A stretch of DNA of 64,000 bases from Herbidospora daliensis. Its GTDB lineage: Bacteria; Actinomycetota; Actinomycetes; Streptosporangiales; Streptosporangiaceae. The notes below the pieces were generated by a model. The model saw only the letters and a program-made list of their open reading frames with translations. It was not told the origin of the DNA and ran no database searches. The stretch spans positions 861,691-925,690 of the forward strand of contig NZ_BBXF01000001.1 of NCBI RefSeq assembly GCF_001570585.1, in the 5' to 3' direction. Every line of letters begins with the position of its first letter. Position 1 is the first letter of the stretch. Below, piece by piece: positions 1 through 64,000 of the stretch. A program made the position numbers and the translations under genes.

Positions 1-2
1 GC

Positions 3-1196
3 GACCCCGACATGGCCGAGGAGCTGCTGTCGATGGCGGCGGCCAAGACGTCGGGGTCGTTGTCGATGGACCTGCGTGCCCATTTCAGCCTTGCCCGGCT
101 GCAATACGAGCGGGGCGACCTCGACGCGGCGGCCGAATCCGCCGAGGCGGGGTTGCAGGTGGCCCGCGAGAACGGCCTGATGTGGAGCACGTTCGGCACC
201 GACCTGCGGTTCCTGCGCTACCTGATCTCGTTCGCGGCCGGCGACTGGGACGCCGCCGAGAAGCGGGCCGCGATGTTCGGCGTCCGGGTCGGCACCCCGC
301 CCGAGGCGCTTTTGTCGTCGTTCGCCCTGTTCGTCGAGGTCGGCCGGGGACGGGCGGTGGCGGCCGAGCGGCTGCGCTGGCTGGAGCCGTTCTGGGGCGC
401 CGACGACCTGGTGACCTACATGACCCGCGGCATGGCGGCCGAACTCGCCCTCTGGAAGGGCGACCCGAAGGAGGCCCTCGGCCACGTCGACGCGGTCGTG
501 GCCGTGCAGCAGCCCTACGACTCGGGCCTGATCCGCATCTCGGCGGTCGGCCTGGCCGCCCTCGCCGACCTGCCCCCGGGCGACCCCGCCCGCGAACGCG
601 GCGACGAGTTCATCGAACGCGCCCGCTACGCCGCCACCCACGGCCCCACCGGCCCGTGGACCACACTCGGCCCCGAGGGCCGCGGCTGGGCGGCCCGCGC
701 CGAGGCCGAATGGCACCGCTTGTCCGGCACCGCCACCCCCGAGGCGTGGGAGAAGGCGGTGACCGCCTTCGACGGCGGCTTCCCCTACGAACAGGCCCGC
801 AACCGCTGGAGGCTGGCCGAGACCCTGCTCGAAGCGGGCGACCGCGACCGCGCCCGCGCCGAGTGGCGGCAGGCCGTCGAGGTGGCCGACCACCTGGGCG
901 CCGCCCCCCTGCGCCACGCCCTCGACCTCCTGGGCCGCCGCGCCCGCTTCACCATGCCCGACACGACCGAACCGGAACGGGCGAGCGTGCTCGACACCCT
1001 GACCGGCCGCGAACGCGAGGTCCTGGCCCAGGTGGCCGCGGGCCGCTCCAACCGCGAAATCGGCGAACGCCTGTTCATCAGCCAGAAGACGGCGAGCGTC
1101 CACGTCTCCAACATCCTGGCCAAACTCGGCGCGGCGACCCGCACCCAGGCCGCCGCCATCGCCCACCAGGAAGGCGTCACACCCCCCACCGACTGA
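3..1196 (+). CDS. LuxR-family transcriptional regulator, C-terminal part (5' end outside window)
   Basis: The reading frame is open to the window edge (D-P-D precede the first ATG), so the start lies upstream. Most of the visible protein is an Ala/Leu/Arg-rich helical region of the kind that links the ATPase and DNA-binding parts of large LuxR (LAL) regulators. The last ~65 residues are a clear LuxR helix-turn-helix: LTGREREVLAQVAAGRSN, then NREIGERLFIS and KTASVHVSNILAKLG. The protein should bind DNA as a transcription factor. Its signal and targets cannot be told because the N-terminal sensory/ATPase part is missing. A hairpin in a short tandem repeat follows the stop. Confidence 0.85.
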   Translation, partial: DPDMAEELLSMAAAKTSGSLSMDLRAHFSLARLQYERGDLDAAAESAEAGLQVARENGLMWSTFGTDLRFLRYLISFAAGDWDAAEKRAAMFGVRVGTPPEALLSSFALFVEVGRGRAVAAERLRWLEPFWGADDLVTYMTRGMAAELALWKGDPKEALGHVDAVVAVQQPYDSGLIRISAVGLAALADLPPGDPARERGDEFIERARYAATHGPTGPWTTLGPEGRGWAARAEAEWHRLSGTATPEAWEKAVTAFDGGFPYEQARNRWRLAETLLEAGDRDRARAEWRQAVEVADHLGAAPLRHALDLLGRRARFTMPDTTEPERASVLDTLTGREREVLAQVAAGRSNREIGERLFISQKTASVHVSNILAKLGAATRTQAAAIAHQEGVTPPTD

Positions 1197-1199
1197 ACC

Positions 1200-1284
1200 G
1201 CCGTCGTCGATGCGGGCCCGCTCAGCCGCTGAGGTCCCGCGCGCCGTCGTTGATCCGGGCCGCTGAACCGCTGGGGTTCGCGCA
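1200..1284. repeat. Imperfect tandem duplication of ~43 bp downstream of the LuxR gene
   Basis: Two adjacent units both start with GCCGTCGT and end in CGCGC (1200-1242 and 1243-1284), with roughly four of five bases matching. Each carries a GCT(C/G)A(G/A)CCGCTG core. In unit 1 this core can fold as CTCAG-CCG-CTGAG (1221-1233). It could serve as a weak terminator for the LuxR gene; that is inference. Confidence 0.55.
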
Positions 1285-1294
1285 TGGGCGTTTT

Positions 1295-1316
1295 CTTTAC
1301 GGCTCCCGCCCACCCC
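1295..1316 (+). repeat. Interspersed intergenic repeat, copy 1 (diverged)
   Basis: T-rich run followed by TTACGGCTCCCGCCCACCCC. It matches the copies at 4083 and 53783 except for one extra C. It lies between the LuxR gene and the cupin gene. Confidence 0.5.
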
Positions 1317-1427
1317 AAGACGCCACGACCACCCGGCATCACGACCGCCGAACCGCCCACGCACCGCGCCCCGGCCGTGGGGAAGATCGATACGCTCGGC
1401 ACGCACGTGACGCTGGAGGGAGCCGAC

Positions 1428-1859
1428 ATGCAGAAGCCGCCGCTGGCCGAGGAGCTCGGGCTGGAACCCCACCCCGAAGGGGGATGGTTCGCCGAGACCT
1501 GGCGGTCGCCGGTGATGTTCTCCCCCGACGGCTACGACGGCCCGAGGCACAGCGCGACCGCGATCTACTTCCTCCTCGAATCCGGCGAGGAGTCCGCCTG
1601 GCACGTCGTCGCCTCGGCCGAACTCTGGTTCTGGCACCGGGGCGGCCCGCTGGTCCTCACCTTCGGCGGCGACGGCGACCAGCCGGAGCCCGGGGAGAGC
1701 GTCGTCCTGGGCCCGGACGTCGAGCAGGGCCAGCGACCCCAAGTGCTCATCCCACCGGGCGTCTGGCAGGCGGCCCGGCCGGCGGGCGACGAGGGTGTGC
1801 TGGTCAGCTGCGTCGTCTCCCCCGGCTTCGAGTTCGGCGACTTCCGCCTGGCCGAGTAA
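1428..1859 (+). CDS. Cupin family protein (DUF985/Cupin_5)
   Basis: 143 residues. Visible family features are the N-terminal LEPHPEGGWFAETWRS block, then SATAIYFLLESGEESAWHVV and an ELWFWHRGGPL strand-turn, as in DUF985 single-domain cupins with a beta-barrel fold. The start was chosen at the ATG preceded by GGAGGG eight bases upstream. An earlier ATG in frame (1284) would add a Pro/Arg-rich stretch with no family match and would read through a repeat. Proteins of this family are small, cytosolic and of uncertain ligand, so no reaction is assigned. Confidence 0.85.
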   Translation: MQKPPLAEELGLEPHPEGGWFAETWRSPVMFSPDGYDGPRHSATAIYFLLESGEESAWHVVASAELWFWHRGGPLVLTFGGDGDQPEPGESVVLGPDVEQGQRPQVLIPPGVWQAARPAGDEGVLVSCVVSPGFEFGDFRLAE

Positions 1860-1894
1860 CCCGAACTCAGAGCCGGGCGAACAGGCTGAACGCC

Positions 1895-2473
1895 TCAGGC
1901 CGGCCGTGTGGTGATCCTCGCGTGGAGATGCATGTCGTGCCAGCCGTTGGCATGCAGCAGGGCGCTGTGCAGGATGCCCTCCAGGACGAAGCCCGAGCGT
2001 TCGGCCACCCGGCACGATGCCGGGTTGGCGATGGCGTGGCGGAGTTCGAGGCGGTGCAGGCCCAGGTCCTCGAGGGCCCAGCGGGTCACCTCGGAGACGG
2101 CGGCGGTGGTGCCGCCGCGGCCTCGGCCCTCGCGGAGGGTCCAGTAGGCGATCTCGCCCAGGCCCAGGCCGAGGTCGACCAGGCGGAGGGCCACCCGGCC
2201 GACGGGCCGGCCGGCGTGTTCGACCACCCAGGACGCGCCGGTCTCCAGGGTCCAGCGGGCGCGCCAGCGGGCGATGACGGTCGCGGCCCTGGCGGTGTCG
2301 GCCTCGTGTTCCAGGTTCCACAGGCGGATGTCGGGGTCGGCGAAGGCGGCCATGACGATCGGCTCGTCGCCCGACTCGCGGAAGGGGCGCAGCCGCAGGT
2401 CGCCGGTGGTCAGCGTGGGCTGGGGGCGGTCGCGCATGGAACCGGCGGGGACGACCTCGGGGATGACGTACAC
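1895..2473 (-). CDS. GNAT-family N-acetyltransferase (RimJ/RimL type)
   Basis: About 190 residues. It has the Acetyltransf_3 layout: an N-terminal LRLRPFRESGDEPIV block, a central VGRVALRLVDLGLGLGEIAYW beta-strand region, the acetyl-CoA loop EGRGRGGTTAAVSEV, and the C-terminal RLELRHAIANPASCRVAERS motif. It should transfer acetyl from acetyl-CoA to an amine, possibly a protein N-terminus as in RimJ/RimL; the substrate is unknown. A GTG start with AGGA seven bases upstream is preferred. The downstream ATG at 2437 lacks a ribosome-binding site but would also keep the whole domain. It is transcribed divergently from the aldehyde dehydrogenase, with 60 bases between. Confidence 0.85.
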   Translation of the reverse strand: MYVIPEVVPAGSMRDRPQPTLTTGDLRLRPFRESGDEPIVMAAFADPDIRLWNLEHEADTARAATVIARWRARWTLETGASWVVEHAGRPVGRVALRLVDLGLGLGEIAYWTLREGRGRGGTTAAVSEVTRWALEDLGLHRLELRHAIANPASCRVAERSGFVLEGILHSALLHANGWHDMHLHARITTRPA

Positions 2474-2533
2474 CCGCCCATCCTGCCGCCCGGAATAGGG
2501 TGAACAGCACGCGCACGACGAGGAGGTCGCACG

Positions 2534-4075
2534 ATGACCCGGCAGATCGTTTCCGTCATCGGGGGGAAGGACGAGCCGACCGGCACGCCCTATCTGTCCC
2601 GGAACCCCGCCCGGTTGAAGGAGGTCGTCGCCGAGGTCGCCCTGGCCGACGCGGCGACGTTCGCGGCGGCGTGCCGGAACGCCGCCGCGGCGCAGCACGA
2701 CTGGGCGAAGGTGCCGGCGCCGGTGCGCGGACGGGTGATCGCCTCGATCGGGCGGCTCGTGGAGGCCAACGCCGAGGCGCTGGCGCGGCTGGTCAGCGAG
2801 GAGATCGGCAAGCCCTACGCCGAGGCGCTCGGCGAGGTGCGGGAGATCGTCGACACCTGTGACTTCTTCATCGGCGAGGGGCGGCGCCTCTACGGGCAGA
2901 CCGTTCCGTCGGAGATGCCCGACAAGAACCTCTTCACGTTCCGGACCCCGGTCGGGGTCGCGGCGGTGATCACGGCCGGGAACTTCCCGGTGGCGGTGCC
3001 GTCGTGGTATCTGGTGCCGGCCCTGCTGTGCGGGAACGCGGTGGTGTGGAAGCCCGCCGAGTACGCCGCCGCCTCGGCCGCCGCGCTGCACCGGATCTTC
3101 TCGGCCGCCGGGCTGCCCGACGGCGTGTTCAACGTGGTGTTCGCCGACGGGGCGCAGACGTTCGCCGGGCTGGAGGCGGCGCTCGGCGAGGGGACCGTCC
3201 ACAAGGTCGGTTTCACCGGCTCCTCCGAGGTCGGGCGCACGATCGGCGAGCTGTGCGGGCGGCACCTGCAGTCGCCGTGCCTGGAGCTGGGCGGCAAGAA
3301 CCCGATGGTCGTCATGGCCGACGCCGACCTGACCCTCGCCACCGAGGGCGCCCTGTTCTCCGGGTTCGGCACCGCCGGTCAGCGCTGCACCTCGCTGGGG
3401 ACGGTGATCGTCCACGAGTCGATCCACAACGACTTCGTGGCCCGGTTCACCGCCGCCGCGCAGTCGGCCTATGTCGGCGATCCGGCCCGCAAGGTGCTGA
3501 TGGGCCCGATGCTCGACCAGAAGTTCGCCGACCGTTACGAGGAGTTCCTGACCTGGATCGGCGACCACCACACCGTCACCGGCCCGGTCGGCCGCATCAC
3601 CGAGTCGAACCCGTGCGGCCACTTCCTCGGCGACGACCCCAACGAGGGCCTCTTCTACCACCCGGTGATCGTCGACGGGGTCAGGCCGACCGACCGGCTG
3701 TTCCTGGAGGAGACGTTCGGCCCGATCGTCGGCGTGACCACCTTCTCCACCCTCGACGAGGCGATCGAGCTCGCCAACCTCCCCGGCTACGGCCTGTCGT
3801 CGTCGATCTACACCCGCGACCCGCAGTCGGCGTTCCGCTTCCGGGCCGGGGTGTCGGCCGGCATGGTCAGCGTCAACAACTCGACCTCGGGCGCGGAGGC
3901 GCACCTGCCGTTCGGCGGAAACGGCAAATCGGGCAACGGGAGCCGCCAGTCGGGCATGTGGGTACTCGACCAGTTCACCCGCTGGCAGGCGATGAACTGG
4001 GACTTCTCGGGCCGCCTCCAGAAGGCGCAGATGGACGTGGCGGAGATCGTCCCCGACCTGGAATACAAAATCTGA
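2534..4075 (+). CDS. NAD(P)-dependent aldehyde dehydrogenase (ALDH7-like)
   Basis: 513 residues, full length for the ALDH superfamily. Visible signatures are ITAGNFPVAVPSW, WKPAEYAAASA, the Rossmann loop GFTGSSEVGR, LELGGKNP with the general base near E251, and GTAGQRCTS with the catalytic cysteine near C285. EETFGPI and FGGNGKSGNG follow. The TAGQRCT form of the cysteine loop is typical of the ALDH7 group (piperideine-6-carboxylate/alpha-aminoadipate semialdehyde dehydrogenases), so oxidation of an amino-acid-derived semialdehyde is plausible but not proven. AGGAGG lies just upstream of the ATG. It stands alone, with a repeat copy and the tandem terminator region downstream. Confidence 0.92.
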   Translation: MTRQIVSVIGGKDEPTGTPYLSRNPARLKEVVAEVALADAATFAAACRNAAAAQHDWAKVPAPVRGRVIASIGRLVEANAEALARLVSEEIGKPYAEALGEVREIVDTCDFFIGEGRRLYGQTVPSEMPDKNLFTFRTPVGVAAVITAGNFPVAVPSWYLVPALLCGNAVVWKPAEYAAASAAALHRIFSAAGLPDGVFNVVFADGAQTFAGLEAALGEGTVHKVGFTGSSEVGRTIGELCGRHLQSPCLELGGKNPMVVMADADLTLATEGALFSGFGTAGQRCTSLGTVIVHESIHNDFVARFTAAAQSAYVGDPARKVLMGPMLDQKFADRYEEFLTWIGDHHTVTGPVGRITESNPCGHFLGDDPNEGLFYHPVIVDGVRPTDRLFLEETFGPIVGVTTFSTLDEAIELANLPGYGLSSSIYTRDPQSAFRFRAGVSAGMVSVNNSTSGAEAHLPFGGNGKSGNGSRQSGMWVLDQFTRWQAMNWDFSGRLQKAQMDVAEIVPDLEYKI

Positions 4076-4082
4076 AAGGCTC

Positions 4083-4120
4083 CTTTCCGTTACGGCTCCG
4101 CCCACCCCGGCCCCGCCCGC
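4083..4120 (+). repeat. Interspersed intergenic repeat, copy 2
   Basis: TTTCCG followed by TTACGGCTCCGCCCACCCC and GGCCCCG. It matches copy 3 at 53783 across about 28 bases with one mismatch. It sits directly after the aldehyde dehydrogenase stop codon. Confidence 0.65.
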
Positions 4121-4235
4121 CGCCCGGCCCCGCGCCGCATCCGGCGGCAACCACCCGCTCATGTCATCTCGCCGCAACGACGAATGCCAGGCCGAAGAAC
4201 TCGGTGGCAGAGGGCGCGAACGCGGTCGCGCGGGA

Positions 4236-4266
4236 AAGGTCCGGTCTCACGCCGGAGCCGGACCTT
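4236..4266. terminator. Hairpin of tandem unit 1
   Basis: AAGGTCCGGT pairs with GCCGGACCTT (10 pairs counting one G-T), with an 11-base loop. It is followed by CTC rather than a T tract. Confidence 0.6.
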
Positions 4267-4391
4267 CTCAAACTGTGGCCACAGACGGCGCGAACGGTCG
4301 CCCGGTGCCACGACGTGAAAGGCGCGGTCCGACACGGGGCCAGACCTGCTCAGACAGCGGTCACAGAAGGCGCGAACGCGGTCTCCACAAG

Positions 4392-4431
4392 TGAAAAGGT
4401 CCGGCCCCCACGCCGGAGCCGGACCTTTTCA
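4392..4431. terminator. Bidirectional terminator hairpin of tandem unit 3
   Basis: A perfect 14-bp stem, TGAAAAGGTCCGGC against GCCGGACCTTTTCA, with a 12-base loop. The A and T runs sit at the outer ends of the stem, so it can work in both directions. It lies nine bases beyond the subtilase stop codon. Confidence 0.85.
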
Positions 4432-4439
4432 GCCTGGGG

Positions 4440-5966
<1,527 letters not shown>

Positions 5967-6072
5967 CGGGGGTCCTTTCCTGGGTGGCGCACGCATACGA
6001 AAGGCCCGAATGAGGGCATGACGAAACGCCAGGTCAGATAGGGCGGAACTAATCGCCTGTGCTGAGCTTCCA

Positions 6073-6094
6073 GGAAATTTCCGGTCAAAACCGG
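6073..6094. promoter_or_regulatory. Palindrome and small hairpin upstream of the subtilase gene
   Basis: GGAAATTTCC (6073-6082) is a perfect 10-bp palindrome. It runs into CCGGT-CAAA-ACCGG (6081-6094). The pair lies just after the XRE regulator stop codon and about 107 bases upstream of the subtilase start, so it may be an operator, a short terminator, or both. This is inference from position only. Confidence 0.4.
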
Positions 6095-6101
6095 CGGTAT
6101 A

Positions 6102-6539
6102 TCATTTCCGGTCTGAGGCCCGGAGGGCGCGCACGACTGCTAGTACAGTCGGCAGTTCGTCGTCGTCGAGCGCCTCGACGAGGTCCCGCAACTGCTGCCG
6201 GACCGCCCCCGGATCGTGCGCCAGCCAGCGTCCCCGTGGCCGCCTGGGCCCGAGCAGCGCGACGAGCGAGTCGGCCGGCAACCCGAGGATCGACTCCAGC
6301 TCCCGCACCGCCGCGAGCGAGTGCGACCGCTCCGGACGGGACCGCCCGCGCTGCCAGTTGCTCAGGCTGGCCAGGCTGACGTGCGCGCCCCGCTCGGCGA
6401 GGCGCGCGTGCAGCCGCTCAAGGGACAGACCCCGGGCCGCGATGGCGGCCCGGAGCGCACGTTCGAACGGTCCGGTGCGGAGCAGGACGGCGAGCTCCCG
6501 TTCGGGGCTCCGCGACCGGTCGTTAATCACACATGCCAC
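6102..6539 (-). CDS. XRE-family helix-turn-helix regulator
   Basis: 145 residues. The N-terminal half reads LRAAIAARGLSLERLHARLAERG then SLASLSNWQRGRSRPERSHSL, a Cro/CI-type HTH in which the recognition helix is followed by a basic stretch. The C-terminal half (LESILGLPADSLVALLG...LVEALDDDELPTVLAVVRAL) looks like a short dimerisation helix bundle. The GTG start is read with TTACACCGGTAA just upstream. It lies 28 bases after the M14 carboxypeptidase stop codon in the same direction and just before the subtilase gene, so it may regulate the flanking secreted proteases. No experimental link is visible. Confidence 0.8.
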   Translation of the reverse strand: MACVINDRSRSPERELAVLLRTGPFERALRAAIAARGLSLERLHARLAERGAHVSLASLSNWQRGRSRPERSHSLAAVRELESILGLPADSLVALLGPRRPRGRWLAHDPGAVRQQLRDLVEALDDDELPTVLAVVRALRASDRK

Positions 6540-6541
6540 GT

Positions 6542-6553
6542 TTACACCGGTAA
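6542..6553. promoter_or_regulatory. Imperfect palindrome at the XRE regulator start
   Basis: TTACACCGGTAA has inverted TTAC/GTAA arms around a 4-base centre. It lies three bases upstream of the XRE start codon, a position suited to autoregulation. Function is not shown. Confidence 0.3.
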
Positions 6554-6567
6554 GGGTAGCTAGTCCA

Positions 6568-8385
6568 TTACTGCTGGGTGATCTTCACATCATCGACGGC
6601 GGCCTCGACCAGTGAGGCGCTGCCGGCGTCGGCGGCGCTGACCGTGATCTGCACGTTCTGGCCGGCGAAGGCCGCCAGGTTGACCGACGCCGACGCCCAG
6701 GCGCCGTTGCGGTTGCTGGCCGCGCCGAGCTGCTGGAAGACCTGGGTGCCGTTGACCGACACGCGCAGGTAGTCGGTGTTGGAGGAGTTGCTGCCGTGGG
6801 CTAAGTACCAGGAGAACGACAACGTCAGGGTGCCCGAGGAGGGCAGGGCGATCTGCGGGGAGCGGATCGAGGTGACGCCGCCGTCGAGGTCGTAGTCGCC
6901 CGCCGCGGAGCCGGCCAGCGGGCCGGTGACCAGGTCGAAGGAGCCGCTCGTGGTGGTGCCGAGCTGCTTGGCGCCGCTGGAGCTGGTCGCGTCGGGGTTG
7001 GCGCGCGTGAACTGGCCGATGGTGGCGGTGTCGGTGCCGAGCGGGTTGGCGGTCCAGCCGGTGGCGGACTCGAAGTCGTCGGTGTAGACGGTGGTGGCGG
7101 GCGGGCCGCCGCCGCAGTACTGCGACTGCTTGCCGATCACCTTGTAGACGCAGTCGGCGTTCTCCAGGAGCAGCAGCGTGGCCTCGCGGTTGCGGGTGGT
7201 CTGCGGCACGATCGCCTCGTCGGGCGGGTAGAAGCCGGGGTTGGAGGCGACCGGGTACATCTCGAAGGTGTAGGAGAAGATCTTGTACGCGCCCCACATC
7301 CAGTCGTCGATCGAGCCGTCGGTGATGTAGAGGTCGCTGGCCTGCTCGGGGGTGTAGTTGTTGGTGGCGGCCATCTGCTGGCCGAGCACGGCGTGCGCGT
7401 CGCGGTCGTCCTGGGTGAGGCCGGGGGCGGTGTTGGCGGTGGTGTAGCCGTAGGGCCACAGGATCAGCTCGCCGTAGGAGTGCCAGTCGATGTGCGCCTT
7501 GATCTGCTGCGTGCCGCCGACGACGCGGCCGCGCACGAAGTCGGCGACGGCCTTGACCTCGGGCGCCGACTCGGCCGACGGGCCCCGGTAGGTGTCGGAG
7601 GAGGTGGTGCCCGACGAGCCGCCGCAGCAGCCCCAGTTGTAGCCCCAGTTGCGGTTCAGGTCGGTGCCGACCGCGCTCGACCCGCTGTTGGGCTGGCGGT
7701 TCTTGCGCCAGCTGCGGTAGGAGCCGGTGGCGATGTCGTACTCGCTGCCGTCGGGGTTCATGTTCGGGACGATCCAGATCTCCCGCGAGTCGACGATGTT
7801 GGTGATGCGGGAGTCGGACCCGTAGGAGTCGGTGAGCAGGTTCATCAGGTAGATCGCCATCTCGACGGTCAGGTGCTCCCGCGCGTGCTGGCTGTGGGTG
7901 AACAGCACCTCGGGCTCGTTCTCGTCGGTGGCGACGTTGTCGCTGATCTTGAGGGCGAACAGCTCCCTGCCCTGGTACGACGTGCCGATCGACACCTTGC
8001 GGATGATCGACGGGTGGGCCGACAGGGCGGCGTTCACCACCGTGTTGAGCTCGGCGAAGTTGTGGTAGGCGCTGTCGGCGGCCGGGAAGTCGAGCGGCTT
8101 GGGCACGACGGGGGCGAGCCGGTTCGGGGCGGCCGTGACGGTGTGGCCCAGGGCCCTGATGGCCGCGACCTCCTCGGCCGAGGCGGTGACGACGATCCGG
8201 TCGGCGGCGACCTCGTCGATGGCGGCGCCCGTCCCGGAGACGGCGGTGCGCTGCTCCTGGGTGCTCACCCCCTCGACGACGTACTGGCGGTTGGGCGGGG
8301 GTTCCGACCCCGCTCCGGCGCTCGTCAGGCCCGTGGTCAGGACCAGGACGATCAGCGTGAGGACGACTGTCAGGCGCTGCTTCAT
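6568..8385 (-). CDS. Secreted zinc carboxypeptidase (M14) with C-terminal beta-sandwich domain
   Basis: 605 residues. The signal peptide ([16 protein letters not shown]...AGAG) is followed by a propeptide-like region to about residue 100. The M14 domain has zinc ligands H167 and E170 in the HAREH motif and H302 in HIDWHSY, plus catalytic E375 in [28 protein letters not shown] and SWRKNR are further family signatures. Residues ~455-605 form a separate domain ([13 protein letters not shown]...AAVDDVKI), as in the jelly-roll modules of secreted actinobacterial proteases. It should remove C-terminal residues from peptides outside the cell. It may be co-transcribed with the downstream XRE regulator. 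Confidence 0.95.
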
Positions 8386-8499
8386 GTCGACAAAAGTGAA
8401 TCGGCCCCGCCACGGAGGCAAGGCCGACGCACGATCTTCCGGCAAGTCCGTCGTCCCGGGTGCTCAGGACGGCGGGGGCTTGCGGCAATTCTGTGTTTT

Positions 8500-11439
8500 C
8501 TACTTCTCCTTGCCGTCGTACCCGAGCAACCTCATGGCGACTTCGGGGTCCATCGCGGCGGCGAGGAGCTGGGCCCGCTCGTTCGCCCGGTCCCTGGCCT
8601 CCTCGGCGCGCCGCCGGTTGGCCTGCTGGGCCCGGATGACCCCGACCACGATGGCCAGGATGGCGACGATCCCGAGCAGGATGAGGAAGAACACGATGAC
8701 CGTGCCGGTCGCCAGGCCCGGCACGACCTCGGTCGCGCCGTTCATGGAACCGCCGGACGCGGCGATCACCACGAGCACCAGCGCGGCCAGCGCGAGCGCC
8801 GCCCCGAACAGGCCCCAGAGCAGGCCGCGCGAACGCGAGCTCTCGGGCTTGACCGCCGCCGCGCCGGGTGGCGGCGGCGGAGGCAGCGGCACGCCGTTGC
8901 CGTTGGTGTTCGCCCACGGGACGAAGTCGACCGACCCGTTCCCGTTGCCGTTGACCGGGACGATCTCGCCGGTCGCCGGGGCGAAGACCGGCATTCCGGC
9001 GCCGGTGTGCAGGAGCACCGCCGCCGGTTCGAGCGCCAGCAGGCGCGACGACGTGGGCTGCGGCAGCGCGACCGTGACCTTGGTGTGTTCACGGTGGGCC
9101 GTGACGGCCGCCTCGTGGTAGTCCTCGAGCTCGCGCTGGAAGTCCTCGTCGGCGTAGACGGTGCCGTCGATGAGCGGGCCGGCGGTCCGCTCGATGACGG
9201 CCATGACGTCTTCGCCGTTGAGGGTCTTGTGGGTCTCCAGGGCGTGGGCGACGGCCAGCACCTCGGCGCGGTTCTCCTTGAGGAGTTCCTCGGTCTTCTC
9301 CAGCATCCGGGTGAGCAGGAACTCGATGCGGGTCGAGGCGCCGCCCGGCTCGATCTCGTTCTGCCGGTCGGACAGGTTGGGCGCGAGGAACCCGATCGTC
9401 CCGCCCGGCGACTTGCGCCGCTGGTCGGGGCTGCCCATGCCGAGGCCGAGTTCCTGCAGCGCGGGCAGCGCGGAGACGCCGGCGCCCATGCCCCAGTGGG
9501 TCTCCATGAGGCCCGCGACGTAGGTCGCGTTCATCAGGTCGCCCGAGACGCCCGAGGAGTTGTCGTCGCCGAAGAACATGCGCTCCCCGGCCAGCGAGGC
9601 GACCGACACCATGATGTCGCTCTCGTGCTCCGACCTCCAGCGGGTGAACTGGTCCTCCGGCTTGATGCTGGAGACCATGCCCAGGTAGTCGGCGCCCTTC
9701 TCGATCGTCGCGATGTCGATCTCGAGGTGCTGGCGGGTGCGGTAGGCGACCACCGCGTGGCAGGCCTCGTGGACGGCGACCGCGTGCCGCTCGCGCTCGA
9801 TGTACTCGACGTCCTCGGGCGGGCCGAGCTGCTTGAGCCGCTTGGCCTTGGTGACGTCGGCCCAGGTGATCACCTCGCGGCCGTCGCGGATCGCGGTGAT
9901 CAGGGACTCGTTCACCAGGTCCTTGATGGTCGCGCCGGTGGCGTAGGGGGTGATCGTGGAGAGCTTGTCGATCTGCTCGTCGGTCAGCTCGTGGCGCACC
10001 TTGTCGAAGTAGCCCTGGTAGGTGCGGATGCGTCCGGGCTTGGACGGATAGCCCACCTTGTAGATCCGGTCGATACGGCCGGGCCGCAGGAGCGCCTCAT
10101 CGAGCGCGTTGGGCATGTTCGTCGCCATCATGACGAGGATGCGGTACTTGGGCGGCGGCTTCGGGCGCATGCCGAGCAGTCGCCGCACGTGGCGGTTGAC
10201 GATGCCGCGCGGCTTCTTCAGGCCCGACAGCTCGGTGAGCAGGGCCTGCAGGGTGCCCATGTCACCGCCGCCGCCCATCATGTTGCCGCCCATCATGAAC
10301 CGGCTGCGGCGGCCCGTGTCGGGCGCCTCGGTCGCGTGGGAGGCGGTGAACGACTGGCGGAACAGGGTGTTCTGGGCGCCTTCGGACAGGTAGGAGAACC
10401 CGTGGCAGCCGTCGCCGAACGCGGGGCTGAAGCCGCGGCCGGTCTGCGGGCCCTGCTGGGCGAGCGAACCGCGGCGGCCCAGCGAGTCGGCCTCGTCGAA
10501 GAAGACGATGACGCCGCCGTACCGGAGGGCGAGCTTGCGCAGCTTGCGGAACAGCGACTTGACCTTGAGGATGCCGATGCCCATGAACATGTTCGTGAAC
10601 GCGCCCGGGTCGACGAACACGTAGGGCTTGCCGGTCTCGCCGGCGACGGCCTCGGCCATCAGGGTCTTGCCGGTGCCGGGTGGGCCCCACAGGAGCAGGC
10701 CGCTGGGCACGTAGCCGCCGCGCTGCTCGATCTCGTCGGGGCGCTCCAGGAAGACGATGTTCTCCTTGACGCGCTCGACCACGTGGTCCTGGCCCCAGAC
10801 GTCGTCGAAGCGCGTCTTGATGTCGTCGGGGAAGTAGGTCTCGACGCCGCCGCGCGAGAGGAACCAGAACAGGCCGATGAACTGGAACACGATGAAGAAG
10901 AACGCGAAGGCGAGCTGCGCGATCATCGGCATCGCCTGCCACAGCAGCGCCGGGGCCTGGAACAGCGCCATGACGGGCGACACGTCCCCTGGCAGGACCT
11001 CGGCGAGGATGAAGGCGATGAGCGTGATCCAGAAGACGACCTTGATCGCCCGGGACAGCCGGTAGCGGGTCCAGTCGCTGAACCTGCGGTGCACCCAGCG
11101 GTCGAAGCCGCCGAAGATGCCCTTGGTCCACAGGCGGTGGTAGCCGGCGGAGCGTTCGGAGATCAGGAAGTGCAACTGGCGGATGAGGTCGATGCCGATC
11201 AGCCAGAGGATCCAGCCGGTCGCGTCGGCCTGGTAGACCAGGGCGTCCCAGAAGGTCATGACGCCTTCGAACTCACCCATCGTCTTGACGGTGAGGATGA
11301 GGAAGGCGGCGGTGAGGAAGATGATGATCTTGGCGCGATCCCAGAACGCCATCTTCTTGCGGGTGCGTGGATCCCTGTCGTCGGGACCTGTTCCGGGTGG
11401 CCGGAGGCCCTCGTATTGCGGCGGGGAAGCCGTCTTCAT
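8500..11439 (-). CDS. Atypical membrane AAA+ zinc protease, FtsH-like
   Basis: 979 residues, much longer than FtsH (~650). The N-terminal ~200 residues hold about four hydrophobic segments. The AAA module has Walker A GPPGTGKT (~250), Walker B VIVFFDEAD (~315) and the second-region arginines RPGRIDR (~453). Between Walker B and the sensor there is an insert of roughly 115 residues with MMGGNMMGGGGDMG. The M41 peptidase domain has HEACH (H557) and a downstream GDLMNAT aspartate, so it looks active. A Pro/Asn/Gly linker, two more membrane segments and a charged tail (RRRAEEARDRANERAQLL) follow. It probably unfolds and degrades membrane or envelope proteins. AAGGAG precedes the ATG and overlaps the stop of the upstream lipoprotein gene. 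Confidence 0.88.
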   Translation of the reverse strand: MKTASPPQYEGLRPPGTGPDDRDPRTRKKMAFWDRAKIIIFLTAAFLILTVKTMGEFEGVMTFWDALVYQADATGWILWLIGIDLIRQLHFLISERSAGYHRLWTKGIFGGFDRWVHRRFSDWTRYRLSRAIKVVFWITLIAFILAEVLPGDVSPVMALFQAPALLWQAMPMIAQLAFAFFFIVFQFIGLFWFLSRGGVETYFPDDIKTRFDDVWGQDHVVERVKENIVFLERPDEIEQRGGYVPSGLLLWGPPGTGKTLMAEAVAGETGKPYVFVDPGAFTNMFMGIGILKVKSLFRKLRKLALRYGGVIVFFDEADSLGRRGSLAQQGPQTGRGFSPAFGDGCHGFSYLSEGAQNTLFRQSFTASHATEAPDTGRRSRFMMGGNMMGGGGDMGTLQALLTELSGLKKPRGIVNRHVRRLLGMRPKPPPKYRILVMMATNMPNALDEALLRPGRIDRIYKVGYPSKPGRIRTYQGYFDKVRHELTDEQIDKLSTITPYATGATIKDLVNESLITAIRDGREVITWADVTKAKRLKQLGPPEDVEYIERERHAVAVHEACHAVVAYRTRQHLEIDIATIEKGADYLGMVSSIKPEDQFTRWRSEHESDIMVSVASLAGERMFFGDDNSSGVSGDLMNATYVAGLMETHWGMGAGVSALPALQELGLGMGSPDQRRKSPGGTIGFLAPNLSDRQNEIEPGGASTRIEFLLTRMLEKTEELLKENRAEVLAVAHALETHKTLNGEDVMAVIERTAGPLIDGTVYADEDFQRELEDYHEAAVTAHREHTKVTVALPQPTSSRLLALEPAAVLLHTGAGMPVFAPATGEIVPVNGNGNGSVDFVPWANTNGNGVPLPPPPPPGAAAVKPESSRSRGLLWGLFGAALALAALVLVVIAASGGSMNGATEVVPGLATGTVIVFFLILLGIVAILAIVVGVIRAQQANRRRAEEARDRANERAQLLAAAMDPEVAMRLLGYDGKEK

Positions 11440-11448
11440 ATGGGCTCC

Positions 11449-12153
11449 TTACCCGAAGTTGTTCTTCACCTTGAACGACTGCGCGATGGAGTCGAGCTCC
11501 GCCTGACGCTGCTGGAAACAGGTCGCCGAGCAGCGGATCAGGAACGTCGACATGGTGCTTCCGTCGGCCGACAGGTAGCCCGTCTGCTGGAACGTCTGCA
11601 GCGGGCCGCCCATGTAACGGAGGCTGAACTGCACCCGCACGCCCTTCGCGCCGTTGTCGCCTTCGAGCACGTCGTCACGGGTGAGCTCGAAGTCCTTGTA
11701 CGGGTATTCCTTGTTCTCCTCGTTCTTCGCGTGTTCGGCGGCGGTGGCCGTGACGGGGAAGCCCATCACGTTGCGCAGGGCGTTAAGGGAGACGTCCTGC
11801 TGCTGTTCCTCGGAGAGGGTGTGCACCATCGCGAACGCGAACGGCTCGTCGAGCCCCCCGGGGCCGGCGGTCATGATGTGGTCGATCGACGGCTGAGTGT
11901 GGCCGTCGTAGGCGACGGTCCAGATCTTCTGTTTCAGCACCTGGGCGGTCGCCGAGGATGGATCCCCGAGGAGCGCGGCGTCCACCGCGTCCTGATCGAC
12001 TTTGTGCCAGGTGACGGGGACTTTGAAGTAGGTGCTGCCGCCCGAGTCACGGACGAATGTGTATTGCGAGCCGCCGCATCCGGCCAATCCGGCGATCATC
12101 GCGACGACCCCGAAGGCCGCCGCCGCGCCGGACCCCGCCCGCCATCTCTTCAC
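11449..12153 (-). CDS. Predicted lipoprotein upstream of the FtsH-like protease
   Basis: 234 residues. The signal sequence ends in a lipobox (LAGC, near residue 26), so the protein should be lipid-anchored on the outer face of the membrane. The rest has two cysteines close together near the C-terminus (IRCSATCFQQ), which may form a disulphide. It has the YFKVPVTWHKVD start and QSFKVKNNF end seen in actinobacterial lipoproteins of unknown role. GTG start with GGAGGT eight bases upstream. It is the first gene of an operon with the FtsH-like protease (9-base gap), so it may be a partner, adaptor or substrate; that link is inference. Confidence 0.75.
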   Translation of the reverse strand: MKRWRAGSGAAAAFGVVAMIAGLAGCGGSQYTFVRDSGGSTYFKVPVTWHKVDQDAVDAALLGDPSSATAQVLKQKIWTVAYDGHTQPSIDHIMTAGPGGLDEPFAFAMVHTLSEEQQQDVSLNALRNVMGFPVTATAAEHAKNEENKEYPYKDFELTRDDVLEGDNGAKGVRVQFSLRYMGGPLQTFQQTGYLSADGSTMSTFLIRCSATCFQQRQAELDSIAQSFKVKNNFG

Positions 12154-12574
12154 AGGGCCATACCTCCGCTTTGCGGGTCTACGAGGTAGTAGTGCCCGTT
12201 TTCCAAGTATCCCCTTACCGGGACTGTTGTTACATCTTGGAAAACTTGACCAAATCTTGCCCGGAGCTTAGCTGCATTTGTGACGTGATCATAGAGCGGC
12301 GGGGACCGCCCGCGTCAAAGTCAACTTTTTGCGGCAGCGTAGGCAGCATGCCGTAAGCCGGGCGTAAGCGGCACTTTCCCCCAGATCGACCGTTGATGCA
12401 CGAACTGGCGAAGCCTATGTGATGGGAGCCGTCCGGACGAATCGGCACCGCCTCCGACCTGCGACGTCCCGGAATCCTCGCCGATTATTGACGCCCGCTT
12501 ATGCCTGGGATCTCACGATGCGGCCGATACCTGCAACAGAAAGGCAATAACGGCCCTATCGAAAGGTATGAATC
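12154..12574. other. Divergent promoter region between lipoprotein/FtsH-like operon and a secreted protein gene
   Basis: This 421-bp spacer is less G+C rich than its surroundings and holds no credible gene. On the minus strand two promoter candidates precede the lipoprotein. One is TGTAAC-17-GATACT, flanked by a perfect inverted repeat. The other is TTGACG-19-TATGAT, with boxes at 12313-12318 and 12288-12293. AAAGTCAACTTT (12317-12328) is a small palindrome over the distal -35. On the plus strand only GAAAGG, serving as ribosome-binding site, is clear. Confidence 0.6.
12198..12245 (-). promoter_or_regulatory. Promoter enclosed by a perfect 10-bp inverted repeat (candidate operator)
   Basis: GTTTTCCAAG and CTTGGAAAAC are perfect inverted copies 28 bases apart. 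On the minus strand the interval holds TGTAAC, 17 bases, then GATACT, whose last two bases lie in the proximal arm. Transcription would begin ~45 bases before the lipoprotein GTG. A dimeric regulator bound to both arms would block or loop this promoter. Confidence 0.6.
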
Positions 12575-13348
12575 GTGGCATACCGGATCCTCGGCCTGGC
12601 GGTAACGCTGGCGCTCACCGTCGTCCCCGCGCACGCGGACAGCGAATGGGGCGTGGTGCTGCCGGACGCCGGGTGCGCGCAGTCGCAGTCGTGGGTGGCG
12701 CGGGTGCGGGGGCAGAGCGGGGTGCTCGACGCGACCGTCCTGGCCGCCCACTCCCCCGCCGTCCCGCTCGCGCCGAAGGAGCAGGGCGCGGCCGGGGCCC
12801 GGACCATCCCTGGGGTCGGCACGGTGATCGGCGGGTACGCCCGCACCCTCGTCGGCGCCGGCTGCTCGGCCCACGCCGAGGCGGGCGGCTCGGCCCTGGA
12901 GGTCGGGGTGCCGCACGTCGCCGGTCCCGGGGTGTCGTTGTCACCGGTGGGGCTGCGGTTCGACGGGTTCGCGGTGACCGCGACGTCGGTCCCGGGCGAG
13001 GGCGCGCGGTTCGGCGGGCAGATCGTCAACGGCGTGGTGACCTCGCTCGGCCGCACGGTGCTGACGCTGCCGGCGAGCCTGCGCGCCAACGTCGGCCTGC
13101 GCGTCCCGGCCGACCCGGCGCTCCCGGCCATCGCCCAGGTCGTGTTCAACGAGCAGGTCTCCACGGCCGCCGACGGCACGCCCGTGAGCGGGGCGACCGG
13201 GAGCGGCTGGGTCAACGCGGCCCGCGTCACCCTGCTCGGGCCGGTCGCCGCCGACGTGACCATCGGGCACGCGGCCGTGATCGGCGCCGGTCCCGACGGG
13301 GTGCTGGAGTTCCCGTGCGCCGAAGGGGCCGCCCGCTGCGGCCGATAG
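12575..13348 (+). CDS. Secreted protein of unknown function
   Basis: 257 residues with a signal peptide (MAYRILGLAVTLALTVVPAHA) and a Gly/Ala/Val-rich mature part with few charged residues and four cysteines. Repeated motifs such as VTLLGPVAADVTIGHAAV and VVFNEQVSTAADGT suggest a beta-rich fold like the 'choice-of-anchor' secreted families of actinobacteria. No catalytic motif is seen. The GTG start has GAAAGG eight bases upstream. It is a single gene divergent from the lipoprotein/FtsH-like operon. Confidence 0.75.
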   Translation: MAYRILGLAVTLALTVVPAHADSEWGVVLPDAGCAQSQSWVARVRGQSGVLDATVLAAHSPAVPLAPKEQGAAGARTIPGVGTVIGGYARTLVGAGCSAHAEAGGSALEVGVPHVAGPGVSLSPVGLRFDGFAVTATSVPGEGARFGGQIVNGVVTSLGRTVLTLPASLRANVGLRVPADPALPAIAQVVFNEQVSTAADGTPVSGATGSGWVNAARVTLLGPVAADVTIGHAAVIGAGPDGVLEFPCAEGAARCGR

Positions 13349-13354
13349 AGCCGG

Positions 13355-14083
13355 TCAGTGAGCGACGTCGAGCACGTCGAAGACGTAGGCGAGGCGGCCC
13401 GCCGGGGCGGCCATCCCTCCGGGGGTGGTCGCCACGGCGGCCGACTCGGTCAGCAGCAGCACGCGGTCGCCGACCCGGGCGCCTTCGAGGGCGTCGGTCC
13501 AGCCGGGCAGGACCGCGCCCGGCTCGACCAGGAAACCCTGGGGACCGGCGCCGAAGGTGGAGGCGAAGGGGCGCGCGTCCTCCCAGCGGGTGCCGGCCCA
13601 CTGCACGACCACCCGGTCGCCGCGCCGGACGACCGCGCCCGCGCCCCTGACCGGCCTCGACACGCCCGGCGTGAACGGGCCGAAGGCGAAGCCGCCGAAC
13701 GGGGCCACCCGGGCGGTGCGGTCGTAGCCGCCGATCACGTCGAACGTGAGCGTCATCCGCTCGGTCGCCGGCACGTTGGCGGGCGGCCGGCCGTCGGGGC
13801 CGAAGGCCGTACCGGACGGGGAGACGAGGCGGACCCGGGCGCCCGGACGGCGGCCGACCAGCGCGCGGTCCCACGATCTCGACACCTGGGTGCCGTCGAG
13901 GACGGCCGAGGTCGGCTGGCGGGTGCTCAGCGTGTCGAGGTAGTCGCGCGCGCCCACGTCCATGTCGACGTCGACGACCACGACCTGGCCGGCCCTGATC
14001 GGCGGGCCGTGGCCCTCGGCGAGCACGGTGACCGACTCGGGGGCGGCCGCGCAGCCCGCGAGCAGGAGCAGGGTGATCAGCAG
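13355..14083 (-). CDS. Lipoprotein with two FKBP-type peptidyl-prolyl isomerase-like domains
   Basis: About 242 residues. A hydrophobic run LLITLLLLAGC ends in a lipobox. Two copies of an FKBP-like fold follow. The first runs GPPIRAGQVVVVDV...SWDRALVGRRPGARVRLVSP...MTLTFDVIGG. The second runs RRGDRVVVQWAGTRWED...PGWTDALEGARVGDRVLLL...LAYVFDVLDV. The second is closer to active FKBPs; several ligand-pocket aromatics look altered. It should assist folding of exported proteins at the cell surface. The start is unsettled: no ATG, GTG or TTG occurs in frame near the signal sequence. The coordinate given uses a CTG codon. The 5' end lies 18 bases from the divergent SDR start. Confidence 0.75.
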   Translation of the reverse strand: MLITLLLLAGCAAAPESVTVLAEGHGPPIRAGQVVVVDVDMDVGARDYLDTLSTRQPTSAVLDGTQVSRSWDRALVGRRPGARVRLVSPSGTAFGPDGRPPANVPATERMTLTFDVIGGYDRTARVAPFGGFAFGPFTPGVSRPVRGAGAVVRRGDRVVVQWAGTRWEDARPFASTFGAGPQGFLVEPGAVLPGWTDALEGARVGDRVLLLTESAAVATTPGGMAAPAGRLAYVFDVLDVAH

Positions 14084-14088
14084 GCGGC

Positions 14089-14094
14089 TAGGCT
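14089..14094 (+). promoter_or_regulatory. -10 box TAGGCT of leaderless SDR gene
   Basis: TAGGCT ends seven bases before the ATG and no Shine-Dalgarno is present. Transcription would start at or beside the start codon. Confidence 0.6.
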
Positions 14095-14101
14095 GCGGGC
14101 C

Positions 14102-14860
14102 ATGCCCACCGCACTCGTCACCGGCGCGACCGCCGGCATCGGCGCGGCGTTCACCCGCCGCCTGGCCGCCGACGGCTTCTCTCTCGTGCTGGTCGCCCGC
14201 GACCACGACCGGCTGGCCGAGCAGGCCGCGTTCCTCGGCCGCCGCTACGGCGTGCGCGCCGAGGTGCTGCCCGCCGACCTGTCGGCCGACGACGGCCTGA
14301 AGACCGTCGAAGACCGGCTGCGCGAGGGGGTCGACCTGCTGGTGAACAACGCCGGGTTCGGCAACCGGGCGATGTTCCTCAGCGCGCCCGTCGAAGACGA
14401 GCTCACCATGATGAAGGTGCACTGCGAGGCGGTGCTGCGGCTCACCTACGCGGCCCTGCCGCACATGCGGGCGAAGGGCCGGGGCGGGGTGATCAACGTG
14501 GCCTCGGTGGCGGCGTTCTTCACCCGGGGCACCTACGGCGCGTCCAAGGCGTGGGTGGTCAACTTCAGCGGCGCGGTGGCCGCCGAGACCTCCGGCGACG
14601 GCGTGCGGGTGATGGCGTTGTGCCCCGGTTTCGTGCACACCGAGTTCCACCAGCGGGCCGGCATGGACACCACCAGCATCCCGGAGTTCCTCTGGCTGGA
14701 GGCCGACCCGGTGGTGAAGGCGGCCATGCGCGACCTGGCCCTCGGCAAGGTGGTCAGCGTGCCCGACCTGCGTTACAAGCTGGTCGTCGGCGTGGGCCGG
14801 CTGCTGCCGCAGAACCTCACCGCGCGCATCTCCACCCACATCGGCCGCCGGTTCAGGTAG
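14102..14860 (+). CDS. Short-chain dehydrogenase/reductase
   Basis: 252 residues, a classical SDR. The nucleotide-binding motif TGATAGIG is at the N-terminus. VDLLVNNAGFGN is the NNAG motif, and NVASVAAFFTRGTYGASKAW gives the Ser-Tyr-x-x-x-Lys active site (S, YGASK). The PGFVHTEF segment follows. It should catalyse NAD(P)H-dependent reduction or oxidation of a carbonyl/alcohol, with substrate unknown. The family of 'SDR NAD(P)-dependent oxidoreductases' with this short C-terminus often acts on lipophilic substrates. The start is leaderless (see -10 box). Its 3' end overlaps the convergent gene by eight bases. Confidence 0.92.
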   Translation: MPTALVTGATAGIGAAFTRRLAADGFSLVLVARDHDRLAEQAAFLGRRYGVRAEVLPADLSADDGLKTVEDRLREGVDLLVNNAGFGNRAMFLSAPVEDELTMMKVHCEAVLRLTYAALPHMRAKGRGGVINVASVAAFFTRGTYGASKAWVVNFSGAVAAETSGDGVRVMALCPGFVHTEFHQRAGMDTTSIPEFLWLEADPVVKAAMRDLALGKVVSVPDLRYKLVVGVGRLLPQNLTARISTHIGRRFR

Positions 14861-15278
14861 CGGGACCGGCCGCCATGGTGGCCTCGCAGGGGTCCTCCGG
14901 CGAGCACCGCGAACCGGGCGCCGCCACGCTGATGACCGCCGCATAGGTGCCGCTGGTCCTTTCGGGCATCGTGCAGGTCAGGGTGTACGTCAGCGTGCCG
15001 CCCCCGGGCAGGTCGGTGACGACGTGCATGGCTCCCCGGCCCTTGGTCGCCGGGCAGACCGCGCCGCCGGAGGCCCGGCAGGTCCAGGTCAGCGGCCGGA
15101 AGGCCGGCGGCCAGGCGAGCTTGATCTCGGCGGCGCCGAGCGGGCCCGGCCCGGGGTTGGCGACGGTGGCGGTGAAGGTGAAGCGCTCACCCGGGACGTA
15201 CCGGGCCGGCTCGGCCAGCACCGCGACCGTCGGCTGCGGCACGACCGCCGTGAGAAGGGCCACCACAAGCGGGATCAT
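14853..15278 (-). CDS. Small secreted protein with a DUF11-like beta-sandwich domain
   Basis: 141 residues. A short hydrophobic N-terminus (MIPLVVALLTAVVPQPTVA) is followed by an immunoglobulin-like region with the usual phrase FTFTATVANPGPGPLG and GGGTLTYTLTC. This is the pattern of DUF11/CARDB modules in cell-surface proteins. Four cysteines could form disulphides. The ATG overlaps the stop codon of the upstream glycosyltransferase gene (ATGA), so the two are translationally coupled. A link to surface polysaccharide is suggested only by that neighbour. Confidence 0.7.
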   Translation of the reverse strand: MIPLVVALLTAVVPQPTVAVLAEPARYVPGERFTFTATVANPGPGPLGAAEIKLAWPPAFRPLTWTCRASGGAVCPATKGRGAMHVVTDLPGGGTLTYTLTCTMPERTSGTYAAVISVAAPGSRCSPEDPCEATMAAGPAT

Positions 15279-16324
15279 GACCGGGTCTCCTCGTGGAGTC
15301 GCAGGTAGAGGGCCGAGACGTCGTCGACGAACCGCGACCGGCCGAAGTAGAGCCCGGCCCGCTGGGCGGCGGCGTCGCCCAGGCGGCCCGCGTAGCCGGG
15401 GTCGCGCAGGATCCGCACCACCGAGGCGGCCAGCAGCCCCGGGTCGGGCTCGGTGAGCAGCCCGGTCACCCGGTCCTCGACGACCTCGGCCACCCCGCCG
15501 ACCCGCGTGGCGACCGCCGGGACCCCCGAGGCGGCGGCCCGGAGCAGGTCGAGCGGGATGCCCTCGTAGTCGCTGGTCAGCAGCATGACGTCGGCGGCGG
15601 CGTGGATGATCTCCAGGTCGGTGCGGCGGCTGAGCCAGGCGACGGCGTCGCCGAACCTGACCGCCTTGGCCCGCAGGTCGGCGGCCAGGTCACCGCCGCC
15701 GCAGACGAGGATCTTGGTCATCGGCAGGCCGCGCAGCACCAGCGCGACGGTGTCGAGGAATCGGTCGGGCCTGCGGTTCTTGGTGACCTTCCCGACGAAC
15801 GCGACGACCGGGATGTCGGCCGGCAGTCCCAGCCGGGCCCGCGCCACCTCCCGGGGCGGCCGGTCGGCCATCCGCACGCCGGGCCGGACGACGGCGTACT
15901 GACGCGGGGTGCCGACCCCGGCGGCGAGCAGGTCGTCGCGGACCCGGGCGCAGTCGGCGACCAGCCGGTCGCTGACCCGGGCCAGCCGCCGCTCGATCGC
16001 GGGCCGGCGCGGGTGCGCGTCGAAGGTGTGCACCCGCGCCGGGACCCGGGCCATCGTCGCGGCCATCCGGCCGAGCGCGCCCGCCCTGGCGGTGTGGGTG
16101 TGCACGATGTCCGGCCGGAACCGGCGCATCTCGGTGACCAGCCGGGTCAGCGCGCGGGGGCTGTCGCCCGGGATGGTGTGCGCGCGTTCGTGCATGGTCG
16201 TGGTGTAGAGCCGCTGCTCGAACCGGCCGGGATCGAGGTGGTCGAGCAGCGTGACGGCCTGGAGCGCGGGCCCGCCCGCGTCCAGTCCGGTGATCACCCG
16301 CATGACCCTGATGCGCTCGCCCAT
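15275..16324 (-). CDS. Glycosyltransferase family 4 (GT-B fold)
   Basis: 349 residues. The N-terminal half starts VMRVITGLDAGGPALQ and contains FRPDIVHTHTARAGALGR, both typical of GT4 acceptor-domain loops. The C-terminal half has VVAFVGKVTKNRRPDRFLD, LVCGGGDL, and the donor-binding region SDYEGIPLDLLRAAASGVPAVAT with the E-x7-E-like acid pair altered. It should transfer a sugar from a nucleotide donor to a lipid- or polysaccharide-linked acceptor at the cytoplasmic membrane face. It is divergent from the epimerase/sugar transferase/Wzz operon and probably serves the same surface polysaccharide. Confidence 0.9.
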   Translation of the reverse strand: MGERIRVMRVITGLDAGGPALQAVTLLDHLDPGRFEQRLYTTTMHERAHTIPGDSPRALTRLVTEMRRFRPDIVHTHTARAGALGRMAATMARVPARVHTFDAHPRRPAIERRLARVSDRLVADCARVRDDLLAAGVGTPRQYAVVRPGVRMADRPPREVARARLGLPADIPVVAFVGKVTKNRRPDRFLDTVALVLRGLPMTKILVCGGGDLAADLRAKAVRFGDAVAWLSRRTDLEIIHAAADVMLLTSDYEGIPLDLLRAAASGVPAVATRVGGVAEVVEDRVTGLLTEPDPGLLAASVVRILRDPGYAGRLGDAAAQRAGLYFGRSRFVDDVSALYLRLHEETRS

Positions 16325-16632
16325 CACTGGCCCCCGTTTCGACCCTGTTCCGGTATGTCTGCCCGGCGGGCAGTCTTGTCGAGCGAGGGGCGCCGTGGCG
16401 GCTCTGAGCAGCGCGAATGTCATGCGCTTGCGAAGGATTAGCGGCTCGTTTGCCATGGTGGGCCGGTTTGCCCCGATATATGACGCGCGGCCGGGCGGGC
16501 GGCGGCTCTCCCGGGTACGTGCGCGGGTCGCCAATAATCCGCAAAAGGCGGCGCAAGCCCGCGCGTGGCTGCGCCGGCCGGTGTCGGCGGCGTCTCTACC
16601 GTCTCTCTCGCCCACTGACAGCGAGGAGCACC
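16325..16632. other. Divergent intergenic region of the polysaccharide locus
   Basis: 308 bp without a credible gene. CTGCCC-GGC-GGGCAG (16359-16373) forms a perfect 6-bp hairpin near the glycosyltransferase start. An A+T patch, GATATATGACG (~16475), could hold a -10 box for the rightward operon. No clear -35 partner was found. GAGGAG serves the epimerase start. Confidence 0.5.
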
Positions 16633-17427
16633 GTGGCGCACCATCTGATCACCGGGGGCGGCGGCTTCGTCGGCTCGCACCTGACCGGGGCCCTGCTCGC
16701 CCGGGGCGACACGGTCACCGTGCTGGACGATCTGTCCACCGGGTCCCCCGCCAACCTCCGGCACCTGCGCGGGCATCCGTCGTTGCGGTTCGTCCAGGGG
16801 TCGGCGCTGGACCACGCGCTGGTCGGCGACCTGGTCGGCGGGTGCGACGCGGTCGTCCACCTGACCGGCGGCGAGGTGGTGCTCGACGCGGCCCGGCGGC
16901 ACGACCGCAAGGTGCTGGTGGCCACCGGCGACCACGCCGCGGCCTTCTCCACCGGGGACGCGCCGCGCGGGGCGACGTACCGGACCGAGAAGGACCTGCT
17001 CGTCGTGGTGGCCCGGCTGTTCGACGTGGCCGGGCCGCGCCAGCGCGACGAGCACCTGGTGCCGAGGCTGGTCCGGCAGGCGCTGGCCGGGGTCGACCTG
17101 GTGCTGCCCGGCGACGGGTCGCAACCACGCTGCCTCACGCACGTCCGCGACGTCGTCGAGGCGCTGACGCTGCTGCTCGACGAGCCGTTCGCGCTCGGCG
17201 GCATCTTCGACGTGGGCGCCGACGAGCCGGTCAGCGTGCTGGAGCTGGCCAAGGCGATCGTCGAACTGGCCGGGAGCGCCTCGGGCCTCACCTTCCACGG
17301 CGGCGCGCCCGAGCCCGGCTTCCGGGTCGCCGACGCCTCCCGGCTGCGGGTGCTGACCGGCTGGCGGCCCCGCCGCAGCCTCGACGAGATCCTGCTCGAC
17401 ACGATCAGCGAGGCCCGCGTCCGGTGA
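16633..17427 (+). CDS. NAD-dependent epimerase/dehydratase, shortened
   Basis: 264 residues, about 50 fewer than usual for UDP-sugar epimerases. HLITGGGGFVGSHL is the NAD-binding glycine motif and TVLDDLSTGSPANL the second-strand acidic loop. The YRTEK sequence is in the position of the YxxxK catalytic pair. RLFDVAGPRQRDEHLVPRLV and DGSQPRCLTHVRDVVEAL match GalE/UDP-glucuronate decarboxylase relatives. Two segments found in relatives are missing, one after VVHLTGG and one after YRTEK, so substrate handling may be altered or lost. GTG start with AGGAG four bases upstream. It is the first gene of a coupled operon with the sugar-phosphate transferase and Wzz/BY-kinase. Confidence 0.8.
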   Translation: MAHHLITGGGGFVGSHLTGALLARGDTVTVLDDLSTGSPANLRHLRGHPSLRFVQGSALDHALVGDLVGGCDAVVHLTGGEVVLDAARRHDRKVLVATGDHAAAFSTGDAPRGATYRTEKDLLVVVARLFDVAGPRQRDEHLVPRLVRQALAGVDLVLPGDGSQPRCLTHVRDVVEALTLLLDEPFALGGIFDVGADEPVSVLELAKAIVELAGSASGLTFHGGAPEPGFRVADASRLRVLTGWRPRRSLDEILLDTISEARVR

Positions 17428-18416
17428 ACCCCGCGATCGTGCTCGGCACGGCCGTCTCCGCGACCGTCGTCGGCGCCCTGGCCGTCGAGCCGCTGCGCCG
17501 CCTGGCCCTGCGGGTCGGGCTGGTCGACCACCCCGGCGGGCACAAGGCGCACCGCGCGCCGACCCCGTGCCTGGGCGGCCCGGCCATCATCCTCGGCACG
17601 GCCGTCGCGGGCGTCGCCGACGACCCCCGCGTCAACGCCCTGTTCTTCGGCGGCCTGGTGTTCGCCCTGGTCGGCCTGGTAGACGACGCCCGCCCGCTCG
17701 GCCGGGTGCCGCGCCTGGCCGTGGAGACCCCGACCGCCCTGCTGGTCGCCGTCAACGGCGTCAGGGCCGACCTGACCGGCGTGTCGTGGCTCGACGTGAC
17801 GCTGACGGCGACCTGGCTGGTGTTCGCCGCCAACGCCTTCAACCTGCTCGACAACATGGACGGCGCGCTCGGCGCGGTCACGACGGCGACCGGCCTGACC
17901 CTGGGCGCCGCCGCGCTGGCCGCCGGGAGCGGGCCGGTCGCCCTGGTGCCGTTCGCGCTGGCCGGGGCCTCGGCCGGGTTCCTCCTCCACAACTGGGCGC
18001 CGGCGCGTGTCTTCATGGGCGACTGCGGCTCGTTGTTCGTCGGCTTCACCGTCGCCGGATCCGCGCTGCTGATCTTCGACGGCCCCTTCCACGCCCCGGC
18101 CGGGGCGCTGCTGGCGACGTTCACCGCGACCGTCGACACGGGCGTCGTGCTGCTCGCCCGCGCCCTCCACCGCCGGCCGCTGACCTGCGGCGGCACCGAC
18201 CACGTGGCGCACCGGCTGCGCCGGGTCGGGCTGCCGGCGCCGGTGATCGTCGCCGCGCTCGCGACCAGCGCGGCCGTCAGCGGCGTGCTCGCGGTGGCGA
18301 TGACGCTGGGCGTCTTGTCGCCCCTGGTCGCCCTGTTCGGCGCCGGGGCCGCGGCGGTCGCCGGGGTGCTCGCGTTCCAGCAGGTGGACGTCTACCGGGT
18401 GGCGGTGACGGCATGA
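17424..18416 (+). CDS. MraY/WecA-family polyprenyl-phosphate sugar-1-phosphate transferase
   Basis: 330 residues with about ten hydrophobic segments. The cytoplasmic loop signatures of the family are clear: DHPGGHKAHRAPTPCLGG, FALVGLVDDARPLGR, NAFNLLDNMDGALG (the NxxNxxDG metal site) and VFMGDCGSLFVGF. It should attach a sugar-1-phosphate to undecaprenyl phosphate, the first membrane step of a surface polysaccharide, as WecA does for GlcNAc. The sugar is unknown. The C-terminal CGGTDHVAHRLRRVGL loop is also conserved in this family. The GTG start overlaps the epimerase stop codon (GTGA). Confidence 0.93.
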   Translation: MNPAIVLGTAVSATVVGALAVEPLRRLALRVGLVDHPGGHKAHRAPTPCLGGPAIILGTAVAGVADDPRVNALFFGGLVFALVGLVDDARPLGRVPRLAVETPTALLVAVNGVRADLTGVSWLDVTLTATWLVFAANAFNLLDNMDGALGAVTTATGLTLGAAALAAGSGPVALVPFALAGASAGFLLHNWAPARVFMGDCGSLFVGFTVAGSALLIFDGPFHAPAGALLATFTATVDTGVVLLARALHRRPLTCGGTDHVAHRLRRVGLPAPVIVAALATSAAVSGVLAVAMTLGVLSPLVALFGAGAAAVAGVLAFQQVDVYRVAVTA

Positions 18417-19672
18417 GGGACCATCTGCGCCTCGTGCGCCGGGGCTGGTGGATCCTGCTCCTGGCCGCCGCCTGCGGCGCGGGCGGCGCGCTGCTGGTGA
18501 CCGGCCAGATGCCGGTCAGGTACGCCGCCGCGGTGTCCCTGATGGTCGACCAGAAGGGCTCGGCCGACCCGCTGTCGCAGCAGCGGGTGAAGTCGTACGC
18601 CCGCCTGGCCACCAGCCGCCGCGTGCTGAAGGAGGTCGCGGCGGCCGAGCTCGTCGATCCGGCCACCCTCGACGTGCGGTCGGAGGTCGTGCCCGGCACG
18701 GTGCTGCTCCGCGCGATCGTCACCGACGCCGACCCGCTCCGGGCCGCCCGCGTCGCCAACCGCATCGGCGGCGAGCTCAGCGGCCTCATCCACACGCTGG
18801 AGAAACGCTCGGTGATCGGCGTCACCGTGGTCGACCGGGCCACCCCGCCGCTGCGCCCGGTCTCCCCGCGCCCGCCGCTCAACGTGGCGGCCGGGATCCT
18901 GCTGGCCCTGGTCTTCGGCTACGGCCTCCTGATGCTGCGCTCCCGCCTCGACACCACGATCGCCGACAGCGACGACCTCGCGGCCGTGACCGGCACGCCC
19001 ACCCTGGGCGTCATCGGCCGGGGCCGCCCCCTGCTCGCGACCGGCCCCCGGGCCGAGGCCTACCGCGCCCTGCGCACGAACCTGCGCTTCGTCGGCGTCG
19101 ACGGCCGTCCACGCTCGCTGCTGGTGACCAGCTGCGGCACCGGCGAGGGCAAGTCGACCCTGGCCGTCAACCTGGCCCTGGCCGTCGCCCAGACGGGCCG
19201 CCGGGTCGCCCTCGTGGACGCCGACCTCCGGCGCCCCTCCCTCGCGCGCTACCTGGAGCTGACCGCCCCGATGGGCCTGACCGACGTGCTCGTCGGCTCG
19301 GCCCGGCTGCCCGAGGCGCTGCTGCGCTGGCGCGACGTCGACGTGCTGCCGAGCGGCCGGGTGCCCGCGGACCCGGGCGAGCTGATGGGCTCACCCGTGA
19401 TGCTCCGCGTGTTGTCGGACCTCACGGCCGACCACGACCTGGTGATCGTGGACGCGCCCCCGATCCTGCCCGTCACCGACGCGGTGGTGCTCGCGACGGC
19501 CTGCGACGGGGTGCTCCTGGTCGGCCGCGCCGGCCGGACCCGCCGGGAGTCGCTCGCCCAGGCGGTCGGGCAGCTCACCCGGGTGCGGGCGCGTCTGGTG
19601 GGCGGCGTGCTCACCTTCGCCCGGCTCCGCCCCCGCTCGCCGTACCCGGAGAACCGGATGACCTTCCAGTAG
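18413..19672 (+). CDS. Wzz-type chain-length regulator fused to BY-kinase-like ATPase
   Basis: 419 residues. The N-terminal half is a Wzz domain with membrane segments near 11-29 and ~160-180 and a PxxP motif (RPVSPRPP) before the second. The C-terminal half is a CpsD/CapB-like ATPase with Walker A GTGEGKST, Walker A' VALVDADLRRP and Walker B LVIVDAPP. It should control export or polymerisation length of the polysaccharide. The tail (PRSPYPENRMTFQ) has a single tyrosine instead of the usual tyrosine cluster, so regulation by autophosphorylation is doubtful. ATG overlaps the upstream stop (ATGA). No Wzx flippase or Wzy polymerase is in the window. Confidence 0.9.
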   Translation: MRDHLRLVRRGWWILLLAAACGAGGALLVTGQMPVRYAAAVSLMVDQKGSADPLSQQRVKSYARLATSRRVLKEVAAAELVDPATLDVRSEVVPGTVLLRAIVTDADPLRAARVANRIGGELSGLIHTLEKRSVIGVTVVDRATPPLRPVSPRPPLNVAAGILLALVFGYGLLMLRSRLDTTIADSDDLAAVTGTPTLGVIGRGRPLLATGPRAEAYRALRTNLRFVGVDGRPRSLLVTSCGTGEGKSTLAVNLALAVAQTGRRVALVDADLRRPSLARYLELTAPMGLTDVLVGSARLPEALLRWRDVDVLPSGRVPADPGELMGSPVMLRVLSDLTADHDLVIVDAPPILPVTDAVVLATACDGVLLVGRAGRTRRESLAQAVGQLTRVRARLVGGVLTFARLRPRSPYPENRMTFQ

Positions 19673-19815
19673 GCGTGCCGGTTCACCGTCAGCCGACCGC
19701 GGAGACGGCCGGCCATCGCCGCGCCTCCCGATGTGGAAGCAGCCAAGGCGAAGCCTCAAGAAGAACTCCGCGGGGGAAAGACAGACCAGATCCCAGAAAG
19801 GGCCGGCGGCAGAAA

Positions 19816-19829
19816 GGCCGTGCACGGCC
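19816..19829. repeat. Perfect 14-bp palindrome
   Basis: GGCCGTGCACGGCC is fully self-complementary. It lies between the Wzz/BY-kinase gene and the metalloprotease-like gene, shortly before the main terminator. It may add to termination. Confidence 0.5.
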
Positions 19830-19856
19830 GATGAATTTCCGCGCCGGATGTCAAAC

Positions 19857-19887
19857 CGCCGTCGATTTCCGATGGAAATCGACGGCG
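19857..19887. terminator. Bidirectional terminator hairpin
   Basis: CGCCGTCGATTTCC and GGAAATCGACGGCG form a perfect 14-bp stem around a 3-base GAT loop. It lies between two convergent genes (Wzz/BY-kinase and the metzincin-like gene). There is no T tract. Confidence 0.8.
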
Positions 19888-19920
19888 CATTCGCGGTGCG
19901 CCCGTCAGGGACGCCTGCCG

Positions 19921-21288
19921 TCAGGGAGTGGCCAGGCCGCTGTCGAGCCTGCACCCGTCGGGGGTGCGGCCGTTGTCGCACCTGTTGAGCTGGAGGGCGT
20001 CCAGCGCGTAGGCGAACGACTGACCGGCCGGGCTCACCACCGAGGTCTGCACGCTCGCCGCCCCGGCCGGGGCGACCGCCGACACGTTGTACTCGGCCCA
20101 GTCGGGGTTCAGGGCGCTGAGCGTGCCGTCACTGCTCGACAGCGCCACGCCGGAGGCGTTGTACCAGGTCAGCCGTAACCTGACCGAGCCGGAGCCCGTC
20201 GTCGTCAGCCGGGCGAAGAACTTGTACCGCCGGCCGGGCGTCACCGCCGGCCTGCGGGTGACCGACAGCACCCCCTCAGCCCACGACTGGACGTTCATCG
20301 TCAGGGACCGCCGCCCGTCGTAGTAGCGGGCCGACACCGTGTTCTCCGGTCCGGGCGGGGTGACCTGCATCCATCCGCCGCCGGACACGCCGAACCCGGT
20401 CGGGTAGGCGTAGGGGGCGTCCGCCTCGATCGTGCGCTCCTGCGCGGTCAGCAGGTCGTTGCTGTAGCCGACGTCGCAGCAGACCGGCGCGGTGAGCATG
20501 GACCAGGTGGCCAGGTTGGCCCTGCGCTGGTGCGGATAGGTGCTCGTGTAGAACAGCGCGGTGAGCTCGCTCGGGTCGTAGTAGTTGTTGAACTCCTGGT
20601 CCACCGACCAGGTGTGCCAGGGCGTGGACATGACGTCGGCGTCCTCGTGCAGGACCGCCTCGGTCACCTTGGCGTGGTCGACGTCGAACAGGTGGATGAA
20701 CTCGTGCAGCATGGCGGCGCTGTCCCATTCGTCGGTCACCGCCACGCAGAGCACGTCGCAGTGGGCGACCGCCCCGCCCTGGAAGTCCTCGAACACCATG
20801 TAGGTCCGGTTGCCGGGGTCGTAACCGGCCGCCACCAGGTCCTGCTCGATGACGTGGGCGGGGGTGTCGCCGCCGATCACGGCGTTCTCGACCTTCTCGG
20901 GGACGACGAGGGACCGGGCGAAGTCCGCCTGGCCCGACCGGCAGCTCAGCTTGACGTGCTGGTCGTAGTCGGTCGACTGGTCCAGCGACCAGTCGACGCG
21001 GTCGACGATCGTGGCGATCCGGTCGACGAACTGCTCGTAGCGGTTCCCGAACTCCTCGCTCCAGGCGTAGACGACCTGGACCGCCGGGGTGCTCCCGGTG
21101 GCGACGGCGGGATCGGACAGGGTGGTGACACAGCCCGGCCGGGGCACCTGCGCGTCGGCCGGCTGGGCGTGGGGGACGAACGGCTCGTCGGTGACGGGGC
21201 TGAATTCGGCATGCGCCGGATTCGCCGTCGATGTGATGGAAATCACCGCAATGAATGCAACGAACAACTGCATCGCTCGTACGCGCAC
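19921..21288 (-). CDS. Secreted metzincin-like zinc metalloprotease with C-terminal beta-sandwich
   Basis: 455 residues. The signal peptide ends about NPAHA (27). The motif HEFIHLFDVDH (H195, E196, H199, H205) has the HExxHxxxxxH spacing of metzincins, with Asp in place of the usual Gly. EEFGNRYEQFVDRIATIVDRVDWSL precedes it. Residues ~330-440 (VSARYYDGRRSL...RYKFFARLTTTGSGSVRLRLTWYN) look like a carbohydrate-binding beta-sandwich module. Cysteine pairs (CDVLC, CC) suggest disulphides. GTG start with GGGAGG six bases upstream; a longer ATG start has no ribosome-binding site. It is likely an extracellular protease, although cleavage is unproven. No family name was recognised. Confidence 0.7.
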   Translation of the reverse strand: MRVRAMQLFVAFIAVISITSTANPAHAEFSPVTDEPFVPHAQPADAQVPRPGCVTTLSDPAVATGSTPAVQVVYAWSEEFGNRYEQFVDRIATIVDRVDWSLDQSTDYDQHVKLSCRSGQADFARSLVVPEKVENAVIGGDTPAHVIEQDLVAAGYDPGNRTYMVFEDFQGGAVAHCDVLCVAVTDEWDSAAMLHEFIHLFDVDHAKVTEAVLHEDADVMSTPWHTWSVDQEFNNYYDPSELTALFYTSTYPHQRRANLATWSMLTAPVCCDVGYSNDLLTAQERTIEADAPYAYPTGFGVSGGGWMQVTPPGPENTVSARYYDGRRSLTMNVQSWAEGVLSVTRRPAVTPGRRYKFFARLTTTGSGSVRLRLTWYNASGVALSSSDGTLSALNPDWAEYNVSAVAPAGAASVQTSVVSPAGQSFAYALDALQLNRCDNGRTPDGCRLDSGLATP

Positions 21289-21537
21289 AGTTTCCTCCCA
21301 TAACGGAATCGAAGCGCCTCGAAATGAAAGAAAAACAGCCTGCGGTTTCGGCGTCGTTGCGCATGAATCCTTATGTTGATTGCGTACCGGCAACCGTGCG
21401 GTCCGGGCGTTAAAGGTGAATGACGAAACCTGTCCACGTACGACTACCGGCCACCGGCGGGTAAAAGGGCGCGGTACGGGACTCCGTCAGGGGTGACCGT
21501 GCGGGGATGGGGGCGCCGCTCCCGCCAAGGAGACACC

Positions 21538-22365
21538 GTGAACACCAGATTCAGAGCCGTCTCGCTCGTCATCGCCCTGGCCGCCGGGCTCGTCGTCGCG
21601 GGGGCGGGCCCGTCGTCGGCCGACGTCCCCGGCCGCGTCGTGGTCAGCGAGGTCAGCGACAGGAACTCCGACGACAAGGGCGCCGAGGTGCGCTGCCCGG
21701 ACGGCACCCATGTGCTCGGCACCGGGGCCGAGATCACCAGCGGCGGCGGAGCCGTCGTCATCGACGAGGTCATCCCGACCGCGTACACGGTCAGCGCCTA
21801 CGGCGTCGAGACCCTGGCCGGCACGACGGCGGAGTGGACCATCCGGGTGTGGGCCGTGTGCGGGAACCCGCGCACGGCCACCTACATCCGCTACCAGACG
21901 ACCGCCTCACACCCCAACCCGAAGACGCTCGGGCTCGCCTGCCACGAGGGCGACTGGCTGCTCGGCTCCGGCTACCAGCTGGAGGGGGCGCGGGGCAACG
22001 TGAGCGTCACCGGGCTGATCCCCACCCTCGACGACGTCTTCGTGGAGACGAAGGAGAACCACCGGGGCTACGGCGGCAACTACTACCTGCGGGTGTTCGT
22101 GATCTGCGCCGAGGACGCGCCCTCAGGGCTGCAGGTCGTGTCCGAGGAGAGCGACGAGAACTCCGAGGACAAGGGCGCCGTCCGGCCCTGTCCCGAGGGG
22201 AAGCAGACGCTGGGGGCGGGATTCTCGATCCCCGGCGCGGCCGGCGAGACCATCCTCACCTATTTCATCCCGACCAGGGAGACCGCCATCGCGTACGCGC
22301 ACGAGCTGAGCACCACGAGCCGTGAATGGAGCGTCCGGTCGTACGCGACCTGCGCGAACGAGTGA
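21538..22365 (+). CDS. Secreted protein with three tandem ~80-residue repeats
   Basis: 275 residues with a signal peptide (residues 1-29, ...PSSA). The mature part is three homologous modules starting near residues 36, 115 and 195. Each has a C-(P/H)-(D/E)-G pair, an LG(T/S/A)G core, an IPT turn and a closing W-(T/S)-(I/V)-R-x-(W/Y)-A-x-C-(G/A) or equivalent. One conserved cysteine near each end suggests an intradomain disulphide. Modules 1 and 3 both open VVSE(V/E)SD-x-NS-x-DKGA and are the closest pair. No catalytic residues are seen; it may be a binding or surface protein. GTG start with AAGGAG upstream. A strong terminator follows. Confidence 0.75.
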   Translation: MNTRFRAVSLVIALAAGLVVAGAGPSSADVPGRVVVSEVSDRNSDDKGAEVRCPDGTHVLGTGAEITSGGGAVVIDEVIPTAYTVSAYGVETLAGTTAEWTIRVWAVCGNPRTATYIRYQTTASHPNPKTLGLACHEGDWLLGSGYQLEGARGNVSVTGLIPTLDDVFVETKENHRGYGGNYYLRVFVICAEDAPSGLQVVSEESDENSEDKGAVRPCPEGKQTLGAGFSIPGAAGETILTYFIPTRETAIAYAHELSTTSREWSVRSYATCANE

Positions 22366-22369
22366 AAAG

Positions 22370-22423
22370 GGCAGAGCCCGCCCGGCCGAACGGAGGGGGG
22401 AAGTCGGCGGGGCGGGCTCTGCC
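22370..22423. terminator. Strong bidirectional terminator
   Basis: GGCAGAGCCCGCCC and GGGCGGGCTCTGCC form a perfect 14-bp stem with a 26-base loop. It is preceded by GAAAA and starts five bases after the secreted-repeat protein stop. It also lies downstream of the convergent ABC ATPase gene. Confidence 0.85.
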
Positions 22424-22439
22424 GGTGAAGGGGATGTCG

Positions 22440-23663
<1,224 letters not shown>

Positions 23664-23728
23664 GCCAGTCCTTCGCGCTCCGGAAGGCACGCGCGGACCC
23701 CGGCGCCGCCTTCCCCTTGAGGGAAAAG

Positions 23729-23742
23729 TGGATACGTTTTCA
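23729..23742. promoter_or_regulatory. LacI-type operator upstream of the ABC ATPase gene
   Basis: TGGATACGTTTTCA matches the pseudo-palindrome of LacI/GalR sites with its central CG. It lies 66 bases upstream of the ATPase start codon. Confidence 0.65.
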
Positions 23743-23850
23743 TGCATCTCACCCGAACCGGACATCCGTGTCAAGCGACTCGCCCGGTTTCACCTTGTCA
23801 TCGCATGTCGCGTTATCGTCCCGAGACTGGCGGTGACGATGGAATGATGA

Positions 23851-23864
23851 TGGAATCGTTTCCA
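23851..23864. promoter_or_regulatory. LacI-type operator overlapping the regulator's own start codon
   Basis: TGGAATCGTTTCCA is a near-perfect palindrome around a central CG. Its last base is the A of the lacI-family ATG, a position that would give strong autorepression. Confidence 0.75.
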
Positions 23865-24871
23865 TGAGCACTCCTGGACCGCGCCGGATCACCATCAAGG
23901 ACGTCGCCGAACTGGCGGGAGTCGGGGTGGCCACGGTGTCGCGGGTGTTGTCGGGCGGGTCGGCGAGCGCGGAGACCCGGGAGCGGGTGCTCGACGCGGC
24001 GACCAAGCTCGACTACCGGCCCAGCGCCCTCGGTCGCAATCTACGTCAGCAGCGCAGCGGCGGGGTCGCGCTGCTGGTGCCCGACATCACCGACGGGTTC
24101 TACGCGCGCCTGTGCGACGGGGTGCTCTCGTGCGCGCGGTCCTACCGCGAGCCGGTGACCATCGGGGTGACCGGCGACGACGCCGAGCAGGAGGCCGACC
24201 TGGTCGGCGGGCTGCTGGAGCAGAGCATGGACCGCATCATCGCGGTGCCGACCGGCGACGGCGAGATGTGGGCGAGCGCGGTGCGCGCCGGGCTGAACGT
24301 CGTGTTCGCCGACCGCCGCGTGTGGTCGCCCGGCCAGCACGCCCGCGCGCTCGACGAGGTGCCGGCCGTGCTGACCGACGACCGGGCGGGGCTGCGTACC
24401 GCGATCGAGTATCTGACCGGGCTCGGCCACCGCAAGATCGGCTTCCTGGCCCGCCAGGGCATGTCCCACCGGGTCGCCGCGTTCCGCGAGGTGATGGGCG
24501 ACCTGCTCGACGAGGACCTGGTCGTGTTCGCGCGGGCCAGCCGCGACTCGGCCTACGCCGCCGCGGCCGGGCTGTTCCAGCGGCGGGCCGACCTGACGGC
24601 CGTGATCGCCGGGGGGAACATGCTCGGCGAGGCGGCCGTGCTGGCCGCCCGCGAGCTCTATGTACGCATCCCGCGCGACCTGTCGCTCATCATGTTCGAC
24701 GACGTCCCGTGGGCGGAGTTGTGCTCGCCCCCGCTGACGGTGATCGCGCAGCCCGCCTCCGACGTCGGCTACCGGGCGGCCGAGCTGGTGCTGCGCCACG
24801 GGCGGCGGCCCCGCACGGTGTCGCTGCCGACCGAGCTGATCGTCAGGAGCAGTTGCGCTCCTCGGCGGTGA
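23864..24871 (+). CDS. LacI-family transcriptional regulator
   Basis: 335 residues. The N-terminal HTH (ITIKDVAELAGVGVATVSRVL, ending in the hinge helix YRPSALGRNLR) is classical. The periplasmic-binding-like effector domain follows (GGVALLVPDITDGFY...GHRKIGFLAR...IMFDDVPWAELCSPPLTVIAQP). It should bind the two TGGAnnCG-type palindromes in the region shared with the sugar ABC ATPase and repress both until a sugar ligand binds; the ligand is unknown. No Shine-Dalgarno is clear before the ATG, which lies inside the operator. The 3' end overlaps the convergent DUF4012 gene by 29 bases. Confidence 0.93.
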   Translation: MSTPGPRRITIKDVAELAGVGVATVSRVLSGGSASAETRERVLDAATKLDYRPSALGRNLRQQRSGGVALLVPDITDGFYARLCDGVLSCARSYREPVTIGVTGDDAEQEADLVGGLLEQSMDRIIAVPTGDGEMWASAVRAGLNVVFADRRVWSPGQHARALDEVPAVLTDDRAGLRTAIEYLTGLGHRKIGFLARQGMSHRVAAFREVMGDLLDEDLVVFARASRDSAYAAAAGLFQRRADLTAVIAGGNMLGEAAVLAARELYVRIPRDLSLIMFDDVPWAELCSPPLTVIAQPASDVGYRAAELVLRHGRRPRTVSLPTELIVRSSCAPRR

Positions 24872-26207
24872 CCACGGTCCGCTGCGGCTTGGCCATCGGC
24901 TGCTCCGGCACGACCGGCGCGGCCGTGGAGGCCGGCTCGACCAGCCGCAGCTCCAGGGTCCGGGTCTCGTCGGCGGCCAGGTCGAGCGTCGTGGAGAACA
25001 CCGGGTGCCCGTGCTCGGTCTCCTGCCGCAGCCCGGTCACCTTGCCGTCGAGGTACGCCTTCTCCAGCCGCGACCCCGCCGAGGTGAACACCGACACCCA
25101 CACCTTGCCGTCGCGGTCGCCGTTGCGCAGCGTCGCCGACACCGTGCTGCCACACTCGGGGGACACCCGGTATTCGACGGTACGGTCGAGGTTGCGCCCG
25201 ATCCCGTCGCCGCCCGCGTCGTTCACGACCAGGTAGGCGAACGGCCCCGGCGCGGGGGTGAGCACGCCCGCGAGCGGGGTGCGCTCCAGCAGCGCCTGCT
25301 CCCCGGGGTCGGCCGACCAGATCCTGATGTGCCCCTGGTCGATGACCTTCATCAGGCCCGGCAGCCCGGCCAGGCCCGACAACCGCGCCAGCGTGGCCGC
25401 GTCGGCGCCGATCACCCCGTCGACACGCTGACCGTGGAGGGCGGCCCAGATGCGGGCGGCGTACGGGAAGTGCGGCGAGCGGTTCGACGCCTCCAGGGTG
25501 CGGGTCGCGCCGGTTCCGTAGCGGGCGGCGTAGCCGGCGCCGAGGTCGGCGGCGGGCCCGTCGAGGTCCGGCGCCTCGCGGACCGGTTCGACGGTCCAGC
25601 CGGTCGGCGCGATCGTCACCACCCCGAACCCGCGCACCACTCCCCCGGTCGCCCGCGCCCGGTCGGGGCTCTGCACGGCGACCAGGTAACGGCCGCGCAG
25701 GCCCGCCAGCGCGGCCAGGGTGTCGACCCGCTGCAACGCGGTGACCTGCGGCAGCACCGCCCGCGCCGCCTGCAGGTGGCCGACGGCCCGCGGGATCTCG
25801 GTCCGGTTCTGGCGCAGCAGCAGTTCGAGGCCGGTGGCCAGGTCGAGCGCGGCCCGCGCGTAGTCGCGGACCGTCCGGGCCGGTTCGCCGGCGAACGGCA
25901 GGTGGGACAGCAGGGCCCAGTCACGGCCCGAGGTGTAGCGCATGGCGGCCTCGGCCCCGGCCCGCGCCTCGCCGATCCGCGCCGCCACCTCGGGGCCGGG
26001 CGGGATCAGCCGGGTCGAGGCGGCGAGCTCCTTGAACGCGTCTCTGGCCTCCGACAGGTGCCGCGCGGCCGAGACGCCCAGGTAGACGGGCCAGGCCACG
26101 CCGAGGGTGGTCGCCGTCAGCGCGGTCGCGACGACCGACGTCCGCAACCAGCCCTTGCGCCGCCACGCGACGCGCGCCCAGCCGACCCGGGCCCACCGCA
26201 CCCTCAC
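24843..26207 (-). CDS. DUF4012-containing membrane-anchored protein
   Basis: 454 residues. A basic N-terminus and one membrane segment (SVVATALTATTLGVAWPVYLG) are followed by a large extracellular part. The phrases YLVAVQSPDRARATGGVVRGFGVV and WAALHGQRVDGVIGADAATLARL match DUF4012, a family related to LytR-like and cell-surface proteins of unknown function. A C-terminal beta-rich part (VEYRVSPECGSTVSATLRN...TRTLELRLVEP) resembles an adhesion-type domain. The GTG start overlaps the stop of the upstream LPFTG gene (GTGA); a second GTG six bases later has a better ribosome-binding site. Coupling suggests both act at the envelope. Confidence 0.8.
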   Translation of the reverse strand: MRVRWARVGWARVAWRRKGWLRTSVVATALTATTLGVAWPVYLGVSAARHLSEARDAFKELAASTRLIPPGPEVAARIGEARAGAEAAMRYTSGRDWALLSHLPFAGEPARTVRDYARAALDLATGLELLLRQNRTEIPRAVGHLQAARAVLPQVTALQRVDTLAALAGLRGRYLVAVQSPDRARATGGVVRGFGVVTIAPTGWTVEPVREAPDLDGPAADLGAGYAARYGTGATRTLEASNRSPHFPYAARIWAALHGQRVDGVIGADAATLARLSGLAGLPGLMKVIDQGHIRIWSADPGEQALLERTPLAGVLTPAPGPFAYLVVNDAGGDGIGRNLDRTVEYRVSPECGSTVSATLRNGDRDGKVWVSVFTSAGSRLEKAYLDGKVTGLRQETEHGHPVFSTTLDLAADETRTLELRLVEPASTAAPVVPEQPMAKPQRTVVTAEERNCS

Positions 26208-26518
26208 CTCACGCGCCTCGCTTCGGCCCGCCTGCGCCGCCGGGCCCCGGCGGCCAGCAGCACCCCGGTCAGCGCCAGCCCCGACGCGGCCACGGCCAGC
26301 GCCTCCAGCGGCGCCCCGGTGAACGGCAGGTCCTCGGCGACCGGGCGGCGCGGGTCGACCGCGGGCGACTCCCAGCCGTCGAGGAAGTCGACGGTCGCCT
26401 GCTCGCCCGTCACGAACGCGTCGGCCACGTCCTGGGAGATGTCTTGGGAGACCGGCACGGCGGCGGCCAGGCAGGTCCACATCAGCCCCGCACAGGCGAG
26501 GACACGCGCGGCGAGCAT
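26204..26518 (-). CDS. Short LPXTG-type sortase substrate
   Basis: 104 residues. N-terminal signal peptide (MLAARVLACAGLMWTCLAAAVP), a mature part of ~45 residues, then EDLPFTG, a hydrophobic segment (ALAVAASGLALTGVLLAAGA) and an Arg-rich tail (RRRRRAEARR). This is a complete cell-wall sorting signal. A sortase should cut after Thr and link the peptide to the wall or to a pilin. The mature part is too short for an enzyme and holds an acidic Asp/Gln-rich stretch (VSQDISQDVADAF). GGGGGAGG lies two bases before the ATG. It is translationally coupled to the DUF4012 gene. Confidence 0.75.
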   Translation of the reverse strand: MLAARVLACAGLMWTCLAAAVPVSQDISQDVADAFVTGEQATVDFLDGWESPAVDPRRPVAEDLPFTGAPLEALAVAASGLALTGVLLAAGARRRRRAEARRVR

Positions 26519-26639
26519 GGCCTCCCCCGGAAAGAGCAGCGGATTCCGGCCGCAATCGGGCCGGTGCTCCCTTCCTACGAGCGCGGTCGCGCGGGCCCGC
26601 CGAGCGGCGCGCCCGCATGACCGAAACTTGCCGCCGGCG

Positions 26640-27107
26640 TCAGAGATTCTTCTCGATCGCCGCCACGACCTCGGCCGACTCGGGCTCGATCTGCGGGGCG
26701 AACCGCGCGGTGACCTCGCCGTCGGCGTTGACGGTGAACTTCTCGAAGTTCCACTTGACGTCCTCGCCGTCGCCGATCAGCGCGCGGTAGAGGGGGTGGC
26801 GGTCGTCGCCGTTGACGTCGGCCTTCTCCAGCAGCGGGAAGTCGACGCCGTAGGTGACCGAGCAGAACTCCTGGATCTCGTCGGCGGTGCCGGGCTCCTG
26901 GCCCATGAACTGGTTGCACGGCACGCCGATGACGGTGAAGCCACGCGGCGCGAAGGTGTCCTGGAGGCGGACCAGGCCGGTGTACTGCGGGGTCAGGCCG
27001 CACTTGGACGCCACGTTCACGACCAGTGCCGAACGCCCCTGGAGGAGGTCGCCGAGCGTCGTGACCCGGCCGTCGAGGGTGGTCACGGGGATGTCGAGAT
27101 TCGTCAT
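26640..27107 (-). CDS. Glutathione peroxidase family thiol peroxidase
   Basis: 155 residues, normal for the bacterial family. VNVASKCGLTPQYTGL holds the catalytic cysteine, GVPCNQFMGQEPG the glutamine, and KWNFEKF the tryptophan/asparagine pair. The position of selenium is an ordinary TGC cysteine. Bacterial members usually reduce hydroperoxides using thioredoxin or mycothiol-linked reductants rather than glutathione, which actinobacteria lack. It is cytosolic. The gene looks leaderless: TAGAGT lies seven bases before the ATG and no Shine-Dalgarno is present. Confidence 0.93.
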   Translation of the reverse strand: MTNLDIPVTTLDGRVTTLGDLLQGRSALVVNVASKCGLTPQYTGLVRLQDTFAPRGFTVIGVPCNQFMGQEPGTADEIQEFCSVTYGVDFPLLEKADVNGDDRHPLYRALIGDGEDVKWNFEKFTVNADGEVTARFAPQIEPESAEVVAAIEKNL

Positions 27108-27528
27108 GGGGCCGACTCTACCGAGCGTCACTTTCGTCCCGCTCACCACGTTCCGGCGACCTGAAACCCCAGGCGGCGGGCATTTCCCCGCCATCGGGAC
27201 CTCTCCCGTCCGCCCCTCCCCGCCAGCGCCGGGCCGTGTGATCACCCGGGCTTGGCACGGGGTCGGCAAACAACCGTCCTCGGGGGGTCGAAGACGCGGC
27301 GGCGCGGTGGCCGTACGTACTTCAATCCGCGCTAGAGCGAGACGCGGGCGGCCGGCGGCCGGCCGTGGTTCGCGTCTGGAATCTGCCCAACAGCAAAGTC
27401 GCGGTGCCTCCTGGGGGTTGTCTGTTGTCCCGGGGACGGCCGCGCGGACCGGTGTGCGCGAGCCATGGGCGTACCGGCACGGGGGTTCTCCCTCGTCGAC
27501 CGCACGCGACCCGAGGACAAGGACCGAT
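27108..27528. other. Intergenic region upstream of glutathione peroxidase and transglycosylase genes
   Basis: 421 bp without a credible gene. The left edge holds the leaderless -10 of the peroxidase gene. GTGATCAC (27238-27245) is a small perfect palindrome, and a G+C-rich inverted repeat (GGCCGGCGGCCGGCC) lies near 27350. Genes for small wall hydrolases in actinobacteria often have a c-di-AMP (ydaO) riboswitch. I could not recognise its conserved core by eye. Confidence 0.5.
27115..27120 (-). promoter_or_regulatory. -10 box TAGAGT of leaderless peroxidase gene
   Basis: Seven bases separate TAGAGT from the ATG on the minus strand. Confidence 0.55.
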
Positions 27529-27969
27529 TTGGACAGCATCAGCGCACGTCGCGGCACCGTCGCGGCCATGCTCGCGTTCGCCGCGCTCGCCGGGGCCACC
27601 CCCGCCTCCGCCTGCAAGGGCGAGCATGACGGCCACTCGTGGAAACGGCGGGCCGCACCGTCGATCAAGGTGAGCAGCAAGATCTACGCCCACCGCCTGA
27701 TCCTGCGCCGCGACTGGGCGCGCCGGGAGTTCCGCTGCCTCGACAGCCTGTGGACCCGCGAGAGCAACTGGAACCACAAGGCGCGCAACCAGTGGTCGGG
27801 CGCCTACGGGATCCCGCAGGCCTACCCCGGCGACAAGATGGCCCGCGCGGGCTGGGACTGGCGGGTGAACCCCCGGACGCAGATCCGCTGGGGCATCGGC
27901 TACATCAAGGGCCGGTACGGCTCGCCGTGCGGGGCGTGGGGACACTTCCGGGCCCACAACTGGTACTGA
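27529..27969 (+). CDS. Small secreted lytic transglycosylase-like protein
   Basis: 146 residues. A TTG start is preferred because AAGGA lies five bases upstream and it gives a complete signal peptide (MDSISARRGTVAAMLAFAAL...ASA). The mature part has LDSLWTRESNWNHKARN, with the catalytic glutamate of SLT-type muramidases, then GAYGIPQAYPGDKM and INPRTQ-like VNPRTQIRWGIGYIKGRYG. It should cleave peptidoglycan glycan strands during growth or spore germination. An Ile-Lys-Val-rich basic segment precedes the domain. It is a single gene, followed by a small GGGG-CAAC-CCCC hairpin. Confidence 0.85.
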   Translation: MDSISARRGTVAAMLAFAALAGATPASACKGEHDGHSWKRRAAPSIKVSSKIYAHRLILRRDWARREFRCLDSLWTRESNWNHKARNQWSGAYGIPQAYPGDKMARAGWDWRVNPRTQIRWGIGYIKGRYGSPCGAWGHFRAHNWY

Positions 27970-28005
27970 GGGGCAACCCCCTGGCAGCGGGGCGCGGTGA
28001 CGGCG

Positions 28006-28011
28006 CAGACT
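28006..28011 (+). promoter_or_regulatory. -10-like box CAGACT before FtsX-type permease
   Basis: CAGACT ends seven bases before the ATG, with no Shine-Dalgarno. This suggests a leaderless transcript, though the first base deviates from TAnnnT. Confidence 0.4.
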
Positions 28012-28018
28012 GCCGGTC

Positions 28019-30340
28019 ATGGACGGGATCGTCGCGGCGTGGCTGCGCCTCGAAGCGCGGCGGCGCGGCCGTTCGCTGCTGATCCTGGCCCTGCTCGTGG
28101 CGTTCGGGACCGCCACCGTGCTGACCGCGGCGGCCGGGGCCCGGCGGGGCGGCGGCGCGGTCGGCCGCCTGCTGGCCGTCACCGCCCCGGCGACCGCCGT
28201 CGTGGTGCCCAACCGGGCCGGCTTCGACTGGGCGGGGCTGCGGGCGCTGCCGGAGGTCGAGGCGGTGACCACGTTCCCGGGCTACGTCGCGACGCTGGTG
28301 GCGGAGGACCCCGACGACGACCCCTCGCCGTTCATCGCCGCCGACGCCGACGCGATGCGCACGATCGAGCGCCCGGTCGTGCTGGCCGGGCGGCTGCCCG
28401 ATCCGGCGAGCGCCCACGAGGCGGTGGTGACCCCGGCCTACGCGGCGCGCGGCTTCGGGGTGGGCCGCCGGGTGACCGTGCTGCTGCCGACGTCCGGCGA
28501 CGCGGCGGCCGCCATCGCCGGGGCGCGCACCGGCCCGCCGCGCGGGCCGAGGGTGCCGGTCACGATCGTCGGGGTGGTGCGTTCGGCCTGGTACGCCGAC
28601 GAGCCCGGCGGGCGCGGCCACTTCATCCCGTCTCCGGGCCTGGTGGCCGCCTATCCCGGCGAGATCCTGGGGCCCGCCCGCCAGGCGCCGCTGAACGGCC
28701 TGGTCAGGGTCGCCGGGGGCGGGCTGCCCGCGTTGCGGGCGTGGCTGGCCTCCCGCGGCGACGTCGAGGTCGCCGACCGGGCCGACCACCTCGCCCACGT
28801 GCGCCAGGTCATCGGCTTCGAGACCGGCGGGCTGCTGGTCTTCGCCGTCGCGGCGTTCCTCACCGCCGTGGTGCTGGTCGGCCAGGCCGTCTTCCGGTAC
28901 GCCACCGCGTCGGCCGCCGACCTGCGCCCGCTGACCCTGGTGGGGATGACCCGGCGGCAGGCCGCCACGGCGACGGCGGCGGCCGTCCTGCCGTCCGCGT
29001 TCCTCGGCGCGGGGGCGGGCGTGCTCGGCGCGGTCGCCGGTTCGGCGTGGTTGCCCTACGGCACCGCCGCCCTCTACGAGCCCTCTCCCGGCCTCGACGC
29101 CGACCTGCCGGTGCTGCTCGCGGGCTGGGCGGCGGTCACCGCGCTGGTCACGGCGGGCGCGGCGGTCACCGCGCTGCTCCCGAGGGCGCGTCCGGCGGCC
29201 CGGCGGTCGGCGCTGACCGGGCTCCCCCTGCCGGTGCCGGTGACGACGGGCCTGCGGTTCGCGCTCGAACCGGGCAACGGGGTGGCGCTGGCCGGCGCGG
29301 TGACGGGCGTGCTCGGCGTGGTGGCGGCGGCCGTCTTCGCCGCCGGGGTGGCCGACGCGGCGGCCCGGCCCGAACGGTTCGGCCAGCGGTACGCCCTGAT
29401 GGTGGTGTTCGGCTTCGACGGCCGCACGTTCACCCCGCCCCGCCCGGCGCTGGAGTCGATCGCGGCGCTGCCGGGGGTCGCCGGGGTGCTCGACCTGCGG
29501 GTGGCGTCGGGCCGGTCGGGCCGGGTCAGCGTGGTGACCCACACCTACGACCCGGTGGGGCCGCCGGTGCCGCTCGTGCTGACCGAGGGGTCCGGGCCCC
29601 TCTCCGGCGACGAGGTGGTGCTGGCCCTGACGACGGCCCGCGAACTCGGGGCGGGCGTCGGCGACCGCGTCCCGCTGACCGGCGACGCGGGCACCCGGGA
29701 GATGCGCGTCAGCGGCCTGGGCTTCGCGGTCGAGAGCTCCACGACCGGCTACGACACCGGCGCGTGGGTCACCCCGGCGGCCTACGACACGATCTTCACC
29801 GGCTTCAAGGAGCGCGGCGGCCTGATCGGGCTCGCCCCGGGCGCCGATCCCGCGGCGACGGCGGCCCGCATCACCGAGGGCTCCCGCGGCCGGTTGCTGG
29901 TCTTCCCGCCGTTCGTGCCGCCGCAGCGGGCCGAGATCCGCAACGTCGGGGTGCTGCCGGTCGCGCTCGGCGGGTTCCTGACGGTCCTGGCGCTGGGCGC
30001 GACCGCCCACGCGCTGTTCACCGTGGTCCGCCGCCGGGCCCGTGAGCTGGCGGTGCTGCGCGCGCTGGGCCTGACCCCGGGCCAGGCGCGCGGCGTCGTG
30101 GTGGTCCAGGGGGTGGTCACCGCGGTGATCGCGCTGGCGGCCGGGGCGCCGCTGGGGCTGGCGCTCGGCCGGATGTTGTGGCGGGTCACGGCCGGGGTCA
30201 TGCCGCTGCAGTACGCGCCGCCCCCGGCGCCGCCGGTGTGGCTGGCGGCGGGGGCGCTGGCGGCGGTCGTCGGGCTGGCGCTCTGGCCCGCCCGCCGCGC
30301 GGCCCGGCTCCCCCTGGGCGCGGCGCTCCGGGCGGAGTGA
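28019..30340 (+). CDS. FtsX-family ABC transporter permease, MacB-like
   Basis: 773 residues. It has an N-terminal membrane segment and a ~200-residue extracytoplasmic domain. A first FtsX block of three membrane helices follows (LLVFAVAAFLTAVVLVGQAV...). A central segment and a second extracytoplasmic domain lead to a second three-helix FtsX block ending ALWPARRAARLPLGAALRAE. RRRARELAVLRALGLTPGQARGVV is the family coupling-helix motif. It should work with an ABC ATPase in lipoprotein or drug efflux, or in signalling. No ATPase gene is adjacent, so the partner is encoded elsewhere. The 3' end directly abuts the convergent TetR gene. Confidence 0.88.
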   Translation: MDGIVAAWLRLEARRRGRSLLILALLVAFGTATVLTAAAGARRGGGAVGRLLAVTAPATAVVVPNRAGFDWAGLRALPEVEAVTTFPGYVATLVAEDPDDDPSPFIAADADAMRTIERPVVLAGRLPDPASAHEAVVTPAYAARGFGVGRRVTVLLPTSGDAAAAIAGARTGPPRGPRVPVTIVGVVRSAWYADEPGGRGHFIPSPGLVAAYPGEILGPARQAPLNGLVRVAGGGLPALRAWLASRGDVEVADRADHLAHVRQVIGFETGGLLVFAVAAFLTAVVLVGQAVFRYATASAADLRPLTLVGMTRRQAATATAAAVLPSAFLGAGAGVLGAVAGSAWLPYGTAALYEPSPGLDADLPVLLAGWAAVTALVTAGAAVTALLPRARPAARRSALTGLPLPVPVTTGLRFALEPGNGVALAGAVTGVLGVVAAAVFAAGVADAAARPERFGQRYALMVVFGFDGRTFTPPRPALESIAALPGVAGVLDLRVASGRSGRVSVVTHTYDPVGPPVPLVLTEGSGPLSGDEVVLALTTARELGAGVGDRVPLTGDAGTREMRVSGLGFAVESSTTGYDTGAWVTPAAYDTIFTGFKERGGLIGLAPGADPAATAARITEGSRGRLLVFPPFVPPQRAEIRNVGVLPVALGGFLTVLALGATAHALFTVVRRRARELAVLRALGLTPGQARGVVVVQGVVTAVIALAAGAPLGLALGRMLWRVTAGVMPLQYAPPPAPPVWLAAGALAAVVGLALWPARRAARLPLGAALRAE

Positions 30341-30973
30341 TCACCTCGTCCGCTGGGCCAGGCGGCCCGCGATGGCCTCGATCATCAGGTCGAGGCCGAA
30401 GTCGAACTCGGCCTCGTGGTCGCACGCCGACAGGTGCGGGGCCAGCGCGCCGATCTCGGGGAACAGCTCCGGGTCGACGTCGGACGCCCTGATCGCGCCG
30501 TGGACGGGGGCGAACGTCGGGGTGACCCCGACCTCGCGCAGGAGCGAGCCGATGACGTACGCGATGAAGACCCGGAAGATCTGCACCGCCTCGCGCTCGC
30601 CGAACCCCGCCTCGCGCAGCGTCGACAGCGCCCGTTCCACCGGCAGCATGCCGGCCGCCGACTTCAGCTGGCGGCTCACCACGACCATGGTCGAGCGGGG
30701 GTGGGTGTGCGCGATCTGCCGGAAGGCGCGGGCCTGCATGCGCACCCGGCCGGTCCAGTGGGCGGCGGGGTCGTCGGTGAACTCGACCTCCGACAGGATC
30801 GCCTCGGACACGGCGTCGAGCAGGGCCGACTTGTTCGGCACGTGGTTGTAGAGCGACATCACGCCGACCTCGAGGTCGGCGGCGATCCGGCGCATGGAGA
30901 CGGCGTCGGCGCCCTCGCGCTCGATCAGGTCGATGGCGGCGGCGACGATCCGGGTGCGGTTCAACGGTGGCAC
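30341..30973 (-). CDS. TetR-family transcriptional regulator
   Basis: 210 residues. The N-terminal HTH is clear: LNRTRIVAAAIDLIEREGADAVSMRRIAADLEV, then MSLYNHVPNKSALLDAV. The C-terminal ligand domain (AFRQIAHTHPRSTMVV...LREAGFGEREAVQIFRVFIAYVIGSLL) resembles TetR_C members that bind hydrophobic small molecules. It is divergent from the ferritin-like diiron gene. A perfect 6-3-6 palindrome lies in the shared promoter region and is its likely operator. The GTG appears leaderless, with AATACT six bases upstream. Confidence 0.92.
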   Translation of the reverse strand: MPPLNRTRIVAAAIDLIEREGADAVSMRRIAADLEVGVMSLYNHVPNKSALLDAVSEAILSEVEFTDDPAAHWTGRVRMQARAFRQIAHTHPRSTMVVVSRQLKSAAGMLPVERALSTLREAGFGEREAVQIFRVFIAYVIGSLLREVGVTPTFAPVHGAIRASDVDPELFPEIGALAPHLSACDHEAEFDFGLDLMIEAIAGRLAQRTR

Positions 30974-30979
30974 GCGACC

Positions 30980-30985
30980 AGTATT
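30980..30985 (-). promoter_or_regulatory. -10 box AATACT of leaderless TetR gene
   Basis: Six bases precede the GTG. GTGACA lies 18 bases further upstream as a -35 candidate, the best -35 match among the leaderless genes here. Confidence 0.6.
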
Positions 30986-31016
30986 GACCGGCGGTAAGCT
31001 GCGTGTCACTGTCGAG

Positions 31017-31031
31017 ACGTACAGCGTACGT
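31017..31031. promoter_or_regulatory. Candidate TetR operator
   Basis: ACGTAC-AGC-GTACGT is a perfect inverted repeat. It lies just upstream of the ribosome-binding site of the diiron protein gene and 44 bases from the TetR start, so one dimer could repress both genes. Confidence 0.7.
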
Positions 31032-31046
31032 ACGGGAGGCCCACAC

Positions 31047-32162
31047 GTGTCCACGCACGAGCTCTACACCATCCCCGCGGACATGCGGACCTGGGACGTC
31101 GAGATGGCCGGCTCGGCCCGGTTCACCTGGGAGTACGACGACGGTCGCGACCGCATGCTGGCCCTCTACCAGAAGGGCAAGGACAAGCAGTGGGACTCGG
31201 TGAAGCGGATCGACTGGGGCCTGGAGGTCGACCCCTACGACGTGCTCGGCATCCCCGACGAGACCATCGCGATCTACGACTCCCCGCTGTGGCACCGCAT
31301 GGACGACCGGACCCGCAAGGAGGTCCGCCGCCATGGGGCCGCCTGGCAGTTCTCCCAGTTCCTCCACGGTGAGCAGGGCGCGATGATCTGCTCGGCGCGC
31401 ATCGTGGAGTCCGTACCGGACCTCGACTCGAAGTTCTACGCGGCCACCCAGACCATGGACGAGGCCCGCCACGCCGAGACCTACGCCCGGTTCCTCCAGG
31501 AGAAGGTCGGCCTGGCCTACCCGATCAACCCCTACCTGAAGTCGCTGCTCGACTCGACCCTGAGCGACTCCCGCTGGGACATGCCCTACCTGGGCATGCA
31601 GGTCCTGATCGAGGGCCTGGCCCTGGCCGCCTTCGGCGTCATGCGCGACATCACCACCAAGCCCCTGCCCAAGCAGATCCTCGCGTACGTCATGCAGGAC
31701 GAGGCCCGTCACGTCGCCTTCGGCCGCATGGCGCTGCGCGACTACTACGCGGGCCTGTCGGAGGCCGAACGCCGCGAGCGGGAGGACTTCGTGATCGAGG
31801 GCTGCTGGCTGATGCGCGACCGGCTGCGCGGCCGGGAGCAGTGGGAGGCCCTGGGCCTGTCGAAGACCGAGGTCGAAGAGGCCCACAAGCTGGTCGACGA
31901 GTCGCGCTACCTGCGGCTGTTCCGCTCGTTGTTGTTCAGCCGCATCGTGCCGTGCGTGAAGGACATCGGCCTGTGGAGCCCCCGGCTCCAGCAGGCGTAC
32001 GTCGACATGGGCGTGCTCGACATGGCGGGCCAGAACCTCGACGACCTGATGCGCCAGGACGAGGAGATCGCCGAGAAGCTCGACGAGGAGCGGTTCGCCA
32101 AGGAGGAGGCCGAGCGCGCCGTCGAGGTCGCCGAGACGATCGCGGCCGCCACCAGCGACTAA
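31047..32162 (+). CDS. Ferritin-like diiron protein (putative oxygenase)
   Basis: 371 residues. Two helix-pair metal motifs are complete: HGEQ (E109) with DEARHAE (E139, H142), and IEGL (E189) with DEARHVAF (E219, H222). These are the six ligands of a carboxylate-bridged diiron centre as in ribonucleotide reductase R2 and AurF-like N-oxygenases. The N-terminus (WDVEMAGSARFTWEYDDGRDRM) and the acidic coiled C-terminal tail are outside the core. It likely activates oxygen; the substrate is unknown. GTG start with GGGAGG seven bases upstream. It is probably repressed by the divergent TetR protein. Confidence 0.88.
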   Translation: MSTHELYTIPADMRTWDVEMAGSARFTWEYDDGRDRMLALYQKGKDKQWDSVKRIDWGLEVDPYDVLGIPDETIAIYDSPLWHRMDDRTRKEVRRHGAAWQFSQFLHGEQGAMICSARIVESVPDLDSKFYAATQTMDEARHAETYARFLQEKVGLAYPINPYLKSLLDSTLSDSRWDMPYLGMQVLIEGLALAAFGVMRDITTKPLPKQILAYVMQDEARHVAFGRMALRDYYAGLSEAERREREDFVIEGCWLMRDRLRGREQWEALGLSKTEVEEAHKLVDESRYLRLFRSLLFSRIVPCVKDIGLWSPRLQQAYVDMGVLDMAGQNLDDLMRQDEEIAEKLDEERFAKEEAERAVEVAETIAAATSD

Positions 32163-33136
32163 CGCCGCACGACCACCTTGCCGATCGTCGACCCGGCCGC
32201 GACGATCGAGTGGGCCCGGCGCAGCCCGGCGGCGGTGAACTCGTCGATCTCGGTGGTGAGCGTGGAGCGCAGGCGGCCCGCGTCGAAGTGGGCGGCGGCC
32301 TCGTCGAGCAGGCGCCCTTGGGAGGCCATGTCCGGGGTCTGGAACATGGCGTGGGTGAACATGAACTCCCAGTGCCAGGAGATGCTCTTCGCCTTGAGCG
32401 GGAACAGGTCGGGGTGGTGGTCGTCGATGGCCACGACGTGCCCGAAGGGCTTGACGATCTCGGCGTAGGCCTCGATGTTGCCCTCGGAGAAGGGCGAGAA
32501 CACCGCCTCGACCCCGTCGGGCGCCAGCGCCTTGACCGCGTCGACCAGCTTGTGGCGGTCGACGGTCGCGTCGGCCCCCAGGCGCATCACCCAGTCGTGG
32601 GTCTCGCCGCGCGCGGCCGTGCCGATCACCCGGAGCGACGTCAGCTGCTTGGCGAGCTGCACCAGCATCGACCCGACCCCGCCGGGCGCGCCGACGACGA
32701 GCAGCGTGCCCGTGGTGCCCGAATGGGCCCCCAGGTGGGTGAAGAGCGACTCCCAGGCGGTGATCGTGGTCAGCGGCACGGCGGCCGACTGGGCCACCGA
32801 CAACGTGCGGGGCCGGTGGCCGGCGATGCGCGCGTCGACGGCGTGGAACTCGGCGTTCGCACCGGGGCGGGTGACGTCGCCGGCGTAGTAGACCTCGTCG
32901 CCGACCTGGAACCCGGTGACCTCCGGCCCCATCTCGACGACGGTCCCGGCGGCGTCGAAGCCCAGGATGCACCGGTCGTCGACCGCGCCGGCGGCGATCT
33001 TCACGTCGACGGGGTTGACCGAGACGGCCTCCACCCGGACCAGCAGGTCGTGCGGACGCGGCGACGGCACGGGCACCTCGACGTCCACGAGGCCGCCCGC
33101 GCAGGTCGCGACGGCGCGCATGGTGTTCCGCTCCAT
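32159..33136 (-). CDS. Zinc-independent quinone oxidoreductase-type alcohol dehydrogenase (MDR family)
   Basis: 325 residues. AVSVNPVDVKIAAG, LGFDAAGTVVEMGPEVTGFQVGDEVY and the NADPH-binding LVVGAPGGVGSMLVQLAKQL are MDR signatures. Zinc-ligand cysteines are missing, as in quinone oxidoreductases and the zinc-type alcohol dehydrogenase-like subgroup (ZADH/YogA). It should reduce quinones or enones with NADPH. The ATG that gives MERNTM was chosen because TAGCCT lies exactly seven bases upstream; MRAVATC five codons later is an alternative. The stop overlaps the convergent diiron gene by four bases. Confidence 0.9.
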   Translation of the reverse strand: MERNTMRAVATCAGGLVDVEVPVPSPRPHDLLVRVEAVSVNPVDVKIAAGAVDDRCILGFDAAGTVVEMGPEVTGFQVGDEVYYAGDVTRPGANAEFHAVDARIAGHRPRTLSVAQSAAVPLTTITAWESLFTHLGAHSGTTGTLLVVGAPGGVGSMLVQLAKQLTSLRVIGTAARGETHDWVMRLGADATVDRHKLVDAVKALAPDGVEAVFSPFSEGNIEAYAEIVKPFGHVVAIDDHHPDLFPLKAKSISWHWEFMFTHAMFQTPDMASQGRLLDEAAAHFDAGRLRSTLTTEIDEFTAAGLRRAHSIVAAGSTIGKVVVRR

Positions 33137-33143
33137 ACACAGC

Positions 33144-33149
33144 AGGCTA
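33144..33149 (-). promoter_or_regulatory. -10 box TAGCCT of leaderless oxidoreductase gene
   Basis: Seven bases separate the box from the ATG, with no Shine-Dalgarno. Confidence 0.6.
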
Positions 33150-33181
33150 GGGAGACGACGGTCACCGCCCGGCAAAACGGG

Positions 33182-33505
33182 TCAGAAGACCACGAAAACG
33201 AAGCCGCCGGCCACCGCCGACAACACCCCGCCCCACAGGATCAGGGCGTCGCCGCCGTGCTCGAACGGCCGCTGCTGGTGCAGCGCCTCCTGCACCTGCC
33301 GGAACCGCCGTCCGGTACGCAGCAGCGTGACCGCCCCCAGCAGCGCGGCGATCCCGAAGAACACGATCGCCACGACGTGGCCCGAGGCCCGCGCCGTCAC
33401 GCCCGCCCCGCCGAGCCCGAAGGTGGCCAGCGCGGTGGCGGTGCGGACCCAGGCCAGCCGGGTGCGTTCGCTCTGGAGGCCGGGGTCCCAGGTCTCAGCC
33501 GACAA
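33182..33505 (-). CDS. DUF202 small membrane protein (second of pair)
   Basis: 107 residues. LQSERTRLAWVRTATALATFGLGG is the DUF202 motif (ERT-LAWxR) before the first of three membrane helices; VAIVFFGIAALLGAVTLL and LILWGGVLSAVAGGFVFVV are the others. Function is unknown. A TTG start overlaps the end of the paralogous upstream gene by 11 bases; no ATG or GTG would keep the motif. The two DUF202 proteins are probably made together and may form a heteromer. Confidence 0.8.
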   Translation of the reverse strand: MSAETWDPGLQSERTRLAWVRTATALATFGLGGAGVTARASGHVVAIVFFGIAALLGAVTLLRTGRRFRQVQEALHQQRPFEHGGDALILWGGVLSAVAGGFVFVVF

Positions 33506-33827
33506 GGATCAGCACCAGCGCCAGGACGGCGACGCCCGCCACCCCGTACCCGAAAAGAGGCGCGAGCCTCGGCGGCGGCAGGGGTTCGGCGCGGCGCAGG
33601 GCCGTCTGGACCGTGCGCCAGCGCGGATAGGCGAACGCCGCCGCCAGGGCCGAGAGCAGCACCAGGACGACGGCGAGGGTCGTGCGGACCCAGGGGACGA
33701 AGAGGTCGGGGGGCACCGCCGCCATGGCGACTCCCCCGGCGCACAGCGCGAGGGAGGTGCTCAGCCACGTCAGGTAGGTGCGTTCGTTCGCCAGGGTGAA
33801 CCGGGGGTCGGGTTCTTCTCCGTCCAT
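33495..33827 (-). CDS. DUF202 small membrane protein (first of pair)
   Basis: 110 residues. FTLANERTYLTWLSTSLALCAGG is the DUF202 motif, with three membrane helices. The middle loop AYPRWRTVQTALRRAEPLPPPRL is basic and Pro-rich. It is paralogous to the downstream overlapping gene. TATCCT lies seven bases before the ATG, so the transcript looks leaderless. Role unknown; members of DUF202 (YidH-like) are inner-membrane proteins. Confidence 0.85.
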   Translation of the reverse strand: MDGEEPDPRFTLANERTYLTWLSTSLALCAGGVAMAAVPPDLFVPWVRTTLAVVLVLLSALAAAFAYPRWRTVQTALRRAEPLPPPRLAPLFGYGVAGVAVLALVLILVG

Positions 33828-33834
33828 GCCGAAA

Positions 33835-33840
33835 AGGATA
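33835..33840 (-). promoter_or_regulatory. -10 box TATCCT of leaderless DUF202 operon
   Basis: TATCCT on the minus strand, seven bases upstream of the ATG; no Shine-Dalgarno. Confidence 0.6.
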
Positions 33841-33875
33841 TTTCACCGCAATTCAGGCATGGCTTGCCGGAATAG

Positions 33876-34265
33876 CTACTCCCCCGCGCAGGCGGACGTG
33901 AGGGTCTCGACCCATCCGACGGAGTCGGCGGCGAGCTTCTGGAGGGCGTCGACGGCGTCGTTGGCGTTCTGCACGTTGAACGCGTCGAGCTTGCCCGCGA
34001 TGTCGTTGGCCGCCTCGGACAGGGTCGTGTTGGCCGCGTCGTTGGCCAGGTTCTCCAGCTTGCTCGCACCGTCGGCGAGGGCGGTCTCGACGGCCTGCGG
34101 GTCGCTCGCGAGGCCGGTCACCTTCTGTACGGTCTCGGTCACGATGCCGGCGGCCTGGATACACTGCTGCGTCTTGTCGATCGCCCCCGTGATCTCGTTG
34201 AGCTCACCGCAACCGGTGAGCAGAACGAGCGACAGCGGAACGGCGGCAAGAGGGAGGAGTCGCAT
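33876..34265 (-). CDS. Small predicted lipoprotein
   Basis: 129 residues. The signal sequence MRLLPLAAVPLSLVLLTGC ends in a perfect lipobox. The mature part is mostly helix with an Ala/Asn/Asp-rich pattern (LENLANDAANTTLSEAANDIAGKL) and two further cysteines (QQCIQ near the start, SACAGE at the end) that could pair. No enzyme motif is seen. It should be anchored on the outer membrane face. Leaderless start: TAGGCT lies seven bases upstream of the ATG. Confidence 0.8.
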   Translation of the reverse strand: MRLLPLAAVPLSLVLLTGCGELNEITGAIDKTQQCIQAAGIVTETVQKVTGLASDPQAVETALADGASKLENLANDAANTTLSEAANDIAGKLDAFNVQNANDAVDALQKLAADSVGWVETLTSACAGE

Positions 34266-34272
34266 GGCCTGG

Positions 34273-34278
34273 AGCCTA
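34273..34278 (-). promoter_or_regulatory. -10 box TAGGCT of leaderless lipoprotein gene
   Basis: Exactly seven bases before the ATG; no Shine-Dalgarno. Confidence 0.6.
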
Positions 34279-34347
34279 ATGCACGCGAACCTGCCCCAAG
34301 CGCCCCAACACAAAGGGGCAGGTCGGAATGTCCGCGATGCGGCGTCG

Positions 34348-34353
34348 TACGAT
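34348..34353 (+). promoter_or_regulatory. -10 box TACGAT of leaderless zinc-finger gene
   Basis: Seven bases before the ATG that starts MGMCEHL. Confidence 0.6.
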
Positions 34354-34360
34354 CAAGAGC

Positions 34361-34618
34361 ATGGGAATGTGCGAACATCTGCAGGTCGCCGGAGACCCGA
34401 AGCCGACCTCCCCGCAGGGGTGCGAGGAGTGCCTTCAGGAGGGCACCCGGTGGGTCCACCTGCGCAAGTGTCTTGACTGCGGGCATATCGGCTGCTGCGA
34501 CTCCTCGCCCCGCCGGCATGCCACCGCCCACTACAAGAACGCCGATCACCCGGTCATGCAGTCGTTCGAACCGGGTGAGGCGTGGAAGTGGTGCTTCATC
34601 GACAACGTGATGGGTTAG
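34361..34618 (+). CDS. UBP-type zinc finger protein
   Basis: 85 residues, almost entirely one ZnF-UBP domain: MCEHLQV, then GCEECLQEGTRWVHLRKCLDCGHIGCCDS, H-A-TAHY and HPVMQSF, with the closing WKWCFIDN. In eukaryotes this fold binds the C-terminal Gly-Gly of ubiquitin; the bacterial ligand is unknown. In other bacteria the domain occurs with, or fused to, cation/proton antiporters, which fits the convergent antiporter gene here (4-base overlap). An ATG 33 bases earlier lacks a promoter or ribosome-binding site, so the leaderless start is preferred. Confidence 0.88.
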   Translation: MGMCEHLQVAGDPKPTSPQGCEECLQEGTRWVHLRKCLDCGHIGCCDSSPRRHATAHYKNADHPVMQSFEPGEAWKWCFIDNVMG

Positions 34619-36201
34619 TCGCGCTCCAGGGTGGCCTCTTCGAAGTCGAGCTCCGCCATGATCCGGCGCAGCACCTCGTCGTCGATCCTGCGCTGGTCGC
34701 GGAGCCTGATGAAGACCGCCCGCTCGGCGGCGAGCATCTCCCGGCGCAACCGCCGGTAGACACTCGCGGGCGTCTCCTCGCCCTCGGGCCCGGTGCCGCC
34801 GCCGAGCCGCTCCCAGGCCATCCGGGCCACCCGCTCCGACCGGTCGCGGAGCCCCTGCACGACCTCCTCGTGGATGTCGAGCACCCCTTCGGCCACCAGT
34901 TCGTCGAGCCGGGCCGTGGCCGCCGCCGCGGCGGCCTGCTGGGCCGCGGCCTCCGACAGGTCGTCCTCGAACCGCTCGCGCTCGTTGGAGATGCCGAGCC
35001 TGCGGATCAGCCAGGGGAACGACAGTCCCTGGACGACCAGCGTGCCGATCACCACCGAGAAGGTCAGGAACAGCAGCAGATCGCGTTGCGGCACGTCGGC
35101 CGGCAGCGCGAAGGCCGCCGCCAGTGACACCACGCCCCGCATCCCGGCCCAGCTGAGCGTGGCCACGTTCTGCCACGGCACCTTGGGCTCCCGGGCCCGG
35201 ATCTTCTTCGACAAGATGCGCGGCAGGTAGGCGCTGGGCACCATCCAGAGCACCCGGCTCAGCACCGTCACCCCGAACAGCACCAGGGCGTACATGGCGA
35301 CCGTGGCGGGCTCGTAACCCTCCAGCCCGGCGATCAGCGGCAGCAGCTGGAGCCCGATCAGGGCGAAGACGATGCCCTCCAGCAGGAAGTCCATCACCTG
35401 CCACACGGCGGCCGACAACAACCGGGTGCCGTAGGAGGTGCGGCTCATCTGGTGGCCGAGGTAGATGCCGACGACGACCACGGAGATCACGCCCGAGGCG
35501 TGCACGACCTCGGCCGCCAGGTAGGCGCCCCAGGGCACCAGCAGCGAGATCGCGTTCGCCACCAGGGCGTCGGTGATCCGGGTCAGGATGTAGCCCGCGA
35601 CGTAGGCGATGGCCAGGCCGATGGCCAGGCCGACGCCGGCGGCGAACAGGAACTGCCCGCCCGCCGCCACGAAGCTCACCCCGCCGCCCGCGATCACCCC
35701 GATCGCGACCCGGTAGGCGGTCAGCGCGGTCGCGTCGTTGAAGAGGCTCTCGCCGATCAGCACGGTCATGACCCGGCGGGGGAGGCCGAGTTTGCGTCCG
35801 ACCGCCACGGCCGCGACGGCGTCGGGCGGCGCCACGATCGCGCCGAAGGCGATGGCCGCCGGGATGGTCAGCTCGGGCACCAGCAGGTAGGTCACCGAGG
35901 CGACCACGGCGGTGGAGAACAGCACCAGCCCGATCGAGAGCAGCATGACGGGCCGCTTGACGTCGCGCAGCCGCAGGTAGGAGCTGTCGAGGGCGGCCGA
36001 GTAGAGGAGCGGGGGGAGGAATACGAAGAGCACGATCTCCGGGCTCAGTTCGTATTCGGGCACGAAGGGGATGATCGACGCGATCAACCCGGCGAGTACG
36101 AGAAGCAGAGGGACATTCCAGTCCATCCGCCGGGCGAGCGCGGAGACCGCGAGCGCCCCGGCGGGAAGGGCCAGCAACTGGAGAATTGTGATCGCTTCCA
36201 T
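34615..36201 (-). CDS. Na+/H+ antiporter, CPA1/NhaP family
   Basis: 528 residues with ~12 membrane helices followed by a ~130-residue cytoplasmic tail. Family features include PPLLYSAALDSSYLRLRD, the ion-site region AFGAIVAPPDAVAAVAVG, and IGESLFNDATALTAYRVAIG. It should exchange sodium or potassium for protons across the membrane. The tail (EAAAQQAAAAAATARLDELVAEG...EEVVQGLRDRSERVARM) is Ala/Glu-rich helix and likely regulatory. ATG is used; a TTG directly before it sits six bases after TACGAT, so the transcript may begin there. Paired with the convergent UBP zinc-finger gene. Confidence 0.93.
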   Translation of the reverse strand: MEAITILQLLALPAGALAVSALARRMDWNVPLLLVLAGLIASIIPFVPEYELSPEIVLFVFLPPLLYSAALDSSYLRLRDVKRPVMLLSIGLVLFSTAVVASVTYLLVPELTIPAAIAFGAIVAPPDAVAAVAVGRKLGLPRRVMTVLIGESLFNDATALTAYRVAIGVIAGGGVSFVAAGGQFLFAAGVGLAIGLAIAYVAGYILTRITDALVANAISLLVPWGAYLAAEVVHASGVISVVVVGIYLGHQMSRTSYGTRLLSAAVWQVMDFLLEGIVFALIGLQLLPLIAGLEGYEPATVAMYALVLFGVTVLSRVLWMVPSAYLPRILSKKIRAREPKVPWQNVATLSWAGMRGVVSLAAAFALPADVPQRDLLLFLTFSVVIGTLVVQGLSFPWLIRRLGISNERERFEDDLSEAAAQQAAAAAATARLDELVAEGVLDIHEEVVQGLRDRSERVARMAWERLGGGTGPEGEETPASVYRRLRREMLAAERAVFIRLRDQRRIDDEVLRRIMAELDFEEATLERD

Positions 36202-36229
36202 CAAGCGGTCATCGTATGTCCCTCAGTGA

Positions 36230-37456
36230 CTAGCTCCAGTCACGCCTGTCGTCGGCGCCCTCGGGACGGACCCGCTCGCCGGTGGAGTACATGGGCGGCT
36301 GCCCCTCCACGTAGGGCCGCGCGACCGGGCCGCCGAGGCCCAGCGGGTCGTTGGGGTCGACGCCCGGCTGCTGCGGCGGCTGCTGCTGGTAGCGGGGGTC
36401 GGCGTACTGCGGCTGCGGCGGGTACTGCTGCTGGACCGGCGGGGGCTGGAACGACGGGTCGGTCGAGTAGACCGCGCCCTGGGCGTACCCCTGCGGGTAA
36501 CCCTGGGGGTCGCCCTGGCCGAACGGCTCCGGCGGGAACGGCGGCGGCGCCTGCACCAGGTGCGGGCGCTGCGGCTCCGGCGGGAACGGCGGGTAGGGCT
36601 GCTGGGGCGGCAGCTGCTGCGGAGGCATCTGCTGCTGCGGGGGCATCGGCGGCTGCTGGACCTGCGGGGGCTGGTAGCTGCCGGTCTGGTAGACCGTCGC
36701 GTCGGCCTGGTAGACGTCGCCGCCGGGGAAGGGCTGCTGCTGGTGCTGGCCCGCCTCGCCGTCGGGCTCGGGGTCGAACTGGTAGGCCGGACGGCCCGGG
36801 ATCGGCGACGGGAACTGGTAGACCGGCTCGGCCGGGACCTGGCCGTCGAACGGCGGGAAGTCGGGCGGCGGCGGGGCCGCGCGGCGCGGCCGCTCACGCG
36901 GCGGGGCCTGCTGGTCGACGGCGACCAGGCGGTCGCGCGTCGGGGCGCCCCGGGCGACCAGCACGTCGTTGGGGCCCAGCGCGGCCGGGGCGGCCGGCGC
37001 GGGCTGGCCGTAGGCGGGGGTGGCCTCGGGGTAGGGGCCCGGGTCCCACCCGGCCGGCATGGGCTGCTGCTCCTGCGGGAAGGGCGGGAACGGCTGCTGC
37101 GGCGGCATCGGCTGCTGCTGCTCGGGGGCGGGCGGGCGCGAATACTGGCCCGTGCCGGGGTATTCGCCCGGATAGTCGGCCAGGTCGGGCGCCGGGAACG
37201 GGCCCGTGCCGGGCTGCTCATGGCCGCCCGCGGCCTGCCCGGTGGCCTCGGCGTAGCCGACCTGGAGGGTCTCCAGGAGGCGGCCGACGTCGTCCATGGG
37301 CATGCGGAAACTGGCGGTGCACATCTCGCCCCGCCACAGACTGAGGACGAGGGTGCCCTCGTGCCAGGTGACCCGCAGAACGCGGTCCTGACCTCGGGCG
37401 TCAAAGAAAACCTCGCCGAAGGATGGCAGCGGGACGACTTCCGACATGACAGACAT
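36230..37456 (-). CDS. Pro/Gln-rich protein with conserved N-terminal domain
   Basis: 408 residues. The first ~85 (SEVVPLPSFGEVFFDARGQDRVLRVTWHEG...LWRGEMCTASFRMPMDDVGRLLETL) form a compact conserved-looking domain. The remaining ~320 are low complexity: Pro, Gln, Tyr and Gly with phrases such as PPQQP, YPPFPPEP and QGYPQGY. Such tails are disordered and often mediate assembly or phase separation, or carry phosphorylation sites. No signal peptide or membrane helix. The chosen ATG has AAAGG five bases upstream; an earlier in-frame start would add a basic peptide. Divergent from dinG. Confidence 0.75.
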   Translation of the reverse strand: MSVMSEVVPLPSFGEVFFDARGQDRVLRVTWHEGTLVLSLWRGEMCTASFRMPMDDVGRLLETLQVGYAEATGQAAGGHEQPGTGPFPAPDLADYPGEYPGTGQYSRPPAPEQQQPMPPQQPFPPFPQEQQPMPAGWDPGPYPEATPAYGQPAPAAPAALGPNDVLVARGAPTRDRLVAVDQQAPPRERPRRAAPPPPDFPPFDGQVPAEPVYQFPSPIPGRPAYQFDPEPDGEAGQHQQQPFPGGDVYQADATVYQTGSYQPPQVQQPPMPPQQQMPPQQLPPQQPYPPFPPEPQRPHLVQAPPPFPPEPFGQGDPQGYPQGYAQGAVYSTDPSFQPPPVQQQYPPQPQYADPRYQQQPPQQPGVDPNDPLGLGGPVARPYVEGQPPMYSTGERVRPEGADDRRDWS

Positions 37457-37681
37457 AGTGCCTTTACCTGCCCTTATCCGTCCACTCGACCTCAAGAAAC
37501 CCTACAGAAACGCCCGTCTCGGATTGGTCGGGTCTCCCCTTTTGCCCGAGGTAGATCGTCTTTGACCCAGCGCCCCGTGTGGCCAGTGTGCCATGGGAAC
37601 TCCCCTTCGCACCCCCGAACTCCGGGATGTGGTCCGGCGGTCACGGTCCGATAACAGCGCTCTTCTGTCAGTGGCGGGCGC

Positions 37682-37687
37682 TAGCCT
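37682..37687 (+). promoter_or_regulatory. -10 box TAGCCT of leaderless dinG-like gene
   Basis: Six bases before the GTG start; no Shine-Dalgarno. Confidence 0.6.
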
Positions 37688-37693
37688 TTCGGG

Positions 37694-39652
37694 GTGCCGA
37701 AATCCGACCTGCCAACCGTAGAAGAGCTGCTCACGATCGCCGTCAGGGAGCTCGGCGGCGCCGAGAGACCCGGGCAGGTGACGATGGCGGCGGCGGTCCA
37801 GAAGGCGCTCGACAAGCGCGACCATCTCGCAGTTCAGGCGGGCACCGGCACCGGTAAGTCGCTGGCCTATCTGGTGCCCGCGATCCGCCACGCGGCGATC
37901 TCCGACAGCGCCGTCGTGGTGTCCACGGCAACCATCGCGCTGCAGCGCCAGCTCGTCGACCGCGATCTTCCGAGGCTCGCCGACGCGCTCGAAAAAGAAC
38001 TCCCGCATCGTCCGGAATTCGCCATTCTTAAGGGCCGTCGCAACTATCTGTGCCGATACAAGTCAACTGTCGGCATGCCCGAAGACGATCAGCTTTTCGA
38101 CCCCCGTGAGGTGAGCGCCACGGGCCGCATGGTCCAGCGCATCCAGGAATGGGCCGAGGAGACCGAGACCGGCGACCGCGACGAGCTCGTGCCGGGCGTC
38201 AGCGAGGTCGCCTGGCGTCAGTTCTCGGTGTCGGCGCGCGAGTGCCTGGGCGCCCAGCGCTGCCCCAGCGGCACCGAGTGCTTCGCCGAGCTGGCCCGCG
38301 AGCGGGCCGGCCTGTCCGACGTCGTGGTGACCAACCACGCGCTGCTCGCCATCGACGCGATGGAGGACTTCCAGGTCCTCCCCGAACACGAGGTCGTGGT
38401 CGTCGACGAGGCCCACGAGCTGGTCGACCGCGTGACGTCGGTGGTCACCGACGAGTTGTCCGAGTCGACGGCCGGGCTGGCCGCCCGCCGCGCCGGCCGC
38501 CTGATCGAGCAGGGCCTCGCCGACCGGCTCCAGGAGGCCGCCGAAGACCTCGGCTCCCTCCTCGCCGCCGCGCCCGCCGGCCGGGTCGACGAGCTGCCCC
38601 AGTCGCTGGGGCTGACCCTGGCGCTGCTGCGCGACGCGGCTTTCGCCTGCATCACCGCCCTCGGCTCCCGCAACGCCGACAAGGACGACCCCGACGGCGC
38701 CGGCGCGAAGAAGGCGGCCTTCACCGCGCTCGACGAGGTCCACGACACCGCCCAGCGCATGCTCGACGCGTTCGGCGCCGAGTCCGAGGTCGACCGGGCC
38801 GAGGTGGTGTGGCTGGAGGAGGGTTCCGGCCGGGTCCCCCCGACCCTCCGCGTCGCCCCGCTGTCGGTGGGCGGCATGCTCCGCGACAAGCTGTTCGGCG
38901 ACCGGACCGTCGTGCTCACCTCCGCCACCCTCGCCCTCGGCGGCACCTTCGACGGCATGGCGGCCCAGTGGGGCCTCGGCAAGAACGACGACTGGAGCGG
39001 CCTCGACGTCGGCTCCCCGTTCGACCACGCCAAGAGCGGCATCCTGTACGTCGCCAAGCACCTCCCCCAGCCCGGTCGCGACGGCCTGCCCGACGCCTAC
39101 ATCCAGGAGATGGTCGAGCTCATAGAGGCCGCGGGAGGCCGGACCCTCGGCCTGTTCTCCTCGATGCGCGCCGCCAAGGCGGCGACCGAGGCGCTGCGCG
39201 AGCGGCTGTCGGTGCCGCTGCTGTGCCAGGGCGACGACTCGACCTCGCTCCTGGTCAAGCAGTTCGCCGCCGACCCCGAGACGTGCCTGTTCGGCACCCT
39301 GTCGTTGTGGCAGGGCGTCGACGTGCCCGGCCCGTCGCTGACCTGCGTCATCATCGACCGCATCCCGTTCCCCCGCCCCGACGACCCGCTGACCTCCTCG
39401 CGCCAGCGCCACGTGGCGGCCAAGGGCGGCAACGGCTTCATGTCGGTCGCCGCCACCCACGCCGCGCTGCTGCTGGCCCAGGGCGCCGGCCGCCTGCTGC
39501 GCTCGATGGACGACCGGGGCGTCATCGCCGTCCTCGACCCCCGCCTGGCGACGGCCCGTTACAGCGGCTTCCTGCTGAACTCGCTACCGCCCTACTGGCG
39601 CACGACCGACCCGGCGGTGGTCCGGGCTGCGCTGAAGCGCCTCACGTCCTGA
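37694..39652 (+). CDS. dinG: ATP-dependent DNA helicase, DinG/XPD-like
   Basis: 652 residues. Walker A AGTGTGKS, motif VVSTATIALQRQLV, DEAH box VVVDEAHEL, TSATL, and the C-terminal motifs GLFSSMRAAK and GAGRLLRS are in order. Cysteines CRYKS, CLGAQRC and TEC in the insert between motifs I and II could bind the iron-sulphur cluster of this family. It should unwind DNA 5'-3', resolving R-loops or damaged replication forks. GTG start six bases after TAGCCT (leaderless). The 3' end overlaps the convergent MOSC gene by 11 bases. Confidence 0.93.
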   Translation: MPKSDLPTVEELLTIAVRELGGAERPGQVTMAAAVQKALDKRDHLAVQAGTGTGKSLAYLVPAIRHAAISDSAVVVSTATIALQRQLVDRDLPRLADALEKELPHRPEFAILKGRRNYLCRYKSTVGMPEDDQLFDPREVSATGRMVQRIQEWAEETETGDRDELVPGVSEVAWRQFSVSARECLGAQRCPSGTECFAELARERAGLSDVVVTNHALLAIDAMEDFQVLPEHEVVVVDEAHELVDRVTSVVTDELSESTAGLAARRAGRLIEQGLADRLQEAAEDLGSLLAAAPAGRVDELPQSLGLTLALLRDAAFACITALGSRNADKDDPDGAGAKKAAFTALDEVHDTAQRMLDAFGAESEVDRAEVVWLEEGSGRVPPTLRVAPLSVGGMLRDKLFGDRTVVLTSATLALGGTFDGMAAQWGLGKNDDWSGLDVGSPFDHAKSGILYVAKHLPQPGRDGLPDAYIQEMVELIEAAGGRTLGLFSSMRAAKAATEALRERLSVPLLCQGDDSTSLLVKQFAADPETCLFGTLSLWQGVDVPGPSLTCVIIDRIPFPRPDDPLTSSRQRHVAAKGGNGFMSVAATHAALLLAQGAGRLLRSMDDRGVIAVLDPRLATARYSGFLLNSLPPYWRTTDPAVVRAALKRLTS

Positions 39653-40469
39653 CGACCGGCGCCACCGGGTCGCCGATCTTCAGCTCGCCGAGGTTCTTCG
39701 GCACCAGCCGGATGCCGAACCAGGTCTTCCCGTCCCACCTGCGGTGCTTGGCCAGCGTGCGCAGGGGTTCCTTGCCGCGCTCGCGGGTGTCCGGGTCCCA
39801 GAGCGTGACGAAGCACCGGTCGCACAACTCGGAGACCCGGAAGTCGACGTCGCCGATGCGGACCGACGTCCAGGTGTCCTCCTCGAACGGCGCGAACCCC
39901 TCGACGACGACGCTCGGCCGGAACCGCGCGACGTCGAGCGGGCCGGGGGTCTCCTCCTGCCGCTCCATGGCGCCCTCGGCGATCCAGTCGTCGAGGCGGC
40001 GCAGGGAGTCGCGGGTGACCAGCAGCAACGGCGCGTCCCAGGCGAAACTGACCACCTCGCCGGGCAGCCCGCCGTGGTAGTCGACGATGTGCCGGCGGTT
40101 GGGGTCGTCGAGATACACGAGTCTGGCCGGTTTGCCGAGCAGACGGGTGAACCATTCATGCGCGTCGTCGTGCGCGAGCATGGCCTCGTCGAGCCCGTGG
40201 AAGTAGACGGGCACGAGGGGCCCGTCGGCAGGCGGCACCTTGAGCTCGTCGAGCCCCGGCGCGGTGAGCACCAGCCCGCCCTCGGGCGTGTTCACCGCCC
40301 GGACGGCGAGATACTCGGGGTTCTCACCTGACCAGTAGCCGTCCCCGGTGTCGTCGACGACGGCCCACCGGCGGTCGCCGTCGAGCCCCCATGGCAGCAC
40401 CTGGGCGTGGTCGACCCGGATACCGGTCGTCGACTTGACGGGATAGATCCGGATATCGGAGAGCATCAT
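39642..40469 (-). CDS. MOSC domain-containing protein
   Basis: 275 residues. MOSC_N region (SDIRIYPVKSTTGIRVDHAQVLPWGLDGDRRWAV) followed by the MOSC domain (ARFRPSVVVEG, VSELCDRCFVTLWDPDTRE, WFGIRLVPKNLGELKIGDPV). The CDRC cysteine is the sulphur-carrying residue conserved in MOSC/mARC proteins that handle molybdenum cofactor sulphuration or use it for N-reduction. It is probably a cytosolic molybdenum enzyme or sulphur carrier; the substrate is unknown. Leaderless start: TACAGT lies six bases before the ATG. The four-gene repeat-protein operon ends 32 bases upstream. Confidence 0.9.
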   Translation of the reverse strand: MMLSDIRIYPVKSTTGIRVDHAQVLPWGLDGDRRWAVVDDTGDGYWSGENPEYLAVRAVNTPEGGLVLTAPGLDELKVPPADGPLVPVYFHGLDEAMLAHDDAHEWFTRLLGKPARLVYLDDPNRRHIVDYHGGLPGEVVSFAWDAPLLLVTRDSLRRLDDWIAEGAMERQEETPGPLDVARFRPSVVVEGFAPFEEDTWTSVRIGDVDFRVSELCDRCFVTLWDPDTRERGKEPLRTLAKHRRWDGKTWFGIRLVPKNLGELKIGDPVAPVVRT

Positions 40470-40475
40470 CAGTCG

Positions 40476-40481
40476 ACTGTA
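40476..40481 (-). promoter_or_regulatory. -10 box TACAGT of leaderless MOSC gene
   Basis: Six bases before the ATG on the minus strand. Confidence 0.55.
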
Positions 40482-40501
40482 CGAGAAAGCGCTCTCTAGA
40501 T

Positions 40502-40744
40502 TCAGTCCGGGCGGGCGGCGCGAACGTCGAGGGCGTACCTGATACGGACGGAACGATATCGCTGACCCTCGGTGACATTTTCGGGCAGATTCTCCCGGTT
40601 GGTGCCCGAAGCGCCTTGGTCCTCGCCATGGAACTCGACGGTGTGCTCGGGCGCGACCCTGACGTCGAGGTCGTCGGCCTCGACGTCGGCGGCGACCACG
40701 ATGTCGGCCCTGGCGAGCTCCTCGTCGGAGGGGCGTCCGCTCAC
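40502..40744 (-). CDS. Small acidic protein, last gene of the repeat-protein operon
   Basis: 80 residues, strongly acidic in the first half (SGRPSDEELARADIVVAADVEADDLDV) and more basic at the end (RYRSVRIRYALDVRAARPD). No known domain, signal or membrane segment was recognised. The central part reads VAPEHTVEFHGEDQGASG. The GTG start overlaps the stop codon of the upstream 990-residue protein (GTGA), so translation is coupled; this, more than the sequence, supports it as a real gene. Confidence 0.6.
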   Translation of the reverse strand: MSGRPSDEELARADIVVAADVEADDLDVRVAPEHTVEFHGEDQGASGTNRENLPENVTEGQRYRSVRIRYALDVRAARPD

Positions 40745-43713
40745 GGTGGCCTCCCGAGTTTGCCGAGGCGCCGCATACCGGCGAGCAAGGCGGCGTGGCG
40801 GAGCTCCTTCAGGGCGCCGCGTAGTGTCTGGCCGGCCCGGTCGGGGCGTTCGCGTCGCCAGTGGTCGGCTTTCTGCTGGGCGTGGTCTTCGGGCTTCGGC
40901 TTTCCGGGCTCATGCGATGGCTTGCCGGTCTTCGGCTCCCCTTCCGGTTCCCGAGCCGAGCTCTCCGGGGCTTGACCCTCTTCCTCCGGTATACCGGCTT
41001 GGCCTGCGGTCACCGGAGCCTCGCTTTCGTGCTCCGACGCCTCGGCTTCGGTGTCATCGTGCGGCTTCGCGGTCCGGTCTTGGCCTTCTGACCTCCCCGT
41101 TCCGCGATCACCTACGGCCTTCTCGGCTTCGCGATCATCTGGTGACTCGCCCTCATCTTGTGGGCCCTCAGTAGTCACCTGACCCGACGGCTCTTCGGAG
41201 CCACCATCACCAGTTGGTTCCTCGACAGGGCGATCGCCCCGAAACTCATCGGAATCGCCCTCGCCCTGCTGTTCCCCGGTATCACCCTCACCTCTCGGCT
41301 CGGTTAGTCCTTCGTTTGGCGGTTGGCCGGTCTGGCCCTCGCCTTGAAGATTCCCGGCACCCCCTTGTGGCCTCTGCGCCTGGCTTGCCCCCTCGGATTC
41401 CACCGCCAGGCCAGCGCCCGGTGAATCCCCTGCCTGAACGTCGCCCTTCGGCTCCTCCGACTGACTTGCTCCCTCGAGCTCTTCCGCAAGGCCAACGCCC
41501 TGCGATCCCTCTGCCTGACGGTCGCCTTGCAGCTCCTCCGCCTGGGTTTCGCCCTGTAGCTCCTCCGCCTGGGTTTCGCCCTGTAGCTGCTCTGGTTGGG
41601 TCTCACCCTTGGGCTGATCGAAGCGGCCCTCGGTCTGAGCTTCCTCGGCGTCGTGCTCGTCGGTCAGTTCTTCCGTTGGGCCCTCATCTGGCGTCTTGTC
41701 AGCCTGGTTTCCTGGTCGTGGCGTCTCATCCACGCCTTCTGCTCCTGGCTGATCCGTCTGGCCTCCGCCTTGCCGCCCCTCAGCTCCGCCATCTCCTTTC
41801 GGCGTCGCAGGTCGGCCTTCTGCGCCTGAATCCTCCGCCTGGCCGCGGCTTTTGGGCTCCTCGGTGCGGCTCTCTTCTGCCGAGTGCTCAAGTCGGCCTT
41901 CCGCACCCGGCTCGTCGGCATGGGACACGCTTTTCGACGTCTCGCCGGGGCCTTCTTCCGTCTCGTCCTCTGCCCCGGTGCTCCCCCACTGGCCGCCGGT
42001 CTCGGGCTCGCCGGCACGGCTACCCTCTGCCGACTCCTCCGCATGACCTTCCGAGGCGGGCCGCTGGTCGCCGCCCGCTTGTTCCTCGGCGCGACTGTCC
42101 TCTACCTGGTCTTCCGGACCCGGACTCTCACCTTCTTGTTCGTCGCCGCGGCCGTCCTCTGCTTTGCCTTCCACGCCGGACCGCTGGTCGCCTTCATCCT
42201 CCGCGCGACCTCCTGTCGGCTCCGCTGCCCGCTCATCATGTGAGCTCTTGGCACCGGTTTCCGGGCGTTCGGTCTGGCCTTCCCCTGTCGTTTCCCCGGA
42301 CCGATTCCCCTCTGGCGACCGGCCTGCTTCGGCCTCCTGCCGAGTCTCATCGCGTTCGCCGTCGCCACTGGCCGACGGCTTTCGCTCGCTCTGCTCGCCA
42401 CGGCCGGAGCTCGGCGCGGTCACGCGCCTCACCGGCGGCCGCCGGGGAACGCTCTCTTTCTCAGCGCTCTTCTCTCGGCCAGTCTGGGCACCGGCAGCAG
42501 GCCGCTGTTCTTCGACCACAGTGCCGGTGAGCACGTCCCTCTCGTCGCCGCCATCGGCAGGCTGGCCAGCTTGGTCCGTCTCGGCCGCCTGTTCAGCTTC
42601 ACCAGGTCCGGCGTCATGCGCCTGATCAGTTTCGGCACCTTCATCGAGACGGTCGGCGTCGTTTGAAGCCTCGCTTCTAAGTGAGTCGCCACGCTCGGCG
42701 TCTTCACCGGCCTGACCCGCCCTTTCGCCGACGTGACCGGCAGTGGCCGCAGCCCCGGTGCTCTCCCCCACCTGCGTGGCGGCCCGGTTCGTCTCATCGG
42801 TCGCCTTCCCGGCAGGCTCGTCGGGTTCGTCTCTTGCCTGGCCCGCTCCTGCGCCGACGGTCTCACCCGTCTTGCCGGCTCCCGCACCGACTGTCTCGGC
42901 CGCATTCCCGGCCTCTGCGCCGACGTCACTGATCGCTCCGCCGACATCGCCAACTGCGTGACCCGTTCGCGAGCCCACCTCGCTCATCGCGTCGGTCGCG
43001 CCGGAACCAACGTCGCGATCTGCGCCCGAACCCACGTCGCCGACCGCTTCGCTCGCGCCAGTCCCCACGTCATGAACCGTTTCCCGTGCTCCGGAGCCCA
43101 CGTCGCTCACCGCGCGACCTGCGCCCGAACCCACATCGCCCACCGCACGACCCGCGCCCGAACCCACATCGCCCACCGCGCAACCCGCGCCCGAACCCAC
43201 GTCACTCACCGCACGACCCGCGCCCGAACCCACGTCACTCACCGCACGACCCGCGCCCGAACCCACGTCGCTGACCGCCTCGCCCGCTCCGGCTCCCACG
43301 TCGCGGACCGCGTCCCGTGCTCCCGAGCCCACGTCGCTGACGGCGCTGCCTGCTCCCTTGCCCAGTTCGCCGACCGCCTGGCCGGCGCCTCCGCCGATCG
43401 ATTCGGTCGCGTTGCCCAGGCCCCGGGTCAGGTTCTCCAGGATCTGTGGGTTGTGGTCCAGCGTCTGCAGAACATCGCCGACGATCTTGGCGACGTTGTC
43501 GAGCCGGACCTTGAGCATGGCCTGCGCCTGGACTCCCTTGATCCCCAGGTCCACCTCGCCCAGGCTCACGTCGGCTCCGACGTTGAGTTTCAGCAGGTCG
43601 AGGACCTCGGCGCTGACGCTGACGCGGGCTTTGAGGTCGGCGACCCGGAGGGTGATCTCGTCGACGCTGAGGTTCGGTACGTCGAGGAAGACGTCGGGGT
43701 CCTCGTCAGCCAC
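40741..43713 (-). CDS. Large repeat-rich protein: conserved N-terminal domain, 11-residue repeats, 9-residue repeats, acidic disordered region
   Basis: 990 residues. Residues 1-100 form a conserved-looking domain (PNLSVDEITLRVADLKARVSV...GEVDLGIKGVQAQAMLKVRL...LDHNPQILENL). Residues ~110-290 are an 11-residue repeat, consensus GAGRAVSDVGS, at least twelve units. The next ~580 residues are Glu/Gly/Gln/Ser-rich and include a 9-residue repeat (GETQAEELQ type, ~703-783). The last ~45 residues are basic (HWRRERPDRAGQTLRGALKELRHAALL). Eleven-residue repeats can make amphipathic helices on membranes or hydrophobic surfaces, as in LEA or lipid-coat proteins. The DNA is visibly less G+C rich than its neighbours. 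It overlaps the upstream SRPBCC gene by eight bases. Function not recognised. Confidence 0.78.
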   Translation of the reverse strand: MADEDPDVFLDVPNLSVDEITLRVADLKARVSVSAEVLDLLKLNVGADVSLGEVDLGIKGVQAQAMLKVRLDNVAKIVGDVLQTLDHNPQILENLTRGLGNATESIGGGAGQAVGELGKGAGSAVSDVGSGARDAVRDVGAGAGEAVSDVGSGAGRAVSDVGSGAGRAVSDVGSGAGCAVGDVGSGAGRAVGDVGSGAGRAVSDVGSGARETVHDVGTGASEAVGDVGSGADRDVGSGATDAMSEVGSRTGHAVGDVGGAISDVGAEAGNAAETVGAGAGKTGETVGAGAGQARDEPDEPAGKATDETNRAATQVGESTGAAATAGHVGERAGQAGEDAERGDSLRSEASNDADRLDEGAETDQAHDAGPGEAEQAAETDQAGQPADGGDERDVLTGTVVEEQRPAAGAQTGREKSAEKESVPRRPPVRRVTAPSSGRGEQSERKPSASGDGERDETRQEAEAGRSPEGNRSGETTGEGQTERPETGAKSSHDERAAEPTGGRAEDEGDQRSGVEGKAEDGRGDEQEGESPGPEDQVEDSRAEEQAGGDQRPASEGHAEESAEGSRAGEPETGGQWGSTGAEDETEEGPGETSKSVSHADEPGAEGRLEHSAEESRTEEPKSRGQAEDSGAEGRPATPKGDGGAEGRQGGGQTDQPGAEGVDETPRPGNQADKTPDEGPTEELTDEHDAEEAQTEGRFDQPKGETQPEQLQGETQAEELQGETQAEELQGDRQAEGSQGVGLAEELEGASQSEEPKGDVQAGDSPGAGLAVESEGASQAQRPQGGAGNLQGEGQTGQPPNEGLTEPRGEGDTGEQQGEGDSDEFRGDRPVEEPTGDGGSEEPSGQVTTEGPQDEGESPDDREAEKAVGDRGTGRSEGQDRTAKPHDDTEAEASEHESEAPVTAGQAGIPEEEGQAPESSAREPEGEPKTGKPSHEPGKPKPEDHAQQKADHWRRERPDRAGQTLRGALKELRHAALLAGMRRLGKLGRPP
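41365..41607 (-). repeat. 27-bp coding tandem repeat (nine units, 9 residues each)
   Basis: Nine consecutive units translate to variants of GETQAEELQ. Units 41554-41580 and 41527-41553 are nearly identical at DNA level; outer units are more diverged (GASQSEEPK, GAGLAVESE). The gradient suggests recent slippage in the centre. Confidence 0.8.
42844..43386 (-). repeat. 33-bp coding tandem repeat (11 residues each)
   Basis: Units of 33 bp encode GAGRAVSDVGS and variants. The core, about 43084-43281, is nearly identical between units at DNA level (GCCCGAACCCAC(A/G)TC on the plus strand). Flanking units have diverged (GARETVHDVGT, GATDAMSEVGS) and one has lost residues (GADRDVGS). Confidence 0.85.
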
Positions 43714-44731
43714 GTGCGCTCACCTGGCCCTCGGGGACTCTCTCCTCGTGGTCCTCCGGCTCCTCCGGTTCCTCTGATTCTTCCGGCTCCGCTGATTCTT
43801 CTCCCTCCTTCGGCGCCTCGGGTTCCTCTCCCGAACCGGGCGGGGGCGCCTCGGGGGCCTCGGTCGCCTGCTCCTTCTTCGGCTGCTCCTCGTCGGTCGG
43901 CGGTTGTGAGGTGACCTCGCCGTCGTGGATCTCGCCGCGCCAGCCCTGTACGTCGTCGGCGTGCAGGAGGGTCTGGTTCATCACCTGGCGGCGGAAGTGC
44001 TTCAGCTCCAGCCGGGCGCGGCGGCCCTGGGCGCGCCACAGGTTGCCGATGCGTTCGAACAGGCCTTGCGGGTGGTATTCCAGCACGACCAGGACCCGGG
44101 TCAGGTTCGGCGCCAGGCCGCTGAAGGTGACGGCGCCGTCGACGTGGCCCTTGGCTCCGTGGGAGCGCCAGACGATGTGGTCGTCGGGCACCTGGTCGAT
44201 GATGTCGGCCTGCCACGTGCGGTGGGACCAGAAGATCTGGGCCTTCCACGTCAGTTTGACGTCTTCGTCCTGGCTGACGCGTTCGACCTTCTTCATGAAC
44301 GACGGGAACTCCTCGAACTGCGTCCACTGGTTGTAGACGACTTCGAGGGGCGCGCCGATGTCGATCGACTCGACGATGTTGGTGACCTTCCGGTTGCCCT
44401 TGCCCTTGCCGCCCTTGCCGGTGAAGGCCTTGAACAGTTCGGTGACGCCCTTCACGCCGTGGCCGAGGCGCTTGAAGAAGCCTTCCTTCTTCTCCTCGCC
44501 GCCGCCTCCGTGCTCCTTCTTCTCGGCGCCGAAGCCGAGGTCGCTGAGACCGCTCTTCTCGCCGGTGGCGTATTCGGTGAGGCGGTCGGTGAGGTCGCCG
44601 ACCTTGCCCTTGATCTTGCCGGTCACCTTGCCGGTCAGTTTGGACGCGCCGCGCTTGCCGGCCGCGCCGATGATGCCGCCGACCTCTCTGCCGAGCCGGC
44701 CGAGGGGTGACGCCGTCTTCGTGTCCGTCAT
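43706..44731 (-). CDS. SRPBCC (START-like) protein with basic N-terminus and acidic tail
   Basis: 341 residues. The first ~115 are Gly/Lys-rich (GKVTGKIKGKVGDLTDRL, EKKEHGGGGEEKKEG, FTGKGGKGKGNRK). Residues ~118-235 are a SRPBCC/polyketide-cyclase-like domain: IVESIDIGAPLEVVYNQWTQ, FEEFPSFMKKVERV, FWSHRTWQADIIDQVPDDHIVWRS, FSGLAPNLTRVLVVLEYHPQG. The last ~70 are Pro/Glu-rich (PEESEEPEEPEDHEERVPEG). The fold binds lipids or other hydrophobic ligands. The ATG overlaps the stop of the upstream gene (ATGA) and the end overlaps the giant repeat protein. Proteins of this shape occur in Streptomyces gas-vesicle clusters (GvpZ-like, from memory), but no GvpA is present here. Confidence 0.82.
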   Translation of the reverse strand: MTDTKTASPLGRLGREVGGIIGAAGKRGASKLTGKVTGKIKGKVGDLTDRLTEYATGEKSGLSDLGFGAEKKEHGGGGEEKKEGFFKRLGHGVKGVTELFKAFTGKGGKGKGNRKVTNIVESIDIGAPLEVVYNQWTQFEEFPSFMKKVERVSQDEDVKLTWKAQIFWSHRTWQADIIDQVPDDHIVWRSHGAKGHVDGAVTFSGLAPNLTRVLVVLEYHPQGLFERIGNLWRAQGRRARLELKHFRRQVMNQTLLHADDVQGWRGEIHDGEVTSQPPTDEEQPKKEQATEAPEAPPPGSGEEPEAPKEGEESAEPEESEEPEEPEDHEERVPEGQVSARG

Positions 44732-45099
44732 GAGTCCTCCCCATTGGAGTTCTGCTCCGTGGAGGTCTTCTCTGCGGTCTTCGTCTTGGTGCCGAGCGGG
44801 CTGCGCAGCCGCTCCGCCTTGTCGTGGATGCGGTCGCTGAGCTGGTTGATCGGGCCGGTGGTCGCCGCGGTGGCGGCGGCGCGGCCGGCCTCCATGAGGT
44901 CGGTCTGCAGCTTTCCGGCGAGCTCTTCGAGTTCGGGCGAGCCGAGGCTCTTGAGGCCCTTGCCCAGCAGGCTCTTGGGCCGGAGCGCTCCGGCGAGGCC
45001 CCCGACGGCGACGGCGGTCGCGAGCGCGAGTTTGTGGTTGCGCCCGAAGTAGTAACCGAGGGCGATGCCCACCGCGAGTTTGGCCTGACTTGGCTTCAT
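44728..45099 (-). CDS. Small membrane-associated protein, first gene of the repeat-protein operon
   Basis: 123 residues. MKPSQAKLAVGIALGYYFGRN is followed by a hydrophobic stretch (LALATAVAVGGLAGAL) that may span or line the membrane. A helical amphipathic part follows (SPELEELAGKLQTDLMEAGRAAATAAT) and then a hydrophilic Lys/Thr/Glu tail. No family is certain; it recalls the small membrane protein next to the SRPBCC gene in Streptomyces gas-vesicle clusters (GvpY-like, inference). AAGGGGG precedes the ATG. It is the first gene of four translationally coupled genes. Confidence 0.72.
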   Translation of the reverse strand: MKPSQAKLAVGIALGYYFGRNHKLALATAVAVGGLAGALRPKSLLGKGLKSLGSPELEELAGKLQTDLMEAGRAAATAATTGPINQLSDRIHDKAERLRSPLGTKTKTAEKTSTEQNSNGEDS

Positions 45100-45164
45100 C
45101 ACTGTCCCCCTTCCGGAATTCCCCTCCCCGGAAAGCGGACAGTGCATCTCAAGAGCAGGCCAAA

Positions 45165-45917
45165 TTAGTCGAAAGGCGACAAATCGGGGCGTTTGGGGGT
45201 GACGTTGTCGCCCGACGAGGTGCCGCGCAGCCGCCGCAGCAACCAGGGGGCCAGGTGTTCGCGCAGCCATTCGGCGTCTTCGCGGCGCTTCACCCGGGGG
45301 TCGACCTTGTCGCGGGGCGGCCAGGTGAACCGCCATTCCTGTCCTGGTACGCCCAGCACGTCGAGCACCTTGGCCGCGACCAGACGGTGGCCGTGCTCGT
45401 TCATGTGGAGCCGGTCGTCGCTCCAGGCCCGCCAGTCGCGCAGGCCCTGCATCGACCACTGGTCGACCAGGTGGCAACCGTGGAGGTCGGCGATCGAGCG
45501 GACGTGCAGGAAGAAGGTGGCGAACGTGCCGCGGGCCCGGCGCATGATCGGGGTGTCGCGCGGGTCGACGCCGGTGAAGACGACCACCTCGGCGCCGGTC
45601 TCGCGCAGCGCCCTGACCGCCCCGGCGAAGGTCTTGGCCATCTGGTCGGGGTCGCTGCCCGGCCGCAGCAGGTCGTTGCCGCCGGCGCAGAAGCTGACCA
45701 GGTCGGGACGCATCTCGATCGCCCTCGGCACCTGTTCGGCCACGACCTGGTCGAGCAGGCGGCCGCGGACCGCGAGGTTGGCGTACGTGAAAGAGGGGTT
45801 CTGGACGGCCAGGGTCTCGGCGACCCGGTCGGCCCAGCCACGATAGGAACCGTTCACGCCCGGGTCGTTGAGGCCCTCGGTGAAACTGTCGCCGAGGGCG
45901 ACGAACGACCCGTACAT
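45165..45917 (-). CDS. SGNH/GDSL-family hydrolase
   Basis: 250 residues. Block I GDSFTEGL holds the nucleophile serine. ANLAVRG supplies the glycine, CAGGNDLL the asparagine, and SDDRLHMNEHGH the Asp-x-x-His pair. All four SGNH positions are present, so it should hydrolyse an ester or acetyl group. No signal peptide, so it probably acts in the cytoplasm. The C-terminal tail is basic (RVKRREDAEWLREHLAPWLLRRLRG). Its ATG begins one base after the aroQ stop codon, so it is the last gene of the aro operon, though its role there is unclear. Confidence 0.9.
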   Translation of the reverse strand: MYGSFVALGDSFTEGLNDPGVNGSYRGWADRVAETLAVQNPSFTYANLAVRGRLLDQVVAEQVPRAIEMRPDLVSFCAGGNDLLRPGSDPDQMAKTFAGAVRALRETGAEVVVFTGVDPRDTPIMRRARGTFATFFLHVRSIADLHGCHLVDQWSMQGLRDWRAWSDDRLHMNEHGHRLVAAKVLDVLGVPGQEWRFTWPPRDKVDPRVKRREDAEWLREHLAPWLLRRLRGTSSGDNVTPKRPDLSPFD

Positions 45918-45918
45918 C

Positions 45919-46347
45919 TCACATCTCCGCGATGGCCCTCAGGGCCAGGACATAGGACTGGACGCCGAAACCGGCGATGGTGCCGTTGGCGACGGCCGCC
46001 ACGACCGAGGTGTGCCGGAACTCCTCCCGGGCGGCCGGGTTGGAGATGTGCACCTCGATCAGCGGCGCGGTGCGCTGGGCGAGCGCGTCGCGCAGCGCGT
46101 AGCTGTAGTGGGTGAACGCCGCCGGGTTGAGGATCACGGGGGTGCGGGAGTCGGCGGCGCCGTGGATCCAGCGCACCATCTCGGCCTCGTCGTCGGTCTG
46201 CCGCACCTCGACCGACAGGCCCAGGTCGCGACCGGCGGTCTCGCAGATCAGCACCAGGTCCTTGAACGTCGTGGCGCCGTAGACGTCGGGTTCGCGGGTG
46301 CCCAGCCGGCCCAGGTTGGGGCCGTTCAGCACCAGGACGTCACGCAT
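45919..46347 (-). CDS. aroQ: Type II 3-dehydroquinate dehydratase
   Basis: 142 residues, normal for type II enzymes. [19 protein letters not shown] includes the catalytic tyrosine and arginine region, [16 protein letters not shown] the Asn/Ala loop and the conserved histidine region, and [16 protein letters not shown] the histidine. It should dehydrate 3-dehydroquinate to 3-dehydroshikimate, step three of the shikimate pathway, as a cytosolic dodecamer. The start overlaps aroB by eight bases. Order aroC-aroK-aroB-aroQ is the usual actinobacterial block. Confidence 0.96.
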
Positions 46348-47422
46348 GGGGGCCTCCGCTCACCGCCTGGTAGGCGGCCTCCAGCAACTCCTCGGACGGA
46401 TCTTCGAGCCGGGACGGCTCGGCCAGCCCGTCGAGCACGACGAACCGGAGCTTGGCCCCCCGGGCCTTCTTGTCGATCTTCATGTGCTCACGCAACCGGG
46501 GCCAGGCGTCTTCACGGTAAACCGTGGGCAGACCGACCGAGGTCAGAATCGAACGGGTGCGCGCCACCAGGTCGGCCCGCCCGGCCAGGCGGCCGAGTTC
46601 GGCGGCGTACACGAGGCCGATCGCGACCGCCTCGCCGTGGCGGATGGTGTAGTTCTCCACCCGCTCGATGGCGTGGGCCAGGGTGTGGCCGTAGTTGAGG
46701 ATCTCGCGCAGCCCGCTCTCCTTCAGGTCGGCGCCGACGACGTCGGCCTTGACCTGGATCTTGCGCTCGATCAGCTCGCGGGTGTGCGCGCCCTCGGGGT
46801 GGCGGGCCGCCTCGGGGTCGGCCTCGACCAGCCGGAGGATCTCGGGGTCGGCGATGAACCCGCCCTTGATCGTCTCGGCCAGCCCGGCGACGTAGTCGTC
46901 GCGCGGCACGCCCACCAGCGTCGCGAGGTCGCAGAGCACGCCCGCCGGGGGGTGGAACGACCCGACGAGGTTCTTGCCCTCGGGGGTGTTGATGCCGGTC
47001 TTGCCGCCGACGGCGGCGTCGACCATGGCCAGCAGCGTGGTCGGGACCTGCACGACCCGCACCCCGCGCAGCCACGTCGCGGCCGCGAACCCGGCCAGGT
47101 CGGTGGTGGCCCCGCCGCCCACGCCGACGACGACGTCGGTGCGGGTCATGCCGTGGCGGCCGAACGCCGACCAGAGCGAGGAGAGCACGTGGACGTCCTT
47201 GGCCGCCTCGGCGTCGGGCACCGGGATCGCCAGCACGTCGTAACCGGCCTTCTCCAGCACGCCCGTCACCGGGCCCGCGAGCTCGGGCAGCGTGACCGGG
47301 TGGACGACGGCGACCGTGCGGGCCTGCTCGCCGACCAGGCCGGGCAGCTCGCCCAGGACGCCGGTGCCGACGACGACGTCGTAGGGGCTGTCGCCGAAGA
47401 CGGGGATGCGGGTGACGGTCAC
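46340..47422 (-). CDS. aroB: 3-dehydroquinate synthase
   Basis: 360 residues. [22 protein letters not shown] is the NAD-binding glycine loop; [29 protein letters not shown] and the metal ligand region [20 protein letters not shown] and [10 protein letters not shown] are all present. It should convert DAHP to 3-dehydroquinate with NAD+ and a divalent metal. The GTG start overlaps the aroK stop codon (GTGA), so the two are translationally coupled. Confidence 0.97.
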
Positions 47423-47928
47423 TCGGCCTCCGGCTTGAGCTCGGCCACGATGTGGTCGGCGACCACGTCGGCCTCCAGGTCGTCGGTGGGGACGGTGAGG
47501 ACCGCGAGGTTCTCGTACAGGGGACGGCGTTCTTCCATCAGCTTGCGCAGCTGGCTGCGGGGGTTCAGCACCAGCAGCGGGCGGGCCGAGGTCAGGCCGA
47601 TGCGCTTGACCGCCTGGTCGAGGCCGACCTTCAGGTAGACCACCGTGTGCCCGGCGAGCAGCTCGCGGGTGGCGGGGTCGAGGATCGAGCCGCCGCCGAG
47701 CGACAACACGCCGTCGTGCTCGGCCAGCGCCGTGGCGACGGCGGCCGCTTCGAGCGCGCGGAACGCCTCTTCGCCGTCTTCGACGAAGATGTCGCCGATC
47801 GGCTTGCCCGCCACCTGCTCGACGTCGGCGTCGGTGTCGCGGAAGCCGACGCCGAGGCGTTCGGCCAGGAACTCGCCGGTGGTCGACTTGCCGGACCCCG
47901 GCGGGCCGATCAGCACCACGACAGGCAT
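47419..47928 (-). CDS. aroK: Shikimate kinase
   Basis: 169 residues. Walker [10 protein letters not shown], shikimate-binding DTDADVEQ and [11 protein letters not shown], and the lid region LTSARPLL are present. It should phosphorylate shikimate with ATP to shikimate 3-phosphate. ATG with GGGGGAG five bases upstream. It starts 11 bases after the aroC stop and overlaps aroB. Confidence 0.96.
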
Positions 47929-47939
47929 GGTCGCTCCCC

Positions 47940-49118
47940 CTACTTGATGATCAGCGAGGACAGGTAGCCGGCGACGTTGCGGGCCACCTCCTCGACGGAG
48001 TCGCCGCCGAACTTCTCGGTGGCGGCGTCGGCCAGCACCAGCGCGACCATCGCCTCGGCGACGATCGCGGCGGCCGGCACGGCGCACACGTCGGAGCGCT
48101 CGTGGTGGGCCTTGGCGGCCTCGCCCGTGACGACGTCGATGGTCGCCAGCGCCCTCGGCACGGTCGAGATCGGCTTCATGGCGGCGCTGACCCGCAGCGG
48201 CTCGCCGTTGGTCATGCCGCCCTCGACGCCGCCGGCCCGGTTGGTGATGCGCCGGACGCCGCCGTCGGTGTTCTCGATCTCGTCGTGGGCGCGCGACCCG
48301 GGACGGCGCGCGGTCTCGAAGCCGTCGCCGACGCCGACGCCCTTGATCGCCTGGATGCCCATGAGGGCGGCGGCGAGGCGCGCGTCGAGGCGGCGGTCCC
48401 AGTGGGTGTAGCTGCCCAGGCCCGGCGGCAGGCCGTAGGCGACGACCTCGACGACGCCGCCGAGGGTGTCGCCTTCCTTGTGGGCCTTGTCGATCTCGGC
48501 GACCATCGCGGCGCTGCCCTCGGGGTCGAAGCAGCGGACCGGGTCGTCGTCGATGCGGGCGAGGTCGGCGGGGGCCGGCAGCTCGGCCGACGGGGTCACG
48601 GCCGACCCGATCGACACGACGTGGCTGACGATCTCGACGCCGAGGGCCTGCTTGAGGAAGTTCTTGGCGACCTGCCCGAGCGCGACGCGGGCGGCCGTCT
48701 CGCGGGCGCTGGCCCGGTCGAGGACGGGCCGGGCGTCGTCGAAGCCGTATTTCTGCATGCCGGCCAGGTCGGCGTGGCCGGGCCGGGGCCGCGACCGGGG
48801 CGCGTTGCGGGCGAGCCCTTCGAGGACGGCGGGGTCGACCGGGTCGGCCGCCATCACCTGCTCCCACTTGGGCCATTCGGTGTTGCCGACGCGGATGGCG
48901 ACCGGCGAGCCGAGGGTGCGGCCGTGGCGGACGCCGCCCGAGATGGTCAGTTCGTCTTGCTCGAACTTCATGCGGGCGCCGCGCCCGTAGCCGAGACGCC
49001 GGCGGCGCAGCGCCTCCTCGAGCTCGGATGTGGTGATCTCCACCCCAGCGGGCAGGCCCTCGAGGATCGCGATGAGTTCGGGGCCGTGGGACTCCCCGGC
49101 GGTCAACCAGCGCAGCAT
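47940..49118 (-). CDS. aroC: Chorismate synthase
   Basis: 392 residues. [21 protein letters not shown] is the conserved N-terminus, [19 protein letters not shown] the central FMN/EPSP region, [14 protein letters not shown] and [24 protein letters not shown] the other family blocks. It should make chorismate from EPSP with reduced FMN, the last shikimate-pathway step. It is the first gene of the aro operon. AAGACT lies seven bases before the ATG with no Shine-Dalgarno, so a leaderless start is possible. Confidence 0.97.
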
Positions 49119-49143
49119 GGGACCAAGTCTTTCAGATGTGCGG

Positions 49144-49803
49144 TTAAGCTCCCGCCAGCAGTGCCGCCAGCGCGCCCGCGATCATAGCGGGGCCGAAGGG
49201 GAACTCGCTGGTCCGGGTGCCTTTTCGGGCGATAAGCAGCCCTAATGCCCACAGCCCGCCGAGCAGCTGCCCGCCCACCCCGGCGATGATGACGGCGTCG
49301 ACGCCGACTGCCCCGGCAACGAGCCCGACGAGCCCGGCCAGTTTGACGTCGCCGAACCCGATGCCCGACGGCCGTCCGAACCACAGGATCAGGTAGATCC
49401 CGGCCATCGCCAGCCCGCAGGCGGCGGCGACCAGCAGGCGCCCGGTGGGGGCGAGGGCGATCAGCAGCACCGGGTAGGCGGGCAGGGTGACGACGTCGGG
49501 CAGCCGCCAGGTCCGCAGGTCGGTGACCGTGAGCACGACCCCGGCCCAGGCGGCCAGCAGGAAGGCGGGGATCAGCGCGGGGGTCTCGGCGTAGCGCCAC
49601 GCGAGGACCCCGAACAGCAGGCCGGTGATCGCCTCGACGACGAAGGGCCTTCGCGGGACGGGCACGACCGTGATGGCGTGGCGTAACGCGGCGCGGGCCT
49701 CTTCGCGCGCGTCGTCGGGGTCGGGGCCGAAACCCGCGGCGAGTTCGCGCGCGTAACGGCCGACGACGACGCCGAGCAGCGCGAGCAGCCCCCAAGACGA
49801 CAC
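49144..49803 (-). CDS. Prepilin peptidase (A24 family), short form
   Basis: 219 residues with about six membrane helices. The two catalytic aspartates lie in [11 protein letters not shown] and [10 protein letters not shown], as in type IV prepilin peptidases. The N-terminal CxxC methylase domain is absent, so this is the short, peptidase-only form common in actinobacteria. It should cleave prepilin-like leader peptides at the membrane; a Tad pilus is the usual client, but no pilus genes are present here. GTG with TAGGGT seven bases upstream (leaderless). It sits between aroC and an SseB gene, a common actinobacterial arrangement. Confidence 0.92.
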
Positions 49804-49810
49804 GCGGCCG

Positions 49811-49816
49811 ACCCTA
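49811..49816 (-). promoter_or_regulatory. -10 box TAGGGT of leaderless prepilin peptidase gene
   Basis: Seven bases before the GTG on the minus strand. Confidence 0.6.
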
Positions 49817-49867
49817 ACCGCTCCTCGGCCCGCACGGTCCTGATGCGTGTTACGGGTGTGGAAATCC

Positions 49868-50413
49868 CTACCGCCGCCACCAGCTCTTCTTCTTCGGCGG
49901 CGTCGCCTCGAAACGGGCCACCGTCACGCCCGGCACGTCGACGTCGAGGTTCCTGCGGGCGGCGGCGTCCTCGATGGCGGCCATGGCGTGCAGCATCGAC
50001 CCCTCGACCGCGAACGGCGCCGGCCCCGCGACGTCGATGACGACGGCCGCGGCCTGCTCGTGCACGGCCGCCTTGCAGACCTGCGACGCGGACGCCTGGA
50101 TGGGGCGCGCGTCGGCCCGCCACCGCGCCAGCGCCTCGACGCCGGTGAACGCGAGCACGGCCATCCGCCCGTCCTGCCCGACGAGCTTGGGCAGGGCCAT
50201 CTCGCTCTCCTTCTCCCGCTTCAGCCCGTCGTCGCCGACCTCGGCCTCGGTGAGGAGCGCGACCACCGGCACGAGCAGCCGGGCGGGCCCGAGGGCGGTC
50301 AGCACGTCGGCGACGGTGGCGTCACCGGTCTGGAAGCCGGCCAGCGTCCCGGCGAGCACGGCATCGGCCCGCCCGTCGTCGTCGGGCACCAGGGGCTGCG
50401 GAATCGAAGGCAC
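49868..50413 (-). CDS. SseB family protein
   Basis: 181 residues. GPARLLVPVVALLTEAEVGDDGLKREK, EMALPKLVGQDGRMAVLAFTGVEALARWRADARPI and AAVVIDVAGPAPFAVEG follow the SseB N-terminal domain pattern. The lysine-rich tail (PPKKKSWWRR) is distinctive. Function in actinobacteria is unknown; in Salmonella the name belongs to a secreted effector chaperone, but the shared domain does not imply that role. GTG start with TATCCT eight bases upstream, a slightly long spacing for leaderless genes here. Confidence 0.85.
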   Translation of the reverse strand: MPSIPQPLVPDDDGRADAVLAGTLAGFQTGDATVADVLTALGPARLLVPVVALLTEAEVGDDGLKREKESEMALPKLVGQDGRMAVLAFTGVEALARWRADARPIQASASQVCKAAVHEQAAAVVIDVAGPAPFAVEGSMLHAMAAIEDAAARRNLDVDVPGVTVARFEATPPKKKSWWRR

Positions 50414-50507
50414 GAAGGGCGAGGATACCCGCCCCCCTCGGGCACCCGTTTTCCACAGCCCGCGGGGCGCGTGCTCCGGGATGCGCTTCCCCTTCAGGCA
50501 AGAAGAT

Positions 50508-51605
50508 TCATCCCAGGTCGGCGATCGCGATGACCGGGCCGCCGCCGCTCGGACCCTGGTGGACCGCGGCCACGCTCACGAACACCGCCGGGTCTCCCGT
50601 CACGCTCGCCGCCACGCCTCCCACCGTCGCCTTGATCTGGCGGTGCCAGTGGACGTCGCTGTCGTCGAGCATGATGTTGCGCCGCCCGCGCACGCTGCCC
50701 GTCGGGTCGGCTTCGCACTTCATGAACAGGTTGACCAGCCGCCCGCCCAGGTCACTCGGGTGAGGCCGGTCGGGCAGGTCGATGCCGGCGTCGCGGATGG
50801 CCTCCCAGATGCCGTCGGTGTCGAGGGCGTCCTTCATGACCGAGTGGCCGGCGCGGTAGCGGCCGCCGATGCCGCGCACGTTCCCGACGACCACGATCTG
50901 GGCCACGTCGAGTTCCACGCCGCTCGAACACGACGCCACCGACGAGTACAGCGACAGGTCGCGGTGGATCTGGTCGGCCGACGGCATCTCGATCTCGCCG
51001 AGGGCCACGGCGATGCCGAGGGCGGTCGTGGAGTTGGAGATGTCCATCGACGGGCCGGTGTCCTCGGTGATCACGTCGTGGCCGCGCGCCTTGGCGTCGT
51101 TGATGGTCGACAGGGTCAGCAGCGGGGTCTTGGTCTGCACATAGTGGACGTCGCGCGGGTCGTCGATGCCGGCGATCTTCATGGCCTCGCGGACGCCTGC
51201 CGCCACCTTCTCGACCATGGCCGGGCGGCCGATGTCCTCGGGGAGGATGACCTCGCTCATCGCGATGCCGACGCTCAGCCTCGGCTCGTCACTCTGAGAA
51301 GCGGAGGCCGGGTCGACGGTGGCGAAGATGGTCGCGTGGGGCGACAGGACGCCGTCGGTGCCGCCCGACCAGACCAGGGGCACCGATTCCGGCGACGGGT
51401 GGCCCCTGCTCGCCAGGACCTCGCGGAAGGCGCGGTCGGCCAGGATGCGCGTGTAGTCGTTGACGCCGCCGTTGCCCTCGGTCTTGCCGATGACGGCCAG
51501 CACGCGGGCGGCCTCGATCACGCCGTCGTCGATCAGCTTCGCGAGCCCGGACGCGTCGGTCACGCTCTCGATGGCGACCTTGCGTACCTCGATGGGGTCC
51601 GGCAT
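50508..51605 (-). CDS. Ring-opening amidohydrolase (cyanuric acid hydrolase/barbiturase family)
   Basis: 365 residues, the normal length of AtzD/TrzD/Bar enzymes, which share a threefold internal fold. Candidate Ser-Lys pairs are visible: K41 (IGKTEGNG) with S80 (VWSGGTDG), K159 (QTKTPLL) with serines in SSVASCSSG (~225-228), and K296 (FMKCEAD) with S344 ([12 protein letters not shown]). It should open a cyclic imide such as cyanuric or barbituric acid; which one cannot be told. The ATG directly abuts the carbamate kinase stop codon. Confidence 0.9.
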
Positions 51606-52526
51606 CTAACTCTCCCGGTTAACCGTTGTACCGATATTTCCTGAAATGGCGGCGGCGATGTTGTCCAGCGACGTGATCACCGACTTCGCGCCGCCCTCCT
51701 CCACGAACCGCAGCGCGGCCTCGACCTTCGGGCCCATGCTGCCGCTGGCGAAGTGCCCCTCGGCCTGCAGTACCCGCATCTCCTTCGGCGTCACGCTCCC
51801 GATCGGGCGGGCCTCGGGGGTGCCGTATCCGGCGACGGCGTTCGGGACGTCGGTCGCGATGACCAGGACGTCCGCGCCGACCGCCTGGGCCAGCGCGCAG
51901 GCCGCGTGGTCCTTGTCGATCACCGCCTCCACGCCGTGGAGGCGGCCGTCGGCGTCGCGTACGACCGGCACTCCCCCGCCGCCCGCGGCGACGACGGTGT
52001 AGCCGGCCTCCATCAGCGCCACGGCCGGAGCCGCGTCGAGGATCTCCACCGGGCGCGGCGAGGCCACCACGCGCCGCCAGCCGCGCTCGAACTCGCGCCA
52101 CGTCTGGCCGAGCGCCTGGAACCGCCGGGCCTCCACGACCGAGAAGTACTGCCCGATCGGCTTGACCGGGTCGCCGAAGGCGGGGTCGCCGGGGTCGACG
52201 AGGGTGCGGGTGACCACGGTCGCCGAGGGGATCGGGTCGAGGGCGTTCATGATCAGCGCGCCCAGGGTCCCCTGGGTCTGGGCGCCGCACCAGTCGAGCG
52301 GCACCGGGGGGACGACATGGGCGGTGAGCTGGTTCTTCAGCAGGATGTTGCCGACCTGCGGGCCGTTGCCGTGGGTGATCGCCACCCGGTGGCCGCGGCC
52401 GATCAGGTCGGCGACGTGGGTCATGGCGCGCTCGATCGCGCGCTTCTGGTCGGCCGGGGCGGCGGAGCCGTCCGGCGCGGTCATCGCGTTGCCGCCGAGG
52501 GCGATCAGGACACGCTCACCCGTCAC
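51606..52526 (-). CDS. arcC: Carbamate kinase
   Basis: 306 residues, normal length. LIALGGNAM, THGNGPQVGNILLKN, AAGGGGVPVV, EAVIDKDHAACALA and FASGSMGPKVEAALRF are classic carbamate kinase motifs. It should convert carbamoyl phosphate and ADP to ATP and carbamate, gaining energy from a ureido compound. It sits between the C45 hydrolase and ring-opening amidohydrolase genes rather than in an arginine deiminase operon. GTG start with TAGTTT six bases upstream. Confidence 0.93.
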   Translation of the reverse strand: MTGERVLIALGGNAMTAPDGSAAPADQKRAIERAMTHVADLIGRGHRVAITHGNGPQVGNILLKNQLTAHVVPPVPLDWCGAQTQGTLGALIMNALDPIPSATVVTRTLVDPGDPAFGDPVKPIGQYFSVVEARRFQALGQTWREFERGWRRVVASPRPVEILDAAPAVALMEAGYTVVAAGGGGVPVVRDADGRLHGVEAVIDKDHAACALAQAVGADVLVIATDVPNAVAGYGTPEARPIGSVTPKEMRVLQAEGHFASGSMGPKVEAALRFVEEGGAKSVITSLDNIAAAISGNIGTTVNRES

Positions 52527-52532
52527 ACGGCG

Positions 52533-52538
52533 AAACTA
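52533..52538 (-). promoter_or_regulatory. -10 box TAGTTT of leaderless carbamate kinase gene
   Basis: Six bases before the GTG; no Shine-Dalgarno. An internal promoter would allow the kinase and amidohydrolase to be made without the C45 gene. Confidence 0.5.
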
Positions 52539-52602
52539 TCCGCCGGTCATCTCCCCGGCATTGGCGACTCTCGCCGTCGAAGGTCATGACCCTGGGCAAG
52601 AT

Positions 52603-53694
52603 TCACCAAGTGCGCCGGCCGCACGGACCGCCCTCGGTGGCGCGCACCTCGCCGTTCTTCAGGTCGAGCTCGACCGTCGCCAGCGTGATGTGGTCGTCGT
52701 CGTGGCCGGGCTCGGTGTGGTGGCAGACGCCGCCCGCGTGCCGGGCCATCACCTTGCGGACCGTCGTCGCGTCGGGCCGCGAAGCGTGCCGGCGCAGGCC
52801 GCGCCTGAGCTGGTCGCGCCGGATCAGGGTGCCGGGGTGGAGGCGTGGATAGGGGTCGCTGGGCACCACGCGCGGGTCGAGGAAGTGGTTGGTGTGGATC
52901 AGCATGCCGTCGTCCTCGGGAACGGTCCACCCCGGTCCGCCCGGGTGGAGTTCGCAGGTCACGGCCGCGTTTCCGGCGGGGCCGTGGGAGACGAGGTTGA
53001 GCGAGGAGGAGGCGCTGACGGGGGCCGTGGTGAGGGTGTAGGCGGCCGAGGTGACCGACTCGCACTCGTCGAGCACCCGCCGGGCGGCCACGTGGACCGG
53101 CAGGCCGATCCCGTCGGCGCCGTCGTCTTCGTGGTGGAGGCGGGTGAACAGCAGGCCGAGGCCACTGGCGTTGACGCCGATCTTGCCGACGACGCCGTAT
53201 TCGGTGAGGGTCGTGGTCACGCGGCCGTCGGGGAAGGGGATGGTCCAGACGAGCCAGCCGGCCGCCATCTGGCGCATCCAGTCCCACGTCTGCACCGCCA
53301 CGGGCGGGGCGTCCTCGTCGTCGCCGAGCAGCACGACGGCCGAGCACTCGCTCTCCCGCACGCCGCCCAGGTAGGACAGGATCTCGGTCCGGGCGTTGAT
53401 CGCGGCGAGGTCGGTCACGGGCAGGCGGGCGCCTTCCGCCATTCCCGTGATCTCCTCGGCGAGGTCGGGCGCCCACGCCTCGATCGCCTTCATGCCGAGC
53501 TTGCCGAGTTCGGTCAGATCGGGCTGCCGCCCCCCTGCCTTGCGCCGGAAAACCTCGGTGTAGACGGCGACGGTGCGGGCGATGTCGGCCGCGTGGGCCT
53601 GCCCGAATTCATGGCCGCGGTCGAAGGGATCACTGACGGTAGAGGTATAGGCGCGGGTCACGGTATTGAGCATCTCATTCGTGGATCGTTCCAT
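52603..53694 (-). CDS. C45-family acyltransferase/hydrolase (isopenicillin N acyltransferase-like)
   Basis: 363 residues. SECSAVVLLG supplies the N-terminal-nucleophile cysteine near residue 117, preceded by INARTEILSYLGG. AVQTWDWMRQMA, EYGVVGKIGVNASGLGLLFTRLH and IHTNHFLDPR follow, as in acyl-CoA:6-APA acyltransferase relatives that self-cleave before the Cys. It probably hydrolyses or transfers an amide-linked acyl or carbamoyl group; the substrate is unknown. The start is uncertain: ATG with GGAG is used, while a GTG-ATG pair nine codons earlier is possible. It heads the carbamate kinase/ring-opening amidohydrolase gene set. Confidence 0.85.
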   Translation of the reverse strand: MERSTNEMLNTVTRAYTSTVSDPFDRGHEFGQAHAADIARTVAVYTEVFRRKAGGRQPDLTELGKLGMKAIEAWAPDLAEEITGMAEGARLPVTDLAAINARTEILSYLGGVRESECSAVVLLGDDEDAPPVAVQTWDWMRQMAAGWLVWTIPFPDGRVTTTLTEYGVVGKIGVNASGLGLLFTRLHHEDDGADGIGLPVHVAARRVLDECESVTSAAYTLTTAPVSASSSLNLVSHGPAGNAAVTCELHPGGPGWTVPEDDGMLIHTNHFLDPRVVPSDPYPRLHPGTLIRRDQLRRGLRRHASRPDATTVRKVMARHAGGVCHHTEPGHDDDHITLATVELDLKNGEVRATEGGPCGRRTW

Positions 53695-53782
53695 CTGGCT
53701 CCGAAATGTGATCCTCATCACCTGGGAGCTCGGTGGCCTCGCCGTAATCTGCCCGGAATCAGCCGATTTAAAATGCCCTTTT

Positions 53783-53820
53783 TCTCCGTTACGGCTCCGC
53801 CTACCCCGGCCCCGACCACC
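53783..53820 (+). repeat. Interspersed intergenic repeat, copy 3
   Basis: T-rich lead, then TTACGGCTCCGCCTACCCC and GGCCCCG. It is nearly identical to copy 2 at 4083. It lies between the C45 gene start and the aminotransferase stop, so its orientation relative to genes differs from copies 1 and 2. Confidence 0.65.
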
Positions 53821-53859
53821 GTCCGGAGTGGGCGCCGGAGACCGGCGCCCACCGGCCGC

Positions 53860-55014
53860 TCAGCCCAGCCGCCGCGACGTCAGCCGCCCGACCGCCTCGT
53901 CGATCACCTCGTCGCGCTTGCAGAACGCGAACCGCACGTAGTGACGCCCGGTCTCGGCGTGGTCGTAGAAGACCTGCGTCGGGATCGCCACCACCCCGGC
54001 CAGGTCGGGCAGCCGACGGGTCAGCTCCAGCCCGTCGGTCAGCCCCAGCGGCCGGATGTCGGTCTGCACGAAGTAGGTCCCGGCCGTCTTCAGCACCCCG
54101 AACCCGGCCTCGGCCAGCCCGGCCGAGAGCCGGTCGCGTTTGGCCTGCAGCTGGTCGCGCAGCTCGCGCACCCAGCCGAGCTCGTGGCGCAGCGCGTGGG
54201 CGACGGCCAGCTGCCACGGCACGGCCGAGGTGAAGGTGAGGAACTGCTTGACCGCCGTCACCGCCGTGACCAGCTCGGGCGTGGAGCAGATCCACCCCGT
54301 CTTCCAGCCGGTCACCGAGAACGACTTCCCGGCGCTGGAGATCCGGACCGTGCGCTCGCGCATGCCGGGCAGGGCAGCCAGGGAGACGTGCGGGACGCCG
54401 TCGAAGGTCAGGTGCTCGTAGACCTCGTCGGTGATGGCGATCAGGTCGTGCTCGCGGCAGAACGCGGCGATGGTCTCCAGCTCGGCCGGCGTGAACACGG
54501 TGCCGGTCGGGTTGTGCGGCGAGTTGACGATGATCGCCCGGGTCCTGGACGTCGCCCGCAGGTCGGCCGGGTCGAAGGTGAACCGGCCGTCGACCGGACG
54601 CAGCGGCACCGCCCGGCGGGTGCCCCCGGCCAGCGCGATGGCGGCCGGGTAGGAGTCGTAGTAGGGCTCGAAGACGATCACCTCGTCGCCCGGCTCGACC
54701 AGCGCCAGGACCGCCGCCGCGATGGCCTCGGTCGCGCCGACGGTCACCAGGACCTCGGCGTCGGGGTCGTAGGACAGGCCCTGGGTCTCCTTGGCGTGCT
54801 CGGAGATCGCCTGGCGGAGCTCGGGCACGCCGATGCCGGGGGCGTACTGGTTGCGGCCGCCCTTGATCGCCTCGGTGGCGACGTCGAGCATGGCGGCGGG
54901 GCCGTCCTCGTCGGGGAAGCCCTGGCCCAGGTTGATCGCGCCGGTCCGGACCGCCAGGGCCGTCATCTCGGCGAAAATAGTCGGGCCGAATTCCCGCATA
55001 CGTCCAACTAGCAT
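53860..55014 (-). CDS. PLP-dependent aminotransferase, class I/II
   Basis: 384 residues. INLGQGFPDEDGPA, NQYAPGIGVPELRQAI, VTVGATEAI, IIVNSPHNPTGTV, and the PLP-lysine motif SAGKSFSVTGWKTGW are all present. FYDHAETGRHYVRFAFCKRDE is the C-terminal arginine block. The closest known pattern is the kynurenine/glutamine transaminase K-type or methionine aminotransferase subgroup, with 2-oxo acid partner not assigned. Start is the ATG that follows TAAATT by six bases; a GTG two codons earlier is the alternative. The gene is divergent from the DUF418 gene with only 22 bases between start codons. Confidence 0.93.
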   Translation of the reverse strand: MLVGRMREFGPTIFAEMTALAVRTGAINLGQGFPDEDGPAAMLDVATEAIKGGRNQYAPGIGVPELRQAISEHAKETQGLSYDPDAEVLVTVGATEAIAAAVLALVEPGDEVIVFEPYYDSYPAAIALAGGTRRAVPLRPVDGRFTFDPADLRATSRTRAIIVNSPHNPTGTVFTPAELETIAAFCREHDLIAITDEVYEHLTFDGVPHVSLAALPGMRERTVRISSAGKSFSVTGWKTGWICSTPELVTAVTAVKQFLTFTSAVPWQLAVAHALRHELGWVRELRDQLQAKRDRLSAGLAEAGFGVLKTAGTYFVQTDIRPLGLTDGLELTRRLPDLAGVVAIPTQVFYDHAETGRHYVRFAFCKRDEVIDEAVGRLTSRRLG

Positions 55015-55020
55015 CCGCAC

Positions 55021-55026
55021 AATTTA
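55021..55026 (-). promoter_or_regulatory. -10 box TAAATT of leaderless aminotransferase gene
   Basis: Six bases before the minus-strand ATG. It shares its first two bases (55025-55026) with the -10 of the divergent gene. Confidence 0.6.
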
Positions 55027-55030
55027 CTCT
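55025..55030 (+). promoter_or_regulatory. -10 box TACTCT of leaderless DUF418-type gene
   Basis: Six bases before the plus-strand ATG, overlapping the opposing -10 by two bases. Confidence 0.6.
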
Positions 55031-55036
55031 GTTCGC

Positions 55037-55927
55037 ATGGCGAGGATCCGGGAGCTCGACGCCCTGCGAGGGTTCGCGGTCTGCGGGATCATGCTCGTGA
55101 ACACCTGGCAGCACGTCGACCCGCGGCCCCTGGAGGGCGCGGCGTTCATGGCGTTCGTCGAGGGCCGGTTCTACCCGATCTTCTCGTTCCTGTTCGGCGT
55201 GAGCTTCGCGCTGTTCCTGCGCTCCCACGACGACCGGCTGATCATGCTGCGGCGGCTGGCCGTGCTGGCCCTGTTCGGGGCCGGCCACTGGTGGCTGATG
55301 CCGGGCGAGGTGCTGCTCCCCTACGCGCTGCTCGGCGTGGGCGTGCTGCTGCCGGCGAGCTACCTGCCCAAGTGGCTCAACCCCGTGCTGGGCGTGGTCG
55401 TGTTGTGCTGGGCGGTGGTGGCGGCCAGCCCGTGGATCCTCATCGGCGGGCTGTTCCTGCTGGGCCTGGCCTGCGTCGACTACGGCGGGCCCAAGCCGAG
55501 CCTGCTGGTCTTCCTGTGCAGCCTGGTCGCGCTGGGCGTGTTCTGGATGGTCGGCGGCTTCCTCTCGGCGCTGGCCGGGGCGGCGGTCTACGCGTCGGGC
55601 TTCCTGTTGCTGAGCCCCCGGGTGTTCGAGCCGCTCGGGCGCATGGCGCTGACCAACTACGTCTCCAGCTCATTCGTGATCATCGCGGCGCAGGCCGAGT
55701 CGTTCCGCTCGGTGGTCGTGGTCACGGCGGTGACGCTGGTCGTCCAGTGGTGCTTCTCGGCGTGGTGGCTCTCGCGGTTCCGTTACGGGCCGCTGGAATG
55801 GGTCTGGCGGTGCCTCACCTGGATGCGGGTGGTCCCCAACAGGCAGACTGTTGCGGGTGACCGTAGTAGCGCTGGGCCAGATCCCGATCGACCACGAGCC
55901 CAAGAAGAACCTGGAGGCCGTGCGTGA
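55037..55927 (+). CDS. DUF418/YeiB-type membrane protein
   Basis: 296 residues with about eight membrane helices. RIRELDALRGFAVCGIMLVNTWQ is the conserved N-terminus of DUF418/acyltransferase-like membrane proteins; FYPIFSFLFGVSFALFL and PLGRMALTNYVSSSFVI are the other family blocks. The C-terminal MRVVPNRQTVAGDRSS... tail is Pro/Arg-rich and probably unstructured, since it overlaps the next gene. Some relatives transfer acetyl or other groups across the membrane; no substrate is assigned. It runs 71 bases into the following nitrilase-type gene. Confidence 0.85.
   Translation: MARIRELDALRGFAVCGIMLVNTWQHVDPRPLEGAAFMAFVEGRFYPIFSFLFGVSFALFLRSHDDRLIMLRRLAVLALFGAGHWWLMPGEVLLPYALLGVGVLLPASYLPKWLNPVLGVVVLCWAVVAASPWILIGGLFLLGLACVDYGGPKPSLLVFLCSLVALGVFWMVGGFLSALAGAAVYASGFLLLSPRVFEPLGRMALTNYVSSSFVIIAAQAESFRSVVVVTAVTLVVQWCFSAWWLSRFRYGPLEWVWRCLTWMRVVPNRQTVAGDRSSAGPDPDRPRAQEEPGGRA
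55844..55849 (+). promoter_or_regulatory. -10-like box CAGACT of nitrilase-family gene
   Basis: Seven bases before the GTG, lying inside the coding end of the upstream DUF418-type gene. No Shine-Dalgarno. Confidence 0.45.
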
Positions 55928-56639
55928 GGCGCTGGCCTCCGCCGAGGCCGACCTCGTCGTCTTCCCCGAAGCCACGCTGAGCCGCTTCGGCCGCCACATC
56001 GGCGAGGTGGCCGAGCCCCTCGACGGGCCGTTCGTCACCGGTCTGCGCGAGGCCGCCCGCGAGTCGGGCACCGCCGTGATCGCCGGGGTCTGGGAGCCCG
56101 ACGGGGCCCGCGTCGCCAACACGGCGGTCGCCGTCGACGCCGACGGGTCGCTGAAGGGGGCGTACCGGAAGATCCACCTGTTCGACTCGTTCGGGTCGCG
56201 GGAGTCGGAGTTCGTCAGCCCCGGCCCCGAGCCGGTCGTGGCCGAGCTGGCCGGGCTGCGGGTGGGCCTGGCGACCTGCTACGACGTGCGGTTCCCCGAG
56301 TTGTTCCGCAAGCTCGTCGACCAGGGCGCCGACGTGTTCGCGGTGATCGCGGCGTGGGCGGCCGGGCCGCTCAAGGAGGACCACTGGACCACCATGGTCC
56401 GGGCCCGCGCGATCGAGAACACCACCTGGACCGTCGCCGTCGGCCAGCCGCCCCACGCCGACGGGTTCGGGGTCGGGCACAGCATGCTCGTCGACCCGAT
56501 GGGCGTGGTGACCAGGGCCCTCGGCCCGGCGCCGGGCGTCGGCACCGGCGTGATCGACCCGGCGCGCACCGAGTCGGTCCGCACGGCCCTGCCCTCCCTG
56601 CTGCACCGTCGATTCACAATCGGGGACATTGCCGGGTGA
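55857..56639 (+). CDS. Carbon-nitrogen hydrolase (nitrilase superfamily)
   Basis: 260 residues. The catalytic triad is complete: E38 in VFPEATLS, K105 in GAYRKIHLFD, and C141 in LATCYDVRFPEL. NTAVAVDADG and FGVGHSMLVDPMGVV are further family motifs. It is nearest in form to omega-amidase/NIT2-like or deaminated-glutathione amidase proteins, and should hydrolyse an amide C-N bond. The GTG start, seven bases after CAGACT, is preferred over a TTG two codons earlier. The neighbouring aminotransferase may act on a related 2-oxo acid amide (omega-amidase pathway); that pairing is inference. Confidence 0.9.
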   Translation: MTVVALGQIPIDHEPKKNLEAVREALASAEADLVVFPEATLSRFGRHIGEVAEPLDGPFVTGLREAARESGTAVIAGVWEPDGARVANTAVAVDADGSLKGAYRKIHLFDSFGSRESEFVSPGPEPVVAELAGLRVGLATCYDVRFPELFRKLVDQGADVFAVIAAWAAGPLKEDHWTTMVRARAIENTTWTVAVGQPPHADGFGVGHSMLVDPMGVVTRALGPAPGVGTGVIDPARTESVRTALPSLLHRRFTIGDIAG

Positions 56640-56641
56640 AT

Positions 56642-56657
56642 CCCTCCTAAGGGGAGG
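56642..56657. terminator. Small hairpin after the nitrilase gene
   Basis: CCTCC pairs with GGAGG around a short TAAGG-type loop, three bases beyond the stop codon. The stem is short, so termination would be weak. Confidence 0.35.
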
Positions 56658-56676
56658 TGAGGAAGTCAATCGCTCG

Positions 56677-56682
56677 TAAACT
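56677..56682 (+). promoter_or_regulatory. -10 box TAAACT of leaderless unknown gene
   Basis: Exactly seven bases before the ATG; no Shine-Dalgarno. Confidence 0.6.
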
Positions 56683-56689
56683 GTCCCCC

Positions 56690-57148
56690 ATGAGTGAGCC
56701 AGGGCAGAGCACACGCATGCAGAAGGTGATCCCACCGCGCCTGCTCGTGCCATACCTGGCCGGACGGCGCACCGTCATCTCCGGTTACGTCTACCGGGTG
56801 CAGGACTGCGAGCGGCTGACCACCCCCCGGGCGATCGTCGACGCGCTCGACCTCTCCTTCGAGGGGTCCGAGCTGGTCCCGGGCGTACCGGAGCTCTACA
56901 TCCTGCGCTGGCTGGCGCGGGAGATCGACACCTACGTCGTTCCCTACGGCCCCCACATGGGCGGCGACTGGAGCGATTCGCCCCCCTTCGCCGGAAACGG
57001 CTTCACCGCCTCGCGGGAGCACGTCGTGCCGCAGTTCCACACCATGCCCATGCCGATCCCGGCGGGCGCCGAGATCGTCCACCTCACCCGGCAGGGCGAG
57101 CGCCTGTTCGCGGCCTTCGACGGCCTCTCGTGGCGGCCGGCCGCATGA
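56690..57148 (+). CDS. Uncharacterised protein, first of a coupled pair
   Basis: 152 residues, no signal peptide or membrane helix. KVIPPRLLVPYLAGRRTVISGYVYRVQDCERLTTPRAIVDAL begins a compact fold; later REIDTYVVPYGPHMGGDWSDSPPFAGNGFT and HTMPMPIPAGAEIVHLTRQGERLFAAFDG are rich in aromatics and prolines. The second part recalls small toxin- or nuclease-type domains of actinobacteria, but no catalytic set was recognised. The start is the ATG seven bases after TAAACT. The stop overlaps the ATG of the next gene (ATGA). Confidence 0.75.
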   Translation: MSEPGQSTRMQKVIPPRLLVPYLAGRRTVISGYVYRVQDCERLTTPRAIVDALDLSFEGSELVPGVPELYILRWLAREIDTYVVPYGPHMGGDWSDSPPFAGNGFTASREHVVPQFHTMPMPIPAGAEIVHLTRQGERLFAAFDGLSWRPAA

Positions 57149-57561
57149 GCGGCGACGTCGAACCGGTCGGCCTCGGGTTCATGGCGACCTACCGGGGCCG
57201 CAACTACCCGGCCGCCATAGGGCCCGGCGGCGACGACGTCGTGCTGTTCAGCGAGTCGGCCGAACCCGGCTTCGAACGCGGGCGCGGCTACCACCGCCTG
57301 GCCGTGACGACCAAGGAACTCGACAAGCTCGTGCTCCTGCGCACGGTCGGCGAGTTCGGCGGCGAACCCTGTCTCGTCCTCGACGAGGACGACGGCGAGG
57401 AGGGCGGCCTCCACATCGCCTACACCGGCCACAGCGGCATGAAGGCCGAGGCCCTCGGCTACTGGCTGGTCGACCACGGCGCCTACGAGGTCGTGGTGCC
57501 CCGGGAGGAGGTGCACTCGATCAGGGTCGAGCGCATCGCCATCCCCCTGACGTCGGGCTAG
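57145..57561 (+). CDS. Uncharacterised protein, second of a coupled pair
   Basis: 138 residues, mostly beta-strand by appearance: GLGFMATYRGRNYPAAIGPGGDDVVLFSE, RGYHRLAVTTKELDKLVLLRTVGEFGGEPCLVLDEDDG, and YEVVVPREEVHSIRVERIAIPL. The acidic cluster DEDDGEEGGLH could bind a cation or partner. No family recognised. Coupled to the preceding gene by ATGA, so the two products probably form a complex or an effector/partner pair; an antitoxin- or immunity-like role is possible but unsupported. Its 3' end overlaps the convergent carboxyltransferase gene by four bases. Confidence 0.72.
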   Translation: MSGDVEPVGLGFMATYRGRNYPAAIGPGGDDVVLFSESAEPGFERGRGYHRLAVTTKELDKLVLLRTVGEFGGEPCLVLDEDDGEEGGLHIAYTGHSGMKAEALGYWLVDHGAYEVVVPREEVHSIRVERIAIPLTSG

Positions 57562-59048
57562 ACCGCCCGATAGCGGGCGATCCGGCGGTCGACTCGGGTC
57601 TCCGCCGGTTCGGCCAGGAGGGCGGCGATCTCCTCCTCCAGGGCGCGGGCGACCCTTTTGGTGAAGGCCGGTTGTTCGTAGACCGCGTCCGGGCACTCGG
57701 CGATGATCCGGTCGACGATGCCGTCGCGCTTCAGGTCGGCCGCTCTGACCCCCTGCGACTGGGCGATCTCGGGGGCGAAGTCGACCGTGCGGTAGAGGAT
57801 CGCCGAGGCGCCCTCCGGGGGCAGCGGGGAGAGCCAGGCGTGCTGGGCGGCGAGCACGCGGTCGGCGGGGAGCAGCGCCAGGGCCGCGCCGCCCGAGCCC
57901 TGGCCGAGCAGCAGGCAGACCGTCGGGGCGTCGAGCATGACCAGGTCGGCCAGCGAGCGGGCGATCTCGCCCGCCAGGCCGCCCTCCTCGGCCGCCTTCG
58001 ACAGCTCCGCCCCGGCCGTGTCGATGACCGTCACCAGGGGCAGGCCGAGTTCCTCGGCGAGTTTCATGCCGCGCCGGGCCACCCGCAGCCCGGCCGGGCC
58101 GATCTTCAGTCCGGCCCGCGCGCCGCGCCGGTCCTGGCCGAGCACCACGGCCGGGGCGCTGCCGAACCGGGCCAAGGCCAGCAGGAGGCCGGGGTCGCTC
58201 TCGCCCGCGCCGGTGCCGTTCAGCGGGGTGACGTCGGTCGCGGCCAGCTTCAGCAGGGTCCGGACGCCGGGCCGGTCGTCGCGGCGGGAGCTGACGATGG
58301 CGTCCCAGGCCGGGACGTCGGTCCGGGCCTCGGGTTCGGTGGTCGGCGCGGGCACCGGCAGGTTCTTCGACGCGCACAGCACCCCGAGCGCCCTGACGGC
58401 GATCTCGCGCGCCTGCGCCGCCGGGACCACCGCGTCGACGAGGCCGTGGGCGAACAGGTTCTCCGATTCCTGGACGCCCTTCGGGAAGCGGTAGCCGTAC
58501 AGGGACTCGAAGACGCGCGGCCCCAGGAAGCCGATCATCGCGCCCGGTTCGGCGGCGGTGACGTGGCCCAGCGACCCCCATGACGCGAACACGCCCCCGG
58601 TGGTCGGGTGGCGCAGGTAGACGACGTAGGGAAGCCCGGCCTCCTTGTGCGCCGTCACCGCGGCCGTGATCTTGACCATCTGGACGAACGCCAGCGCGCC
58701 CTCCTGCATCCGGGTGCCCCCGCTGGCGGGCGCGGCCAGCAGCGGCAGCCGTTCGGCGGTGGCGCGCTCGACGGCGGCGACGAGGCGTTCGGCCGCCGCG
58801 ACGCCGATCGACCCGGCCAGGAACGAGAACTCCCCGGCGACGACGGCGACCCGGCGGCCGTCGAGCCGCCCCTCACCGGTGATCACCGACTCGTCGTAGC
58901 CCGACGCGGCGCGGGCGGTCGCCAGTTCGGCGGCGTAGTCGGAGCCGGGCGGCGCGGTCTGGAGCGGCGGCCGGTCCCAGGAGACCCACGAGCCGGGGTC
59001 GAGCACGACCTCGATCAGGGTGCGCGCGTCGGGTCTCTCGGGGGTCAC
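57558..59048 (-). CDS. Acyl-CoA carboxylase carboxyltransferase, fused beta-alpha form
   Basis: 496 residues. The first half is beta-type: VAVVAGEFSFLAGSIGVAAAERLV, PLLAAPASGGTRMQEGALAF, HPTTGGVFASWGSLGH and EPGAMIGFLGPRV. The second half is alpha-type: KIGPAGLRVARRGMKLAEELGLPLVTVIDTAGAELS, GEIARSLADLV and LLLGQGSGGAALALLPADRVLA. Short actinobacterial fusions of this kind carry out the carboxyl-transfer step from biotin to an acyl-CoA such as acetyl- or propionyl-CoA. No biotin carboxylase or carrier is nearby. The GTG overlaps the CaiB stop codon (GTGA), so it is coupled to that gene. Confidence 0.9.
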   Translation of the reverse strand: MTPERPDARTLIEVVLDPGSWVSWDRPPLQTAPPGSDYAAELATARAASGYDESVITGEGRLDGRRVAVVAGEFSFLAGSIGVAAAERLVAAVERATAERLPLLAAPASGGTRMQEGALAFVQMVKITAAVTAHKEAGLPYVVYLRHPTTGGVFASWGSLGHVTAAEPGAMIGFLGPRVFESLYGYRFPKGVQESENLFAHGLVDAVVPAAQAREIAVRALGVLCASKNLPVPAPTTEPEARTDVPAWDAIVSSRRDDRPGVRTLLKLAATDVTPLNGTGAGESDPGLLLALARFGSAPAVVLGQDRRGARAGLKIGPAGLRVARRGMKLAEELGLPLVTVIDTAGAELSKAAEEGGLAGEIARSLADLVMLDAPTVCLLLGQGSGGAALALLPADRVLAAQHAWLSPLPPEGASAILYRTVDFAPEIAQSQGVRAADLKRDGIVDRIIAECPDAVYEQPAFTKRVARALEEEIAALLAEPAETRVDRRIARYRAV

Positions 59049-60193
59049 GTCGCCTCTCTCCCCTTGAGCCAGTCGAGCACGGCGTCGTTGTCGGCGCCCA
59101 GGCCGGGCGGGGCGGTGTGCTCCCCGGCGGGGTGGTGGTCGTAGCGCAGCACCGGGCCGGGCAGCCCGATCGGCCCCAGCTCCGGGTGGTCGACCTCGAC
59201 CAGGAGCCCCTGGGAGAGGGTCTGGTCCCAGGCGTAGACCTCGTCGATGGTGCGGATCGACCCGGCGGGCACCCCGGCCTCGGCGAGCCGGCCGAGCCAG
59301 TGGTCGCGGGTCTCGGTGGTGAGCGTCTTCTCCAGCTCGGCGACGAGCTCGTCGCGGTGGGCGAAACGGTCGCGGTTGGTGGCGTACTCGGGCCGGTCGG
59401 GGTCGACGCCGAGCAGCGCGGCGACCTTGCGCCACTGGCCCTCGTTGCCGGCCGCGATCTGGATCATGCCGTCGGAGCAGCGGAAGGCCCCGAAGGGCGC
59501 GATCGACGCGTGGTGGTTGCCGTTGGCCTTCGGGACCTGGCCCGCGACCGTCCACTGGGTGCCGTGGTAGGCGTGCACGCCGACGACCGAAGCGAGCAGC
59601 GAGGTGCGCACCACCCCGCCCTTCCCGGTGCGCTCGCGCTCGTAGAGCGCGGCGGCGACGCCGTAGGCGCCGTGGATGCCGGCCAGCAGGTCGGCGATCG
59701 ACGGCCCGGCCCGATGGGGCTCCCCGGGCGGCCCGGTGATCGACATCAGCCCCGCCTCGCCCTGGGCGATCTGGTCGTAGCCGGGACGCCCGGCCTCGGG
59801 CCCGTCGTGCCCGAACCCGGTGATCGAGAGCACCACCATGCGCGGATTGAGCTCGGCGATCGTGCCGGTGGAGAACCCGAGCCTGGCCAGCACGCCGGTC
59901 CGGAAGTTCTCGATCAGGACGTCGGCCTGCCGGATCAGCCGGGTCAGCACGTCGGCGTCGGCCGGGTCCTTGAGGTCGAGCGTGATCGACCGCTTGTTCC
60001 GGTTGGCCGACAGAAAGTAGGTCGACACGTCGCCCACGAAGGGCGGCCCCCAGCCGCGCGACTCGTCCCCGCCCTCCGGATGCTCGACCTTGATCACGTG
60101 AGCGCCCAGGTCGCCGAGCAGCTGGCCCGCGTGGGGCCCGGCCAGCGCCCGGGACAGGTCGAGCACCACGACACCGGTGAGGGGTCCCTGCAC
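59045..60193 (-). CDS. CaiB/BaiF-family CoA transferase
   Basis: 382 residues, normal for class III CoA transferases. VVLDLSRALAGPHAGQLLGDLGAHVIKVEHPEGGDESRGWGPP is the conserved N-terminus, and GYDQIAQGEAGLMSITG holds the catalytic aspartate. PSIADLLAGIHGAYGVAAALYERERTGKG and PFGAFRCSDGMIQIAAG also match. It should move CoA between two carboxylic acids by an aspartyl-CoA intermediate. GTG start with GGAGGA five bases upstream. The downstream coupled carboxyltransferase suggests a joint role in an acyl-CoA pathway; substrate unknown. Confidence 0.94.
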   Translation of the reverse strand: MQGPLTGVVVLDLSRALAGPHAGQLLGDLGAHVIKVEHPEGGDESRGWGPPFVGDVSTYFLSANRNKRSITLDLKDPADADVLTRLIRQADVLIENFRTGVLARLGFSTGTIAELNPRMVVLSITGFGHDGPEAGRPGYDQIAQGEAGLMSITGPPGEPHRAGPSIADLLAGIHGAYGVAAALYERERTGKGGVVRTSLLASVVGVHAYHGTQWTVAGQVPKANGNHHASIAPFGAFRCSDGMIQIAAGNEGQWRKVAALLGVDPDRPEYATNRDRFAHRDELVAELEKTLTTETRDHWLGRLAEAGVPAGSIRTIDEVYAWDQTLSQGLLVEVDHPELGPIGLPGPVLRYDHHPAGEHTAPPGLGADNDAVLDWLKGREAT

Positions 60194-60262
60194 GATCGTC
60201 CTCCGATTTCGAGGGGGAGCCCGCAGGCTACCCGTACCGACGGGGGCTGGCACGATCGGGTC

Positions 60263-60823
60263 ATGCCGACCATCGCCGACCTGGCCGCCCGGATCGTCCA
60301 GCTGGAGCCGTCGTGCGGCCCCGCCCGGCTGGTGGCCGTCGACGGCCCGGGAGGCTCCGGCAAGACGACCTTCGCCGGCCTGCTCTCCGGGGCGCTGGAC
60401 GGCGCACCCGTGGTGCACAGCGACGACTTCCCCATCCCCTGGGACCAGGGCCCCGAATCCTGGTTCTCGCATCTCACCCGAGACGTGCTCGAACCACTAC
60501 AACGTGGTTCAAAAGCCTCCTTCCTTCGGTACGACTGGCGTACCGGAACCTATGCCGAACGCCTGGAGGTCCCGCCCGCGCCGGTGGTGATCGTCGAGGG
60601 CGTCAGCGTGGCCCGGGTGGAGTGCCCGGCGGCCCTCCGGGTGTGGGTGGAAGCAGCCCCCGAACTCCGGCGGAAACGTGTGCTGGCCCGCGACGGGACG
60701 GAGCACGCCGCCGACTGGGTGACGTGGACGGCGGCCGAAGACGCCTGGTTCGCCCGGAATCCGGTCGTCGCGGACGCCGGCGTGGACGGAGTCACCTTCG
60801 AGGTCGTCTTCGCCGTAGGTTGA
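60263..60823 (+). CDS. P-loop nucleoside/uridine kinase-like protein
   Basis: 186 residues. Walker A is DGPGGSGKTT. VVHSDDFPIPW is the second acidic motif of uridine kinase-type proteins, and FLRYDWRTGTYAERLEVPPAPVVIVEGV the Walker-B-like part. The C-terminus has VTWTAAEDAWFARNPV. The family phosphorylates nucleosides or related small molecules; this short form is common in actinobacteria and its substrate is not known. The DUF1707 gene's -10 box lies in its last codons. ATG start; CACGAT six bases upstream is a weak -10 candidate. Confidence 0.85.
   Translation: MPTIADLAARIVQLEPSCGPARLVAVDGPGGSGKTTFAGLLSGALDGAPVVHSDDFPIPWDQGPESWFSHLTRDVLEPLQRGSKASFLRYDWRTGTYAERLEVPPAPVVIVEGVSVARVECPAALRVWVEAAPELRRKRVLARDGTEHAADWVTWTAAEDAWFARNPVVADAGVDGVTFEVVFAVG
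60816..60821 (+). promoter_or_regulatory. -10 box TAGGTT of leaderless DUF1707 gene
   Basis: It lies inside the last codons of the upstream kinase gene, seven bases before the ATG. Confidence 0.6.
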
Positions 60824-60828
60824 CGTAC

Positions 60829-61377
60829 ATGGACCAGGAAGCCCGCGCCTCCGACCAGGACCGGGAATCGACCGTCGCCCACCTCAAGACGGCCTACGCC
60901 GACGGCCGCCTCGCCCCCGGCGAGATGGACCAGCGCGTCGGCCGCGCCCTGACCGCCGTCTCCCGGGGCGAGCTGGCCGCGCTCACCGCCGACCTGCCCG
61001 AACGCCAGGGCGAGGTGGTGACCATCCGCACCAAGTCGAGCCGCATCGTGCGCAAGGGCGCCTGGCGGGTCCCCCGCACGCTGCGCGTCGAGGCCGAGTA
61101 CGCCCACCCCCACTTCGACCTGTCGGAGGCGGTGATCGACCACGCCCAGATCGACGTCGACCTCGACCTCGCCTACGGCAGCGCCACGATCATCCTCCCG
61201 GCGGGCGCGACCGCCGACGCCGACGGCGTCGAGACCGAGTGGGGCGGCGTCTTCTCGAAGGTCCCGGGCGCGCCCGTGCCGGGGTATCCGCACGTCAGGG
61301 TGACGGGCCGGCTCGGCTACGGGAGGCTCCGCATCCGCTACCGGACCACGGGACGTTTCCGCTGGCTCACCCGCTGA
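60829..61377 (+). CDS. DUF1707 domain protein with LiaF-like C-terminus
   Basis: 182 residues. The N-terminus (ASDQDRESTVAHLKTAYADGRLAPGEMDQRVGRALTAVSRGELAALTADLP) is a textbook DUF1707 helical domain. The C-terminal ~100 residues (VEAEYAHPHFDLSEAVIDHAQIDVDLDLAYGSATIILPAG...HVRVTGRLGYGRLRIRYRT) resemble the DUF2154/LiaF-like 'cell-wall active antibiotic response' beta repeat. No membrane helix separates the two, unlike many relatives. A role in envelope-stress sensing is inferred from the family only. Leaderless start. Confidence 0.88.
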   Translation: MDQEARASDQDRESTVAHLKTAYADGRLAPGEMDQRVGRALTAVSRGELAALTADLPERQGEVVTIRTKSSRIVRKGAWRVPRTLRVEAEYAHPHFDLSEAVIDHAQIDVDLDLAYGSATIILPAGATADADGVETEWGGVFSKVPGAPVPGYPHVRVTGRLGYGRLRIRYRTTGRFRWLTR

Positions 61378-61851
61378 CGCCCGGTTTCCGGCGCTCGGGC
61401 GCGCCGAACACGTCGGCGACGTCGTCGGTCTCCGGCCCCTTGCCCGGCACGGCCTTGGGCGCGGTGATCGTCGTCGGCCTCTCCCAGTAGCGGTACTGGG
61501 TGGCGTAGTGGGCCCGCAGGATCCGGTCCTCGCCGAGCCCCTTCACCTGCGGCCGGGGATGGGCGTAGAAGCGCCAGCCGACCCGGTAGGGCAGGCCCCG
61601 GTCGTGCCCAGCTTGACCCTGCCGGTGCCGCTCAACCCCATGGCGGCCTGCCAGGAGAGCCACTGGCCGGTGTCGAGCCGCTTGGTCCGGGTCAGGTCGG
61701 TCATGACGGTCCCGTAGAACTCGGTCGTCGCCCCCGCGCCCCGGGCGAGCAGCGACCGCAGGGCCGCCATCGGATCGGGTTCGGCCGCCTGGGCGTGGGC
61801 GGCGGCCGGAACGACGCAGACGAGGGTTAGAGCGAGGATGAGGGGGCGCAT
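61367..61851 (-). pseudogene. Frameshifted gene for a small secreted protein
   Basis: The N-terminal part starts MRPLILALTLVCVVPAAAHA (a signal peptide) and continues DPMAALRSLLARGAGATTEFYGTV to RVKLG. The C-terminal part continues in another frame as HDRGLPYRVGWRFYAHPRP to GAPERRKPGVSG. One missing base in the CCC run (61607-61609, plus strand) would join them as one ~160-residue protein. The two halves make a sensible whole and neither has a good boundary alone. This is either a true mutation or a sequencing error in a homopolymer. No family recognised. The 3' end overlaps the DUF1707 gene by 11 bases. Confidence 0.75.
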
Positions 61852-61903
61852 GACGGGCGAATGCAGCGCACCCGGCAGACAAGATCGCGAACCTGGAGGT
61901 CGC

Positions 61904-62521
61904 ATGCTCTTTCCCGCATTACCCGGCCGGACCGACGACGGCTCGGAGCCGTTCCACCGGTGCGTGGCCGAGGTGGTCGCCCTGCTGGGGATCGAGGTCG
62001 AGCCGTCGGACGCCTTCCCCTGGCTCTCCCAGGCCCGCAGGGCGATCCGCCTGCACTTCGCCACGCGGCCGGACCTCCCGCCGGAGGCTTTCGACGCGCT
62101 GATGAAGGCGGCGGTCCACGACCCCGACCCGAGTTTCAACCGCGGCTTCGTCGAGCCCGCGCTCAACGCCTTCGGCCGCCGCCGCGTCCGGACGGCGCTG
62201 CTCGCCTACCTCATGACGGGCGCCGACCAGGAGAAGGCGGGCGCGGCCTCCGCCTGGTACTGGTCGGGCCTCCGCCTGCGATCCGGCGGGTCGGCCGAAG
62301 ACACGGCCGACCTGGTGGCGATGTGGCACGAGGCGGCGCTGCGTGAGTTCGTCGGGAACGAGCACCTGGACGTCCGGCGCAACCTCGTCTCCGGGTTGCC
62401 GCTGAACCCGGAGGCGGCTCCACCGGAACTCCGTCCTCTCGTCGAGGAGGTGGTGCGCATCGCCCGCGCGCATCCCGACGAGTACATCCGCCACCGTGTC
62501 GAGATCCAGGTCCGGGTCTGA
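61904..62521 (+). CDS. Uncharacterised helical protein
   Basis: 205 residues. No signal or membrane helix. It is helix-rich and may have HEAT-like character: HRCVAEVVALLGIEVE, SQARRAIRLHFATRPDLPPEAFDALMKAAVHDPDPSFNRGFVEPALNAFGRRRVRTALLAYL, and later AMWHEAALREFVGNEHLDVRRNLVSGLPLNPEAAPPELRPLVEEVVRIA. Actinobacterial proteins of this kind are unnamed. The ATG has GGAGG four bases upstream. Seven bases separate its stop from the hydantoinase gene stop. Confidence 0.75.
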   Translation: MLFPALPGRTDDGSEPFHRCVAEVVALLGIEVEPSDAFPWLSQARRAIRLHFATRPDLPPEAFDALMKAAVHDPDPSFNRGFVEPALNAFGRRRVRTALLAYLMTGADQEKAGAASAWYWSGLRLRSGGSAEDTADLVAMWHEAALREFVGNEHLDVRRNLVSGLPLNPEAAPPELRPLVEEVVRIARAHPDEYIRHRVEIQVRV

Positions 62522-62528
62522 TCGGCGG

Positions 62529-64000
62529 TCAGGGCCGGAGGTCCACCTCCGCGTGCGGACGGCCGCCCGACAACTTCGGGAAGCCCGGTCCCCGGTCGAA
62601 GAACGCCTCCTGCGGCACCCGCAGTTCCGCGCGCAGCGCCTCGGTGGCCGCCTCGTCGACGTCCAGGCCCGCGGAGAACACCACCCCGTAGTCCTCCCGC
62701 GCCGCTTTGAGGGACACCTTCCCGTCGCGCACGTCGTCGGCCACGCACAACGGTTCGCGGTCGAAGGGAGAACCCCAGCCGCCGCCGCCCGTCGTCCGCA
62801 CGCGGACGATCTCGCCCTCGCGCACCGGGAAGTCGTCGACCAGGCCGTCCATCTCGACGCCGTTCACCGTCACCACGAACGGCCTCCCGGCCCGGCCGCC
62901 GTTGACGCCCCAGCAGCTGAGGATCGAGCGGTCGGCGATGCTCATGAACGACGCGTCGCGGAGCAGGCGGATGTGCTTGTCGTAGCCGAGGCCGCCCCGG
63001 TAACGCCCGGGGCCGCCGCTGTCGACGGCCAGGCCCAGGCGTTCGACCCGCAGCGGCCAGCGGGCCTCGGCGAACTCCACGGGGATGTTGCGGGAGTCGG
63101 GGACCACGTGGATGGTGTCCTCGCCGTCGGCGTACCAGCGGCCGCCCGAACCGCCGCCGAGGACCTCGCGCATCAGGTAGTCGTTCCCGGCCGCGTCGTG
63201 GCCGTAGACGCCCGTGTAGCGGATGGTCTCCTGGTCGGCGGGCATGCGGCCGCCGGTCGCCTTGGCCAGCACGCCGGCCAGGACCCCGAGGAGGCGCAGG
63301 ATGACGAAGGTCCGGGCGTTGGTGGGGGCGGGGAAGATCGGAGTCAGGAGGGTGCCCTTCTCCGGGAAGACCATCTTGATCAGCGGGACGACGCCCTCGT
63401 TGACGTCCAGTTCCGCCATGCGCTCGGGGGTGTCGGCCAGGTTCCGCAGGATCGGGGCCAGCCACTTCTTCAGGAACACCCCGTCGGCGTAGTCGCCCGC
63501 GTGGTTGATGGGGCCCTTGGCCTGCGGCGAGGTGCCGGTGAAGTCGATCACCAGGGGTTCGGGGGCGGCGTGGTCGACGGTCAGGGTGATGCGCTGGGCG
63601 TGCAGGCGGGGTTCGTCGACGCCGTCGTGCTCGGCGTAGTCCTCCCAGACGTGCACGCCCTCGGGGATCTTCGCCAGCAGCTCGCGGCGGAAGGTCTCCG
63701 TCGTCTTGGCCAGGATCGCGTCGAAGCACGCCTCGACGGCCTCGCGGCCGTAGCGGTCGAACAGCTCGCCGAGCCGCCGGGCGCCCATCAGGCAGGCCGA
63801 GCACTCGGCGTCGAGGTCGCCGGCCAGGGAGTCGGGCATACGCGAGTTGCGCGTCATGATCCGCAGCGCGGCGTCGTTGGGCACGCCCCGGTCCCAGAGG
63901 CGGATCGGGGGCACCATCAGGCCCTCCTCGAACACGCTCCGGGCGCCCGAGGGCATCGAGCCGGGGCACGCGCCGCCGATGTCGTCGTGGTGGCCGAACG
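62529..64000 (-). CDS. hyuB: Hydantoinase B / 5-oxoprolinase beta-subunit family protein (5' end outside window)
   Basis: The 3' ~490 codons are present. GHHDDIGGACPGSMP, then GLMVPPIRLWDRG, correspond to the central zinc-site region of HyuB, followed by DFTGTSPQAKGPINH, DVNEGV, FPAPTNARTFVILRL, VDSGGPGRYRGGLG and TTGGGGWGSPFDR. The frame runs to the window edge. With HyuA it hydrolyses ATP to open hydantoins or 5-oxoproline. HyuA may lie just beyond the edge. No regulatory sequence for it is visible here. Confidence 0.93.
   Translation of the reverse strand, partial: FGHHDDIGGACPGSMPSGARSVFEEGLMVPPIRLWDRGVPNDAALRIMTRNSRMPDSLAGDLDAECSACLMGARRLGELFDRYGREAVEACFDAILAKTTETFRRELLAKIPEGVHVWEDYAEHDGVDEPRLHAQRITLTVDHAAPEPLVIDFTGTSPQAKGPINHAGDYADGVFLKKWLAPILRNLADTPERMAELDVNEGVVPLIKMVFPEKGTLLTPIFPAPTNARTFVILRLLGVLAGVLAKATGGRMPADQETIRYTGVYGHDAAGNDYLMREVLGGGSGGRWYADGEDTIHVVPDSRNIPVEFAEARWPLRVERLGLAVDSGGPGRYRGGLGYDKHIRLLRDASFMSIADRSILSCWGVNGGRAGRPFVVTVNGVEMDGLVDDFPVREGEIVRVRTTGGGGWGSPFDREPLCVADDVRDGKVSLKAAREDYGVVFSAGLDVDEAATEALRAELRVPQEAFFDRGPGFPKLSGGRPHAEVDLRP

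Follow-up and report, generated by a model that had tools for sequence, protein, structure and literature searches.

A gvpY-gvpZ-like gene pair overlapping a repeat-protein gene in Herbidospora, a possible gas-vesicle-derived module

In Herbidospora daliensis a group of four overlapping genes (A to D, Table 1) was found whose first two products had been compared, in a preliminary description, with GvpY and GvpZ of gas-vesicle (gvp) clusters. The locus lies in the window, i.e. the whole stretch of 64,000 nucleotides that was analysed, and it raises the question whether such genes are accessories of gas vesicles that are made elsewhere or belong to a system that can work without them. Homologues of A and B are referred to below as Y and Z, and those of the two other products as C and D.

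Table 1. Features of the locus, with positions in the window
Feature	Position	Strand	Basis
Leader hairpin, 17-nt arms, 88% complementary	45100..45144	minus	ends at gene A start codon, spans likely ribosome-binding site
Gene A, GvpY-like, 123 aa, ATG start	44728..45099	minus	ORF; homologues precede Z in the gvp clusters of relatives
Gene B, GvpZ-like SRPBCC protein, 341 aa, acidic tail, ATG start	43706..44731	minus	ORF; PF03364; tree
Gene C, 990 aa, GTG start	40741..43713	minus	ORF; homologues
C, N-terminal conserved domain of about 105 residues, no known family	43390..43713	minus	alignments A1 and A3
C, 11-residue repeat region	42814..43419	minus	autocorrelation; hydrophobic moment
C, acidic, hydrophobic-poor stretch (low-complexity)	40879..42813	minus	composition in 50-residue blocks
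C, basic C-terminal segment, 11 K/R in last 40 residues	40744..40866	minus	matched in 6 other Herbidospora loci
Gene D, 80 aa, acidic, GTG start, predicted three-stranded beta	40502..40744	minus	ORF; HMM; AlphaFold2

The overlaps between A and B, B and C, and C and D measure 4, 8 and 4 bases and did not vary among the seven Herbidospora loci compared, which bears out the earlier description of four overlapping genes; the genes flanking the locus were also the same in the seven. The median dN/dS over 21 pairs was 0.10 for the C domain, 0.25 for D, 0.37 for Z and 0.42 for Y, and the highest value for any single pair was 0.93 (Y), so that all pairs stayed below 1 for all four genes. The medians argue against chance reading frames and against a relic. 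The leader hairpin has a z-score of -3.3 (2 of 200 shuffles folded equally well), occurs once in the genome when up to 3 mismatches are allowed and is kept with small changes in the seven Herbidospora. A promoter and terminator scan of the locus gave nothing beyond the level of shuffled sequences, and the PADLOC anti-phage defence models found no family for the four proteins, C being entered as its N-domain only.

The product of gene B matches Polyketide_cyc (SRPBCC type; PF03364) with an E-value of 7e-18 and 65.5 bits against a Pfam gathering score of 23.4, and 18 of its last 41 residues are D or E. It is thus an SRPBCC protein with an acidic tail, as had been proposed; the nearest PDB sequences are 3ggn/2kcz (DR_A0006, E 4e-6). 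Gene A had been taken for a membrane protein, which was not substantiated: the protein, which has a short hydrophobic stretch and a basic turn at its N-terminus, is only mildly hydrophobic, and the best 19-residue Kyte-Doolittle mean of 1.18 is low for a transmembrane helix, for which the usual threshold is about 1.6. In the gvp cluster of a relative (L070), which has the order O-A-F-G-Y-Z-J-L-S-K, G and J are separated by two genes, the homologues of A and B, and the Y and Z models matched this intervening pair as well as genes A and B. The gvp-embedded Z homologues are 41-59% identical to the product of gene B. Whether gvp-embedded or C-linked, Z has in common the SRPBCC core, a W-R-A-Q-G-R-R motif (12 of 12 aligned copies) and the acidic tail, and the N-terminus of Y is alike in the Herbidospora locus and in actinomycete gvp clusters. 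Genes A and B are therefore the actinomycete GvpY-GvpZ pair, and the likeness noticed earlier is confirmed by the homologous pair in relatives' gvp clusters. The Herbidospora pair differs from the actinomycete GvpY-GvpZ in that it lies outside a gvp cluster and is followed by C and D.

Pair and gene order also match GvpY-GvpZ of Streptomyces coelicolor (SCO6503-SCO6504 and SCO0653-SCO0654), for which one gene list places gvpY and gvpZ between G and J (PMC5839063, Table 2); this identity is based on where the pair lies in the cluster and on homology among the clusters, not on comparison with the SCO sequences themselves. The GvpY and GvpZ of Serratia ATCC 39006 are described in one account as of unknown function (PMC4982088), and in another deletion of gvpY or gvpZ cut or abolished the gas-vesicle signal in Escherichia coli (PMC10344784). 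They have their names in common with the actinomycete genes, which by itself is no evidence of homology. On plasmids of Rhodococcus and Kitasatospora an SRPBCC gene adjoins annotated gvp genes; the Y model gave no match to the Rhodococcus gene preceding Z (L219, 5924-6478).

Gene C consists of a conserved N-terminal domain and a long tail. For the domain no match above cut-off was found in Pfam, NCBIfam or the PDB. RIP_P131-like (29 of 50 members matching, best E 0.003) and PhaM (5 of 50, best 0.055) are weak candidates that remained below cut-off, and AlphaFold2 gave a poor model (pLDDT 54) from which no fold is predicted. The domain was found in 21 of 394 class-level genomes and in 28 of 150 Streptomyces genomes (one of these on the strength of a match over just 34 residues), and its range extends to Deinococcus. 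That C is a large repeat protein, as previously stated, was confirmed by the 11-residue period of the window's protein: the autocorrelation is 0.58 at lag 11, and of the angles tried 98-100 degrees gave the highest hydrophobic moment. Among 103 tails from outside Herbidospora the top period was lag 11 or 22 in 92, lag 11 exceeded all 300 shuffles in 90, and the moment had its maximum at 100 degrees in 102. The repeat consensus was counted on repeats that fit the template at 4 or more of 7 places and is partly circular, which leaves the period and moment figures unaffected.

Repeats of GvpC are 33 residues long, and those of apolipoproteins, phasins, synucleins and LEA proteins 11 residues. With the latter coats C has the period and the one-sided hydrophobicity in common; it differs from them in having 3 Gly per consensus repeat, no match over the Pfam cut-off and an undescribed N-domain attached. 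Below cut-off some repeat tails matched Apolipoprotein (4e-6; 27.1 of 90 bits), CsmC (5e-5; 23.7 of 26.3) and Phasin_2 (0.002; 18.5 of 24.9), which are names of coats of hydrophobic bodies. Senescence was also among these matches, and no LEA match was listed for the repeat stretches in Pfam. Five of eight repeat stretches, the window's own included, had no Apolipoprotein or Phasin match and three of the eight had no match whatever; the coat-protein matches may reflect composition.

Of 192 C loci the best 80, a selection that leans toward close relatives, were scanned with the HMM of alignment A2, and 64 of them have gene D following C on the same strand. Its product is the small acidic protein announced earlier (pI 4.6); the AlphaFold2 model (pLDDT 81) found no Foldseek match in the PDB at E <= 0.001, and family searches on C and D gave zero matches over cut-off. 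C and D form a separate conserved pair, distinct from Y-Z.

The preliminary description had named homologues that are not neighbours in other genomes as evidence against a joint system, and this was found in part: a Y-Z pair was near C in 20 of 110 non-redundant C loci outside Herbidospora, in four orientations, and absent from the fetched stretch, sometimes cut short, in the other 90. Neighbour clusters in 74 C loci contained D in 24, Z in 12 and Y in 10; generic families, which are more widely spread, recur near C to a similar extent (SDR in 13 loci, ABC in 12 and another in 10). On the Z tree the C-linked label requires at least 4 changes, against a mean of 17.7 after shuffling. The Y-Z and C-D pairs came together, or stayed together, several times.

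Full-length Z was present in 8 of 13 gvp-less genomes with C and in none of 32 without C, kinship being ignored. This implies that Y-Z outlives the gas-vesicle shell, in this sample, only where C exists. In the 32 controls, a few of which are less than 90% complete, Z was scored by P0002 (14 Streptosporangiaceae) or by alignment A5 (18 Streptomyces). PF06386 was looked for in seven of the 13 genomes with C. Not counted among the 13 is G562, which has C and full-length Z together with broken gvp pieces and a sub-cut-off PF00741 match. The comparison also leaves out eight Streptomyces without PF00741, G480 (sub-cut-off PF00741 only, no C) and those genomes of the class sample that have neither gvp nor C. 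Five genomes (G031, G139, G228, G370 and G378) have C without full-length Z and without PF00741, which indicates that C can do without Z; D adjoins C in four of them and was not found in G031. Conversely, Y-Z occurs alone, away from both C and gvp, at two loci (L224 and L225).

As to the gas-vesicle genes themselves, no gvp match was present in the seven Herbidospora locus stretches, in keeping with the earlier observation for the locus. The suggested check of the remaining genome revealed a GvpA-type shell protein and a gvp cluster on another contig, this cluster being without Y-Z. The proposal of a free-standing system thus holds for seven genomes in which Y-Z lies beside C without a PF00741 match (G018, G461, G468, G519, G555, G320 and G400; the six apart from G320 were searched for PF06386 as well and lack it), but not in the same way for the window's genome, which has gvp elsewhere. 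The opposite outcome, that these are ordinary gas-vesicle accessories in relatives, was likewise found in part: Y-Z occurs within gvp clusters, with C alongside once, in a Streptomyces (L125). In Streptomyces an association of C with gvp was rejected (gvp in 23 of the 28 genomes that carry C and in 95 of the 122 that lack it, p 0.80; PF00741 over cut-off in 118 of 150).

Our best explanation, put forward tentatively, is that the locus is a gas-vesicle-derived module able to work apart from the gas-vesicle shell. Somewhat less probable is that the Herbidospora Y-Z left the gvp cluster and serves it in trans, C and D being passengers or further accessories. The Y-Z of the window's genome may indeed do so, since its gvp cluster lacks the pair and each Herbidospora genome has one full-length Z. 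The gvp-bearing Streptomyces G531 and G552, whose sole full-length Z adjoins C, fit this as well, as do the C gene that adjoins a gvp cluster in L125 and that of G494, which is some 28 kb away from a gvp cluster with a Z of the C-linked clade. However, displaced accessories would not account for the Y-Z kept beside C in the seven genomes without a PF00741 match, and three gvp-bearing Streptomyces (G431, G455 and G475) have no full-length Z.

The amphipathic 11-residue periodicity of C, its sub-cut-off Phasin_2, Apolipoprotein and Senescence matches and a partner of the SRPBCC (lipid transport) type are what would be expected of a phasin- or perilipin-like coat on polyhydroxyalkanoate or triacylglycerol bodies, Z then being the lipid carrier. 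This is nevertheless unlikely: the matches are under cut-off, Y-Z occurs in gvp clusters too, and visual inspection of the 30 largest neighbour clusters of the 74 C loci turned up no recognisable inclusion-synthesis gene. Finally, the genes could be remnants of a larger gas-vesicle cluster that lost its shell genes, with no present role. In G129 and G562 gvpF matches do lie in two pieces beside an open Z, although a sequencing fault could look alike; dN/dS below 1, the exact overlaps and constant flanking genes in Herbidospora and the repeated retention in the Z tree make this reading disfavoured and very improbable.

Returning to a module able to work apart from the shell, this suggests a further role for the Y-Z helpers, at a different particle or membrane structure. 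Most likely C would coat a membrane or hydrophobic particle with Y-Z as its adaptors, and we infer a surface, membrane or vesicle association of the products. Judged from their periodicity, the 11-residue repeats would become an amphipathic helix when they meet a hydrophobic surface and would lie along it, candidates being the cell membrane, a storage inclusion or a particle, which C may coat or scaffold through its N-domain. Y would be at the same surface, Z may bind a lipid-like ligand or C using its SRPBCC cavity and Arg-rich helix, and D may cap or chaperone C. The overlapping starts would keep the product ratio steady, and the hairpin over the first ribosome-binding site may control entry into the operon. 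A more doubtful extension is that the four products of Y-Z-C-D make up a counterpart of the gas vesicle that has no shell; the hydrophobic scaffold binding the Y-Z adaptors would then be C, with its amphipathic repeats, in place of a shell of GvpA.

The C domain and D represent two protein families that the searched libraries do not contain. Genes of the gvp type are carried by many soil actinomycetes; where part of such a cluster persists shell-less alongside a new partner, the accessory role can be told apart from that of the shell. Small testable gene sets result, some of them in near-finished genomes without a PF00741 match (G468 and G519). If true, the shell-less counterpart would represent a novel type of particle, or of membrane microdomain, in actinomycetes.

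At the A/B, B/C and C/D junctions the four genes (see table) overlap by 4, 8 and 4 bases, and these overlaps were identical in all seven Herbidospora loci. The window covers bases 861691-925690 of contig 1 in a genome of 8.5 Mb. The genes that flank the locus are shared with the 6 relatives, with aroB, aroQ and an SGNH hydrolase gene upstream and the gene of a MOSC protein downstream, as named from the proteins. Over 21 pairs the C domain had a median dN/dS of 0.10, D one of 0.25, B (the GvpZ-like protein, Z) one of 0.37 and A (the GvpY-like protein, Y) one of 0.42, and no pair exceeded 0.93. The leader of gene A contains a hairpin (folding z = -3.3) that is kept, apart from minor differences, in 7 Herbidospora and occurs as a single copy in the genome of the window. 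It is a possible candidate for the control of entry to the operon.

Features of the four-gene locus (positions in the window)
Feature	Position	Strand	Remarks
Gene A	44728-45099	minus	
Gene B	43706-44731	minus	
Gene C	40741-43713	minus	
Gene D	40502-40744	minus	
Leader hairpin of gene A	45100-45144		arms of 17 nt in an inverted repeat; covers the likely ribosome-binding site and stops at the start codon

Gene B matches PF03364 (E 7e-18), and a search of 60 relatives yielded long relatives in 6 other Herbidospora genomes (79-94%) and in other genera (41-59%). In 14 genomes (G008, G009, G010, G011, G013, G015, G019, G026, G028, G030, G034, G039, G040 and G057) a relative of gene B has a match to PF00741, the GvpA-type shell family, no more than about 1.5 kb away. 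The Y-Z pair had gas-vesicle (gvp) genes alongside in all 8 clusters inspected of those 14 (L067-L071, L073-L075), 6 of which were read gene by gene. The order in L070 is O-A-F-G-Y-Z-J-L-S-K, in agreement with the S. coelicolor gvp gene order as given in Table 2 of PMC5839063. An annotated SRPBCC gene adjoins annotated gvp genes at three plasmid loci (L219-L221). Genes A and B are the Y-Z pair of gas-vesicle clusters, the names being assigned from position and homology and not from comparison with the SCO sequences. The portions of the literature consulted have Y and Z always as gvp genes, partly as the Serratia genes so named.

The genome of the window has a gvp cluster of its own on contig 2, where three PF00741 matches and two PF06386 matches lie in one gene run (L012). 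The run was interpreted as A, F, G, O, J, L, S, K (GvpO via PF05800; A, F, G, J, K and L via tblastn), and the Y and Z models gave no match in it. Each of the 7 Herbidospora genomes holds one full-length Z, which adjoins C; the remaining matches are short SRPBCC genes. Two more of these in the genome of the window (L013 7697-8260 and L014 6337-6879) share 35% and 28% identity with a portion of B, and no gvp gene was recognised beside them.

The first 105 or so residues of C form a conserved domain (two alignments, A1 and A3), carried by 12 of 60 relatives, by 21 of the 394 class members surveyed and by 28 of 150 Streptomyces, where one match spans just 34 residues. It is encoded by 192 stretches of the species collection. 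D lay downstream of C in 64 of the best 80 of these 192, several being incomplete stretches, and in 83 of 110 non-redundant loci outside Herbidospora. Searches of Pfam, NCBIfam, PADLOC and PDB sequences returned nothing over cut-off for either protein; at these cut-offs both families are absent from the libraries, and they are nameless, so that a literature search cannot show their novelty. An AlphaFold2 model of D is three-stranded (pLDDT 81) and had no PDB match at E <= 0.001; that of the C domain (pLDDT 54) was rejected as unusable. C and D are a module separate from Y-Z. Deinococcus deserti and D. taeanensis also carry the C domain (56% identity) on plasmids (L216 8833-9720; L217 8710-9711), the D. 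taeanensis copy starting with an apparent signal peptide. On both plasmids a second, apparently secreted, gene product is encoded convergently to it, and nothing in these two stretches matched the models of Y, Z or D. On a Streptomyces plasmid a C-D pair adjoins parA-parB (L218 7857-9206).

The conserved domain of C is followed by an 11-residue repeat. Among 103 distinct tails from outside Herbidospora, of 60-120 residues each, the top period was lag 11 or 22 in 92. In 90 of them lag 11 scored higher than in any of 300 shuffles, and in 102 the hydrophobic moment was maximal at 100 degrees. The commonest residues at each position, counted on template-fitting repeats, read A-V-E-D-V-G-R-G-A-G-E, in which A1, V2, V5 and A9 share one face of an 11/3 helix when worked out by hand. 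A Pfam scan of 8 repeat stretches gave, always below cut-off, Apolipoprotein (3; best 4e-6), Phasin_2 (2; best 0.002) and CsmC (5; best 5e-5), and no match at all for 3 of the 8. These names point to coats of hydrophobic bodies; biased composition can yield such matches too. In Herbidospora C continues beyond the repeats with a long acidic stretch and ends in a basic C-terminus; homologues from other genera have a shorter region after the domain (<=402 residues).

Y and Z occurred in the same stretch as C at 20 of the 110 loci, against a chance expectation of 0.4% per locus (two Z loci per 8 Mb, 16 kb window), which ignores relatedness. The pair lay before C on the same strand in 6, after it in 4, diverging in 7 and converging in 3, making seven patterns once the presence of D is counted; one locus, L125, also holds a gvp cluster. 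Neighbour clustering of 74 C loci gave D 24, an SDR family 13, ABC 12, Z 12, Y 10 and one other family 10, the generic families being scattered across the whole stretch around C.

A tree built from 52 Z proteins put its 26 C-linked members in separate places and not in one group, requiring at least 4 label changes against a shuffled mean of 17.7. Those of Herbidospora, G018 and one MAG lie among the gvp Z of Streptosporangiaceae on a weak joint branch (91/66), 16 are grouped in Streptomycetaceae with the gvp-embedded L206 (100/100), and that of G400 stands apart. The genome of L206, G494, has C on that contig as well, at a distance of about 28 kb, so that some C-linked sets may derive from gvp clusters that had C close by and lost the shell.

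C was present and PF00741 absent in 13 genomes (G018, G031, G461, G468, G519, G555, G077, G139, G228, G320, G370, G378 and G400); PF06386 was absent from all 7 tested. G562, having a sub-cut-off PF00741 match, broken gvpF pieces, C and full-length Z, was excluded. Full-length Z was found in 8 of the 13, beside C in G018, G461, G468, G519, G555, G320 and G400 and on another contig in G077, and not in G031, G139, G228, G370 or G378. None of 32 gvp-less genomes without C (18 Streptomyces, 14 Streptosporangiaceae) had it (Fisher p 6e-6, or 4e-5 counting C-linked Z only, both uncorrected for relatedness). Therefore, in the shell-less genomes of this sample, Z is kept only if C is present; C is also kept without Z. 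C itself was not associated with gvp in Streptomyces (gvp in 23/28 with C versus 95/122 without, p 0.80), and G349 carries gvp, Y-Z and C-D each on a contig of its own, three in all. In G129 (L211) and on contig 11 of G562 the gvpF match is in two pieces while the adjoining Z is open, as if decay reached the shell genes earlier than Z; a sequencing fault could give the same picture. Y-Z pairs were also seen alone (L225 6673-8507, L224 6593-8270); the stretches around them contained no gvp gene and no C.

Homology, modularity, linkage, overlapping starts and selection are established for the locus. The hairpin over the likely ribosome-binding site of gene A may control operon entry. The C repeats would bind a hydrophobic surface, D would be a small partner of C, and Y and Z would be adaptors that can serve either the gas-vesicle shell or a scaffold of C.
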